A stretch of 44,853 nt of DNA from Chlamydiota bacterium (lineage in GTDB: Bacteria > Chlamydiota > Chlamydiia > Chlamydiales > Parachlamydiaceae), in the NCBI GenBank assembly GCA_013288825.1, contig JABDBC010000013.1, positions 1 to 44,853 of the forward strand, written 5' to 3'. The position numbers and the translations under genes are program-made. Below, one piece after another: positions 1 through 44,853 of the stretch (position 1 is its first letter; every line of letters starts with the position of its first letter). A model generated the notes under the pieces. That model saw only the letters and a program-made list of their open reading frames with translations. It was not told the DNA's origin and searched no databases.

Positions 1-990
1 ACATTGGTTCACGGTCGGACTTTAGAGTTTGGTGTGCCGGTGAAAGTCTCTGTTGTGGTCGTGCCAAGGGGATATCAATTTTCAGGAACGACGCCGCAAG
101 GAAAGGGTTTGTCATACAAGGCAAAATACGGGGCTGTGGGATCAATCAGCTTTAACGACATAGCGATCATGGATGGGATGAATGAAAAGGGTTTAGCGGT
201 TGGCACATTCTATTTTCCAGGGTTTGCAGGGTATTCTAAGATTACTTCTGAGAATCAACAGAAGGCATTATCTCCTATTGAGTTTTCGAACTGGATTGTT
301 ACTCAATTTGCTACTGTGGAAGAAGTTAAAAGCGCTCTGCAATCTGTCGTGATTGCTCCGACTGTCGTTGAGACGTGGGGGAACGAACCTGCGCCATTCC
401 ATTACATTGTGTACGACAAAAGTGGTCGTTCATTGGTCATTGAGCCTATTAATGGGAAGTTAACAACCTATGATAATCCATTGGGGGTGATGACAAATTC
501 TCCCACATTTGACTGGCATATGACTAATTTGCGAAATTTCATTAATTTGACAGCTAAAAATGCGCAGCCGATTAAAATCGACAATCTTACTTTAGCACCT
601 TTTGGGCAAGGCTCAGGGATGGTTGGGCTGCCAGGCGATTTTACTCCGCCTTCGCGCTTTGTAAGAGCTGCTATTTATTGCATTAATGCGATTCCATCGA
701 AAAATGCCAGCGAAGGTGTCTATCAAGCGTTTCATATATTGAATCAATTTGATATTCCAATGGGATTGTCACGTGAATCTACGGGTTCTTCTACAAAAAT
801 TGCTAGTGATTATACTCAAGTGACTTGTGTGAGAGATCCTGAGTCATTGAAGTATTATTTTAAAACATATGATGATCAATCGATTAAGTATGTTGACTTG
901 ACTGCGTTTGATCTTAATGCAACGGAGATCAAACGTGCGGATGCGAGTGGAGAGGAGAAGGCTTCAGACATCTCCTCAAACCTTCGTTGA
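1..990 (+). CDS. Choloylglycine hydrolase / penicillin acylase family enzyme (5' truncated by window)
   Basis: This is an Ntn-hydrolase of the linear-amide C-N hydrolase family, which cleaves amide bonds in bile-salt conjugates, penicillin V or N-acyl compounds; the substrate here is unknown. The visible protein starts inside the family's N-terminal block (GRTLEFG, equivalent to the usual GRTLDW). It carries the conserved TNSPTFDWHMTNL stretch near residue 165 and GLPGDFTPPSRFVRAA near residue 210, which supply the family's catalytic Asn and Arg. The nucleophilic Cys, normally residue 1 of the mature enzyme, and any signal peptide lie upstream of the window, so the TTG at position 4 is not a believable start. 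The frame is open from base 1 to a TGA at 988-990. The family is well supported; the substrate is not. Confidence 0.85.
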   Translation, partial: TLVHGRTLEFGVPVKVSVVVVPRGYQFSGTTPQGKGLSYKAKYGAVGSISFNDIAIMDGMNEKGLAVGTFYFPGFAGYSKITSENQQKALSPIEFSNWIVTQFATVEEVKSALQSVVIAPTVVETWGNEPAPFHYIVYDKSGRSLVIEPINGKLTTYDNPLGVMTNSPTFDWHMTNLRNFINLTAKNAQPIKIDNLTLAPFGQGSGMVGLPGDFTPPSRFVRAAIYCINAIPSKNASEGVYQAFHILNQFDIPMGLSRESTGSSTKIASDYTQVTCVRDPESLKYYFKTYDDQSIKYVDLTAFDLNATEIKRADASGEEKASDISSNLR

Positions 991-1038
991 TGGCCTATTG
1001 CGTATGTCATAAAGAAAGCAGTCTGGCCTGCGTCTTAT

Positions 1039-1145
1039 CGTGAACGCGCCCGAGCCTGCGCCCGTTGCCCGAATTAATACATTTTCAGACTCAGACCTGT
1101 TCAAGAAATGGTCGGGCAACGGGCGCGGGCTCGGGCGCGTTCACG
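1039..1145. repeat. 34-bp-arm inverted repeat, GC-rich
   Basis: Arms at 1039-1072 and 1112-1145 are reverse complements with a single mismatch, around a 39-nt loop. The words are GGGCGCG and CGGGCAACGGGC types. A further partial copy (GGGCGTGGGCGCGTTCACG) follows at about 1153-1171. It fills the gap between two co-oriented genes and would form a strong hairpin downstream of the first. It is one of a set of intergenic palindromes in this window. Confidence 0.9.
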
Positions 1146-1230
1146 TAGTTTGGGCGTGGGCGCGTTCACGAAATCCTTCCTTTTTCAGAAGATGTAAGGA
1201 AGTGTGCGAGAATAAGTTAATTGAGAGGAA

Positions 1231-2295
1231 ATGAATTCAATGAGTTATTATTGTTTCCTATTCCTTCTTTTATTGCTTACTAACACATTTGCATATTGTG
1301 AAAGTGCAACTGATCAAAAGGAATTGACAGAGGAGCGTGCTCATTTGTCAATTCCTTTGGGTCTTCCACCTGTCCCGTGGCCTGCTGACTCCCCTTACGA
1401 CAAGAAAAAAGCAGAATTAGGAAAACTTCTTTATTTTGATAAACGCCTTTCCGCAAATGGGACTATTTCCTGTGCGACATGCCATGCTGCTAAAGTTGGA
1501 TTTGCAGATAGTAATCCAATTGCGATCGGGATAGATGGTCATATTGGAACTCGCCATTCTCCAACAGTGATCAATGCGGCATATCAAAAGAGCTATTTTT
1601 GGGATGGACGAGCTAAAACCCTAGAGGAGCAAGCGAAAGGTCCATTAACAAATTCCAAAGAGATGGCTGGAACAGATGACGTTCACGCAGCACTTGTGGC
1701 ATGCCAGGAGCGGATTCAAAAGATTCCGGGATATGTGAGACTTTTTAAAGAAATCTTTAATGACGATGTTGTGACAATCGACAATCTTGCAAGGGCAATA
1801 GCAACTTTTGAGCGAACAATTTTGTCTGGGAATGCGCCATATGATCGCTATATGGCGGGAGACAAGGGAGCGATGACAACTCAGCAGGTAAAAGGATTAG
1901 CATTATTTAATAAGTTGAGCTGCAATAACTGCCATGCAGGACCCAATTTCACTGATGGTCGTTTTTTAAATATTGGCGTTGGGATGGAAAAGGCAAATCC
2001 TGATTTAGGGCGCTATAACATTACAAAAGATGAGAAAGACTGGGGAGCTTTTAAGATTCCTACATTGCGAGAAGTAGCCCATACGGCTCCTTATATGCAT
2101 GATGGGTGTTTTTTTACGCTTCGAGAGGTGATCGATTATTACGATCGCGGGGGTAATCCAAATCGCAATTTACACCCACTAATGAAGCCGTTGCACATGA
2201 CTGAAGAAGACAAGCAAGCACTGCTGAGCTTTTTAGAAGCATTGAACGGCGAGGGATGGAAGCAATTCACTGAGCCTACAAGATTCCCAAATTAG
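1231..2295 (+). CDS. Di-heme cytochrome c peroxidase (MauG/CcpA family)
   Basis: This is a periplasmic di-heme peroxidase of about 354 residues, the usual family length, which reduces hydrogen peroxide with electrons from a c-type cytochrome or related donor. A hydrophobic N-terminus (residues 5-22) is a signal peptide. Two heme c sites are visible, CATCH at 81-85 and CNNCH at 231-235, along with the family's C-terminal block KIPTLREVAHTAPYMHDG at 275-292. The SD GAGAGG (1223-1228) is only 2 nt from the ATG at 1231 but 11 nt from the in-frame ATG at 1240; either start leaves a good signal peptide. Heme c attachment needs a maturation system that is not in this window. Whether it acts as a detoxifying peroxidase or a MauG-like modifier cannot be told. 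Confidence 0.92.
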   Translation: MNSMSYYCFLFLLLLLTNTFAYCESATDQKELTEERAHLSIPLGLPPVPWPADSPYDKKKAELGKLLYFDKRLSANGTISCATCHAAKVGFADSNPIAIGIDGHIGTRHSPTVINAAYQKSYFWDGRAKTLEEQAKGPLTNSKEMAGTDDVHAALVACQERIQKIPGYVRLFKEIFNDDVVTIDNLARAIATFERTILSGNAPYDRYMAGDKGAMTTQQVKGLALFNKLSCNNCHAGPNFTDGRFLNIGVGMEKANPDLGRYNITKDEKDWGAFKIPTLREVAHTAPYMHDGCFFTLREVIDYYDRGGNPNRNLHPLMKPLHMTEEDKQALLSFLEALNGEGWKQFTEPTRFPN

Positions 2296-2323
2296 GCCCT
2301 GATGCGAACAACCTCTCAATAAA

Positions 2324-2424
2324 AAAAGTAACAGGATATGCAGGATCGCAAGCGGCAGGATAAGAAGGATGCTTACTATCCTTCTTATCCTGCCGCTTGC
2401 GATCCTGCATATCCTGTTACTTTT
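2324..2424. repeat. Perfect 47-bp-arm palindrome (module E, CAGGAT words)
   Basis: Arms at 2324-2370 and 2378-2424 are perfectly complementary around a 7-nt loop. Each arm is itself a degenerate tandem of about 9-nt words (CAGGATATG, CAGGATCG, CAGGATAAG, AAGGAT). The same module is nested inside the palindrome at 39821-40091. It lies between convergent genes and could act as a bidirectional terminator, but no clean U-tract follows. Confidence 0.95.
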
Positions 2425-2479
2425 CTAATTCGCTGTTTATGCAATAGGCCTGATGTTGCATCCCTGCGAATCCCTGTTC

Positions 2480-2770
2480 CTACGGTCTGTGGGTGCGGTT
2501 CCAGATGTCGTCGTCTATTTTGCGCTGGATTCTCTGTTGATCCTGCCTTTCTCGATCAATTCTTTGCTGGTCTATTTTCTGATCTTGTAGTCTTTGCTCT
2601 ACCCTTTGCCGTTCGAGTCTTTCATCTTCGAGTCTTTCCGATTGAAGTCTGTCTTCCTCTCTTTTCGAGGCATCTTTTTTGTCCTGTACTGCGTCTGCCA
2701 TAATCACGTTTATATGAAAAATCGACAAGACTGTCATGAAGGCAAATAAACCGATCTTTGTTTTCATCAT
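2480..2770 (-). CDS. Small secreted charged coiled-coil protein
   Basis: This 96-residue (or 95-residue) protein is not recognised. It has a clear signal peptide (residues 1-26, ending near VIMADA) and then a low-complexity tail of D, E, R, Q and K with recurring RxxxQR and DQQRI patterns, which should be a helix or coiled coil. The reading frame looks real because AAAGGAG sits just upstream; two ATGs in tandem (2768-2770 and 2765-2767) both fit, the second with better spacing. It is probably a periplasmic or surface-exposed helical protein. Its 3' end faces the palindrome at 2324-2424. Confidence 0.65.
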   Translation of the reverse strand: MMKTKIGLFAFMTVLSIFHINVIMADAVQDKKDASKREEDRLQSERLEDERLERQRVEQRLQDQKIDQQRIDRERQDQQRIQRKIDDDIWNRTHRP

Positions 2771-2862
2771 GTTCTCCTTTTTTATTGAATAATACCTTGG
2801 TTCTCTAGTACATTATTTGATTATTTCCTGACAACATCCTACCCATATTTATTAGGAGAATT

Positions 2863-4317
2863 ATGACTGTTCCGATCGCACCTGGTGTGTTTGATATTAT
2901 TCCTCAAGATGACCAAGAGCTATGGCGCAGCAGTTATCTTTGGAACTATGTTGAAGAGGTCATTCGAAAGACAGCACGCGACTATGGATATCTTGAAATA
3001 CGTACTCCAATGTTTGAAAGAACGGAATTATTTAAGAGAGGTGTGGGTGAAACTTCAGATATTGTTTCGAAAGAGATGTACACCTTTAAAGATAAAGGGG
3101 ATAGATCTATTTCTTTGCGACCGGAGGGCACGGCTCCAGTCATTCGGGCTTTTGTAGAACATCAGCTTCAGCAGCAATCTTCAGTCCACAAACTATTTTA
3201 CATTGCACCGATGTTCAGATACGAACGGACTCAAGCGGGGCGTTACCGACAACATCATCAATTTGGGGTAGAGGCGATAGGAAATAAATCCCCAGAGCAA
3301 GATGTAGAGGTGATTGATCTACTTTTAACGCTTTATCAACGATTGGGATTAAAGAACTTACAACTTTGTCTCAATTCGCTTGGTGATGCCCAATCTCGCA
3401 TGGCGTTTCGCACAGCGTTGCAAGATTATCTGAGACCCCATCTTGCACAATTGTCTGCGGATAGCCAGAATCGATTTGAGAATAATCCACTCAGAATTTT
3501 GGACTCAAAAGATCCTGCAGACAGAAAACTCCTTTCGCATGCTCCTTCAATTTTAGACTTTCTCAATTCTGAATCTAAAGATCATTTTGAGTTGGTACAA
3601 AAGCGACTTGATCAATTAAAAATCCCGTATACAGTATCTCCTCAGCTTGTTCGTGGATTGGATTATTATAATCATACAGTGTTCGAAATTATTGCAGGTG
3701 AGCTTGGAGCGCAAAATAGCATTGGGGGTGGCGGAAGATACGATGGTTTAATGAAACAATTAGGTGGTCAAGATCTTCCTACAATAGGTTTTGGAACAGG
3801 CATTGAACGCATTATTCAAACAATTTTAAAACAAAATGTTGCAACGCCGAATCCTCAAGCTCCTTACATATTTTTGATAGCTTTAGGAGGGAACGGAAAA
3901 CAATATGCCTTTGATCTTCTCCACGAACTGCGTAGGAAAGGAATTTCTGCTACAATGGACTTTGGTGAAAAAAAACTAAATAAAAGTATGCAACAGGCCC
4001 ACAATTGTGGTGCCAAGTTCGTTGCGGTCATAGGGGAAGATGAATTGAACAAGGGCAAAATTTCACTTAAAGAAATGTCAACCGGGGAAGTGACAGAGGT
4101 TCCGCTGGACAGTTTGGAAAGAATTCTAAATATTGAGATGCATAAAAAGGATTTTTTAAGACTTTGGAAAGAGATGTCGACCCCATTTGCAAATCAAGCC
4201 GAGGCAGATTTTTTCATTCGAGGACTTTCCCATACGGTCTCTCAAACATTGCATGCTGCAGAAAGCCTCTCCTCTGCTGCAGAACAAATACGAAAAACTT
4301 TCGTGGAATCAGACTAA
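2863..4317 (+). CDS. hisS: Histidyl-tRNA synthetase
   Basis: This class II aminoacyl-tRNA synthetase charges tRNA-His. Motif 1 lies at 43-57 (YLEIRTPMFERTELF), motif 2 with the GRYRQHHQFG loop at 111-140, the histidine-binding block LVRGLDYYNHTVFE at 262-275 and motif 3 GFGTGIERI at 309-317, followed by the anticodon-binding domain to about 425. The protein is 484 residues, against about 420-430 for typical bacterial HisRS; the extra tail of about 55 residues matches nothing I recognise. GGAG stands 5 nt before the ATG. In C. trachomatis hisS is, as I recall, followed by aspS and then mip; here mip follows directly after 73 nt and aspS is absent. Confidence 0.97.
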   Translation: MTVPIAPGVFDIIPQDDQELWRSSYLWNYVEEVIRKTARDYGYLEIRTPMFERTELFKRGVGETSDIVSKEMYTFKDKGDRSISLRPEGTAPVIRAFVEHQLQQQSSVHKLFYIAPMFRYERTQAGRYRQHHQFGVEAIGNKSPEQDVEVIDLLLTLYQRLGLKNLQLCLNSLGDAQSRMAFRTALQDYLRPHLAQLSADSQNRFENNPLRILDSKDPADRKLLSHAPSILDFLNSESKDHFELVQKRLDQLKIPYTVSPQLVRGLDYYNHTVFEIIAGELGAQNSIGGGGRYDGLMKQLGGQDLPTIGFGTGIERIIQTILKQNVATPNPQAPYIFLIALGGNGKQYAFDLLHELRRKGISATMDFGEKKLNKSMQQAHNCGAKFVAVIGEDELNKGKISLKEMSTGEVTEVPLDSLERILNIEMHKKDFLRLWKEMSTPFANQAEADFFIRGLSHTVSQTLHAAESLSSAAEQIRKTFVESD

Positions 4318-4390
4318 AGAAGAACTCATTGCATTTAATTTCACTCCGAACGTACACTGGATTTTATTTTAGCCGGAGGTCAAAAAACAT

Positions 4391-5260
4391 ATGTTGAAGA
4401 ACACTAGAATTCTATCTATCACTGGCGCTGCAATGCTACTGGCATGTGGTTTTGCATGCGCTCAAGAATCTAAAGAACCCCCTAAACCAAAGCCGCAAGC
4501 TCAGGCTCCCCAACAGATTGCTCAAAACACAACACCAACTGCAAAACAGCCCTCTGATACTGTTTCTCAAGAAGACATTCTAAAGGCTTCTGAAGCTTTT
4601 GGACACTTTATTGGACGCAACTTAAAGACACCTGGGATTAACTTTGATCTCGATAGCATTATCAAAGGAATGCGTGATGGATATGCTGGAAAGCCTGCTC
4701 CTCTTAATGACAAAGATTACGAAGAGCTAATGGCAAAAATCCAAGAGCAAGCCTACACAAAAATGGCTTCTGATAACTTAAAAGCAGCCAAAGAGTTCCT
4801 GGAAAAGAATTCTAAAGCGACAGGCGTTATCGAAGTAGAACCAGGAAAGCTTCAATACTCGATCGTACAAGAAGGAAATGGCCCTGTTGTGCTAGAGCAT
4901 TCAGCTCCTCAGGTTAAATATACAGGACGTTTTCTTGATGGCACAGTTTTCGGAAGTTCCGAAGAGACTGGCGGTCCTATTACAATTCCTCTTGATCAGA
5001 CCATTCCTGGCTTCAGCAAAGGAATTTTGGGCATGAAAGAAGGGGAAAAGCGAAAGTTATTCGTTCATCCAGATCAAGGATATGGCACTACGGGGCATCT
5101 GCCGCCAAATTCACTGCTAATCTTTGATGTCGAAGTGATCAAAGCACCGCCTCCAGAAGCTTCTTCAGATCAAGCTGATCTTGCTGATCTATCTGAAGAT
5201 GGAATGGCTGATGAAGACGATGGCGATGATAGCTACACTGATGATGAAATGAAAAATTAA
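4391..5260 (+). CDS. mip: Mip-like FKBP-type peptidyl-prolyl isomerase lipoprotein
   Basis: This exported FKBP-type PPIase catalyses prolyl cis-trans isomerisation. The N-terminus has a signal peptide with a lipobox-like LLAC (Cys19), in line with the lipid-modified Mip known in Chlamydia. A Pro/Gln-rich linker (28-55) leads into an FkpA/Mip-type helical dimerisation domain (about 57-140), then the FKBP domain (163-252) with VKYTGRFLDGTVF, IPGFSKGILGMKEGE and LPPNSLLIFDVEV. The last 30 residues form an unusual acidic Asp/Glu-rich tail. GGAGG lies 11 nt before the ATG. It follows hisS and precedes trmL, matching the recalled chlamydial order, and ends in a clear terminator. Confidence 0.93.
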   Translation: MLKNTRILSITGAAMLLACGFACAQESKEPPKPKPQAQAPQQIAQNTTPTAKQPSDTVSQEDILKASEAFGHFIGRNLKTPGINFDLDSIIKGMRDGYAGKPAPLNDKDYEELMAKIQEQAYTKMASDNLKAAKEFLEKNSKATGVIEVEPGKLQYSIVQEGNGPVVLEHSAPQVKYTGRFLDGTVFGSSEETGGPITIPLDQTIPGFSKGILGMKEGEKRKLFVHPDQGYGTTGHLPPNSLLIFDVEVIKAPPPEASSDQADLADLSEDGMADEDDGDDSYTDDEMKN

Positions 5261-5280
5261 TTCAATCCGTTATGAGACTG

Positions 5281-5314
5281 AAAAAGGCGGTGATCTTTTC
5301 ACCGCCTTTTTTTT
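5281..5314 (+). terminator. Rho-independent terminator after mip
   Basis: GGCGGTGA pairs with TCACCGCC around a 5-nt loop and is followed by eight T residues. It lies 20 nt after the mip stop codon and directly abuts the SD and start of trmL, so trmL needs read-through or a promoter inside mip. Confidence 0.9.
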
Positions 5315-5320
5315 AGGATT

Positions 5321-5785
5321 ATGAAAATCGTTTTATTCCAGCCCCAAATTCCTCAAAATACAGGCAACATCGTGCGCACATGTGCTGTCACTGGATGCAG
5401 CCTTACTCTGATTTCCCCTCTTGGCTTTAGTATCACTGATCGCTGGCTTAAAAGATCGGGTTTAGACTATTGGGAAGGGGTGGAAGTAAATGTTGTTGAA
5501 GACCTCGAAAAATTACTTCGAGAAGCTCCTGCAAGCTTTTATTTTCTTTCTAGTAAAGCGAGCGTTTCTTACACAATGCCCCAATATAAACCTGACGATT
5601 GGTTGATTTTTGGCTCTGAGACAGCAGGTTTGCCATCTGATATTACAAATGCATATCCACAGCAATGCGTGAGAATACCCATGCTTCCACAAGCGCGTTG
5701 CTTAAACCTGGCAACGTCGGTGGGGATTGCTGTGTACGAGGCATTAAGACAGCAACAGTTTATGGGAGAGGGACAAGGGACGTAA
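5321..5785 (+). CDS. trmL: tRNA (cytidine/uridine-34-2'-O)-methyltransferase TrmL (SpoU family)
   Basis: This is a SPOUT methyltransferase of 154 residues, the length of E. coli TrmL, which methylates the ribose of wobble position 34 in tRNA-Leu. Motif 1 is at the N-terminus (PQIPQNTGNIVRTCAVTG), motif 2 is LIFGSETAGLP (about 93-103) and motif 3 RIPMLPQARCLNLATSVGIA (about 116-135) contains the SAM-binding trefoil knot. An AGGATT element just before the ATG overlaps the end of the mip terminator. The last five codons (coding GEGQGT) and the TAA lie in or at the edge of the outer arm of the palindrome at 5769-6149, so the C-terminus is written by repeat DNA. It corresponds to C. trachomatis spoU between mip and trxA, from memory. 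Confidence 0.92.
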   Translation: MKIVLFQPQIPQNTGNIVRTCAVTGCSLTLISPLGFSITDRWLKRSGLDYWEGVEVNVVEDLEKLLREAPASFYFLSSKASVSYTMPQYKPDDWLIFGSETAGLPSDITNAYPQQCVRIPMLPQARCLNLATSVGIAVYEALRQQQFMGEGQGT

Positions 5786-6149
5786 AGAGGTAATTGCAGA
5801 AGCGCCAAATCATCAGCTCAAAGCTATTGGTTTGTGCCGGCCCTCCGGGACGGGATGTGTTGGTTGGCAGTTACCCAGGCTTCGCTTACCCCTCCGGGGA
5901 GCTTCAGCCTGGGCTATTACGTGAACAGGCCCTCCGGGCTGTATGCAGGAGCTTTTGTATGAAAATCACTTTTCACACTGCCCGGAGGGCTGTTTACATA
6001 ATAGCCCAGGCTGAAGCTCCCCGGAGGGGTAAGCGAAGCCTGGGTAAGCGCCAAACAACCCATCCCGTCCCGGAGGGCCGGCACAAACCAATAGCTTTGA
6101 CCTGATGATTTGGCACTTCTGCAATTACCTCTTTACGTCCCTTGTCCCT
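5769..6149. repeat. 381-nt long inverted repeat, copy 1 of the CCGGCCCTCCGGGACGG element
   Basis: The outer arms (AGGGACAAGGGACGTAAA) are identical. The arms run inward for about 170 nt at roughly 90-95 percent identity around a loop of about 35 nt near 5944-5979. Each arm has smaller palindromes within it, for example CCCAGGCTT facing AGCCTGGG around CCCCTCCGGGG. It fills the convergent gap between trmL and trxA and overlaps the end of trmL. A second, diverged copy lies at 44028-44406. The outermost shell also exists as a stand-alone hairpin at 6569-6611. Confidence 0.95.
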
Positions 6150-6167
6150 TCCTTTTTGGAAATCGCG

Positions 6168-6488
6168 TTAAAGTGAGGCTTTGATTAAAGTTTTTAGCTC
6201 TTCTTTGCCTTTGACACCAATGAGACGTTTGATTTCTTTGCCGTTTTTAAAAATAATAATCGTTGGAATTGACATGACCTGGAAAGAAGCTGTGGTATTT
6301 TGAGCTTTTTCTATGTCGAGTTTGGCAATTGTTGCGATGCCTTGCATTTCTCTAGCAAGATCCTCGATAACAGGTGCTATCATTTTGCATGGGCCACACC
6401 AATCAGCATAGAAGTCGACTAATGTGACACCCTGTGCAATTGTACTTTCGAAATTATCATCATTTAAATATTTGAGCTGTTCTGACAT
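6168..6488 (-). CDS. trxA: Thioredoxin
   Basis: This small cytoplasmic dithiol-disulfide oxidoreductase of 106 residues is the typical thioredoxin length. The active site is WCGPCK at 30-35 and the cis-proline is Pro75 in MSIPT. A GGGG-containing SD stands 8 nt before the ATG. It is convergent with trmL, as in the recalled C. trachomatis order mip-spoU-trxA. Confidence 0.97.
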   Translation of the reverse strand: MSEQLKYLNDDNFESTIAQGVTLVDFYADWCGPCKMIAPVIEDLAREMQGIATIAKLDIEKAQNTTASFQVMSIPTIIIFKNGKEIKRLIGVKGKEELKTLIKASL

Positions 6489-6568
6489 AGATTTATCCCC
6501 TTGTTTTCCTATCTCCAGTATCGCACAATCGTGATCTTTTTTCTATGTATTTTAACGGCAAAGCAAAA

Positions 6569-6611
6569 GAAGGGACAAAGGACGTATGTCCTTTACGTCC
6601 TTTGTCCCTTC
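6569..6611. repeat. 18-bp-arm hairpin (module GGGACAAAGGACGTA)
   Basis: Perfect arms at 6569-6586 and 6594-6611 with a 7-nt loop, in the divergent gap between trxA and trhO. The arm is the same word, with one change (AAAGG for AAGGG), as the outer shell of the palindrome at 5769-6149. It sits 52 nt upstream of the chosen trhO start. Confidence 0.9.
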
Positions 6612-6663
6612 TCTAGTTTTGCTCTTTAGATTTAAGAATAAATTCGTTAGAATTTCAGCTATT

Positions 6664-7596
6664 ATGAATGAAAAACACTATTTAGTTCTCGCTTATTACC
6701 ATTTTGTTGATCTTCCAAACCCACGCGAAGAAGTGGCTCGCCATAAAGAGTTCTTCGTTGGCAAAGATGTCACTTGCCGCATTTATCTGTCGGTACAAGG
6801 AATTAATGGTCAACTCAGCGCCCGGCTGTCGGACGCTCAAGCATATATGGAATGGATGCAAAGCCGTCCTGAATTTTCCAACATCGTCTTCAAGCTTCAC
6901 GAACATTTCGAACACGCTTTTCCCCGTATTACTGTGAAATATAGGAAAAAACTCGTTGCAATTGATGCCGATGTCGACCTTTCAAAAAGGGGAGAACACG
7001 TCTCTCCTCGGCGTTGGAAGGAAATGATTGAATGCGAGAAAGAAAAAGTCCTAATCGATGTCAGGAATGACTATGAATGGAAAATTGGCCACTTTGAGGG
7101 ATCTGAGCTTCCCCCATGCAAAACTTTTCGTGATTTTGTGGAATATGCTGATAAGCTAAAAGAGAAAATCGATCCTGCGAAAACACCTGTGATGATGTGC
7201 TGTACGGGGGGAATTCGCTGTGAGATCTATTCTTCCATATTGATGCAAAGGGGCTTTGAGAAGGTCTATCAGTTGGAAGGAGGGATCATTAATTATGGTG
7301 AAAAAGAAGGCAACAAATATTGGAAAGGAAAACTGTTTGTATTTGATGACCGTTTAGGCGTACCCTTAAGCGATGAAAACTCTTCTGTGATAGGAACGTG
7401 CCATCATTGCGGCAATGCGAATGATACTTACTACAATTGTGCAAATATGGACTGCAATGAGCTGTTTTTATGTTGTCCTGACTGTTTACCGATCCATTCA
7501 GGATGCTGTCAGGAGAGTTGCAAGACAGCAGAACGGGTGCGTCCTTATCACCAGATAGGTCATAAGCCCTTTCGCAAATGGTATCATTATACGTAA
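6664..7596 (+). CDS. trhO: tRNA uridine-34 hydroxylase TrhO (rhodanese-domain, YceA family)
   Basis: This enzyme hydroxylates U34 of certain tRNAs to 5-hydroxyuridine. The 310-residue protein has the family's N-terminal ferredoxin-like domain (LAYYHF, CRIYLSVQGINGQLS), a rhodanese domain with the loop CTGGIRCE at 180-187 and LEGGIINYGE after it, and a C-terminal Cys-rich zinc-type segment from residue 246 (CHHCG ... NCANMDC ... CCPDC). The frame stays open upstream to 6586, but that part is inside the hairpin at 6569-6611, so the ATG at 6664, which starts the conserved N-terminus, is preferred. No strong SD is seen. The C. trachomatis yceA gene also lies next to rpsD, as I recall. Confidence 0.93.
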   Translation: MNEKHYLVLAYYHFVDLPNPREEVARHKEFFVGKDVTCRIYLSVQGINGQLSARLSDAQAYMEWMQSRPEFSNIVFKLHEHFEHAFPRITVKYRKKLVAIDADVDLSKRGEHVSPRRWKEMIECEKEKVLIDVRNDYEWKIGHFEGSELPPCKTFRDFVEYADKLKEKIDPAKTPVMMCCTGGIRCEIYSSILMQRGFEKVYQLEGGIINYGEKEGNKYWKGKLFVFDDRLGVPLSDENSSVIGTCHHCGNANDTYYNCANMDCNELFLCCPDCLPIHSGCCQESCKTAERVRPYHQIGHKPFRKWYHYT

Positions 7597-7600
7597 AAGC

Positions 7601-8761
7601 CTAAAAGCGCAATTGAGCTGGGGTGATTTCATGCTGGTTATCCAGAACAATGGTGCGTTCAATGATATTTGCAAGCTCCCGAATATTTCCAGGCCAGGAA
7701 TAAGCCAAGAGGGCTACTTTAGCTTTTGAGCTTAGCGATCGGCAGGGTTTGTTATTTTGCAAACACATTCTCTCTACGAAATATTCTGCTAAAGGAATGA
7801 TGTCCTCACGCCTATTTCTAAGAGGGGGTAAATGGATCGAAACGACATTCAACCGATAGTACAGGTCCTTGCGTAATATCTGCAAGGCAAGTGCGTCTTG
7901 CAAATCTCTATTTGTTGTCGAGATTACTCGTACATCGATATTTACCGATTTGGTGCCGCCCACTCTTTCAAATTCTTGTTCTTGAATGACTCGCAATAAT
8001 TTGGCTTGCAAGCCCACTGAGATCTCTGTCACTTCATCCAAAAGCAAAGTGCCTCCAGAGGCCAGTTCAAATCGCCCCAAATGGCGGAGATTGGCTCCTG
8101 TAAAGGCTCCTTTTTCATGACCGAAAAATTCTGATTCCATCAACGTCTGTGCAATAGCCGCACAGTTTACCTTTATGAAGGGTCTTTTTGTGCGTGGGGA
8201 GGTGTAATGGATTCTTTGTGCAATTACTTCTTTGCCAGTGCCGGACTCCCCTGTTATAAAAATATTGGCGTTGCTATTGGCTATCCGTTCTAGATCTTTT
8301 AAAACACTTTTCATTGCAGGACTTTCTGCAATGATTTTTCGGTTTGTAGAGCATGCTTCGCAGGTGTGCTGGCTTTTAATTTTTAATTGTGAATAGGCTT
8401 CGGCTTTTTCTAAAATTGCCTCGACAGTATCTGAGGAAAAAGGCTTTTGAATATAGTCAAAAGCCCCTAGACGCATTGCCTCAACGCTATTTTCGATAGA
8501 TCCATGACCTGTAGCAATGACGACTATCATATTTGAGTGGAACTCTGACGCTTTTCGCAAAATATCCAGTCCTGATAACTTTGGCATATCCATTTCAGTA
8601 AAGACAAGATCAAAGGAAGAATCTGCCAGCAGCTTCAGGGCCTTATTTCCGCTCTCGGCTAGTACGATGTCAAATTTTGAGGAGGTATTTTTTAAGACCG
8701 TGGAAAGGAAATTGCGAACAGAGCTATCAGGATCAATAATCAATATTTTCTCGATAGGCAT
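7601..8761 (-). CDS. NtrC/AtoC-type sigma54 activator with altered receiver and no DNA-binding domain
   Basis: The 386 residues form a receiver (1-125) and an AAA+ sigma54-interaction domain with Walker A GESGTGKE at 171-178, GAFTGA at 218-223 and Walker B GGTLLLDEV at 236-244, so ATP hydrolysis and sigma54 contact look intact. In the receiver the phosphoacceptor Asp is replaced by Glu56 (FTEMDMP) and one acidic-pocket residue by Pro (IIDPDS); Thr84 and Lys106 remain. The protein ends at ITPAQLRF, straight after the AAA+ lid, without the usual Fis-type helix-turn-helix. GAGGA stands 6 nt before the ATG at 8761; an open frame further upstream is ignored. I recall that the chlamydial homologue CtcC/AtoC also lacks the DNA-binding domain. 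It would act from solution on RpoN promoters, perhaps without phosphorylation. Confidence 0.92.
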   Translation of the reverse strand: MPIEKILIIDPDSSVRNFLSTVLKNTSSKFDIVLAESGNKALKLLADSSFDLVFTEMDMPKLSGLDILRKASEFHSNMIVVIATGHGSIENSVEAMRLGAFDYIQKPFSSDTVEAILEKAEAYSQLKIKSQHTCEACSTNRKIIAESPAMKSVLKDLERIANSNANIFITGESGTGKEVIAQRIHYTSPRTKRPFIKVNCAAIAQTLMESEFFGHEKGAFTGANLRHLGRFELASGGTLLLDEVTEISVGLQAKLLRVIQEQEFERVGGTKSVNIDVRVISTTNRDLQDALALQILRKDLYYRLNVVSIHLPPLRNRREDIIPLAEYFVERMCLQNNKPCRSLSSKAKVALLAYSWPGNIRELANIIERTIVLDNQHEITPAQLRF

Positions 8762-8881
8762 GTGTATTCCTCGTAAGTGGTCATTGAATTTCACGGTAGG
8801 TAGGGATCTTTTTTTCGGCAAGTATAAATGTGAGTTGCAAAAAAAACGAGCTTGGTGCCATAATTCGCTCTTACGATTTAC

Positions 8882-8887
8882 TATAAT
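8882..8887 (+). promoter_or_regulatory. Possible -10 box of rpsD
   Basis: A consensus TATAAT lies 20 nt before the rpsD start codon. No convincing -35 box is seen 16-18 nt upstream. Confidence 0.35.
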
Positions 8888-8907
8888 AAGATCCTTTAGG
8901 AGAACAC

Positions 8908-9528
8908 ATGGCTCGTTATACAGGTAATAAGAACCGAGTTGCCCGCCGCTTTGGGGTAAATATATTTGGCCGCGCTCGCAATCCGATGCTGCATAAACCA
9001 AATCCACCTGGGCAGCATGGGGCTCGTCGTCGAAAGAAATCAGACTTCGGCTTGCAACTTGAAGAAAAGCAGAAGTTAAAGGCAATCTATGGGATGCTCA
9101 GCGAAAGACAACTCGTGAGCTACTATAAGCATGCCGTTAAAAAGTCAGGCAATACAGCTCAAAACTTTGCCGAACTTCTCGAATGCCGATTGGACAATAT
9201 CGCTTATAGATTAAAGTTTGCCAGCACGATTTTTGGTGCGCAACAGTTAGTCTCTCATGGTCATATTTTGGTGAATGGCAAAAAAGTAGACAGACGCTCT
9301 TTCCAAGTTAAACCTGGAATGGTCATCTCGATCAAAGAGAAATCCCGTAAAATGAAGGCTATCAATGAAGCATTGGACAGTGGTAACCGTTCTGTGCCTG
9401 ATTATCTTTCTACTGAACGCGATAACTTCTCAGGTCAATTGTTAGGAATGCCCTCAACAGAGCAAATGCCTTGGCCTATCGAAATTCGCCTTCCAGAAAT
9501 TTGCGACTTCTTAGCTCATAGCACCTAA
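8908..9528 (+). CDS. rpsD: 30S ribosomal protein S4
   Basis: S4 binds 16S rRNA early in 30S assembly. The 206-residue protein starts MARYTGNK and has the PPGQHG motif near residue 30, the conserved LLECRLDN block and an S4 RNA-binding domain (about 92-155: RLDNIAYRLKFA ... HGHILVNGKKVD). AGGAG stands 6 nt before the ATG. It is divergent from the sigma54 activator and followed by a terminator. Unlike in most bacteria, it is not in the rpoA cluster; this also holds for Chlamydia. Confidence 0.98.
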   Translation: MARYTGNKNRVARRFGVNIFGRARNPMLHKPNPPGQHGARRRKKSDFGLQLEEKQKLKAIYGMLSERQLVSYYKHAVKKSGNTAQNFAELLECRLDNIAYRLKFASTIFGAQQLVSHGHILVNGKKVDRRSFQVKPGMVISIKEKSRKMKAINEALDSGNRSVPDYLSTERDNFSGQLLGMPSTEQMPWPIEIRLPEICDFLAHST

Positions 9529-9565
9529 GCTCGCACGACAAAAATTCCCTCCTTTGTTTGTTTTT

Positions 9566-9598
9566 CGGCATCCGCTCTTCGAGTGGGATGCCGTTTTT
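9566..9598 (+). terminator. Rho-independent terminator after rpsD
   Basis: CGGCATCC-type stem pairs with GGGATGCCG across a short loop and is followed by TTTTT. It lies 38 nt after the rpsD stop. Confidence 0.9.
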
Positions 9599-9689
9599 GT
9601 TTTGTGCTACCGGCTTTACAATTGGATTAAACGCATAAGCGCGAAAAAATGCAGTAACATCTGCCGAAAATAAGAATCTTGTGGAAAAA

Positions 9690-9708
9690 ATGTTAACTTT
9701 GTTAACAT
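9690..9708. promoter_or_regulatory. Palindromic operator candidate of the toxin-antitoxin-like pair
   Basis: ATGTTAAC and GTTAACAT form a perfect 8-bp palindrome with a 3-nt centre. It stands about 20 nt before the likely GTG start of the first gene and has the size and place of an autoregulatory binding site for the helix-turn-helix partner encoded second. Confidence 0.55.
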
Positions 9709-9727
9709 GCAATTAAGGAATAGGTCC

Positions 9728-10045
9728 GTGACAAAGAAAAGACCACAGAAGATCGAAATAGTCTTAGAAAGAATTTGGGACTGCCTTCTGACTGGTAAAT
9801 ACATACTGACCAGACATGCCATTGATAGACAAAAAGAACGTTCAATTAATTTGGCTGAAACATTGCATATTCTGAAAACTGGATATGAAGAGAAGAATAA
9901 GACTTGCTTCGACGACAAGCAAAATACATGGAAATATGCGATTAGAGGTAAAACAATACTAAGCTCTAAGGATGTTCGCATTATTATTGCTTTTGAAGAA
10001 GATGGGATGCTAGTTATTACAGTAATGCATGTGGGAGATATATGA
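9728..10045 (+). CDS. DUF4258-type toxin-like protein
   Basis: This is a 105-residue basic protein resembling the DUF4258 family, small proteins often found as the putative toxin of two-gene modules. The visible family features are LTRHAIDRQKERSI near residue 30, a short central helix and a beta-rich C-terminus (RGKTILSSKDVRIIIAFEEDGMLVITVMHVGDI). The GTG at 9728 is preferred because AAGGA stands 8 nt upstream; the in-frame ATG at 9707 falls inside the palindrome at 9690-9708 and has no SD. The TGA overlaps the ATG of the next gene by 4 nt (ATGA), so the two are translationally coupled. Biochemical activity is not known from the sequence. Confidence 0.7.
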   Translation: MTKKRPQKIEIVLERIWDCLLTGKYILTRHAIDRQKERSINLAETLHILKTGYEEKNKTCFDDKQNTWKYAIRGKTILSSKDVRIIIAFEEDGMLVITVMHVGDI

Positions 10046-10497
10046 ACAAATCAAAAAGAAGAGACACATTCATCTATGAAGGATTGGGTTTTCCCATTCG
10101 CTTAGTGAATGTCCCGCTAAGGAAAGTCTTTGGAGAATGGGCAATTGACATAAACTTCAACACGCTTCAAGAAGTTGTTCTTCGTATGCTGGCGACAAAA
10201 TCCACACATTTAACTGGACCAGAAATTAGGTTTATCATTGATTACTTCGAGATGTCATATCGAGATTTTGCTAAGCTGTTTGGTGTTTCTCATGTTGCAG
10301 TTGTGAAATGGGAAAAAGAGCTATCTAAAATGAATCCAAGTACAGAAGCATATCTTCGCCTTTATATCCTCAATTATTTAAAGGTAAATGATAAAGAATT
10401 CAGAAAGCTTTATTTGACAATAAATCCAGAAAATTTAGCCAATTTTGAAAATGAAAATATTCCTTTAGAGATTGATGCTGATAAAATAGCTTGTTAG
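10042..10497 (+). CDS. Helix-turn-helix antitoxin-like regulator
   Basis: This 151-residue protein has a helix-turn-helix of the MqsA/HigA type at about 58-95 (LTGPEIRFIIDYFEMS ... FAKLFGVSHVAVVKWEKE). There are no CxxC zinc-ribbon residues in its N-terminal part, so it is not a classical MqsA. It overlaps the DUF4258 gene by 4 nt and should form a pair with it, binding the toxin and repressing through the palindrome at 9690-9708. Toxin-first order is less common for type II modules but is known for MqsRA and HigBA. The antitoxin role is inferred from this arrangement. Confidence 0.7.
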   Translation: MNKSKRRDTFIYEGLGFPIRLVNVPLRKVFGEWAIDINFNTLQEVVLRMLATKSTHLTGPEIRFIIDYFEMSYRDFAKLFGVSHVAVVKWEKELSKMNPSTEAYLRLYILNYLKVNDKEFRKLYLTINPENLANFENENIPLEIDADKIAC

Positions 10498-10587
10498 AGA
10501 TATTTAGAGCCCCCTCTGTCCTAATATGCCCACAAAAAGTGCGGAAATGCCTCGAACACGACTTTCTGTTTCATGGTTCATAATTAG

Positions 10588-10616
10588 TTGATTTACATTC
10601 TTAACTATGTTATCGT
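10588..10616 (+). promoter_or_regulatory. Possible sigma70-type promoter
   Basis: TTGATT and TATCGT stand 17 nt apart in an AT-rich stretch, 34 nt before the next start codon. Match to consensus is moderate. Confidence 0.35.
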
Positions 10617-10649
10617 TTAATATTTAAAACAATTCTGGAGATCATTTTT

Positions 10650-11435
10650 ATGAAGAAAAGATTTGTATTACTTTTTATCTTGATAGCTTGCCACCTAAAT
10701 ATGCTTCAGGCTGAGTCAGCTGTTCCGCATATAGGTTTTACCATAGATTTGAATGGCACGATCATGCAACGAGACGATTTAGATTTTGGATATCTTCTTG
10801 CAGATGGTAGTGACGAAGAGATTCAGAACACCATCTTTGTCTCATTTAGACGATTTCTCCAATTTCTTGAGGAACTGAAAGTAGAAGGAAAACTGACCTA
10901 CCACATTGCCTTCAACAGCTATTGTAAGACTCCTGAAGTATTTCCTCTCAGTGCAGAACTCTTAAGTCGCGCATTGAAACAAGAAATAAAAATGGGTCAT
11001 CTAGACGAAAATAATAGTCTCTATGTTGTAGACGATAAGCAGCCCATTACTTCTCCAGAAGCGATTTTAGACTTTCTTAAAAGCAACACATTGACAATAA
11101 TGCGTGGCAGCTTTGTGCGCTGGCAGAAACATGGATATCTCTCTGAAGGAGGAAAACCTCTTTTCATGAACACTAGCGCTGGATTATTTGGCATTGGATG
11201 GGATGATAATCTTAAAGTGCCTAAATGGGGTAACGACGTTTTTATTTTTCAACCACTCACCCCGCAGGGCGAACCAATTCCTTATGAGCAGGCAGAGACA
11301 TGGTGCACTATGGTCAATACAGTAGATTCCATGACGAACGAGAATTACTTTATTGAATTATTTATTGATACGATCCAGAGAAATCAGGAAAAATATCCTG
11401 AGTTAGGACAAATTCTTAGCGGGCAAAATCCTTAG
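10650..11435 (+). CDS. Exported protein with a HAD-like motif, function unknown
   Basis: The 261-residue protein has a signal peptide (residues 1-22, ending LQAES). Directly after it comes HIGFTIDLNGTIM, which resembles HAD motif I (DxDGT) with the second Asp replaced by Asn, so a HAD-like fold is possible but catalysis is doubtful. The rest (HIAFNSYCKTPEVF, YVVDDKQPITSPEAI, DNLKVPKWGND) includes a possible motif IV region but gives no further match. GGAG stands 9 nt before the ATG. It stands alone, between the toxin-antitoxin-like pair and a long palindrome. It may be a secreted lineage-specific protein. Confidence 0.6.
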   Translation: MKKRFVLLFILIACHLNMLQAESAVPHIGFTIDLNGTIMQRDDLDFGYLLADGSDEEIQNTIFVSFRRFLQFLEELKVEGKLTYHIAFNSYCKTPEVFPLSAELLSRALKQEIKMGHLDENNSLYVVDDKQPITSPEAILDFLKSNTLTIMRGSFVRWQKHGYLSEGGKPLFMNTSAGLFGIGWDDNLKVPKWGNDVFIFQPLTPQGEPIPYEQAETWCTMVNTVDSMTNENYFIELFIDTIQRNQEKYPELGQILSGQNP

Positions 11436-11487
11436 GCCACTAATTACTCCCTTTTCTGTCGCCGGTAACGGATACGCATCAGGCTAA

Positions 11488-11751
11488 TCCAAAGATTTTT
11501 ACCCCAGAGATCACAGAGCCCACAGAGAGAAAAAGAGAGGTGGAATGGACGTAATGGAGGAATGGATGTTAATGGACATGGACGGTAGTGGACAGTAATG
11601 GACCATAATGGACGGTAATGGACAATAATGCATCGTCTATTATGGTCCATTATCGTCCACTATGGTCCATTACTGTCCATATCCATTACGTCCATTCTTC
11701 CATTACGTCCATTCCACCCCTCTTCTTCTCTCTGTGGTAAAAATCTTTGGA
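11488..11751. repeat. 264-nt composite inverted repeat (module D shell around TAATGGAC module C)
   Basis: The outer shell TCCAAAGATTTTTACC plus CAGAGATCACAGAG-type words encloses a degenerate tandem of about 10-nt words (TAATGGACGG, TAATGGACAA, TAATGGACCA, TAATGGAGG), with the inverted set on the other arm and a turn near 11625. The shell is the same CACAGAG module as at 17233, 30688 and 39821. The inner words recur as a small hairpin at 43974-44013. The match is imperfect in the middle because the words slip. Confidence 0.88.
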
Positions 11752-12082
11752 CTAGCGTGATACAAGTCCACTACTGCCCACCTGAAGCGGCGCTCAAACT
11801 CCTGTCGCGAAGGCGCATGTTAGGAATATTTAATAGCTCCATTAAAGCACTCCATTATTCACTGCCATAATTAGCACTATAAAAATATGGTTCTTCGGAA
11901 TTATGCCGACTTCGGCATAATTCCCAAAAACCAAAAATATTGAATTAAATGCACTTAATGTTAATATAAAAATATAAGTACCCTGTTTTTCAATTTTTAG
12001 AAAAAACAAATAAAAACAATAATTTCTCTCGAGTTTAGGGTTAAAGAAACCATGCGAATGGTTAAATAGCAGGGGTGTCTCG
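11752..12082. other. AT-rich intergenic region with a small hairpin
   Basis: No gene is seen. A perfect 13-bp hairpin with a 2-nt loop lies at 11897-11924 (GGAATTATGCCGA and its complement). An 18-nt word (CTCAAACTCCTGTCGCGA, 11793-11810) is identical to one at the 3' end of murJ (28502-28519). The 3' half is very AT-rich and probably carries the promoter of the next gene. Confidence 0.6.
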
Positions 12083-15000
12083 ATGTCAAAAAAAATTTTA
12101 GGGTATAAAATTAACGATAAAGCTCTTTATGTAGGTGAGTATACAGTTGTCTATACTGGGCTCCGCAATGCTGATAATTCACCAATCGTCGTTAAAATGC
12201 TCAAAGAAGAACACCCCTCCCTCGATCTAATCGCCCATTTTAAGCATGAATATGAAATTGCTAAACTTTTTAATGCCGTACAGGATATTGTTCAAGTATT
12301 TTCATTGGAACAAGATGGAAATAATTATGCCATTGTGATGGAAAATATTAATTTCTCAACTTTATCTGAGGTCATTGAAAGGAAAAAAAAATTCAACTTG
12401 GAAGATTTTCTTAATCTGGCAATTCCAATGGCCGAGGGGCTGGGACACGTTCATAAAAATAACATTATCCATATGGATATCAATCCAAACAATATCATGT
12501 GCGATTATCCTGCCATGAAAATCAAAATTATTGACTTTGGCCTTTCTGATGCCCTCCCAAAAGAAAGAGCACAAATTGTTAGTCCAAATGCGTTAAAGGG
12601 GACTCTGTCCTATCTTTCTCCCGAACAAACCGGACGCATGAACCGTGGGATAGACTACCGGACAGATTATTACTCCTTGGGCGTTACATTTTATCAAATG
12701 TTGACCGGAGGGCTTCCCTTCGTAACAGATGATCCTATGCAGCTTGTTCATTATCATATTGCTGCCATTCCCAAATCACCCAAGGCCATTGATTCCTCTA
12801 TCCCGGAGGTAGTTTCCGATGTTGTAATGAAGCTATTAGCCAAGAATGCTGAAGATCGATATCAAAACGTCAATGGATTGATTGCCGACTTGCAAGAATG
12901 TCGGAACAGGTTACAATGTACTGGAAAAATAGATCCCTTTTCTCTCGGCATTCATGACTTGTTTAACCAATTCCAAATACCTGAAAAGTTATATGGGCGC
13001 GAAAATGAACTAAATGCATTATTGAATACCTATGAACGAGTCGTACAAGGCAAAGCGGAACTTTTATTAGTTGCCGGGTATTCGGGCATTGGAAAAACAG
13101 CACTTGTACATGAAATTCATAAAACCATTTTAGCTAGACACGGTTATTTTATATCAGGTAAATTCGATCAGTTTAAAAAAAACATACCCTATTCAGCCAT
13201 AGTTCAGGCTTTTGATGATTTTGTCCAACAAATTTTAACAGAATCTGAAGAAAAAATTGACAAGCTGCGTCACAAAATCATGAGCGCAGTCCAAGACTCT
13301 GGACAGCTTATTTTAGATCTCATCCCAAGTTTTGCGTCCATTATTGGCAAGCAACCGGAAATCCCCGTTTTAGGCCCTATTGAAAACCAAAACCGCCTTA
13401 ATTTCGTTTTTCAAAACTTGATTAAAGCAGTAGCAAGCAGCGAAAACCCCCTTGTTATTTTTTTAGATGATTTACAATGGGCCGATCTTGCTTCCCTGAA
13501 GATGATTGAAACTCTGCTACTTAGCCCCGATTGTCAATATCTTTTCATTATTGGCGCCTATCGCAATAACGAGGTCGGGGTAGAACATCCCCTGATGCAA
13601 ACCTTGGAAAAATTAAAGAAAAGGGAAATTCTTTGCGAATCTATTGACGTCGGTCCGTTGACTTTGGAGGCTGTTTCTGAATTAATCGCTGATTCTCTTC
13701 ATCAAGATTTAAAGAGCGTTCAACCCCTTGCTGGATTGTGCTATGAAAAGACTGGGGGCAATCCTTTTTTTCTTATTCAATTACTGCTTACTCTTTATAA
13801 AGAACAGTTGATTGTATTTGATCTTTCTATAAACAGATGGATTTGGGATTTTAATAAAATCAAAGAAATAAAGATTTCAGATAATGTCGTTCAGTTGATG
13901 GTAAATAAAATTGGAGAATTGGCACCTGATACGCAAAAAGCATTGCAGCTGGCTGCTTTTCTTGGCAATCAATTTGACCTTGAGACTCTAGCTGCGATAA
14001 GCGCAAAAGATTCCACAGTCATTTTGCAAGAGTTAAATGAGGCTTTGCGAGAAGGTTATATTATTAGCTCAGGGAATGCTTCTTATGCGACGCGCTTTTA
14101 TTTCGCCCATGACCGCATTCAACAGGCCGCCTATTCTATGGTTGAAGAAGACCAACGAATTCTGATCCATACTGAGATCGCACGTTTGTTGCTTAAAAAA
14201 GCTACAACGAAAAAATTGGAGGAAAAACTTTTTGATATCGTGAACCATTATGACCTCGCGATTGAGCAAGGAATCCCTGACAATATTATCGACATAAAAG
14301 AAAAAAGAAACATCGCTGAATTAAATTTGAAGGCTTCTCAGGCAGCGAGTAGTGCAGCAGCCTTTGAGCTGGCTTTAAAGTATGTCGAATACGGGTTAAG
14401 ATGCGTGCAAAACGAATCGTGGAAGAATGATTATGCGCTGATGTTTGGGTTATATTCAGCTGCTACTGAAGTCTCCTATTTAAACGGTAAATTTGACCTG
14501 TTTGAAAAATATGCAGAAATATCTATTGAAAATGCTGCAACCCTTATTGATAAGATTAAAATTATGGAATTAAAGATATTGGCCTATTCTGCTCAGACAA
14601 AACAAGAAGAGGCAATTAAAATAGGCATAGAGGCTATTGATTCTTTAGGATTGAAATTACCTATACATCCAACATTGATCAATATTTTTATAGCAATGGC
14701 AAAGTTAAAATTTATCATGATCGGAAAAAGTATAGCTAGTCTAGAAAATCTTCCAGTTTTAACTAATCAAAAACTTGCACTGATCATCCGGTTAACAAAT
14801 TTTATAATACCTGCACTCGTTCATACAAACCATAAATTATTAATGTTAATCACTTTAGAGGCTGCTTATTTATCGCTTCAACATGGGTTAAGTGGATATT
14901 CAGCAACTATTTTTCTTTCTTACGGCATCATAAATGTCACAGTTTTAAACCAAATAAATGTCGGTTATGAATGGGGCAAACTCGCCTTGAAAGTAGTAAG

Positions 15001-17188
15001 AAAATTGGGACTTCCAATGAATTTATATAAGATTACTTTTGTTGCTATTGTAATGCTAAAACATTGGAAGGAACCGGTGCATGATTTACTCCCTTTACTT
15101 AAAGAAACTGCTGAGTCTTCCTTTCATATTGGTGCAACCGAACAGGCAGGCTATTCTATAGCCAATTATTACCGCAATGCGTATATTACTGGAGTACCGA
15201 TAAACGAACTTTTGGCTACCATAGACTCACATAAAATGCGCTTTAAAGAGATACAGCCAGTAAGCTACAATACTCTTTCACAGTGTCATCAAGTACTGAT
15301 AAATCTTTCCAGTCAATCTTTGCAACCCACTCTGTTAATAGGATCTGCCTTTGATGCGGAAACGATGCTGCCTGCATTTAAAAAAGCAAATAATAAAACA
15401 ATGCTGTTTCTCTACTATCTCGATAAATTAATTCTCTGTTTCCTTTTTGAAAAATATGACGAAGCCCTTGCCAACGCCCAAGCAGCAGAACAATTTAAGG
15501 AAGGGTTTGCAGGAGGGTACCCCATTCAAGTTTTTCATTTTTATAGAACCCTAGCATATCTGCATGATCCTAAAAAAAACCGTAACATTCCAAGAGAGAT
15601 TCGATCGTCAAGAAAGAAAATGGCACAATGGGCAAAGCTGGCTCCCGCTAATGCTCTGCAAAAGCATCTTTTGATCGAAGCTGAAATTGCACGCATGAAG
15701 GATCAACATGAAATCGCTAGAAAGCTCTATGATCAAGCCATTGCTGCAGCGAACAAACATAAATTTCTCAATGATGAAGCACTGGCCAATGAGCTTGCAG
15801 CTAAATACTATCTATCTCAGGATAATGAAAGATTAGCTAGCATGTATATGGAAGATGCCCGTTATACCTATCTTTTATGGGGGGCTCAGGGTAAGGTGGC
15901 TTACATGGATCAGCAATATAGCCATCTTTTTATGCGTAGGGAGGGGAGCTCAAGAAGGTCTACATCTTCTTCTATTTCACAGTCATCCATCCATTCAAGC
16001 AAATCCAACAATCTGGATATAAGCAGCATAGAAAAAACGTCTTACACCCTTTCGAGCACCATTGTTCTCGGAGATTTACTCAAGAAACTGATGATAATTG
16101 CCATCGAAAATGCCGGTGCAGAAAGAAGTTACTTATTACTGAACAAAGACGGCAAATTATTTATCGAGGCTGAGGGAATGATAGGACAGGACGAGCCTAG
16201 AGTGCTACAGTCGATTGAGATAAATAATAACATTTTGCCAATATCTATTATTAACTATGTTAATCATGCCAATGAGACAGTCGTATTGGATGACGCCTTT
16301 CACTCCACAAAGTTTGCTAAGGATGCATACATTCAAGAAAAACAGCCAAAATCGATTTTATGTATGCCATTATTAAACAAAGGGCAGATTTCAGGTATTT
16401 TATATATGGAGAATAATCTAACAAAAGGCGTCTTTAGTGTGGATCGAATTAAATTTCTTAATGTCTTATCTTCGCAAATGGCTATTTCTATTGATAATGC
16501 GCGCCTTTATAATCGCACCAAAGAACTTTGCGACGAATTAGTCGTTTTAAATAGATCGTTTGCACGTTTTGTACCTGAAGACTTTTTAAGGTTACTTGAA
16601 AAAAATAGCATCCTCGATGTCAAACTTGGAGACCATGTTCAAAAAAACATGACTGTGCTCTTTGCTGATATCCGCGATTTTACGACCCTGTCAGAAAAAA
16701 TGACACCTGAAGAGAATTTTAATTTTATCAATTCAATTTTAAACATTATGAGTCCTATCATACAAAAGCATCATGGGTTTATTGATAAGTTTATTGGCGA
16801 CGCGATCATGGCCCTTTTTCCTGAGGAGTCTGACCACGCCATTCAATGTGCCTTGGAGATGCAGGAATCTCTTGTAAAATATAACCAGGGTAGAATGGAA
16901 AATGATTCCCTTAAGATAGGCATCGGTATAAATACCGGCCCCCTTATGCTTGGAACTGTTGGAGAGGAACAGAGAATGAGTGCTACTGTCATTTCTGATG
17001 CAGTTAACGTAGCTGCGCGTGTAGAGAGCCTGACCAAAAATTACAACGTTTCTATTTTAATCACTAAAGACACCTATGATGAAATTAAAAATCCCGCACA
17101 ATATGACCTCAAGGTGTTAGATACTATCTTGGTAAAAGGGAAAGCGCAGCAAATTACAATCTATGCTGTCACCTTAAACCAAACATAA
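12083..17188 (+). CDS. Giant signalling protein: Ser/Thr kinase - AAA ATPase - helical repeats - GAF - class III cyclase
   Basis: This 1701-residue soluble protein has an N-terminal Ser/Thr kinase (1-270) with Lys38, HMDINPNN (Asp132) and DFG (Asp151) all present. Next comes a STAND/AAA_16-type ATPase (about 305-620) with YGRENEL, Walker A GYSGIGKT at 332-339 and Walker B FLDD at 460-463. A long TPR-like helical region (about 745-1280), a Ser-rich linker (about 1290-1310) and a GAF domain (about 1325-1480) follow. The class III cyclase domain (about 1515-1690) has both metal Asp (FADIRD, Asp1529; GDAIMA, Asp1573) and the transition-state Asn1642 and Arg1646, so it should make cAMP or cGMP. 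Similar kinase-ATPase-GAF proteins of cyanobacteria and myxobacteria often end in a histidine kinase instead. No membrane segment is seen. AGGGG stands 7 nt before the ATG. Confidence 0.93.
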   Translation: MSKKILGYKINDKALYVGEYTVVYTGLRNADNSPIVVKMLKEEHPSLDLIAHFKHEYEIAKLFNAVQDIVQVFSLEQDGNNYAIVMENINFSTLSEVIERKKKFNLEDFLNLAIPMAEGLGHVHKNNIIHMDINPNNIMCDYPAMKIKIIDFGLSDALPKERAQIVSPNALKGTLSYLSPEQTGRMNRGIDYRTDYYSLGVTFYQMLTGGLPFVTDDPMQLVHYHIAAIPKSPKAIDSSIPEVVSDVVMKLLAKNAEDRYQNVNGLIADLQECRNRLQCTGKIDPFSLGIHDLFNQFQIPEKLYGRENELNALLNTYERVVQGKAELLLVAGYSGIGKTALVHEIHKTILARHGYFISGKFDQFKKNIPYSAIVQAFDDFVQQILTESEEKIDKLRHKIMSAVQDSGQLILDLIPSFASIIGKQPEIPVLGPIENQNRLNFVFQNLIKAVASSENPLVIFLDDLQWADLASLKMIETLLLSPDCQYLFIIGAYRNNEVGVEHPLMQTLEKLKKREILCESIDVGPLTLEAVSELIADSLHQDLKSVQPLAGLCYEKTGGNPFFLIQLLLTLYKEQLIVFDLSINRWIWDFNKIKEIKISDNVVQLMVNKIGELAPDTQKALQLAAFLGNQFDLETLAAISAKDSTVILQELNEALREGYIISSGNASYATRFYFAHDRIQQAAYSMVEEDQRILIHTEIARLLLKKATTKKLEEKLFDIVNHYDLAIEQGIPDNIIDIKEKRNIAELNLKASQAASSAAAFELALKYVEYGLRCVQNESWKNDYALMFGLYSAATEVSYLNGKFDLFEKYAEISIENAATLIDKIKIMELKILAYSAQTKQEEAIKIGIEAIDSLGLKLPIHPTLINIFIAMAKLKFIMIGKSIASLENLPVLTNQKLALIIRLTNFIIPALVHTNHKLLMLITLEAAYLSLQHGLSGYSATIFLSYGIINVTVLNQINVGYEWGKLALKVVRKLGLPMNLYKITFVAIVMLKHWKEPVHDLLPLLKETAESSFHIGATEQAGYSIANYYRNAYITGVPINELLATIDSHKMRFKEIQPVSYNTLSQCHQVLINLSSQSLQPTLLIGSAFDAETMLPAFKKANNKTMLFLYYLDKLILCFLFEKYDEALANAQAAEQFKEGFAGGYPIQVFHFYRTLAYLHDPKKNRNIPREIRSSRKKMAQWAKLAPANALQKHLLIEAEIARMKDQHEIARKLYDQAIAAANKHKFLNDEALANELAAKYYLSQDNERLASMYMEDARYTYLLWGAQGKVAYMDQQYSHLFMRREGSSRRSTSSSISQSSIHSSKSNNLDISSIEKTSYTLSSTIVLGDLLKKLMIIAIENAGAERSYLLLNKDGKLFIEAEGMIGQDEPRVLQSIEINNNILPISIINYVNHANETVVLDDAFHSTKFAKDAYIQEKQPKSILCMPLLNKGQISGILYMENNLTKGVFSVDRIKFLNVLSSQMAISIDNARLYNRTKELCDELVVLNRSFARFVPEDFLRLLEKNSILDVKLGDHVQKNMTVLFADIRDFTTLSEKMTPEENFNFINSILNIMSPIIQKHHGFIDKFIGDAIMALFPEESDHAIQCALEMQESLVKYNQGRMENDSLKIGIGINTGPLMLGTVGEEQRMSATVISDAVNVAARVESLTKNYNVSILITKDTYDEIKNPAQYDLKVLDTILVKGKAQQITIYAVTLNQT

Positions 17189-17232
17189 TCTTCCAGAGCA
17201 GCAGTAATTCCCGCTAAAAACTTCTCTCTATG

Positions 17233-17327
17233 TTTTCACCACAGAGATCACAGAGTATAAAAGAGTATGGAGAAGATAAAAATTTCTCCCCTTCTCCTCT
17301 ATCTTCTTCATGATCTCTGTGGTAAAA
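17233..17327. repeat. Imperfect CACAGAG hairpin (module D)
   Basis: TTTTCACCACAGAGATCA faces TGATCTCTGTGGTAAAA with partly paired AGAAGATA-type words between. The preceding 30 nt (AATTCCCGCTAAAA at about 17208) also match the flanks of the CACAGAG elements at 30668 and 40076, so the repeated unit extends outside the hairpin. It lies directly downstream of the giant kinase gene. Confidence 0.8.
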
Positions 17328-17358
17328 TCTAGTTACTTTTTGCGGGGGTACAATTAAA

Positions 17359-17451
17359 ATGGACAAAAAAAAGCTGCTGCAGTATACCAATGTTTTTATG
17401 AAAATGATGAAAACTCGTAGTTTTCTGGCTCATTCAGTTTTGCAAGACTGA
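17359..17451 (+). CDS. Possible 30-residue ORF
   Basis: A short frame (starts MDKKKLLQYTN, ends SVLQD) with a GGGGG stretch 9 nt before the ATG. It lies alone between a repeat and a barrel gene. There is no family match and it may be chance. Confidence 0.2.
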   Translation: MDKKKLLQYTNVFMKMMKTRSFLAHSVLQD

Positions 17452-17487
17452 GGATTAACAATTTTTGAATCGAAGGGAAGCTTAGAA

Positions 17488-18747
17488 ATGACTTATGCAA
17501 AATATGCCTCAAAAATGTTTAAAACCATACATTTAAGCGTATTCGGCTATTGCGTATTGATATATGCACTTGCGTTGTCTGCCACTGCGGCTGGATTTGT
17601 CAAGGAAACTGGTATGGGTCATATTGGCGTGGCATACCCACAAAGTGCTATGGCAGCTACTTTCAATCCCGCATGTGTAGTGGAGGTGGGAGATAGAATT
17701 GATCTTGCATTTGGTACTGTCATTGTCAATGGTCATGTGACTATTTCAGACAGCCAAGTTCCCACCTTCAATCAAAAAGCCAGCACTTCACAGTGCAAAT
17801 ACTTGCCCGCCAATGTTTTTGGAAATACCAAACGAATCACCCCCAACCTGTCTGTGGGCTTCAATGGTGATATCGGCATCACCAGCAGCGTGGGTACAAT
17901 TAGCCACACTCTTGAGCCATTTGGAGAGGGACCTCTTAGTTTTTCTAACCTAATTGCCATTCCTCAATTTACTTTGGCTTACAAACTCAACTCACAGCAT
18001 AGCTTTGGGATTACTGTACCTATTAATCTTTCGCGTGTCAAAGTAAATGGACTTCAAAATTTGGCAGCTTTCTCTCTTTATCCCGACAGCGTATCTAATA
18101 AAGGTTATAGTTGGGCCTATGGGGTAGCTTTAAAATTTGGTTGGTTATATCACATTACCCATGATTTCAACTTCGGCATCTCCTATACTACCGGTCTGTT
18201 AGCTTCTTCGAGACATCATAAATATAAGGGAATATTGCCGTCTAAAGGTAAATTTCAAAATGCTGCAGAGCTAGCCACTGGTTTCGCTTATAATTATGGG
18301 CGTGGCACAGTTGGCCTTCAAATGCACTACTACTTTTTTTCTCCTTTCAACACATTGCATAATTCGAGCAATTCGACCGCCCCGCTGGGATCAAAAAAGG
18401 GCCCTGGACCCGGATTTAAGGATATGATATTCTGGGAGTTTGGAGCCGATTATAATGTTACCTGCAATTTAACAGCGCGCGCCGGATATGTATATATCAA
18501 TCCCAAGTTCGTGCGTCGCGACAATGTCAACCTGGATTTCATTCAGCCCGTGCTCCTCAGTATTGCAAACCTTTTCACTGGGGGTGCCTCCTACAAATTT
18601 AAAACCTTTGAACTGAGTTTTTGCTACCTCTTATCTCCTCCGAGGAAGGTAAAAGGACCACCCAGCCCTTCATTAGCAGGCGGCCATATCAAGGCTTCTA
18701 CAGGCGCAATTCATACCATCTTGTTCAATGTGGGTAAGGAGTTTTAA
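17488..18747 (+). CDS. FadL/OMPP1-family outer-membrane transport protein
   Basis: This outer-membrane beta-barrel of 419 residues resembles FadL/TodX proteins, which carry long-chain fatty acids or other hydrophobic molecules inward. It has a signal peptide (about 10-35). The mature part begins with the family's hatch-type segment (AAGFVKETGMGHIGVAYP, then SAMAATFNPACVVEV, where the family has a STxxxNPAGL block). Alternating strands follow, with a terminal Phe (NVGKEF) as expected for barrel assembly. AAGGGA lies 9 nt before the ATG at 17488; the ATG at 17515 would give a shorter signal peptide. The substrate is not known. A host-lipid uptake role would fit an intracellular bacterium but is inference. 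The stop codon touches the palindrome at 18746. Confidence 0.82.
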   Translation: MTYAKYASKMFKTIHLSVFGYCVLIYALALSATAAGFVKETGMGHIGVAYPQSAMAATFNPACVVEVGDRIDLAFGTVIVNGHVTISDSQVPTFNQKASTSQCKYLPANVFGNTKRITPNLSVGFNGDIGITSSVGTISHTLEPFGEGPLSFSNLIAIPQFTLAYKLNSQHSFGITVPINLSRVKVNGLQNLAAFSLYPDSVSNKGYSWAYGVALKFGWLYHITHDFNFGISYTTGLLASSRHHKYKGILPSKGKFQNAAELATGFAYNYGRGTVGLQMHYYFFSPFNTLHNSSNSTAPLGSKKGPGPGFKDMIFWEFGADYNVTCNLTARAGYVYINPKFVRRDNVNLDFIQPVLLSIANLFTGGASYKFKTFELSFCYLLSPPRKVKGPPSPSLAGGHIKASTGAIHTILFNVGKEF

Positions 18748-18834
18748 ACCGTAACAGTTCAGATACCCCCTTGATCTGTAATGGGGCCCCCGGCCCCATT
18801 ACAGATCAAGGGGGTATCTGAACTGTTACGGTTT
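18746..18834. repeat. Perfect 43-bp-arm palindrome (module G shell around module H)
   Basis: Arms at 18746-18788 and 18792-18834 are perfectly complementary around a 3-nt centre (CCC). The outer word is CCGTAACAGTTCAGATAC and the inner one CTTGATCTGTAATGGGGCC. The left arm begins within the stop codon of the barrel gene. A diverged copy lies at 19247-19309. Confidence 0.97.
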
Positions 18835-18995
18835 ATGTATGATTTCTCAGTGGATTTTACGAATAATCTTGGGGAACAGGATAATTTGCAGACAGTTGCT
18901 ACCTAACCTGGGACGTCACATTTGAGGTCAGGCAGCCTCCATTTTCTCCGAGATAAATCGCGTCAACTTTAAACTTAAATCTTCCTTTGAAAATT

Positions 18996-19141
18996 GGCTA
19001 TTGGTTTAACTTCGCGCAATGGTAGCTTTAATGACTTCCCTCTGCGTCTCCTCGTCTCTGCGTTAATCATTATAACGAATTTAACGCAGAGACGCAGAGG
19101 GAATTATAAGGCTACCATTGCGCGAAGTTAAACCAATAGCC
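18996..19141. repeat. 146-nt inverted repeat (module J shell around GCAGAGACGCAGAGG)
   Basis: The outer arms GGCTATTGGTTTAACTTCGC are perfect; the inner arms carry CCTCTGCGTCTC and TCTGCGTTAA words, with an extra 8-nt word on one side. Further out, CGTCACATTT (18914-18923) faces AAATGTGACG (19204-19213), hinting at yet another shell. The word GCTATTGGTTT also occurs in the palindrome at 5769. It lies between convergent barrel genes. Confidence 0.92.
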
Positions 19142-19246
19142 TGAAAGTTTGGTATTGAATGTTGTTAGAAAATGCACCTTCGAAAACATGTTAATTTGTT
19201 TTTAAATGTGACGCCCCATGCCTAATCCTAAGGCGATTTCATTTCA

Positions 19247-19309
19247 TTCAGATACTCCTTGATCTGTAATGGGGCCGGGGGCCCCATTACAAATCAAGGA
19301 GTATCTGAA
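19247..19309. repeat. 63-nt palindrome, copy of the 18746 element with flipped centre
   Basis: Arms of about 30 nt (TTCAGATACTCCTTGATCTG and on to GGGGCC) around a GGG centre. It matches the element at 18746-18834 except for changes that occur in both arms (ACTCC for ACCCCC) and one unmatched base. The centre is GGG here and CCC there. It stands 14 nt after the stop of the next, minus-strand gene. Confidence 0.93.
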
Positions 19310-19323
19310 CTATTACTTTAAAC

Positions 19324-20169
19324 CTAAAACTCATATCCAATTTGAGATGCTAGATAGTAGGTATTCACATGTATATTTGAGTGTCGACGGATGAGACTAT
19401 CAATGCCTTCATCGTTAACACGATGCTTTCTATGGTTTTTTTCAGTCCAAAAGCCCTTATATTCGAACCTTAATCCAAGGAACCAGTTTCCGATCTTTTT
19501 CCTTGCAGCAAGTGTCACTTGGTTGCAGTAAGCATCATTGGAGTTCGTATGAAAGGATAGATGCTCTAAATCATTCTTTTCACCGATCTTTGAATGGAAC
19601 TTATTCCAGTGAAACTGATAGTCAAAGTATGTGTGTATATCTTTGCTAAAGTCATAGAGAATCGCAAATCCAACCCAAGGACCATTCCACGTGAGATCGT
19701 AAGTATTTTTGAAATGATGTTGCTGGGCTTTGTAACGTTGATGATGAGAGGAGTAGCCCAGTAAAGGGGAAAAAGAGATGGGATAATGGCAGTAGCACTG
19801 CAAATTAAACAGATAGCCAAGGCTCCCTGAAATGTCGTTTACTTCTCCTTTTCTGGTACTCAAAAAACTTCTGGCATAGTCACCGCTCACATTGACCAGG
19901 TAGTGATTGTCTACGAGTAAAAAGAAATCTAGTTCGATCAGTCCCATATTCTGGCTTTTCCATTTCATTTTGCCAAATTTAAATTGGTCAAGACGCCAGC
20001 CAACACCATTATCGAGCCAAAGTTTAGCATCGATTGGAGGGCATATTTCGCAACAGTGAGAGACACTATCCGGTTTACATGGACAGCATTGACTATCGTC
20101 CATATTGACAGCGTAAGCTTGTGTGACGCTGACTATACATGCTAACAAAAAAATAAGTTTTATTTTCAT
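19324..20169 (-). CDS. Cys-rich outer-membrane beta-barrel protein, lineage-specific
   Basis: This 281-residue protein has a signal peptide (1-20, ending AYA), a Cys cluster at about 28-43 (CCPCKP ... CCEIC), and then alternating amphipathic strands rich in aromatic residues, ending in GYEF with a terminal Phe. That makes it an outer-membrane barrel. A Cys-rich N-terminus fits the disulfide-linked envelope of Chlamydiae, but no known family is recognised. An AGGGAT element precedes the ATG. It is convergent with the FadL-like gene across three palindromes. Confidence 0.7.
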   Translation of the reverse strand: MKIKLIFLLACIVSVTQAYAVNMDDSQCCPCKPDSVSHCCEICPPIDAKLWLDNGVGWRLDQFKFGKMKWKSQNMGLIELDFFLLVDNHYLVNVSGDYARSFLSTRKGEVNDISGSLGYLFNLQCYCHYPISFSPLLGYSSHHQRYKAQQHHFKNTYDLTWNGPWVGFAILYDFSKDIHTYFDYQFHWNKFHSKIGEKNDLEHLSFHTNSNDAYCNQVTLAARKKIGNWFLGLRFEYKGFWTEKNHRKHRVNDEGIDSLIRRHSNIHVNTYYLASQIGYEF

Positions 20170-20208
20170 CGAAATCCCTAAAAAACATTCATAAAATGGT
20201 TGAACCTA

Positions 20209-21045
20209 CTAAAATTCAAAGCTTTGCCCCTTTTTGACAAAGCCCAGAAAACCTTTTTTCTTAGCATCAGGAAGAGGGCCGGGATTGTAGTGATACAACC
20301 ACATTTTTTTTCTGATTTCTTCTGGCAATGAAACGAGCTGGTCAAAAGTTGCATGTACCCCACTTTCAATTTTCGCTGTTTCACAGTCTTGAAAAATAAT
20401 CGAGGCGCTCTTATAAAACTTCATAATTTGGTGAGGGGCAAATCGCGTGTCCGTTGTAACATATACTTCATGTTCCCCTGTTGAGAAATAGAGCCCAAAG
20501 CAGGGAATGATCGTAAACCCCGACATCACATGGATCGTTTGAATTAATTGAAACTCGATTCCTTCCCAGAAAAATGAAATATTCATGGGAACGGCATGGA
20601 CGTCAAAATAGGAGTCAAGAGTGGCAATTTTTCCTTCCAAAGAGGAAAGTCCTCCACTCAAGACATTGTTCCATAATGGAGTGACAAGGCTTTCGTGAAT
20701 ATATAGAGAAATTTTTTTTTGATGTTGATTAAAGTAACTGGAAAAGGCCAGCCACTCTAATCCTCCCGCATGATCGGCATGAAGATGACTGATATAGACA
20801 TCATCGATGTCTTTATGGGAATACCCAAGTTCATGCAATGAAAATCGTGCATCCATTCCACAGTCAACTAACATTTTTCTGCCCCTGGATGATTCCAGCA
20901 GCATATTTGACTGAAAATTACCTTCACCAAGGGTAAAAGCAGATCCTGTGCCCAGAAAAGTCAATTTAATCACTGAATAACCCAAAAAATAATGTCTCTC
21001 TTCTTGTAAAGATATAAAAAACATTAAAATTTTTAGCAACCTCAT
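20209..21045 (-). CDS. Metallo-beta-lactamase-fold hydrolase (RNase Z-like)
   Basis: This 278-residue MBL-fold protein begins its conserved part with KLTFLGTGSAF and has the metal motif HLHADH at 87-92, later ligands in TTDT and FQDCE, and a late HYNPG. The fold covers RNase Z, phosphodiesterases and other hydrolases. tRNA 3' processing is possible, but the usual RNase Z exosite is not evident. AGGA stands just before the ATG at 21045, giving a 24-residue N-terminal extension; a GTG at codon 25 would start at the usual family position. It lies 119 nt from the divergent ABC operon. Class II cyclic-nucleotide phosphodiesterases share this fold, which is worth a test given the neighbours, but nothing specific points to it. 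Confidence 0.75.
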   Translation of the reverse strand: MRLLKILMFFISLQEERHYFLGYSVIKLTFLGTGSAFTLGEGNFQSNMLLESSRGRKMLVDCGMDARFSLHELGYSHKDIDDVYISHLHADHAGGLEWLAFSSYFNQHQKKISLYIHESLVTPLWNNVLSGGLSSLEGKIATLDSYFDVHAVPMNISFFWEGIEFQLIQTIHVMSGFTIIPCFGLYFSTGEHEVYVTTDTRFAPHQIMKFYKSASIIFQDCETAKIESGVHATFDQLVSLPEEIRKKMWLYHYNPGPLPDAKKKGFLGFVKKGQSFEF

Positions 21046-21163
21046 TTCTTCCTGCTCTTCAGATTTCCTGCTTAAGGTAAAAGCTTACATCGAGAAAAAG
21101 TCTCTTTTCAAAATTTATCCCAACACTTAGTATGCGGACACACTCCTCAATAGATTAGGTACA

Positions 21164-22303
21164 ATGTTTCAGATAGCCATACAGATGCTGATGGGTGATA
21201 AGGTCAAATATTTTATCCTTATTTGTGCCCTCTCTTTTTCCACACTTTTGATGGTCCAGCAAAGCGGAATTTTTTGGGGAGTCATGAGATGGACCGCTTC
21301 GATGATGAGGAATTCCAAAGCTCCCATCTGGGTGGCAGATCCTGGCCTTGTCAAAGTCTCTGATAGCAAGCCCATGAGGGATACGGATCTCGCGCGTGTT
21401 AGATCAGTCCATGGTGTTGAATGGGCCATGCCTCTGTATGTAGTCCCACAAATCCTGAAGCTATATAACGGAAAATTTCTTAATATTCAACTCACCGGTG
21501 TTGACGACTCCACCCTGTTAGGGCTCCCTCAAAAGCTGATCGAAGGAAACTACGAAGACCTCTGGAAATCCGATGGTGTCATTCTTGATGCCGTCGTCGT
21601 TGAGCAAATTAGCCATGACCTTGATAAGCCTATTGGTGTAGGAGATCTCATTGACATTAACGATCATGAACTTAAGGTAGTGGGTATCGTAAAAGGAGAT
21701 AGAGCTTTATTTGGTTCTCCCTCTGTCTATACAACTTATAGCCGAGCCATCGAAGTGGCTCCTCCAACAAGAAGGCATCTCTCATATGTGCTGGTACACC
21801 CGAAGCAAGGGGAGAATTTGGATGTTCTGACTAAACGTATTGAGGCTGAAACAAATCTGAAAGCCTTTACGGAAGAAAAATTATTCTGGAGTACACTATT
21901 ATGGTTTACCTTAAACACCGGAATCCCCCTTTCATTTTTTACAACGATCCTTTTAGGTTTTATTGTGGGCATTGTGGTCTCAGGGCAGACATTCTATTCT
22001 TTTGTCTATGAGAATATCGGAGATTTTGGAGCGCTCAAGGCAATGGGAGCAAGTAATGGGTTGCTTCAACGAATGATTCTCGTACAGGCTATTACAGCAG
22101 GGTTTATAGGATATGGAATTGGGTTATTTTTAACAGCTCTTTTTGGCTTTTTGACCATGACTTCTACAAAACTCCCATTCTTTCTTTCTTGGCAAACACC
22201 CTTGATAACTTTCATCCTTATCCTCTTTATCTGTATTTCCTCAGCCTCCATTGGCATACGCAAGATCAGTAAAATTGACCCCGCGGAGGTATTCCGTGAG
22301 TGA
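21164..22303 (+). CDS. ABC transporter permease (DevC/MacB-like, FtsX domain)
   Basis: The 379-residue inner-membrane permease has one N-terminal transmembrane segment (about 13-35), a periplasmic domain of about 200 residues and three C-terminal segments (about 250-275, 300-330, 345-370), the FtsX/DevC layout. It heads a four-gene operon: permease, ATPase, membrane-fusion protein, outer-membrane factor. The last codons overlap the ATPase gene. The usual role of such assemblies is ATP-driven export of lipids, peptides or drugs from the inner membrane or periplasm through a TolC-type channel. The substrate is unknown. Confidence 0.88.
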   Translation: MFQIAIQMLMGDKVKYFILICALSFSTLLMVQQSGIFWGVMRWTASMMRNSKAPIWVADPGLVKVSDSKPMRDTDLARVRSVHGVEWAMPLYVVPQILKLYNGKFLNIQLTGVDDSTLLGLPQKLIEGNYEDLWKSDGVILDAVVVEQISHDLDKPIGVGDLIDINDHELKVVGIVKGDRALFGSPSVYTTYSRAIEVAPPTRRHLSYVLVHPKQGENLDVLTKRIEAETNLKAFTEEKLFWSTLLWFTLNTGIPLSFFTTILLGFIVGIVVSGQTFYSFVYENIGDFGALKAMGASNGLLQRMILVQAITAGFIGYGIGLFLTALFGFLTMTSTKLPFFLSWQTPLITFILILFICISSASIGIRKISKIDPAEVFRE

Positions 22304-23027
22304 GTCAGAAGAGACATATGCTGTTGAGGTGAGAAATCTTTCAAAACGCTTTCCTTCTGGTGAGATCTACATCGATGTTTTGAGAGGTATTGATCTGGTA
22401 GCCAAAAAAGGGGAAATGTTGATGATCACCGGCCCTTCTGGTTCTGGAAAGACCACCCTCCTCAGCATCATGGCAGGCACTCTCCACTTTGATCAAGGAA
22501 CTGTAAATATATTCGGAACCAATTTAAAAGACATGTCTGATAACCAAATGACCGAGTTTCGAAAACGGCATATAGGCTTCATCTTCCAACAATTTCATCT
22601 ACTTAAAGCATTGAGTGTATTACAAAATGTCTCCGTTCCCCTATTGTTAAATGGCATGAAGGAAAATGAAGCTTTGGATAGGTCTGCCGTTATGTTATCA
22701 AGAGTCGGATTGAGGGGAAAAGAAAATTTGAAGCCTTCCAGGCTCTCCGGAGGTGAACAACAGCGTGTGGCAATTGCCAGGGCTTTAATCCATGACCCTT
22801 GGCTGGTCATTTGTGATGAGCCCACAGCCTCTCTTGATGCCGATAATGGGACAAAAATTATGCAAATTTTATCTGAAGTTTCGAGGTCTCCGGATCGCTG
22901 TGCGATTGTTGTTACCCATGATAACCGTATCTATAAATACGCCAATACGATTGCCGCTGTGGAAGATGGCTTGATCATCTCTTATACCAAGCAGGAGCCT
23001 TCTCATTCAAACAAACTGGGAGAATAG
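22296..23027 (+). CDS. ABC transporter ATP-binding protein (DevA/MacB/LolD-like)
   Basis: The 243-residue ATPase has Walker A GPSGSGKTT at 46-54, Q-loop FQQFH, signature LSGGEQQR at 150-157 and Walker B LVICDEPTASLD with the catalytic Glu near 175. The GTG at 22296 is chosen as start because GGAGG stands 6 nt before it; it overlaps the permease gene by 8 nt. An upstream TTG in the same frame is inside the permease and lacks an SD. It powers the permease encoded just before. Confidence 0.93.
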   Translation: MSESEETYAVEVRNLSKRFPSGEIYIDVLRGIDLVAKKGEMLMITGPSGSGKTTLLSIMAGTLHFDQGTVNIFGTNLKDMSDNQMTEFRKRHIGFIFQQFHLLKALSVLQNVSVPLLLNGMKENEALDRSAVMLSRVGLRGKENLKPSRLSGGEQQRVAIARALIHDPWLVICDEPTASLDADNGTKIMQILSEVSRSPDRCAIVVTHDNRIYKYANTIAAVEDGLIISYTKQEPSHSNKLGE

Positions 23028-23033
23028 GTTTTT

Positions 23034-23939
23034 ATGATTATCCTAAAGTCAATCGGTTTTTACTTCGCTATCCTGGGTTTTATTTTAGCAGCATTATATT
23101 CGCTTATTACCGAGAAGCCTCTCCCAGATTCCAAGTACTTCCAAAAACCATCTGAAGCTCCTTTTGAGTATTACATTGCAGCATCCGGCATCATCGAATC
23201 GGAAGACAAAAATATCGAAGTAGGGACTCCTGAACTCGGAATTGTCGAGAAACTATGGTTCAAAGTTGGCGATAGGGTTAAACAAGGTGACCCCTTATTT
23301 CAAATCGACTCGCGTGCTTTAGAAGCTAAATTGAAAGTACAGGAAGCCTCGTTGGAAGTTGCCTTTTCCGATTTAGAAAAGCAAAAAGAGTTGCTTAAGC
23401 GCTACACCACTGTGAAGGATCCTCGTTCTGTCAGCAAGGAGGAGATGCAGATCAAAGACAATGATGTGAAAATCGCCGAGGCCAAGGTTAATGAGGCTCG
23501 CGCTGAGATCGATCAGACCAAGTCTTTGATCGCCAGGCTCATTGTCCGAGCTCCGAAAGATGGAGTCATTTTACAGCAGGAAATTAGAGAAGGGGAGTAT
23601 CTGGATGGGAAAAAAACTTCAATTTTACTGGGAAACCTGGAACATCTCCAAATGAGAGTCAATATCGATGAACAAAATGCCGGACACTTTGAGAAAAATA
23701 GCCCTGCTGTTGCTTTCCCTAAAAACAATACTTTGATTTCAATCCCGTTGACTTTTGTAAGAATAGAACCCTATGTCATCCCTAAAAAGTCTTTCACAGG
23801 GCTCGGAGATGAAAAAACAGACACCCGCGTTCTTCAGGTGATCTATTCGTTCAGTCCTCCAAAAAATTATAATATATATGTTGGACAACAAACAGACGTC
23901 TTTATAAAAAGAAATGCTCAGGAAGTAAAACATGATTAG
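23034..23939 (+). CDS. Membrane-fusion (HlyD/DevB-like) periplasmic adaptor
   Basis: The 301-residue adaptor has one N-terminal transmembrane segment (about 7-25), a lipoyl half-motif (VEKLWFKVGDRVKQGDPLFQ at about 72-91), a helical hairpin (about 95-165) and the second lipoyl half (VRAPKDGVILQQ), followed by a barrel domain. It joins the ABC permease to the outer-membrane factor. It starts 6 nt after the ATPase stop, with an AGG element before it, and overlaps the next gene by 8 nt. Confidence 0.9.
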   Translation: MIILKSIGFYFAILGFILAALYSLITEKPLPDSKYFQKPSEAPFEYYIAASGIIESEDKNIEVGTPELGIVEKLWFKVGDRVKQGDPLFQIDSRALEAKLKVQEASLEVAFSDLEKQKELLKRYTTVKDPRSVSKEEMQIKDNDVKIAEAKVNEARAEIDQTKSLIARLIVRAPKDGVILQQEIREGEYLDGKKTSILLGNLEHLQMRVNIDEQNAGHFEKNSPAVAFPKNNTLISIPLTFVRIEPYVIPKKSFTGLGDEKTDTRVLQVIYSFSPPKNYNIYVGQQTDVFIKRNAQEVKHD

Positions 23940-25398
23940 AAAATTATTTCCTCTAGGATTTCTTTTATTCCTGATGAGCTGTTCCCTTGAACCGCGCTAT
24001 CGAGGACCCATTGTAGAAGTGCCTGGAGAATGGAAATCAACGCAGATACGAGATGCTACTGAAGAAAGTTCCGAAGAACAGGATTCAGATAGTGTATCTA
24101 CCTCACTTGTGGATGACTCTAGAGTCGAAAACTGGTGGGAAATTTTTCATGATGACATCTTAAACTGGCTTGAATTACAGCTTTTGGAAAATAACAAAGA
24201 TCTCTCTGTTGCCATTCAAAAAGTCTTTGAATCGAGAGCCGTCGCCGGTGTCCGTGGAGCCGATCTCTACCCTCAATTAAGCCTTACGCCCTACTACGAA
24301 AACATCGGTGCATTGGTGAAAATATTCGGACTCCCCACTCCCCCTCCCGGATTCCCTCCTCCGCCTACCATCATCCGCACGCATCAGCTATTCTATATTC
24401 TTCCTCTCAAACTTAGCTACGAATTGGACCTGTGGGGGAAAGTAAAAAACACAGAAAAGGCCGCTCTATTGGATGTCGAGGCACAAGAAATGGCCCTACG
24501 CACAACCCTACTGATCCTGACTTCCGATCTCGCCGTTAATTACTTCCGACTGCGTGCCTTTGATGCACAGTTGAAGCTCCTTGCAGACACAACAAAAATC
24601 AGAAAGGATGCCTTGGATATAATCAGAGACCGCTACGATCAAGGGTTTGTGAATTATTCGGATGTTACCCGAGCAGAATCTCTGTTCTATAATGCCGAAT
24701 CCCAATATTTTGATTCCCTGCGCAGCCGCGCTCTTAAAGAAAATATGATTGCTGTCCTCATTGGAGTTCCTCCTTCTGTCTTTACATTAGAATACAATCC
24801 CCTAAATAGCTTACCTCCCTCTGTGCCATCAGGGATTCCATCTGAAGTGCTCCTAAAGAGGCCTGATCTCATGGAAGCTGAGAAGACTGCTGCTTCAGAG
24901 CATGCCATGATAGGGGTTGCCTATGCCTCATTTTATCCCTCCATCAGCCTTACAGGATATCTAGGTTACTCCAGTCCGGACTTAAGAGACTTCTTAACCT
25001 GGAAGAGTCGACTTTGGGCATTCGGAGGAAATATGACGGCCCCCATTTTTGATGGATATCGCAATATTTCCAATTTAGATCTCGCCTATGCCCGTTTCCA
25101 TGAGGCCAGCGGCACCTATCAACAAAGAGTACTAACAGCGTTTAAGGAAGTGGAAGATGCCCTCGTCAACATTAAACTCCAAGCTGAAGAAATGGATAAA
25201 TTGGAGAAATCAGCCCAATCCTCTAAAGTGACTACAGAAATATCCATGGACCGTTACTTGAACGGTTTTGTTAACTACCTCGACGTGGCAGACAGTTGGA
25301 GGATGGAGCTGGAAGCCCAGAGTGGTGTGATTGACTTGCTCGGTCAACAGTACGTTTCAACTATAGAGTTGATCAAGGCTCTTGGCGGCTCATGGTAA
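23932..25398 (+). CDS. Outer-membrane efflux lipoprotein (NodT/OprM/TolC family)
   Basis: The 488-residue channel protein has a lipobox LMSC with Cys17, an EPRYRGP start typical of the NodT branch, an acidic low-complexity stretch (about 40-60), the ENWWEIFHDD block and two repeats of the helical tunnel domain. These include YELDLWGKVKN, FVNYSDVTRAE and the GIPSEVLLKRPDLMEAE block, which is diagnostic. It overlaps the adaptor gene by 8 nt and closes the four-gene operon, so this is a complete tripartite ABC efflux system spanning both membranes. A proline-rich insertion (GLPTPPPGFPPPPT) lies near residue 130. Confidence 0.93.
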   Translation: MIRKLFPLGFLLFLMSCSLEPRYRGPIVEVPGEWKSTQIRDATEESSEEQDSDSVSTSLVDDSRVENWWEIFHDDILNWLELQLLENNKDLSVAIQKVFESRAVAGVRGADLYPQLSLTPYYENIGALVKIFGLPTPPPGFPPPPTIIRTHQLFYILPLKLSYELDLWGKVKNTEKAALLDVEAQEMALRTTLLILTSDLAVNYFRLRAFDAQLKLLADTTKIRKDALDIIRDRYDQGFVNYSDVTRAESLFYNAESQYFDSLRSRALKENMIAVLIGVPPSVFTLEYNPLNSLPPSVPSGIPSEVLLKRPDLMEAEKTAASEHAMIGVAYASFYPSISLTGYLGYSSPDLRDFLTWKSRLWAFGGNMTAPIFDGYRNISNLDLAYARFHEASGTYQQRVLTAFKEVEDALVNIKLQAEEMDKLEKSAQSSKVTTEISMDRYLNGFVNYLDVADSWRMELEAQSGVIDLLGQQYVSTIELIKALGGSW

Positions 25399-25401
25399 AG
25401 C

Positions 25402-26490
25402 CTAATATTTAAGGATTCCTAGTCCCAGAAGCAAAAAATGAATGAGGAAGACACCCAGCAAGGTTTTTTGCTTATGGTAGATCATACCTAATGGAAGGCT
25501 GATCAGAAAAATGCTCGTCGCTTTTACAATACCCAAGGGAAATAAGAGCACAAAAAGGAATGCAGCATTTATGAAGATAGACTTATATCCTCTATCATCA
25601 TTCAAAAAGTTTTCCAAGGATGTTTGGAAGATCCCTCTGGCAATAAATTCTTGAGCCAATGAATAGAACGCAAAAAAACCCCAATATCTTGGTGAAGCAA
25701 GATGATTCATGAAATTCCATCCCTCGAATAGATCAACCAACAGAGTCATTTTTGACAAATAAAAGACAATGCCTAAAACAAGGCCCGTTGATACCAATGA
25801 AAGAAGGATAACACTAGGCCAATGATGAAGATTTACTCCGAAATGTGTCCATTCATAGCGATTATTCCTGGCCACAACGATGATGACTGGTAAGGCAATT
25901 AGCCAAGAAATATAGAGGGCATTCTCTTTAAAAAAATAGAGACTAATCAGAGATATAATGCCAAAAATGAGATACTGATAGAACAGTAACTTTCCAACAG
26001 TCTGTATAAATTGAGTCAAATGCTGGTTTTCTCTAATTGTTTTGACAAGTTGGTTGTTCGAAGATCTAAGTCTGCCGATATTGACGGCAGCCATATTAGA
26101 AATGAGTTTTGTTAGGATATTCGGATATGGGGATAAGGAACTCTTGGAGATTTTAAGAAGCGTTGCAGGCTTCGATGTCTTCACGGTTGTTGACCTCGGA
26201 GAGCCATCCATAAAAGACATTTCTCCAAACATCTCCTCTTTTGGAAGTTTGGCAATGACAACCTGTGAACAGTGTTCTGCATCCCATTTTGAAACGATCA
26301 TCTCGCCATCCAAAACTAAATAAACCTCCGTGTTTTTGTCTCCTTCTTCAACTATAGTTTTATTTGTGGTGAATTTTTCAATAACAGATACATCAACAAC
26401 TTTTCTGATTTCCTCAGCAGACAGATCGTGAAACAAGACCAAATTACTCAGCTGATTTAAATCCACCTGGGATGAGGAATCACCATCCAT
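25402..26490 (-). CDS. Cyclic-nucleotide-binding protein fused to a CPBP-like membrane domain
   Basis: Residues 15-135 form a cNMP-binding domain with an intact phosphate-binding cassette (FGEMSFMDGSPRSTT at 88-102, Arg99). After about residue 165 come seven or so hydrophobic segments resembling CPBP/CAAX-type intramembrane proteases, with AQEFIARGIF at 280-288. In active CPBP enzymes this site reads EExxxR; here the first Glu is Gln and the later His motif is weak, so protease activity is doubtful. It lies 9 nt downstream of the patatin gene and is probably co-transcribed with it. A cyclic nucleotide could gate the membrane domain. The nearest cyclase is encoded at 12083-17188. Confidence 0.8.
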   Translation of the reverse strand: MDGDSSSQVDLNQLSNLVLFHDLSAEEIRKVVDVSVIEKFTTNKTIVEEGDKNTEVYLVLDGEMIVSKWDAEHCSQVVIAKLPKEEMFGEMSFMDGSPRSTTVKTSKPATLLKISKSSLSPYPNILTKLISNMAAVNIGRLRSSNNQLVKTIRENQHLTQFIQTVGKLLFYQYLIFGIISLISLYFFKENALYISWLIALPVIIVVARNNRYEWTHFGVNLHHWPSVILLSLVSTGLVLGIVFYLSKMTLLVDLFEGWNFMNHLASPRYWGFFAFYSLAQEFIARGIFQTSLENFLNDDRGYKSIFINAAFLFVLLFPLGIVKATSIFLISLPLGMIYHKQKTLLGVFLIHFLLLGLGILKY

Positions 26491-26499
26491 GTCTGCTGC

Positions 26500-28362
26500 C
26501 TACTTTGGGTTGATATAGTCACGAAGTTCCGGAAGATAACTCAACTTTTCCATTGCAGCCTCGTAGCCGCGTTGGATGATCTCATGCCTTTTATCAAACG
26601 CAAAAATCTCATATTTGCTGGTGTTGACTTCGAAGAGGAAATCGGCTTGTTTTGACATCGCCTGCTGGTAATTATCTGCAGATAGGGACATGGAAGCCCG
26701 GAGGATTTGAAAGATAGTGTCATAGGATTGAGGTTCCTTATTGAATGGATTAAGCTTTTGAAAGAGAAGTTTCAATCCAGACAGCCATTGTTTGTCTGCA
26801 AAATGACGACGCATTTCATGTCCTCCGCTATTTGAATTGACAGCGATGATTTTACCTCCGGATATGAGATTCCTCATAATATCCACAGGCATATTGTTAA
26901 TGACCCCCCCGTCCACAAGCATATTCCCTTCAGCGTCATAGAAGGGGGGGAAGATGGCAGGAAGGGAGATTGTCGCCCGCACAGCATTGTGAAGGACTCC
27001 TCTATCATGCACATGAATTTTTGACTCAGTCACATTGGCAGAAACACAAAAAAAACGCGTTGTTAGATCTTCAATGAGAGTATCTTCTCCATAATATTCC
27101 CGGAAAAGTTCAGTTACATTTCTTCCTTTGAGCAAGGAAATCATCGGAAAAGTATAATCGCTGGCAAGTGAAACGATTCGTTTGTCATTTTCAAGTGCAA
27201 ACATGTCTTTTTCACCTTTGAGAGCATAGAGTGCTCCAAGACAAGCGCCCATGCTTGTCCCTCCCACAAAGTCTATGGGAATATTCATTTCACCTAGGGC
27301 TTTGATGACACCGGCATGTGAAAATGCACGGGCGCCTCCGCCATTTAGTACCAGTCCTAATGCTTTTCCATTAAAAAAACGCATGAGTTTTGCAAAATCT
27401 TTTTGTGAGCCAAGTTTTAAATGATGGAATCCATGAACAGTTCGCGTTTTAAGCCATTTTCCTGACCCTGTGATGCTCGTTGAATCATCGGGGTGAATGA
27501 TAATCAATTCTATACATGGAAGGGGGGTTTGGTGTGGGGTAGCAAACAGATTGATTTCGATGGAGTTAAACGTCGGATAAGTCGTGTCATCAGCGACGAG
27601 AAGGATTTTGTCGGCTTGTCGTAGGCAGCGTTGCGTCCAAGGAGTCATCTGGCGATCTGTTTCATAAATGATATAGCTATAACTTTGCTCTAGACCAGTC
27701 AGCCAATGATTAATCTCCTGATTATCGGGATCATTTGACATGGTTTGAGCGATGTTTTTCTTAAAATGTTCGTTACAAAATTCTTTGTTGATCAGTAAGG
27801 TAGGCTTGATTTTATTATATTCTTCAACAAGATATTTTATAAAAAGCCTGTGATCGGAATCTCCTGCTGGGGCTACAACAATTGTGTGGATATTTTCCCC
27901 TTCTTGTGTTGGTCTGGGAGGGACGACGAGTCGTTTTATGGCCTTTTTGGCTATATCGATTACTTCACTAGGATGTTTTTTTTCAATATCATGAAAATGG
28001 CTTTGATCAAGTTTTAATGCTAAACTGTCTCGAACAGCACGCACAGTTGCGGTCCTGGGCATATTGGTGAGTAGGGCAATTTCGCCGACTATTTGTCCAA
28101 CGGAGATTTCAGCAACATTCACGGATTCAGATTTTGAGTCTTTTTGAATGTAAACACGCAGCCTGCCATTATAGAGAACATAGAGGGTGGGATCGGATTC
28201 CCACTGTTTAATCAAGGTTTCCCCACTCTCTACAAATACCAAGGACATAGATTTGGCAATGTCTTTTAAGGCTGATGTGTTAAGCCCTTTAAAAGAGTCG
28301 ACAGTAGCAAGAAAACTGATGATATCGGGAAGTTCTTCTGATTGAATTTTTCTCTCTTGCAT
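26500..28362 (-). CDS. Patatin-like phospholipase with N-terminal cyclic-nucleotide-binding domain (NTE-like)
   Basis: The 620-residue protein begins with a cNMP-binding domain (15-130) with cassette GEIALLTNMPRTAT at 93-106 (Glu94, Arg103). A middle region (155-330), similar to that of NTE/RssA-type proteins, follows, then a patatin lipase domain with oxyanion GGGAR at 341-345, nucleophile GTSMG (Ser370) and catalytic DGG (Asp484). The Ser-Asp dyad is complete, so lysophospholipase or phospholipase activity is likely. There is no signal peptide or clear membrane segment. The start is the ATG after a weak SD. It forms a two-gene unit with the cNMP/CPBP protein; both may respond to the same nucleotide. 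Confidence 0.92.
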   Translation of the reverse strand: MQERKIQSEELPDIISFLATVDSFKGLNTSALKDIAKSMSLVFVESGETLIKQWESDPTLYVLYNGRLRVYIQKDSKSESVNVAEISVGQIVGEIALLTNMPRTATVRAVRDSLALKLDQSHFHDIEKKHPSEVIDIAKKAIKRLVVPPRPTQEGENIHTIVVAPAGDSDHRLFIKYLVEEYNKIKPTLLINKEFCNEHFKKNIAQTMSNDPDNQEINHWLTGLEQSYSYIIYETDRQMTPWTQRCLRQADKILLVADDTTYPTFNSIEINLFATPHQTPLPCIELIIIHPDDSTSITGSGKWLKTRTVHGFHHLKLGSQKDFAKLMRFFNGKALGLVLNGGGARAFSHAGVIKALGEMNIPIDFVGGTSMGACLGALYALKGEKDMFALENDKRIVSLASDYTFPMISLLKGRNVTELFREYYGEDTLIEDLTTRFFCVSANVTESKIHVHDRGVLHNAVRATISLPAIFPPFYDAEGNMLVDGGVINNMPVDIMRNLISGGKIIAVNSNSGGHEMRRHFADKQWLSGLKLLFQKLNPFNKEPQSYDTIFQILRASMSLSADNYQQAMSKQADFLFEVNTSKYEIFAFDKRHEIIQRGYEAAMEKLSYLPELRDYINPK

Positions 28363-28471
28363 AATCGTCTTTTTTTACTCTTCATTTTTCCGCATACTAT
28401 TTCAAGATAAAGGTTTTAGTCAAGAAATCAGAAGAAATTAAACCAACAACCAACAGTTCCTCAGCAATTGT

Positions 28472-28490
28472 GGGTATCTGAACTGTTACC
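28472..28490. repeat. Unpaired half-site of the GTAACAGTTCAGATAC module at the murJ stop
   Basis: GGGTATCTGAACTGTTACC is one arm of the shell seen at 18746, 19247 and 36995, here without a partner. On the minus strand its TAA is the stop codon of murJ. The preceding murJ codons also contain repeat-like words (28502-28519). Confidence 0.75.
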
Positions 28491-30120
28491 TATTGGCTTG
28501 ACTCAAACTCCTGTCGCGACCAGCAAGATACAACAAATCAGTCGCATTAATAACGCTCGCCACACCTGCCACAGTCACAACAAACACCCCAAACTGTACT
28601 GAGAATCTCAATAATTGATTAAAGAACCCCTGCGACGTCTGATAAAAATCATATCCATTCCAAATTTGCCATGCAGTGCTTCCTATTCCGCCCCCATAGT
28701 CCCATGCAAAGTCTATGACTACAACAGCAAATGCTGCTACAGAGGAAGCAAAAACCACTTTCGCAACACTTTTCCATAAAACACCCGCATAAATTCCATT
28801 CGAATGAGACAATTTCAGAGCTAACCAAAACACATTAAATAACGCACAAAGACTTGTGCTCCAAGCAACACTTTGAGTGCCATATCCTTTTACAATAACA
28901 AACCAGAAATTGAATCCGACATTAAGAATTACGGAAAATACTGATGCCATAGCTGGGGTTCTATAATCGCCCGTTGCATAAAAAGCAGGGGCCAAAATAA
29001 GCACAAGGGTCATCGGGATTAATCCTATTCCATATCCCCATAAACATTGTGTTGTTCCAATGACAGAATGGGTATTAAAATCTCCCCGGCCGTAAATAAG
29101 CTGAATGGCGGAATCCCCCATCACAAAAATTGCAATGGTAATGGGAAAAGCAAAGGCGATGCTTCGGCGAAGGGCAAACCCAAGAAAATGCTGATAGGTC
29201 GCAAGATCATGAGTCTTGAGAGAGCGTGTGAGAGGAGGGAGTAAGGCTCCAGCTATAGCGATGCCAAACAAAGCTAATGGAAGTTGTTGTATGCGCAATG
29301 CATACCACAAATAGGCAGGACCTTCTCCACTGGCATATCTAGCAAACAGAGCATCCAAGGCGCTGTTTACTTGAACAGCAGCGACACCAACGATTCCAAG
29401 AAAAAGAGGTTTTGCCAAATTTCGAACATCTTTGGAAAACGGATGCATGGGTTTCGAAAACGGCCTTGTTCCATATTGACGTAAGATTGATATAACTTGT
29501 GGAAGAGTGATCAACCACTGACACAAACAGGCTATGATTACCCACCCCGCGAGCCACAACATTGCATCAGAGGAACTTAATTTCCAAAGAGCAATTACTC
29601 CAATTGTCCAAACAAAATTAAAAGCAACAGGAGCGACTCCAGAAGTGAAAAAACGTTTCTCACATTGAAGCAACGAAGCGTTGACCCCAAATAGGCAAAT
29701 AAATAGTAAGCTGGGCATCAATAATAGTGTAAGCAAGAAAATTTCAAAGTTTCCGGCAGAGAGATCGAGCCACAGCAAGGCACCTCCAATGGCAACCATA
29801 CTAATGAATATGATCCCTGATAATCCAATCACAAGAGTAGCAAACAGATCCTTAAAAAACAGACAGGCGCGCTGCGGGTCTAAGATACGCAAAGCTTCAA
29901 AATGGGGGATGAAGGCGGTTTGCAGCGCCCCTTCTCCAAAAAGGCGTCTGAGGAGATGAGAAAAGCGAAAAGCCACGAGAAATGCTGCTATAGATTCTTG
30001 TGTTCCAAACGCAAAAGCCATGGCAACATCACGCATGAGTCCTGAACAACGGCTTAACATTGTTCCGCCGAAGAAACGCCTTGCAGAGTGGATGATTGAG
30101 TGGGTGGAGTCTTCTGTCAT
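28486..30120 (-). CDS. murJ: Lipid II flippase MurJ
   Basis: MurJ moves lipid II across the inner membrane for peptidoglycan synthesis. The 544-residue protein starts MTEDSTHSII, followed by the family N-terminus (ARRFFGGTMLSRCSGLMRDV, FGTQESIAAFLVAFRFSHLLRRLFGEGALQTAFIPHFE), and has about 14 hydrophobic segments. The frame is open upstream to 30204, with another ATG at 30183, but the ATG at 30120 fits the family start; none has a strong SD. The last codons (GRDRSLSQANR) and the stop codon fall within repeat words, so the C-terminus seems to have been rewritten. Peptidoglycan genes are expected in Chlamydiae, which use it for division. Confidence 0.93.
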   Translation of the reverse strand: MTEDSTHSIIHSARRFFGGTMLSRCSGLMRDVAMAFAFGTQESIAAFLVAFRFSHLLRRLFGEGALQTAFIPHFEALRILDPQRACLFFKDLFATLVIGLSGIIFISMVAIGGALLWLDLSAGNFEIFLLTLLLMPSLLFICLFGVNASLLQCEKRFFTSGVAPVAFNFVWTIGVIALWKLSSSDAMLWLAGWVIIACLCQWLITLPQVISILRQYGTRPFSKPMHPFSKDVRNLAKPLFLGIVGVAAVQVNSALDALFARYASGEGPAYLWYALRIQQLPLALFGIAIAGALLPPLTRSLKTHDLATYQHFLGFALRRSIAFAFPITIAIFVMGDSAIQLIYGRGDFNTHSVIGTTQCLWGYGIGLIPMTLVLILAPAFYATGDYRTPAMASVFSVILNVGFNFWFVIVKGYGTQSVAWSTSLCALFNVFWLALKLSHSNGIYAGVLWKSVAKVVFASSVAAFAVVVIDFAWDYGGGIGSTAWQIWNGYDFYQTSQGFFNQLLRFSVQFGVFVVTVAGVASVINATDLLYLAGRDRSLSQANR

Positions 30121-30232
30121 TTTGATAAATGGGATTAGTTGATATGAAATGGATTTACAGATTTTATAATGTTTACAAGTCATTCTTTGCAATGAGTTTG
30201 ACAAACTTTTTCGATCATGATAAGAGAAGTTT

Positions 30233-30655
30233 ATGCACTTATTAGTTTTTACACTTGATGATCAGTATTTCGGGCTTCCTCTTTCTGTGGTTACACAGGT
30301 AACCTCAGCAGTTGAGATTACCCATTTGCCGCATTCTCCAAGCCAATGCATAGGCGCTATCAATTTACATGGGGAGATCACCCCCGTGTTTAGCATGAGA
30401 CGTTTACTAGGATTACGAGAAAAGGAGATCGATCTTACAGATCAATTTGTTATCTGCAATCTGAATAAGAAGATTGTCGGGTTGTGGATTGATAATGCTA
30501 AAAGTGTATCGCAATTCACAAAAAGCGCCTGTACATCAGGCGGTGAGCTCTTTCCAAAAGCAGAAGCACTCGAACATGTCATCAAGAACGACAGTCAAAT
30601 CATCTTAGTCTATGATATCGAGCGCTTACTGCCCTTGGAAGTTCTAAAAAAATAG
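30233..30655 (+). CDS. cheW: CheW-like scaffold protein
   Basis: The 140-residue protein is a single CheW domain (LLVFTLDDQYFGLPLSVV, IGAINLHGEITPVF, VGLWIDNA). CheW normally couples receptors to the kinase CheA. It lies 78 nt before a CheR-like gene on the same strand, with a CACAGAG half-site between them. No CheA, receptor or flagellar gene is in the window, so a non-chemotactic signalling use is likely but unproven. Confidence 0.85.
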   Translation: MHLLVFTLDDQYFGLPLSVVTQVTSAVEITHLPHSPSQCIGAINLHGEITPVFSMRRLLGLREKEIDLTDQFVICNLNKKIVGLWIDNAKSVSQFTKSACTSGGELFPKAEALEHVIKNDSQIILVYDIERLLPLEVLKK

Positions 30656-30667
30656 CAAATATTCCCC

Positions 30668-30712
30668 CTAAAACATCTCTGTAAGAATTTTACCACAGAG
30701 ATCACAGAGAAC
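30668..30712. repeat. Unpaired CACAGAG half-site (module D with its flank)
   Basis: AAAACATCTCTGTAAGA followed by TTTTACCACAGAGATCACAG matches the right shell and flank of the palindrome at 39821-40091 (40076-40118 read on the minus strand) and the left side of 17233. No inverted partner is present. It ends about 20 nt before the cheR-like start codon. Confidence 0.8.
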
Positions 30713-30733
30713 CTGTTTAAATAGTGTTACGCA

Positions 30734-32308
30734 ATGCAGACATCTTACGAAAACTATCCTCCCCCATCCAAAGAGCTTCTCAAAGAGCTTTGCACGTTTA
30801 TTGAAAAAACATTTGGATTCTACTTCCCAAAACAAGGGTGGCATGACTTGCAAAGTAAAGTGATTGCGCTTATGCGAGCATTTAAGTTTGCCACTCCATC
30901 AGACTGCATCGAGTATTTGATTTCAACATCTTTGGAAAAAAATCAGTGGAGTAAGATCATTGAAGTTCTTACTGTTGGTGAAACCTACTTTTTTCGCGAT
31001 CCAGCAGCATTTGCTGCGCTTGAAAATACCATTCTGCCCAAAATCATCAACAGCAAAAAAGGAAAGGAGGAAAAGCTTCGGATTTGGTCCACGGCATGCG
31101 CAACTGGAGAGGAAGCCTATTCAATTGCAATTGTGTTGCATCGGCTCATTCCCAATCTAGAAGAGTGGGATATCGAAATTTTAGCGACTGATATCAATAT
31201 TAAGTTTTTGGAAAAAGCTAAATTAGGAAGATACAAAAAATGGTCTTTCCGGGGGACGGCTGCTGAGGTCAAAAAACGTTATTTTCAAGAGCTAAAAAAC
31301 GATGAGTATGAAATTCTTCCTGAAATACGAGCCATGGTGAAATTTCGCTATATAAATTTAGCGGAGGAGTTTGAGCTGGGTGAATCGTTACTAAACAAGG
31401 ATTTAATTTTATGTAATAATGTACTGATCTACTTTTCCCCAGCGCATATCAATCGCATTATAGGCCTGCTGACAACTGCCTTAACAGATATTGGCTGGCT
31501 CGGAGTCACCCCTATAGAGGCACCTTATGTTCAGGACCCTCGCTTAGCTGTAGTTCCTTTTGAACATGCCATTTTTTTCTCTAGACAGCCTTCCGAAGTG
31601 GTAAAGACTAAAAAAAGGGGCTCTCTAAGTAACGAATCAGCTCTTATGATACCTCAAAAGAATCGCGAAGAACCTTCCATAAAAGTTGTTTTGCCCGAGT
31701 TCATGAATCCTAAAGAACCTGTCATAGAATTTTCATTTGCTATACCCAAAGATGTTTCTAAATCTCTAAGTAAGAAAAAACAGCTGACAGAACCTCCTGA
31801 ACTAGAACCAAGCTATGGGACATTGTTTGAGCTTTATCAGAGAGGTGATTATGACAAATTAATCTCAATGTCGGAGAATTTGTTTAGTTCAAAGGCAAAA
31901 AACACCGCTTTTTTGCTAAGGCATTTGAAAGAGCTCGTCCTTTTAGTCCATGCATACGCAAATCTTGGAGATTTAGCACACGCTAAAAGCTGGTGTGAAA
32001 GAGCTCTAGACGTCGAAAAGCTGGATCCCTTGCTTCACTATCTTTATGGCACAATACTTCAGGAGGAAGGGAAAATACCCGATGCCGTAAAATCGTTTAA
32101 GCATGCAATTTTTTTGGATCAAACCTTTGTCATTGCCTACTTTGCGTTAGGGAGTTTGGCACTTCAACAGAAAAAGCAGAAGGAAGCGACGCGCTATTTC
32201 CGAAATGCCTTGCAGCTGCTCGAATCACATGCGCCAGACACTGATGTGATTGGGACTGAGGGGATCACTGTGGAGCAACTTCGTGACGCCATCACTAAAC
32301 AACTGTAA
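30734..32308 (+). CDS. CheR-type methyltransferase with TPR tail
   Basis: The 524-residue protein has a CheR N-terminal helical domain (10-80), the block GETYFFRD at 82-89, SAM-binding ACATGEEAYS at 121-130, acidic Asp153 in ILATDIN and CNNVLIYF at 227-234, where CheR has RNVLIYF. After a linker (290-345) there are TPR repeats (about 365-510: HYLYGTILQEEGKIPDAVKS, AYFALGSLALQQKKQKEA). CheR methylates glutamates of chemoreceptors; CheR-TPR fusions occur in alternative Che-like pathways such as Wsp and Frz. No SD is seen before the ATG at 30734, perhaps because repeat DNA has replaced the leader. It pairs with the upstream cheW. Confidence 0.88.
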   Translation: MQTSYENYPPPSKELLKELCTFIEKTFGFYFPKQGWHDLQSKVIALMRAFKFATPSDCIEYLISTSLEKNQWSKIIEVLTVGETYFFRDPAAFAALENTILPKIINSKKGKEEKLRIWSTACATGEEAYSIAIVLHRLIPNLEEWDIEILATDINIKFLEKAKLGRYKKWSFRGTAAEVKKRYFQELKNDEYEILPEIRAMVKFRYINLAEEFELGESLLNKDLILCNNVLIYFSPAHINRIIGLLTTALTDIGWLGVTPIEAPYVQDPRLAVVPFEHAIFFSRQPSEVVKTKKRGSLSNESALMIPQKNREEPSIKVVLPEFMNPKEPVIEFSFAIPKDVSKSLSKKKQLTEPPELEPSYGTLFELYQRGDYDKLISMSENLFSSKAKNTAFLLRHLKELVLLVHAYANLGDLAHAKSWCERALDVEKLDPLLHYLYGTILQEEGKIPDAVKSFKHAIFLDQTFVIAYFALGSLALQQKKQKEATRYFRNALQLLESHAPDTDVIGTEGITVEQLRDAITKQL

Positions 32309-32327
32309 CGGCCTCAGTGTTAGCTCA

Positions 32328-32454
32328 AAATTTTTCGTGCCCGTGCCCGTGTGCGTGCCCGTGCCCGAATACTATCTGTATCATTATTTCTTTTATAGAA
32401 TAAGAACAATAATTCGGGCACGGGCACGCACACGGGCACGGGCACGAAAAATTT
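32328..32454. repeat. Perfect 43-bp-arm palindrome of GTGCCC words
   Basis: Arms at 32328-32370 and 32412-32454 are perfect complements around a 41-nt AT-rich loop. The arm is a tandem of 6-nt GTGCCC words with one GTGTGC variant, and the variant stands at the same place in both arms. It lies between the convergent cheR-like and lspA genes and would stop transcription from both sides. Confidence 0.96.
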
Positions 32455-32467
32455 CAAGTGTAGGTCT

Positions 32468-32980
32468 TTAAAATTGCTCAGAGGGGTGTTTTTTGAAGTT
32501 GATGATGAGAAGCGAGACGATCCCTAGAAATATTGCTGCATCCGCTAGATTAAATGTCGGGTAATGATACCCCCAAAACACAAACTGCAGCATATCAACA
32601 ACATGGCCATACACAAAATAATCAATCACATTCCCTACAGCTCCTCCGATAATCAGGGCTAAAGGAATATCTGCGACTCGATTTTTATTTTTCACTGCAT
32701 AAATCATCAAACAAATGATCAATAAAATCCGCAAGACCAAAAGAACGTGCTGCCACTCCCAAAAGACTCCCCAGGCTGCCCCCCGATTGATATTGTGTAT
32801 GATTGCAAATTGTATCCCGAAAAAATTTTCAAAAATGGGGATGCCCCCAAAGGGATAGACAGAATGGCCTTCGTTGGAATAGGGAATATGGGATTGAGTC
32901 AGCCATTTCGTGAGAAAGTCCAGGGCAATGACAAGAACAGTAATAATAAGCGGTATTAACCACCTTTTGTAAAGTGTCAC
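32468..32980 (-). CDS. lspA: Lipoprotein signal peptidase (signal peptidase II)
   Basis: This integral-membrane aspartyl protease cuts the signal peptide of prolipoproteins. The 170-residue protein has four transmembrane segments and the two catalytic Asp in GNVID (Asp120) and FNLADA (Asp147). In the first motif the usual GNxxDR has Tyr in place of Arg. The start is a GTG at 32980 that overlaps the TGA of the dksA-like gene (GTGA), with AAGGG 5 nt upstream. The order nrdR - dksA-like - lspA matches C. trachomatis from memory. Likely substrates in this window include Mip and the efflux lipoprotein. Confidence 0.95.
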   Translation of the reverse strand: MTLYKRWLIPLIITVLVIALDFLTKWLTQSHIPYSNEGHSVYPFGGIPIFENFFGIQFAIIHNINRGAAWGVFWEWQHVLLVLRILLIICLMIYAVKNKNRVADIPLALIIGGAVGNVIDYFVYGHVVDMLQFVFWGYHYPTFNLADAAIFLGIVSLLIINFKKHPSEQF

Positions 32981-33342
32981 AGAAGCCCTTTTTCCAGCCT
33001 ATCCTGAGCATCAACAGTCATGGTTGCATATGGAACAGCCATTAAGCGTGCTATGGGAATTTCTTTTCCAGTAATATCGCAGATTCCATAAGTGTTTTCA
33101 TCGATTTTTTCCAAGGCACGATTGATATATTTTAAGATGCTATACTCCTGAGAGGTTAGTTCTAGAGTGATGGTGCGGTCAAAATCGTCAGTACCCTTAT
33201 CTGCTTGGTGCTGTGAGTATGCGCCGCTCTCATCAACTTTTTTTACTTCCTCGCTTGATCCCCGCAAAGATTGCATGAGACTTTTCTGCATTTTTTCGAG
33301 TTCTTTTTTAAAATTGGCGACTTCATTTTTTTTGAGCGGCAT
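32977..33342 (-). CDS. DksA/TraR-like protein lacking zinc-finger cysteines
   Basis: The 121-residue protein has an N-terminal coiled coil (1-75) with an acidic tip (KGTDDFDRT) and the DksA-type C-terminal motif YGICDITGKEIPIARLMAVP. Only one of the four zinc Cys remains (YGIC); the others are replaced (Asp-Ile-Thr and TVDAQ). DksA binds RNA polymerase in the secondary channel. Cys-less or single-Cys DksA proteins can still act. The ATG at 33342 is chosen because AAGGGG stands 7-8 nt before it; the frame stays open to 33396. It is translationally coupled to lspA. Confidence 0.88.
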   Translation of the reverse strand: MPLKKNEVANFKKELEKMQKSLMQSLRGSSEEVKKVDESGAYSQHQADKGTDDFDRTITLELTSQEYSILKYINRALEKIDENTYGICDITGKEIPIARLMAVPYATMTVDAQDRLEKGLL

Positions 33343-33402
33343 TACAGGACCCCTTCTGTTTCGGCAAAGAAAATTTTTTGAAGTTGCATATTGCACACTT
33401 CT

Positions 33403-33867
33403 TTAACTTTCCTTTGCATCTTTAGGTTGTATCGACTTAATAGCTTCCATGAGCTCGTCAATATTTTTAAAGCGCCTATACACGCATGCAAAACGGATAT
33501 AAGCAATTGAGTCTAATGTTTGCAATTTCTGCATAACCATTTCTCCAAGCTCTTTGGTGCTTATTTCTCTTGCTTGTCTCTGCATCAAATCAAGAGTAAT
33601 CTGCGAAGCGAGGGCCACAGCTTGATCATGGCTGATTTTCGTGTGCTGACATGCAGCGTCTAATCCTTTCAATAATTTTTGCTGTTGGAAGTCCTCATAT
33701 CGGCCATCTCTCTTCTGCACTTGCAAACTTAATTCGATCGTCTCAAAAGTTGTAAATCGTTGCAAGCATTGTAAGCATTCTCTTCGTCGACGTATTGCAT
33801 TCATCTCTGGAGTCATGCGAGAATCGGTTACTTTTAACTCCTCATGCTGGCAAAAAGGGCATCTCAT
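33403..33867 (-). CDS. nrdR: Transcriptional repressor NrdR
   Basis: NrdR represses ribonucleotide reductase genes in response to dATP/ATP. The 154-residue protein has the N-terminal zinc ribbon (MRCPFC, then CLQC at 31-34) and an ATP-cone domain (about 49-140: VQKRDGRYEDFQQQKLLKGL). The length and layout are standard. It lies upstream of the dksA-like gene, as in C. trachomatis. Confidence 0.97.
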   Translation of the reverse strand: MRCPFCQHEELKVTDSRMTPEMNAIRRRRECLQCLQRFTTFETIELSLQVQKRDGRYEDFQQQKLLKGLDAACQHTKISHDQAVALASQITLDLMQRQAREISTKELGEMVMQKLQTLDSIAYIRFACVYRRFKNIDELMEAIKSIQPKDAKES

Positions 33868-33917
33868 ATTTCACTTCCTCTAAGGATCGGTACCATATCT
33901 CATCGCTAAAAATATGT

Positions 33918-34943
33918 CTAGTATTGGTTTATTTGATCTATCAGCGCCCGCACTAGTCCAAACCGCTTGCGATTATGGTGGAAAACAAGACGGGGAAGCT
34001 CTAGAAAATCAGTTTCTTCCGATAATGGACCACTCAATACCATTGTACCTTTCTCTAATAATGGGGCAAATTGCTCGCTAAGCATGTCTACCTGTTTTTG
34101 ACTGATGGGAGATTTTAGTCTTAATACTAAAAACTCTTTGACATAACGGCTCGAGTGATACCTTCGATAAAATTGCAAAATATGTTGGGAGGCATCTTGA
34201 TAAGATTCAGCAATGTGATAAAAATTTTTATCCTCCGGACTAATCCAACCATTTCCTAGAACATGGTGCTCCATGTAATGGCTCCAATGTTGCCAATAGG
34301 ATCCTTTTTCCCCTTCAATCAATACCACTGGCACAATTTGAGACTTACCGGTTTGCATAAGTGTCAGCACTTCAAAAAGTTCATCTAATGTTCCAACGCC
34401 TCCAGGAAAGGCTGCAATCGCATCCGAATGGCTGATAAACATGAGTTTTCGTGTAAAGAAGTATCTGAACATCATCAGCTTTGGATCGCCTTCCATCACT
34501 GTATTAGTCACACTTTCAAAGGGTAGGCGAATCGACAAGCCAAAGCTAGTCTGCTTCCTTGCCCCTTCGAGACCTGCTTTCATAATCCCGTCTGCTGCAC
34601 CTGTGATGCACATCCAACCTTTTTCAGTCATTTCCATGCTAAATTGCTTTGCTGCAATATAGTCTGGATGTGCTTCAGGGGTTCTGGCAGAGCCAAAGAT
34701 AGCAATGCAACGAGCATCTGGGTACTGATTAAAAATATGATAGGCATGCCTCATTTCTTTAAGGGCACGATTGATCAATTTAAGCTGGCCCAAGTCGTGT
34801 TTCTCGAGCATTAGCTTTAGGCTGGTTTGGATCATTTGCGTGATCAAATCTGTCGTATAAGCATCGGGGGTATGTCCACACTGCTCTATGAGCTGATGGA
34901 TTGCATCGACAACCTTTTCATCACGTACATCAACTTGGTTCAT
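33918..34943 (-). CDS. LOG-family (lysine-decarboxylase-like) Rossmann protein
   Basis: The 341-residue protein has the LOG/PpnN core: IFGSARTP (83-89), a GAADGIMKAGLEGA stretch and the signature PGGVGTLDE at 180-188. LOG proteins release cytokinin bases from nucleotides; the PpnN group cleaves nucleotide monophosphates into base and ribose-5-phosphate. The N-terminal 75 and C-terminal 80 residues extend beyond the core, more like PpnN or the TIGR00725/00730 relatives than plant-type LOG. It is followed after 8 nt by a HAD phosphatase upstream on the same strand, which suggests co-transcription. Confidence 0.85.
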   Translation of the reverse strand: MNQVDVRDEKVVDAIHQLIEQCGHTPDAYTTDLITQMIQTSLKLMLEKHDLGQLKLINRALKEMRHAYHIFNQYPDARCIAIFGSARTPEAHPDYIAAKQFSMEMTEKGWMCITGAADGIMKAGLEGARKQTSFGLSIRLPFESVTNTVMEGDPKLMMFRYFFTRKLMFISHSDAIAAFPGGVGTLDELFEVLTLMQTGKSQIVPVVLIEGEKGSYWQHWSHYMEHHVLGNGWISPEDKNFYHIAESYQDASQHILQFYRRYHSSRYVKEFLVLRLKSPISQKQVDMLSEQFAPLLEKGTMVLSGPLSEETDFLELPRLVFHHNRKRFGLVRALIDQINQY

Positions 34944-34951
34944 TCAATACC

Positions 34952-35554
34952 TCAATATCGATAGTAGGGATAGTCCGCCGCACTTAAAAGTGCTGCATCA
35001 CCTTTGCTATCTCCATAGGCATATAACACATAACCCTCTCGCGGGCCAAGAAATTCTGCAAGGCGACGCATTTTTTCTGTTCCCCAACAGTTTTCCCCCT
35101 CTAATTTGCCTGTGATAATTCCGTTGTTATCTACTGCGCAGTTGGTCGATATCACATGATGAAATTGCGCTGATTTACCCCATGGTTGTAAGTAAATGTC
35201 AATGGCACCACTTACGAGAATGCAGCGATGGTTTTGTTGAAGATGCCATTGAAGCCTCGCCATGACATGAGATTTCAACAACTTAGGGATGCAGCTTTGA
35301 GCAAAGTCTGCTCCTGTTTGACGTAGGTAATTCTCAGATAATCCCCCAATACAGGCAGAAAGAATTGCTTCTTTTATTGTTTGCCTCGATGCTAATTTCA
35401 GCGGATACTGAATTAAAAGGGGAATTAGGCGAAGGAGAGCGAGATAGGTCTTTCTTTTTCCAACTGCAAAACGGAGGAAAGGAAGAAGGGTATCGCAATG
35501 AGTTAAAGTCTCATCAAAATCAAATACTGCAACTTTAGGTTTTTCTATAGGCAT
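34952..35554 (-). CDS. HAD-IB family phosphatase (SerB-like)
   Basis: The 200-residue hydrolase has motif I DFDETLTH (Asp12, Asp14), motif II in VSGAIDIYLQPW, and motif III/IV in GDSKGDAALLSAAD. This is the subfamily IB that includes phosphoserine phosphatase and phospholipid-type phosphatases; the substrate is unknown. It lies 8 nt upstream of the LOG-family gene on the same strand. It ends soon after motif IV, which is short but complete. Confidence 0.88.
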   Translation of the reverse strand: MPIEKPKVAVFDFDETLTHCDTLLPFLRFAVGKRKTYLALLRLIPLLIQYPLKLASRQTIKEAILSACIGGLSENYLRQTGADFAQSCIPKLLKSHVMARLQWHLQQNHRCILVSGAIDIYLQPWGKSAQFHHVISTNCAVDNNGIITGKLEGENCWGTEKMRRLAEFLGPREGYVLYAYGDSKGDAALLSAADYPYYRY

Positions 35555-35610
35555 AAAGAAGGGTAATTGTATAGGATGCCCTAATTAAACACTCCGAATT
35601 TCTGTTTAAC

Positions 35611-35916
35611 TTATGGATGTGGAGTTATTCGGAGAATAGTAATTATCTTTTTTCCAGGACCATAGTACCAAAAAATTCTGTAGGCTCCCGGAGTATCATT
35701 TTGAGCATAACTCTCAAATACTTCTTCGCCATTAGGTCCTGTAAAATCATCATATTTGTGTGTATTCAAAGAAGGATGTCTTAAATTAACCTTCATAAAT
35801 TTCAGAGCTTTAATAACAGCCTTAGCTACAATTCTCTTAGAGTTATCTGTTTTTAGTTCATCCATGTCTAAATCTGCTTCTTCAGTGAGTTGTAGTTCGT
35901 AGTAATTCTCATTCAT
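35611..35916 (-). CDS. RelE/ParE-superfamily toxin-like protein
   Basis: The 101-residue protein has the RelE/ParE pattern: an N-terminal strand (YYELQLTEEADLDMDEL), two helices (KRIVAKAVIKALKFMKVNL) and C-terminal strands with YRIFWYYGPGKKIITILRI. RelE toxins cut ribosome-bound mRNA and ParE toxins poison gyrase; which applies cannot be told. It overlaps the upstream gene by 8 nt and forms an antitoxin-first pair. Confidence 0.78.
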   Translation of the reverse strand: MNENYYELQLTEEADLDMDELKTDNSKRIVAKAVIKALKFMKVNLRHPSLNTHKYDDFTGPNGEEVFESYAQNDTPGAYRIFWYYGPGKKIITILRITPHP

Positions 35917-36166
35917 TTTCTATCTCTTTCTCCCACTGGTCAAGCTCTTCAGATGATATTGTTCTTACTTTTCCTTTTTTTGCCTGTTGAATTGATCTTT
36001 TCATTCTTTCTTTGAATTTTGATTTTCTATACTCCTTCATTCCCATCATTACTAGAGAGTGAAGAAAATCTTTGATTGGTATTCTAGATTTTACACACTC
36101 CGTCTTGTATATGATATGCTCCTCTACTGGAACATCAAAACTCAATCTTACGGTTTCCTTATTCAT
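35909..36166 (-). CDS. Antitoxin-like small protein (ribbon-helix-helix type)
   Basis: The 85-residue protein begins with a ribbon-like strand (KETVRLSFDVPVEEHIIYKTEC) and helices, then a basic helical tail and an acidic end (SSEELDQWEKEIENE), as in RHH antitoxins that bind DNA and a toxin. The ATG at 36166 is chosen because a near-perfect AAGGAGGTG lies 5 nt upstream; an in-frame ATG at 36190 precedes the SD. It overlaps the RelE/ParE-like gene by 8 nt. Confidence 0.75.
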   Translation of the reverse strand: MNKETVRLSFDVPVEEHIIYKTECVKSRIPIKDFLHSLVMMGMKEYRKSKFKERMKRSIQQAKKGKVRTISSEELDQWEKEIENE

Positions 36167-36302
36167 AGCAACACCTCCTTTCATAGTCATTATATCACAT
36201 CATAGGAGAATATGCAAATATCAAAATATCTTACAAGCAAAACTGACTTTTAAAAATTTCAGAAAATATATATTAACGCAAATTGCTAGTCATGCAATGC
36301 TT

Positions 36303-36443
36303 TTAAATGGGGCCAAGAAAGGTTTCATTTGTTATAAGTGGAACCCTTGGAATTTTATCTTCAAAAGGAGAAATTGGAACTTGAGGGAGCTTCAAATCAG
36401 CATAAGATTTCGTTCTGGAATGATTTTTGTAGTTCTTCGACAT
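36303..36443 (-). CDS. Possible 46-residue ORF downstream of the Panacea gene
   Basis: An uninterrupted short frame (MSKNYKNHSRTKSYADLKLP ..., ending TFLGPI) starts 13 nt after the restored stop of the broken Panacea gene, on the same strand. No SD is seen and no family is recognised. Panacea genes often sit next to a toxin, so it may be the remnant or small partner of one. Confidence 0.3.
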   Translation of the reverse strand: MSKNYKNHSRTKSYADLKLPQVPISPFEDKIPRVPLITNETFLGPI

Positions 36444-36455
36444 ATTGCGATTTTT

Positions 36456-36940
36456 TCAAAGTCGATGATTAGCAGAAATACTACTGTAATACTCATGGAT
36501 CATTGACAGCTTAACTTCGACTTTACCTCTTTCGCCGGGGTTTAAACCTTTCCGTGCTTCAATCCAGAGGTTTCCATATGAGTAAGATCACTGAGCCACT
36601 GCGCGGTTTTGTCACCATATGTATTTAAAACACTAATTATAGAGTCTTTTTGATTATGGGATAAATTTTCAGAGGATCCTTTTTGAAGTTTTTTTATATG
36701 AAACTGTCCTCTATGCAGTTCATACAACTCTTTTACTACTGGACCATTTGCCCAAGCAAGAATCTTTTCTTTGAAAAGAGGCTGTTCATCCCAAACTAAA
36801 GACCAAGCCTGACAATAATACACCAGCTTTTGAAGCTTCCAGGTAGTCATAGGTGGCTTTTTTGGTTGCTTTTCCACTATATAGGCCGCCACATCAAATA
36901 CCGTCACAGGATTACTTTTATCAATCGTTGACTTTGGCAT
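36456..36940 (-). pseudogene. Frameshifted Panacea (DUF4065/SocA-like) antitoxin gene
   Basis: The reading frame from 36940 gives a DUF4065 domain (VFDVAAYIVEKQPKKPPMTT, WKLQKLVYYCQAWSLVW, WANGPVVKELYELHRGQF, TAQWLSDLTHMET) and then stops early after a few unrelated residues (SGLKHGKV, stop at 36542). In the neighbouring frame from about 36572 the family's C-terminus continues: LWIEARKGLNPGERGKVEVK, then LSMIHEYYSSI, to a TGA at 36456-36458. A one-base change near 36570 joins both parts, so this is a recent frameshift or a sequencing error. Panacea proteins are antitoxins or adaptors paired with varied toxins. Confidence 0.8.
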
Positions 36941-36994
36941 ACACTATCTCACATAACATCGTTACATTCTTTTGGAATCTCTTAAGTCTATTTT

Positions 36995-37297
36995 CGTAAC
37001 AGTTCAGAACCCCCTTCGCTATATGTCAGGCCTTCAGCCTGAGATGTTTATGTGCCAAACCTAGGGCGTTGCCCTAGGCTGTTATATTTCAGGGCGTTGC
37101 CCTGAGAACTATGCTCAGGCTGAAAGTCTGATTTATAAAAGTTGCCCTAGGCTGTTATATTTCAAGGCGTTGCCCTGAGAACTATGCTCAGGCTGAAAGC
37201 CTGATTTATAAAAGCCTAGGGCAACGCCCTAGGTTTAGCACATAAACATCTCAGGCTGAAGGCCTGACATATAGCGAAGGAGCATCTGAACTCTTAC
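36995..37297. repeat. About 300-nt composite palindrome with an internal tandem duplication
   Basis: The outer shell TAACAGTTCAGA ... TCTGAACTCTTA (module G) encloses CCTTCGCTATATGTCAGGCC and the words CTAGGGCGTTGCCCTAG and TCAGGCTGAAGGCCTGA. Inside lies a direct tandem of two 73-nt units (37068-37140 and 37141-37213) differing at about three bases; each unit holds its own small palindromes (CAGGGCGTTGCCCTG, CTCAGGCTGAAAG). The gap between the Panacea gene and mgtE (36941-37341) holds nothing else. Confidence 0.93.
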
Positions 37298-37341
37298 CTA
37301 TTTTCACAAATATTTCGATGATTGTCAACAAACTTTTATTG

Positions 37342-38679
37342 TTATAACAAGGTTCCACGCAGAATGAAAGAAGCGGTTATGAAATAGATAATGATCCCTG
37401 TGACATCAACCAGAGTTGCCACAAGAGGCGCTGAAGCTACTGCAGGGTCAAGCTTCATCTTTTTTAAAATTAAAGGCAGCATCGCCCCAGATAACGAACC
37501 CCACAAGACGACACCAATCAAAGCAAAAAACACCGTAACAGCAACAAGGAGCCAATGAGGTCCATAGATATCCGAAAAGGCACTCCAAAGACTTATTCGC
37601 ATCATTCCTATAACACCCAAAATGACCCCTAAAAATATTCCTGAAAAAACTTCCCTTCGCATCACTTTCCACCAGTCTTGTAAAGTGAGCTCTCCTATTG
37701 CTAGAGCCCGAATGATTAACGTAGACGCCTGAGAACCAGAATTTCCACCACTTGAAATAATTAAAGGAAGGAAAAGAACTAATACAACCGCTTTAGCAAT
37801 TTCCCCTTCGAAATAGCCTAATGCTGTTGCGGTAAACATTTCACCAATGAAAAGCAAAACTAGCCAACCGGCTCTTTTCTTTATTAAATCTAAAAAGGGG
37901 GTTTGCAAATAGGGTCCTTCTAGCGCAGCTGTACCCCCGATTTTTTGGATATCTTCTGTGGCTTGCTCAGTCATGAGATCTAATACATCATCGACTGTCA
38001 CAATACCAATGAGAATACCCTGATTGTCCACTACTGGCAAAGCCACTCGATCATAGTCTAGGAATACCTTGATTGCTTGATCATCAACATCATTGACCGA
38101 TAAAGCTACAAATTTATAATCAGCGAGGTCTTTTACTTTAGCATCAAGTGCAGCAAACAGAAATTCTTTGATCCGAATATCATCTATTAATTTTCCATGA
38201 TCATCTATGACATAAATCACGTTGATTGTTTCGCTATCGCGGCCATTTTTTCTGACATAATCCAGCACTTGTTGAACGGTCCAGTCCAATTTTACAGCAA
38301 TATAATCCGTTGTCATTAGGCGTCCAACAGTATTTTTCGGATACCCAAGCAATGTCAAAGTCAATTTGCGTTTTTCTTCAGACATAAGCTTCAGAAGTTC
38401 GCTTGTGGTGCCTTTTGGAAGCTCCTCCAAAAAAGCAGTTCGATCATCGGGTGACATTTCTTGAAGAATAACAGCAGCTTTTTCAGGCTCTAGACTACAG
38501 ATGATCGATTTTTGAACATTGCGTGGAAGGTATTCAAATACCCTCACAGCTAACGGAGGGCGTAGCTGCTTGAAAATTTCTTGTTGGTTTTCAGAGGAGG
38601 TTTTGCTGATTAGATTTGCAATTTCAACTGCCTGCATAGAGGAAATTTCTGACAGTGATGAATGTTGAGCATTGTCCAT
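37342..38679 (-). CDS. mgtE: Magnesium transporter MgtE
   Basis: MgtE is a Mg2+-gated Mg2+ channel of the inner membrane. The 445-residue protein has the N-terminal superhelical domain (20-120), two CBS domains (about 125-245) whose acidic patches sense Mg2+, a linker helix and five transmembrane segments from about 270, with the signatures SGGNSGSQAS at 310-319 and DPAVASAPLVATLVDVTG near the C-terminus. GAGGAG stands a few nt before the ATG. No riboswitch-like structure was seen in the 150 nt upstream. Confidence 0.95.
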   Translation of the reverse strand: MDNAQHSSLSEISSMQAVEIANLISKTSSENQQEIFKQLRPPLAVRVFEYLPRNVQKSIICSLEPEKAAVILQEMSPDDRTAFLEELPKGTTSELLKLMSEEKRKLTLTLLGYPKNTVGRLMTTDYIAVKLDWTVQQVLDYVRKNGRDSETINVIYVIDDHGKLIDDIRIKEFLFAALDAKVKDLADYKFVALSVNDVDDQAIKVFLDYDRVALPVVDNQGILIGIVTVDDVLDLMTEQATEDIQKIGGTAALEGPYLQTPFLDLIKKRAGWLVLLFIGEMFTATALGYFEGEIAKAVVLVLFLPLIISSGGNSGSQASTLIIRALAIGELTLQDWWKVMRREVFSGIFLGVILGVIGMMRISLWSAFSDIYGPHWLLVAVTVFFALIGVVLWGSLSGAMLPLILKKMKLDPAVASAPLVATLVDVTGIIIYFITASFILRGTLL

Positions 38680-38879
38680 TTGCTATCTCCTCTTACCTAA
38701 AATTACGCTATAACAGAATGCAAATTTACGCAAGTTAAGTAGGCACGAATTGTCTTGCAAAAATCGTAAGCGAAACTCATGCATAATTCTGTACGATGAC
38801 AAGCCCCAAAAATCCCCTCCGAAAATAAAAATTGTTACTTAATAAACTTATGTTTATGATCCCGACATTCGGGAGACTG

Positions 38880-39791
38880 ATGAACCTAGAGGGGTTTTTT
38901 GCAAATATGAAAAAAGGAAAAAATTTTCTACCTTTTATGCTGATCTTTTCGGGCATAATCGTACTCATTTTTCTAATCATGCAACCCTTATCAGTTCTTC
39001 ATTTCCGCGATAACATCTCTGTTTTGTTTCCGAAAGGGATCATTGCTCTCGAAGAACGCAACCTCCTGTTCATTATCCAAGCAATCATGTTGCTTGTGAT
39101 CATTCCAGTCTACATCTTCACTTTTATATTTTCCTGGAAGTACAGAGCAAATAACCCTAAGGGAACATATGATCCTGATTTGATAGATAACCGCCTCGCA
39201 GAATATGTATGGTGGGGCATTCCTTGTGTTTTGACTCTCATAATTGCGATAATCACATGGAACAAAACATATCAACTAGATCCCTACAAGCCGCTTGAAT
39301 CTGACAAAAAGCCAATGACAATCCAAGTTGTGGCACTACAGTGGAAGTGGTTATTCCTCTATCCAGAAGAGAAAATTGCCAGCATCAATTTTGTTCAATT
39401 TCCTAAAGATGTTCCCATTCAATTTGAAATCACTGCTGATGCTCCCATGAACTCCTTTTGGATTCCCCATCTAGCCGGTCAAATTTATGCGATGCCAAAA
39501 ATGAAGACCAAATTAAATCTTATCGCCAATGAAGAGGGAGATTTCAGAGGTTCTTCAGCCAACCTCAGCGGTGAAGGTTTTTCAGGGATGCATTTCATCG
39601 CCAGAGCCACATCTGAAGAGGTTTACAATGAATGGTTGAAAACAGCAAAACAATCGTCAAGCATTCTCAATCTTGAAGAATACAATAAATTAGCAGCTCC
39701 GAGTAAGAACAACGCTGTCGGGATTTATCAGTTGAAAGACGACAGTCTTTTCGATCAAATAATAATGAAATATATGCTCCCGGAACAGTGA
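38880..39791 (+). CDS. cyoA: Cytochrome bo quinol oxidase subunit II
   Basis: Subunit II of the proton-pumping ubiquinol oxidase. The protein has two transmembrane segments near residues 20-45 and 65-95 and a periplasmic cupredoxin-like domain with QVVALQWKWLF, PMNSFWIPHLAGQIYAMP and SGEGFSGMHF. The CuA ligands are absent, as expected for a quinol oxidase. No lipobox Cys is present, unlike E. coli CyoA. The ATG at 38880 with GGGAG 4-5 nt upstream is preferred; earlier in-frame starts (38850, 38856) lack an SD. The gene is separated from cyoB by a 271-nt palindrome although the rest of the operon is tightly packed. Confidence 0.92.
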   Translation: MNLEGFFANMKKGKNFLPFMLIFSGIIVLIFLIMQPLSVLHFRDNISVLFPKGIIALEERNLLFIIQAIMLLVIIPVYIFTFIFSWKYRANNPKGTYDPDLIDNRLAEYVWWGIPCVLTLIIAIITWNKTYQLDPYKPLESDKKPMTIQVVALQWKWLFLYPEEKIASINFVQFPKDVPIQFEITADAPMNSFWIPHLAGQIYAMPKMKTKLNLIANEEGDFRGSSANLSGEGFSGMHFIARATSEEVYNEWLKTAKQSSSILNLEEYNKLAAPSKNNAVGIYQLKDDSLFDQIIMKYMLPEQ

Positions 39792-39820
39792 TTCGGGTAA
39801 AAAAAACAACTAAATTTTAA

Positions 39821-40091
39821 TTTTACCACAGAGATCACAGAGAACAGAGGGGGAGCAGGAAAGTAACAGGATATGCAGGATCGCAAGCGACAGGATAAGA
39901 AGGATAGTGAGCATCCTCTTGATATACAAAGAATTTCCAATGGATCTAAGGCCTCCCGGCCTTAGATCCATTGGAAATTCTTTTGAATTACAAGAGGATG
40001 CTCACTATCCTTCTTATCCTGCCGCTTGCGATCCTGCATATCCTGTTACTTTTCTGCTCCCCCTCTGTTCTCTGTGATCTCTGTGGTAAAA
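39821..40091. repeat. 271-nt nested palindrome between cyoA and cyoB (modules D, E, F)
   Basis: The arms of about 133 nt are some 95 percent identical around a 4-nt centre (TCCC near 39956). From outside in: TTTTACCACAGAGATCACAG (module D), GTAACAGGATATGCAGGATC (module E, also stand-alone at 2324), then TGAGCATCCTCTTG and AATTTCCAATGGATCTAAGG (module F). It lies inside an operon and could attenuate transcription of cyoBCDE. The SD and ATG of cyoB lie just beyond it. Confidence 0.97.
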
Positions 40092-40147
40092 ATCTTACAA
40101 AGATGTTTTAACGGGAATTATTACTCCCGAAAAAGGAATAGTCATCT

Positions 40148-42118
40148 ATGTTTGGCAGACTAACCCTAGAGGCTTTTAAGCACGAGCCCAGTCAGAACTT
40201 TGCCGTTGTTATGATGGTCTTAACAGGCATTGGCATTATGGGTGCCATTACTTACTCTAAGAAATGGAAGTGGCTGTGGGATGAATGGTTCACTTCAGTG
40301 GATCCCAAAAAAATTGGCCTGATGTACATCATCGTCGCCCTTCTCATGTTTTTCAAAGGCTTCTCAGACGCACTCATGATGCGTTTGCAACAAGCTCTTT
40401 CCGTCGGCGATGCCCATGGTTTCATTGCTCCAGGCCATTTCCAAGAGATTTTTTCTGCTCACGGCACAACCATGATCTTTTTTGTAGGAATGGGTGTTGT
40501 TTTTGGTCTTATGAATCTCGTTATCCCCCTGCAAATTGGAGCCAGAGATGTTGCCTACCCTTTTTTAAATGCCCTCGGTTTCTGGCTTTTTGCAGCGGCT
40601 TCTGTGTTGTCCCTCTTCTCATTGGCTATCGGTAAATTTTCAGCAACGGGCTGGCTTGCTTACCCACCTCTTTCAGGAATTGAATATAGTCCAGATGAGG
40701 GTGTCGACTATTGGATATGGATCGTGCAAATCGCAGGCATTGGAAGCACCCTTTCAGGCATTAACTTCATAGTGACAATTTTGAAAATGCGCTGCCCAGG
40801 GATGACTTTCATGAAAATGCCCATCTTCGTTTGGAGCGGACTCTGTGCAATGGTTCTGGTCATTTTTGCCTTTCCAATCTTGACAGCAACGCTTGTCTTA
40901 CTCTCTTTAGATCGCTATTTAGGCATGCATTTTTTCACTGCAGGCTTTGGCGGAAATCCCATGATGTATATCAATCTCATCTGGGCGTGGGGACATCCTG
41001 AAGTCTACATTCTCATTTTACCGGCCTTTGGCATCTTTTCCGAAGTGGTTCCAACCTTCTCTGAAAAGCGTCTATTCGGATATGCTTCCATGGTTTGGGC
41101 CCTCATTGTTATCACATTTTTGTCCTTTGTCGTATGGCTGCATCATTTTTTCACAATGGGCGCAAGCTCTGGTGTTAATGCCTTTTTTGGGATCATGACA
41201 ATGTTAATCGCCATTCCCACCGGTGTGAAGTTATTTAACTGGTTATTCACAAAATTCCGAGGACGTGTTCATTTTACTTCCCCAATGCTGTGGTTTTTTG
41301 CTTTTGTGCTAAACTTTAGCATCGGTGGAATGACAGGCATTTTGCTGTCTGCACCTCCTGTTGATTACCAAGCACATAACAGCTTATTTCTGATCGCCCA
41401 CTTTCATGGCATGGTGATCGGCGGAATGCTATTCGGATTTTTCTGTGGTTTTACCTATTGGTTCCCAAAATTTACCGGATTCTTTTTAAGCGAACGATTG
41501 AACATCTATGCCTTTTGGTGCTGGTTTACGGGATTTTTACTTGCTTTTATGCCCCTCTACATGCTCGGCTTTATGGGGGCAACAAGGCGCTTGGATCATT
41601 ATGAGGCCTCTACCGGATGGCAACCCTTGTTCATCATAGTCGGAATAGGCGCTCTCATCATTTTATGCGGAGTAGGTGTTCAAATTTACGGCCTATTTAT
41701 GAGCATTAAAGACCGCAAGAAAAACCTCGATGTCACAGGGAATCCTTGGAATGGCAGGACTTTGGAATGGTCCACACCATCTCCTCCACCCATCTATAAT
41801 TTTGCAATCACCCCGATTGTCGATGATCTCGACCCCTTGTGGGCCATCAAAGAAGGCCACGCGCCTCCACAAAACAAAAATTACGAAGATATTCATCTTC
41901 CAAAAAACACCCCCATGGGACTGTATATTGGAATTTTAAGTTTGATTTTTGGCTTTGCAATGACTTGGTATATGACATGGCTCGCACTCGCTAGCTTTGT
42001 TGCTATTGTCATTTGTTTAATTATTCGCCTCTCTGGCGAAGATGAACATGAAATGATCACCGCTAAACAGGTAAAAGAAATGGAAGCTGCCCACCTAAGT
42101 AAGCAAGGAGCTAGATAA
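40148..42118 (+). CDS. cyoB: Cytochrome bo quinol oxidase subunit I
   Basis: This is the catalytic heme-copper subunit with 656 residues and about 15 membrane segments. The conserved ligands are visible: HGTTMIFFVGM (low-spin heme His), WAWGHPEVYILILPAFG (CuB His with the cross-linked Tyr), VWLHHFFTMG (two CuB His) and HFHGMVIGG (heme ligands). It reduces oxygen to water with quinol electrons and pumps protons. AAGGA stands 10 nt before the ATG. Its TAA overlaps the ATG of cyoC by one base. Confidence 0.98.
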   Translation: MFGRLTLEAFKHEPSQNFAVVMMVLTGIGIMGAITYSKKWKWLWDEWFTSVDPKKIGLMYIIVALLMFFKGFSDALMMRLQQALSVGDAHGFIAPGHFQEIFSAHGTTMIFFVGMGVVFGLMNLVIPLQIGARDVAYPFLNALGFWLFAAASVLSLFSLAIGKFSATGWLAYPPLSGIEYSPDEGVDYWIWIVQIAGIGSTLSGINFIVTILKMRCPGMTFMKMPIFVWSGLCAMVLVIFAFPILTATLVLLSLDRYLGMHFFTAGFGGNPMMYINLIWAWGHPEVYILILPAFGIFSEVVPTFSEKRLFGYASMVWALIVITFLSFVVWLHHFFTMGASSGVNAFFGIMTMLIAIPTGVKLFNWLFTKFRGRVHFTSPMLWFFAFVLNFSIGGMTGILLSAPPVDYQAHNSLFLIAHFHGMVIGGMLFGFFCGFTYWFPKFTGFFLSERLNIYAFWCWFTGFLLAFMPLYMLGFMGATRRLDHYEASTGWQPLFIIVGIGALIILCGVGVQIYGLFMSIKDRKKNLDVTGNPWNGRTLEWSTPSPPPIYNFAITPIVDDLDPLWAIKEGHAPPQNKNYEDIHLPKNTPMGLYIGILSLIFGFAMTWYMTWLALASFVAIVICLIIRLSGEDEHEMITAKQVKEMEAAHLSKQGAR

Positions 42119-42744
42119 TGGAAACCCTAGCCGTTCACCACACCCATGATTCTCATGCAGACACCCGCGTTCCAGATCCACATCAAGATACTTTTTCCAA
42201 AACCATTTTAGGCTTTTGGATGTATCTGATGACCGATTGCATCCTATTTGCAACGCTCTTTGCAACCTATGCAGTCCTACACAACAGCACTTTTGGAGGC
42301 CCCTCATCGCGCGATATCTTTAGCCTTTCTATAGCTTCCATCGAAACAATGATCTTGCTGTTCAGCAGTGTTACCTGCGGCTTAGGCGTTCTGTCGGCAG
42401 TGCACAGTAAGAAAAATCAAATCATTCTTTGGTTTGCCCTGACATTTGTATTGGGGGCCTCATTCGTTGCAATTGAATTGCATGAATTTTCACATCTTGT
42501 TCTAGAAGGAAACAGTTGGAATCGAAGCGCTTTCTTGTCTTCCTTTTTTACATTGGTTGGCACACATGGACTTCACGTTACAGTTGGATTATTTTGGATG
42601 ATTGTGATGATAGTGCAGGTCCTTTTGAGTGGTATTACAGTAGCTACTTTTCGAAGACTTGTCGTTTTCAGCATGTTCTGGCACTTCTTAGATCTTGTAT
42701 GGATTTTCATATTTACTATAGTGTACTTGATGGGGGTGATCTAA
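42118..42744 (+). CDS. cyoC: Cytochrome bo quinol oxidase subunit III
   Basis: The 208-residue protein has five membrane segments with the subunit III pattern (GFWMYLMTDCILFATLFATY, ELHEFSHL, TLVGTHGLHVTVGLFWM, FWHFLDLVWIFIF). It supports stability and proton uptake of the oxidase. The start overlaps the cyoB stop by one base. Confidence 0.96.
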   Translation: METLAVHHTHDSHADTRVPDPHQDTFSKTILGFWMYLMTDCILFATLFATYAVLHNSTFGGPSSRDIFSLSIASIETMILLFSSVTCGLGVLSAVHSKKNQIILWFALTFVLGASFVAIELHEFSHLVLEGNSWNRSAFLSSFFTLVGTHGLHVTVGLFWMIVMIVQVLLSGITVATFRRLVVFSMFWHFLDLVWIFIFTIVYLMGVI

Positions 42745-42745
42745 G

Positions 42746-43117
42746 ATGAGTCACGAGCTTAGTTTAAAAGAGATCAAAAAAGAATGGCATGGAACTCTCA
42801 AGTCCTATGTTATCGGCTTCATCACTTCGATTTTACTAACTGCAGCCTCCTTTTATATCGTCATAGCAAAGGTGTTTACAGGATCTGTCTTGGTATTGAC
42901 AATTACAATGTTGGCCCTTGCTCAAGCGATATTTCAGCTGCGATACTTCTTACATCTCGGACAAGAAGCCAAACCGCGCTGGGAGAGTGTTGTATTTTAT
43001 TTCATGATCATGGTTCTCCTGATTATTGCCATTGGATCTTTATGGATTATGCATGATTTAAATGATCGCGTCATGTCAGATATGACAAATATGCCAATGG
43101 AAAAACATCATGATTAA
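42746..43117 (+). CDS. cyoD: Cytochrome bo quinol oxidase subunit IV
   Basis: The 123-residue protein has three membrane segments, with the family block TITMLALAQAIFQLRYFLHL. It starts one base after the cyoC stop and overlaps cyoE by 8 nt. It is a small assembly subunit of the oxidase. Confidence 0.95.
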   Translation: MSHELSLKEIKKEWHGTLKSYVIGFITSILLTAASFYIVIAKVFTGSVLVLTITMLALAQAIFQLRYFLHLGQEAKPRWESVVFYFMIMVLLIIAIGSLWIMHDLNDRVMSDMTNMPMEKHHD

Positions 43118-43955
43118 TTACTACTTGTTGACTAAGCCAGGAATTCTTTTAGGGAATTTGGTCACTGTTGCAGCGGGCTTTTTGCTAGCTTCAAAGGGAG
43201 CAATTGACCTCTGGTTATTTTTTCAGACCCTAATCGGTCTAGCCTTCATTATGGCTTCCGCTTGTGTTTTTAATAATTTCATCGATCGGCAAATCGATCA
43301 GAAAATGAAGCGGACAAAAAATCGCGCGCTTGTCAAAGGATTAATCTCCGGACGCAACGCCATTTTCTTTGCGATATGCCTTGGAGTCCTCGGCAACTTA
43401 ATTTTGTTTTTATACACCAATCTTTTGACTGTTCTTGTCGCAGGAACCGGCTTTTTTGTTTATGTTGTTCTTTATAGCTTTTGGAAGGGGCGTACCATTT
43501 ATGGAACAGCCATCGGAAGCATTGCAGGGGCTGTGCCACCGGTTGTCGGATACTGTGCTGTGAGTAATCATTTCGATGCAGGCGCGCTCATTTTATTTAT
43601 GATGTTGATTCTATGGCAAATGCCCCACTTTTTTGCGATAGCCATGTCTAACTTTGACGATTATGTCGCTGCAGAAATTCCCGTGCTGCCCGTCATAAAA
43701 GGAGCTTTGAGAACGAAAATACATATGGTACTTTATATTCTCGCCTTTATGTTGGCAGCTATCATGCTAACTTTCTTTAATTATACAGGATACCTATATC
43801 TACTTGTGGCTTTGACAGGTGGTGGTATGTGGCTATTGTTATGTCTGAAGGGATTTAACAGCCGCGATGACCAACTGTGGGGACGCCGCATGTTTCAGTT
43901 GTCGCTTGTGCTGATCACAGCAATTTGCTTCGTCATCCCTTTTGATGTCATATAA
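43110..43955 (+). CDS. cyoE: Protoheme IX farnesyltransferase (heme O synthase)
   Basis: This UbiA-family prenyltransferase turns heme B into heme O for the oxidase. The 281-residue protein has about eight or nine membrane segments, the Asp-rich site NNFIDRQIDQKMKRTKNRAL (about 51-70), the second Asp site near DDYVAAEIPVLPV and the conserved LILWQMPHFFAIAM stretch. It overlaps cyoD by 8 nt and ends the operon. Confidence 0.97.
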   Translation: MINYYLLTKPGILLGNLVTVAAGFLLASKGAIDLWLFFQTLIGLAFIMASACVFNNFIDRQIDQKMKRTKNRALVKGLISGRNAIFFAICLGVLGNLILFLYTNLLTVLVAGTGFFVYVVLYSFWKGRTIYGTAIGSIAGAVPPVVGYCAVSNHFDAGALILFMMLILWQMPHFFAIAMSNFDDYVAAEIPVLPVIKGALRTKIHMVLYILAFMLAAIMLTFFNYTGYLYLLVALTGGGMWLLLCLKGFNSRDDQLWGRRMFQLSLVLITAICFVIPFDVI

Positions 43956-43973
43956 AATTCGTGCTCGTGTGAA

Positions 43974-44013
43974 GATAATGGACAATACAGTACTTCCATC
44001 ATAGTCCATTATC
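43974..44013. repeat. Small TAATGGAC hairpin (module C)
   Basis: GATAATGGAC (43974-43983) faces GTCCATTATC (44004-44013) around a 20-nt loop. It uses the word of the inner part of the 11488 palindrome and adjoins the large element at 44028. Confidence 0.8.
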
Positions 44014-44027
44014 GTCCATGTCCATTA

Positions 44028-44406
44028 GAGGTAATTGCAGAAGTGCCAAATCATCAGGCCAACGGATATTGGTTTGTGCCGGCCCTCCGGGACGGTGTGT
44101 GTTGGTTGACGGTTACCCAGGCTTTGCTTACCCCTCCGGGGAGCTTCAACCTGGGCTATTACATGAACAGGCCCTCCGGGCTGTTTGCAACGTTTTTTGT
44201 TTGCTGAACCGCCTCGATTTATGTAGCACAGCAAATAACAGAAGTTGCAAACAGCCCGGAGGGCCTGTTCATGTAATAGCCCAGGTTGAAGCTCCCCGGA
44301 GGGGTAAGCAAAGCCTGGGTAACCGTCAACCAACACACACCGTCCCGGAGGGCCGGCACAAACCAATAGCGTTGGCCTGATGATGTGGCACTTCTGCAAT
44401 TACCTC
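44028..44406. repeat. 379-nt long inverted repeat, copy 2 of the CCGGCCCTCCGGGACGG element
   Basis: Arms of about 165 nt, over 95 percent identical, from GAGGTAATTGCAGAAGTGCC inward to GGGCTGTTTGCAAC, around a loop of about 45 nt. It is the same element as 5769-6149, without its GGGACAAGGGACGTA shell. Its two arms agree with each other where the two copies differ. It lies downstream of the cyo operon. Confidence 0.95.
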
Positions 44407-44552
44407 ATTATGTCCACACGTACGTAGGCATGAATCTTAATGCCATCCTTGCAAGAACTAATGAGGGAGTTAAGAAGAAAGTTGAAATCTGTTTAGCGCA
44501 CTGTCTAAACATTTTTTTATGAAAGATGGTCTTGTGACCAAAAAAAAGAAAG
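44407..44552. other. Intergenic region with a weak terminator-like hairpin
   Basis: No gene is seen. GTTTAG (44491) pairs with CTAAAC (44505-44510) and is followed by ATTTTTTT, a weak plus-strand terminator after the cyo operon. GGTCTTGTGACC followed by a run of A lies at about 44528-44548, next to the 3' end of tRNA-Lys. Confidence 0.4.
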
Positions 44553-44626
44553 TGAGTCTTGATGGACTCGAACCATCGACCCCCTCATTAAAAGTGAGGT
44601 GCTCTAACCAACTGAGCTAAAGACTC
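44553..44626 (-). tRNA. tRNA-Lys (anticodon TTT)
   Basis: The cloverleaf is complete on the minus strand: acceptor stem GAGTCTT/AAGACTC, D-arm AGCTCAGTTGGTTAGAGC, anticodon stem CCTCA/TGAGG with loop CTTTTAA, and T-loop GGTTCGAGTC. CCA is not encoded. Confidence 0.95.
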
Positions 44627-44628
44627 AA

Positions 44629-44703
44629 TGACCCCAAGGGGATTCGAACCCCTGTTATCGGAATGAAAATCCGGTGTCCTAGGCCAGACTAGACGATGGG
44701 GCC
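44629..44703 (-). tRNA. tRNA-Glu (anticodon TTC)
   Basis: The cloverleaf is complete on the minus strand: acceptor GGCCCCA/TGGGGTC (one G-T pair), D-arm beginning TCGTCTAG, anticodon loop TTTTCAT in a CCGGA stem, and T-loop GGTTCGAATCC. It lies 2 nt upstream of tRNA-Lys and is probably co-transcribed with it. CCA is not encoded. Confidence 0.95.
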
Positions 44704-44766
44704 TCATCAAAAAAACCACTTATCAAAGGCTTATTATTGCCTCATCAAAGAGGAACTTTGCTGAAG

Positions 44767-44853
44767 ATGTCTCAATTTACTCAGTTGCCGAATTTTGTTC
44801 AAGAACGAAATTCGTTGAGTCCCTCTTTTTTTGATTATCAATTTCCTCTCCAT
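44767..44853 (+). CDS. Start of a protein gene cut by the window end
   Basis: From the ATG at 44767 the frame stays open to the last base, giving 29 residues (MSQFTQLPNFVQERN ...). GAGGA stands about 12 nt upstream, which is a little far. The family cannot be told from this piece. It is divergent from the tRNA genes. Confidence 0.4.
   Translation, partial: MSQFTQLPNFVQERNSLSPSFFDYQFPLH

Follow-up and report, generated by a model that had tools for sequence, protein, structure and literature searches.

A stack of palindromic repeats between cyoA and cyoB in a palindrome-rich chlamydial genome

Why does a long palindrome lie between two subunit genes of one respiratory enzyme, and does it serve the operon or merely reside there? 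The question arises from the window, a 44,853-nt stretch assigned to Chlamydiota bacterium (Parachlamydiaceae; GCA_013288825.1, contig JABDBC010000013.1, positions 1-44,853, forward strand). The source organism is an uncultured chlamydia with a draft genome of 2.62 Mb in 141 contigs. Our main reading, to which we give a probability of roughly 0.8, is that the palindrome is a non-autonomous, MITE-like palindromic repeat that was inserted between once-adjacent cyoA and cyoB and is itself a stack of insertions.

The cyoA-cyoB gap and its counterparts in relatives

The gene coordinates agree with the initial annotation in placing cyoA and cyoB 356 nt apart, with cyoC, cyoD and cyoE following cyoB and each touching or overlapping its neighbour. 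The gap holds, as had been claimed, a 271-nt palindrome (39821-40091) with 94% self-complementarity, and weaker symmetry extends beyond it to 39803-40109. Its predicted RNA fold reaches -260.4 kcal/mol, compared with -84.8 +/- 4.8 for shuffled sequences (z = -36.7). The features of the locus are as follows.

38880..39791, + strand: cyoA, quinol oxidase subunit II (PF06481, COX_ARM, 5e-14; PF00116, COX2, 5e-5); stop codon at 39789-39791
39803..40109, strandless: full extent of the palindrome, with 128-nt arms that are 90% complementary counting the weaker outer flanks
40133..40137, + strand: probable cyoB ribosome-binding site (AAGGA region), inferred from sequence, 3' of the insertion
40148..42118, + strand: cyoB, subunit I (PF00115, COX1, 4e-142)

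Among 29 genomes of the same family the cyoA-cyoB gap measures -11 to 39 nt and never contains a palindrome (0/29), and in 80 further cyo loci from public genomes it measures -1 to 67 nt. For example, the gap is 4 nt in Parachlamydiaceae bacterium HS-T3, the closest named relative found (81% identity in cyoB). The two genes are thus adjacent in the other bacteria compared, as had been supposed; the operon is contiguous in every relative compared, and the idea that all relatives share the wide gap without palindromes is false. Given that all these gaps are small, some 350 nt were gained in the lineage of the window, and by this comparison of sequences the palindrome is an insertion between formerly adjacent genes.

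No clear target-site duplication was found around the insertion. The best candidate is a faint, imperfect direct repeat at the two ends of the added DNA, GGAACAGTGAT at the cyoA stop and GGAATAGTCAT in the cyoB leader (9/11 positions match), which may, weakly, represent a worn duplication over the cyoA stop. In a genome from a different genus of the same family (G014, locus L176), a palindrome of another family (F12-like, AAAGCCCCGGGGTTGGATCGATCG...) lies in the cyoB-cyoC gap (161 nt), so the cyo operon has received such insertions independently on at least two occasions.

Nested modules and their dispersal through the genome

The nesting described in the initial annotation is present and comprises three layers. 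The outermost is a CACAGAG palindrome (F4), within which lie a CAGGAT palindrome (F1) and, innermost, a palindrome of 77 nt. These layers and the related elements of the window are listed below.

39825..39853, strandless: layer 1 left arm, F4 module ACCACAGAGATCACAGAGAACAGAGGGG, also seen at other loci, either alone or as the outer shell
40059..40087, strandless: layer 1 right arm, F4 module, paired with 39825..39853
39854..39917, strandless: layer 2 left arm, F1 module (AAAGTAACAGGATATGCAGGATCGCAAGCGACAGGATAAGAAGGAT...), part of the 205-nt core at 39854-40058
39995..40058, strandless: layer 2 right arm, F1 module, part of the same core
39901..39917, strandless: small stem-loop AGGAT-AGTGAGC-ATCCT, the old centre of F1, one of an inverted pair
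39995..40011, strandless: second, inverted stem-loop copy AGGAT-GCTCACT-ATCCT, partner of 39901..39917
39918..39994, strandless: layer 3, innermost palindrome core_b (CTTG...GGCCTCCCGGCC...CAAG), 77 nt
2324..2424, strandless: short, unfilled F1 palindrome, the second in the window, carrying the stem-loop once, AGGATGCTTACTATCCT
30654..30712, + strand: solitary F4 arm, 88% complementary to 40067-40125

The same F1 shell has alternative fillings. It is found unfilled (window 2324-2424), with core_b (window 39918-39994) and with a different filling, core_c (L152, L160 and L163), and the fillings always adjoin the stem-loop AGGAT-N7-ATCCT; an unfilled shell has one copy of this stem-loop, and filled shells have two in inverted orientation. 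The strongest evidence that insertions enter the centres of palindromes is that different fillings occupy one and the same central point. Other modules combine in similar ways: M2 surrounds F1, F4 or F5, F4 surrounds F1 (as in the window) or F5, and F11 surrounds F3. The F4 shell is also seen empty, and its module recurs, for example, at L157 3017-3146 and on contig C21, where one locus has F4 inside M2. A search for an empty M2 shell with its arms joined matched M2 arms only apart from each other. Reciprocal nesting (A in B as well as B in A) was not confirmed for both arms, and part of the stacks may therefore have been inherited or moved as composites.

On this architecture, the stack would have formed from the outside inwards, with the F4 palindrome first, F1 entering the centre of F4, and core_b entering the centre of F1. 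Such elements would land by preference, or survive best, 3' of stop codons and in the centres of existing palindromes, with hairpin or cruciform loops perhaps as their target.

Two observations concern arms outside this arrangement. The solitary F4 arm at 30654-30712 has no inverted partner and lies directly 3' of a stop codon, possibly as a half-element or remnant. In another genome (G005, L126 and L140), F1-type arms stand inside-out with the AACAGG end central, and by these two loci an F1 arm can apparently form a palindrome around either end.

The 205-nt core has about 40 matches in its own 2.62-Mb genome, mostly central in other palindromes. None of the 31 relatives searched carries the core at full length. 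The shorter F1 shell has a patchy distribution over several families and was found in 27 of 192 genomes from the phylum, this one counted. Eight genomes reached via other loci, most of them from other phyla, gave no F1 match, a number too small to exclude a wider spread. No match to plasmids or phages was found. By gap type, 38 core copies divide into 25 codirectional, 12 convergent and 1 divergent, and most core copies sit just 3' of a stop codon.

Outside the core the flanks vary between copies, yet within one copy they are palindromic to each other. The median palindrome score of a copy's own flanks is 22, compared with 2.5 for control pairs of flanks taken from different copies, and 26 of 37 core copies score at or above the 95th percentile of these controls. 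Such locus-specific palindromic flanks could also have grown in place: after one insertion, template switching during replication would have copied flank onto flank, lengthening the arms outward until coding sequence was reached. Hairpins are known to be generated and repaired by template switching (PMC8794818; PMC7202029), and the distance from the end of a palindrome to a stop codon is often no more than about 20 nt, as such growth would have it. Most flanks are, however, modules (recognisably M2, F4 or F5 in many cases) that are found elsewhere around other fillings, with the junction at the same position. Copying unique DNA outward would not yield shared modules, and we regard this origin of the layers as unlikely; it concerns only how layers form and is compatible with the insertion of a MITE-like repeat.

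Counting palindromes whose arms reach 30 nt or more in a 445-kb sample of the genome, we find 109, or 0.245 per kb, which make up 5.0% of the DNA and 37% of the intergenic DNA and represent at least 13 module types. The control, 622 kb around 66 mostly proteobacterial cyo loci, contains 1, and the relatives sampled have between 0 and 0.125 per kb. By extrapolation from the sample, the whole genome is estimated to hold about 640 palindromes (600 or more). Their placement is intergenic; a crude gene call based on ORFs leaves 3 of the 109 possibly within genes. Relative to expectation by free gap length, convergent gaps hold an excess (29 vs 19 expected) and divergent gaps a deficit (13 vs 28; P = 0.001). 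This pattern fits insertion or survival away from promoters, and also a preference for terminator hairpins.

The contrast with sampled relatives assembled in one to five contigs, which hold almost no such palindromes, and the draft state of this 141-contig assembly might suggest chimeric inverted repeats made during assembly or amplification. We consider such an artefact very improbable, because the arms differ by 5-15% and share family-specific variants, nearly all the palindromes are intergenic, the same modules stand at dozens of independent loci, and related palindromes occur in those 27 of 192 genomes.

The window contains further palindromes. Family F2 (CCTCCGGG / CCCAGGCTTCGC) is present as two 380-nt copies about 90% alike and 38 kb apart (5769-6149 and 44028-44406), and the palindrome at 36996-37297 contains a tandem duplication of 73 nt (37068-37213; copies 97% alike). 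No description of these repeats in chlamydiae was found in the literature searched.

Arm symmetry and the expression of the cyo genes

Arm divergence averages 5.0% within a copy, 12.1% between copies and 5.9% between nearest neighbours. The two arms also covary: both share the variant in 48 of 85 variable cells, compared with 13.9 expected when arms are shuffled among copies. Selection for RNA folding predicts more G.U than A.C mismatches on the transcribed strand, and in codirectional gaps the two are balanced (233 G.T vs 219 A.C; P = 0.54), with no sign of selection on RNA structure. We infer that symmetry is either inherited as symmetric founders spread or mended at the DNA level, for example by template switching or conversion.

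What the insertion does to transcription was judged from the following elements.

39977..39985, + strand: T-rich tract ATTCTTTTG, just 3' of the innermost stem, intrinsic-terminator-like
40046..40053, + strand: T-rich tract TTACTTTT, at the right edge of F1, conserved in nearly all copies

The pattern of an intrinsic terminator, a GC-rich stem followed by a T tract, is present on the + strand (39934-39977, then TTCTTTTGAA), and the pattern has matches on both strands. The stretch from 39767 to cyoB yielded no convincing promoter, and the palindrome has no Rfam match (the window gives only two tRNAs). Given two T-rich tracts after long stems and no convincing promoter, the hairpin is likely to terminate transcription partially or to be processed by RNase III. 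Reduced read-through into cyoB is physically plausible, cyoB would depend on read-through and on its own ribosome-binding site, and the expression of cyoA and of cyoB-E is probably no longer in the ancestral ratio.

The hairpin could even have been retained for this effect, terminating or processing the transcript and so setting the ratio of subunit II. Intra-operon attenuation has a known precedent in the REP sequences between malE and malF in Escherichia coli, and the very stable predicted fold, the T-rich tracts 3' of the stems, the position of most core copies just 3' of a stop codon and the covariation of the arms are all in line with it. We nevertheless find a functional attenuator improbable: the palindrome is missing from this gap in all 29 same-family relatives, the same core stands at some 40 unrelated loci, the 12 convergent junctions among them, and the transcribed strand lacks a G.U excess. 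The regulatory reading of the initial annotation therefore survives in part. A contiguous operon was indeed split by a palindrome, but a core shared by so many unrelated junctions, in a genome where palindromes fill over a third of the intergenic DNA, gives no support for a cyo-specific regulator. The alternative offered at that time, that the element is tolerated, fits best. As one of 600 or more such repeats, the palindrome is best read as chiefly a spreading repeat tolerated in an operon, and not as a purpose-built switch.

Known repeats, candidate movers and significance

The cyo palindrome family belongs to the palindromic interspersed repeats and is notable for its concentric nesting and density. 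Like bacterial MITEs, such as those of Coxiella (PMC5896051; reviewed in PMC10969869), its members are short, non-coding, intergenic inverted repeats in many copies with a lineage-specific expansion; specifically, the roughly 40 dispersed copies are non-coding and palindromic over their entire length, which provides the terminal inverted repeats. They differ from MITEs in that nearly the whole element is palindromic and in their concentric stacking; no partner IS, among four transposase families searched, and no clear target-site duplication was found. REP, BIME and REPIN sequences with their RAYT (TnpA-REP) proteins (PMC3116915; PMC8266576; PMC3733652) are likewise high-copy extragenic palindromes, and a RAYT-like gene is present in this genome. 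REPs, by contrast, are 20-40 nt long with GTAG/CGTC tags, whereas the F1 unit measures 100-205 nt and an alignment of 40 F1 copies shows no conserved GTAG or CGTC tag. Long inverted repeats also pack the mitochondrial genomes of nematomorphs (PMC6649704), but those are perfect repeats within coding genes, unlike the dispersed, nested and intergenic families described here.

Insertion into palindromes, or their replacement, is known from ISs that target REPs (PMC1525189) and from IS1272, which targets stem-loops (PMC5678879). These precedents make the targeting of centres credible, and a loop that served as the insertion target in the same way would explain the nesting. The present case differs in that the insert is a gene-less palindrome. 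Four transposase families were searched for in the genome (PF13751, PF01548, PF01609 and PF01797). The IS1182-family transposase (PF13751), which IS1272-type replacement of stem-loops would involve, is absent, as is the IS110 transposase (PF01548); PF01609 has two matches and PF01797 (HUH) four. None of these four families is linked to F1, F4 or core_b, and no site was found where one of two close strains carries an element that the other lacks.

Transposition would account for the dispersed copies, and the wider picture is of gene-less mobile palindromes that, throughout the genome, target the centres of others, stack concentrically and keep their symmetry by DNA-level template switching, with one stack in a respiratory operon. 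We put the chances of that full picture at about even.

Long concentric palindromes are usually thought to be unstable in bacteria. If our reading is correct, a chlamydial genome carries 37% of its intergenic DNA as concentric palindromes, and it would offer a natural system for studying what lets long palindromes persist, by what rules non-autonomous repeats select hairpins as targets, and in what way an operon adjusts to a 135-bp hairpin separating two subunits of the same enzyme.

One other palindrome family has a candidate partner. On contig C8, a RAYT-like gene (L158 1480-2145; 221 aa, PF01797, HUH motif NNHVHL) has F6 palindromes, GGGGACGGTTCTCGCATAACG, on both sides (L158 1164-2306); it is thus F6, and not F1, that flanks the gene, and F6 at least looks like a REP/RAYT pair. 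Apart from the repeats, the window encodes at 12083-17188 a single protein of 1701 aa with kinase, AAA ATPase, GAF and adenylate/guanylate cyclase domains.
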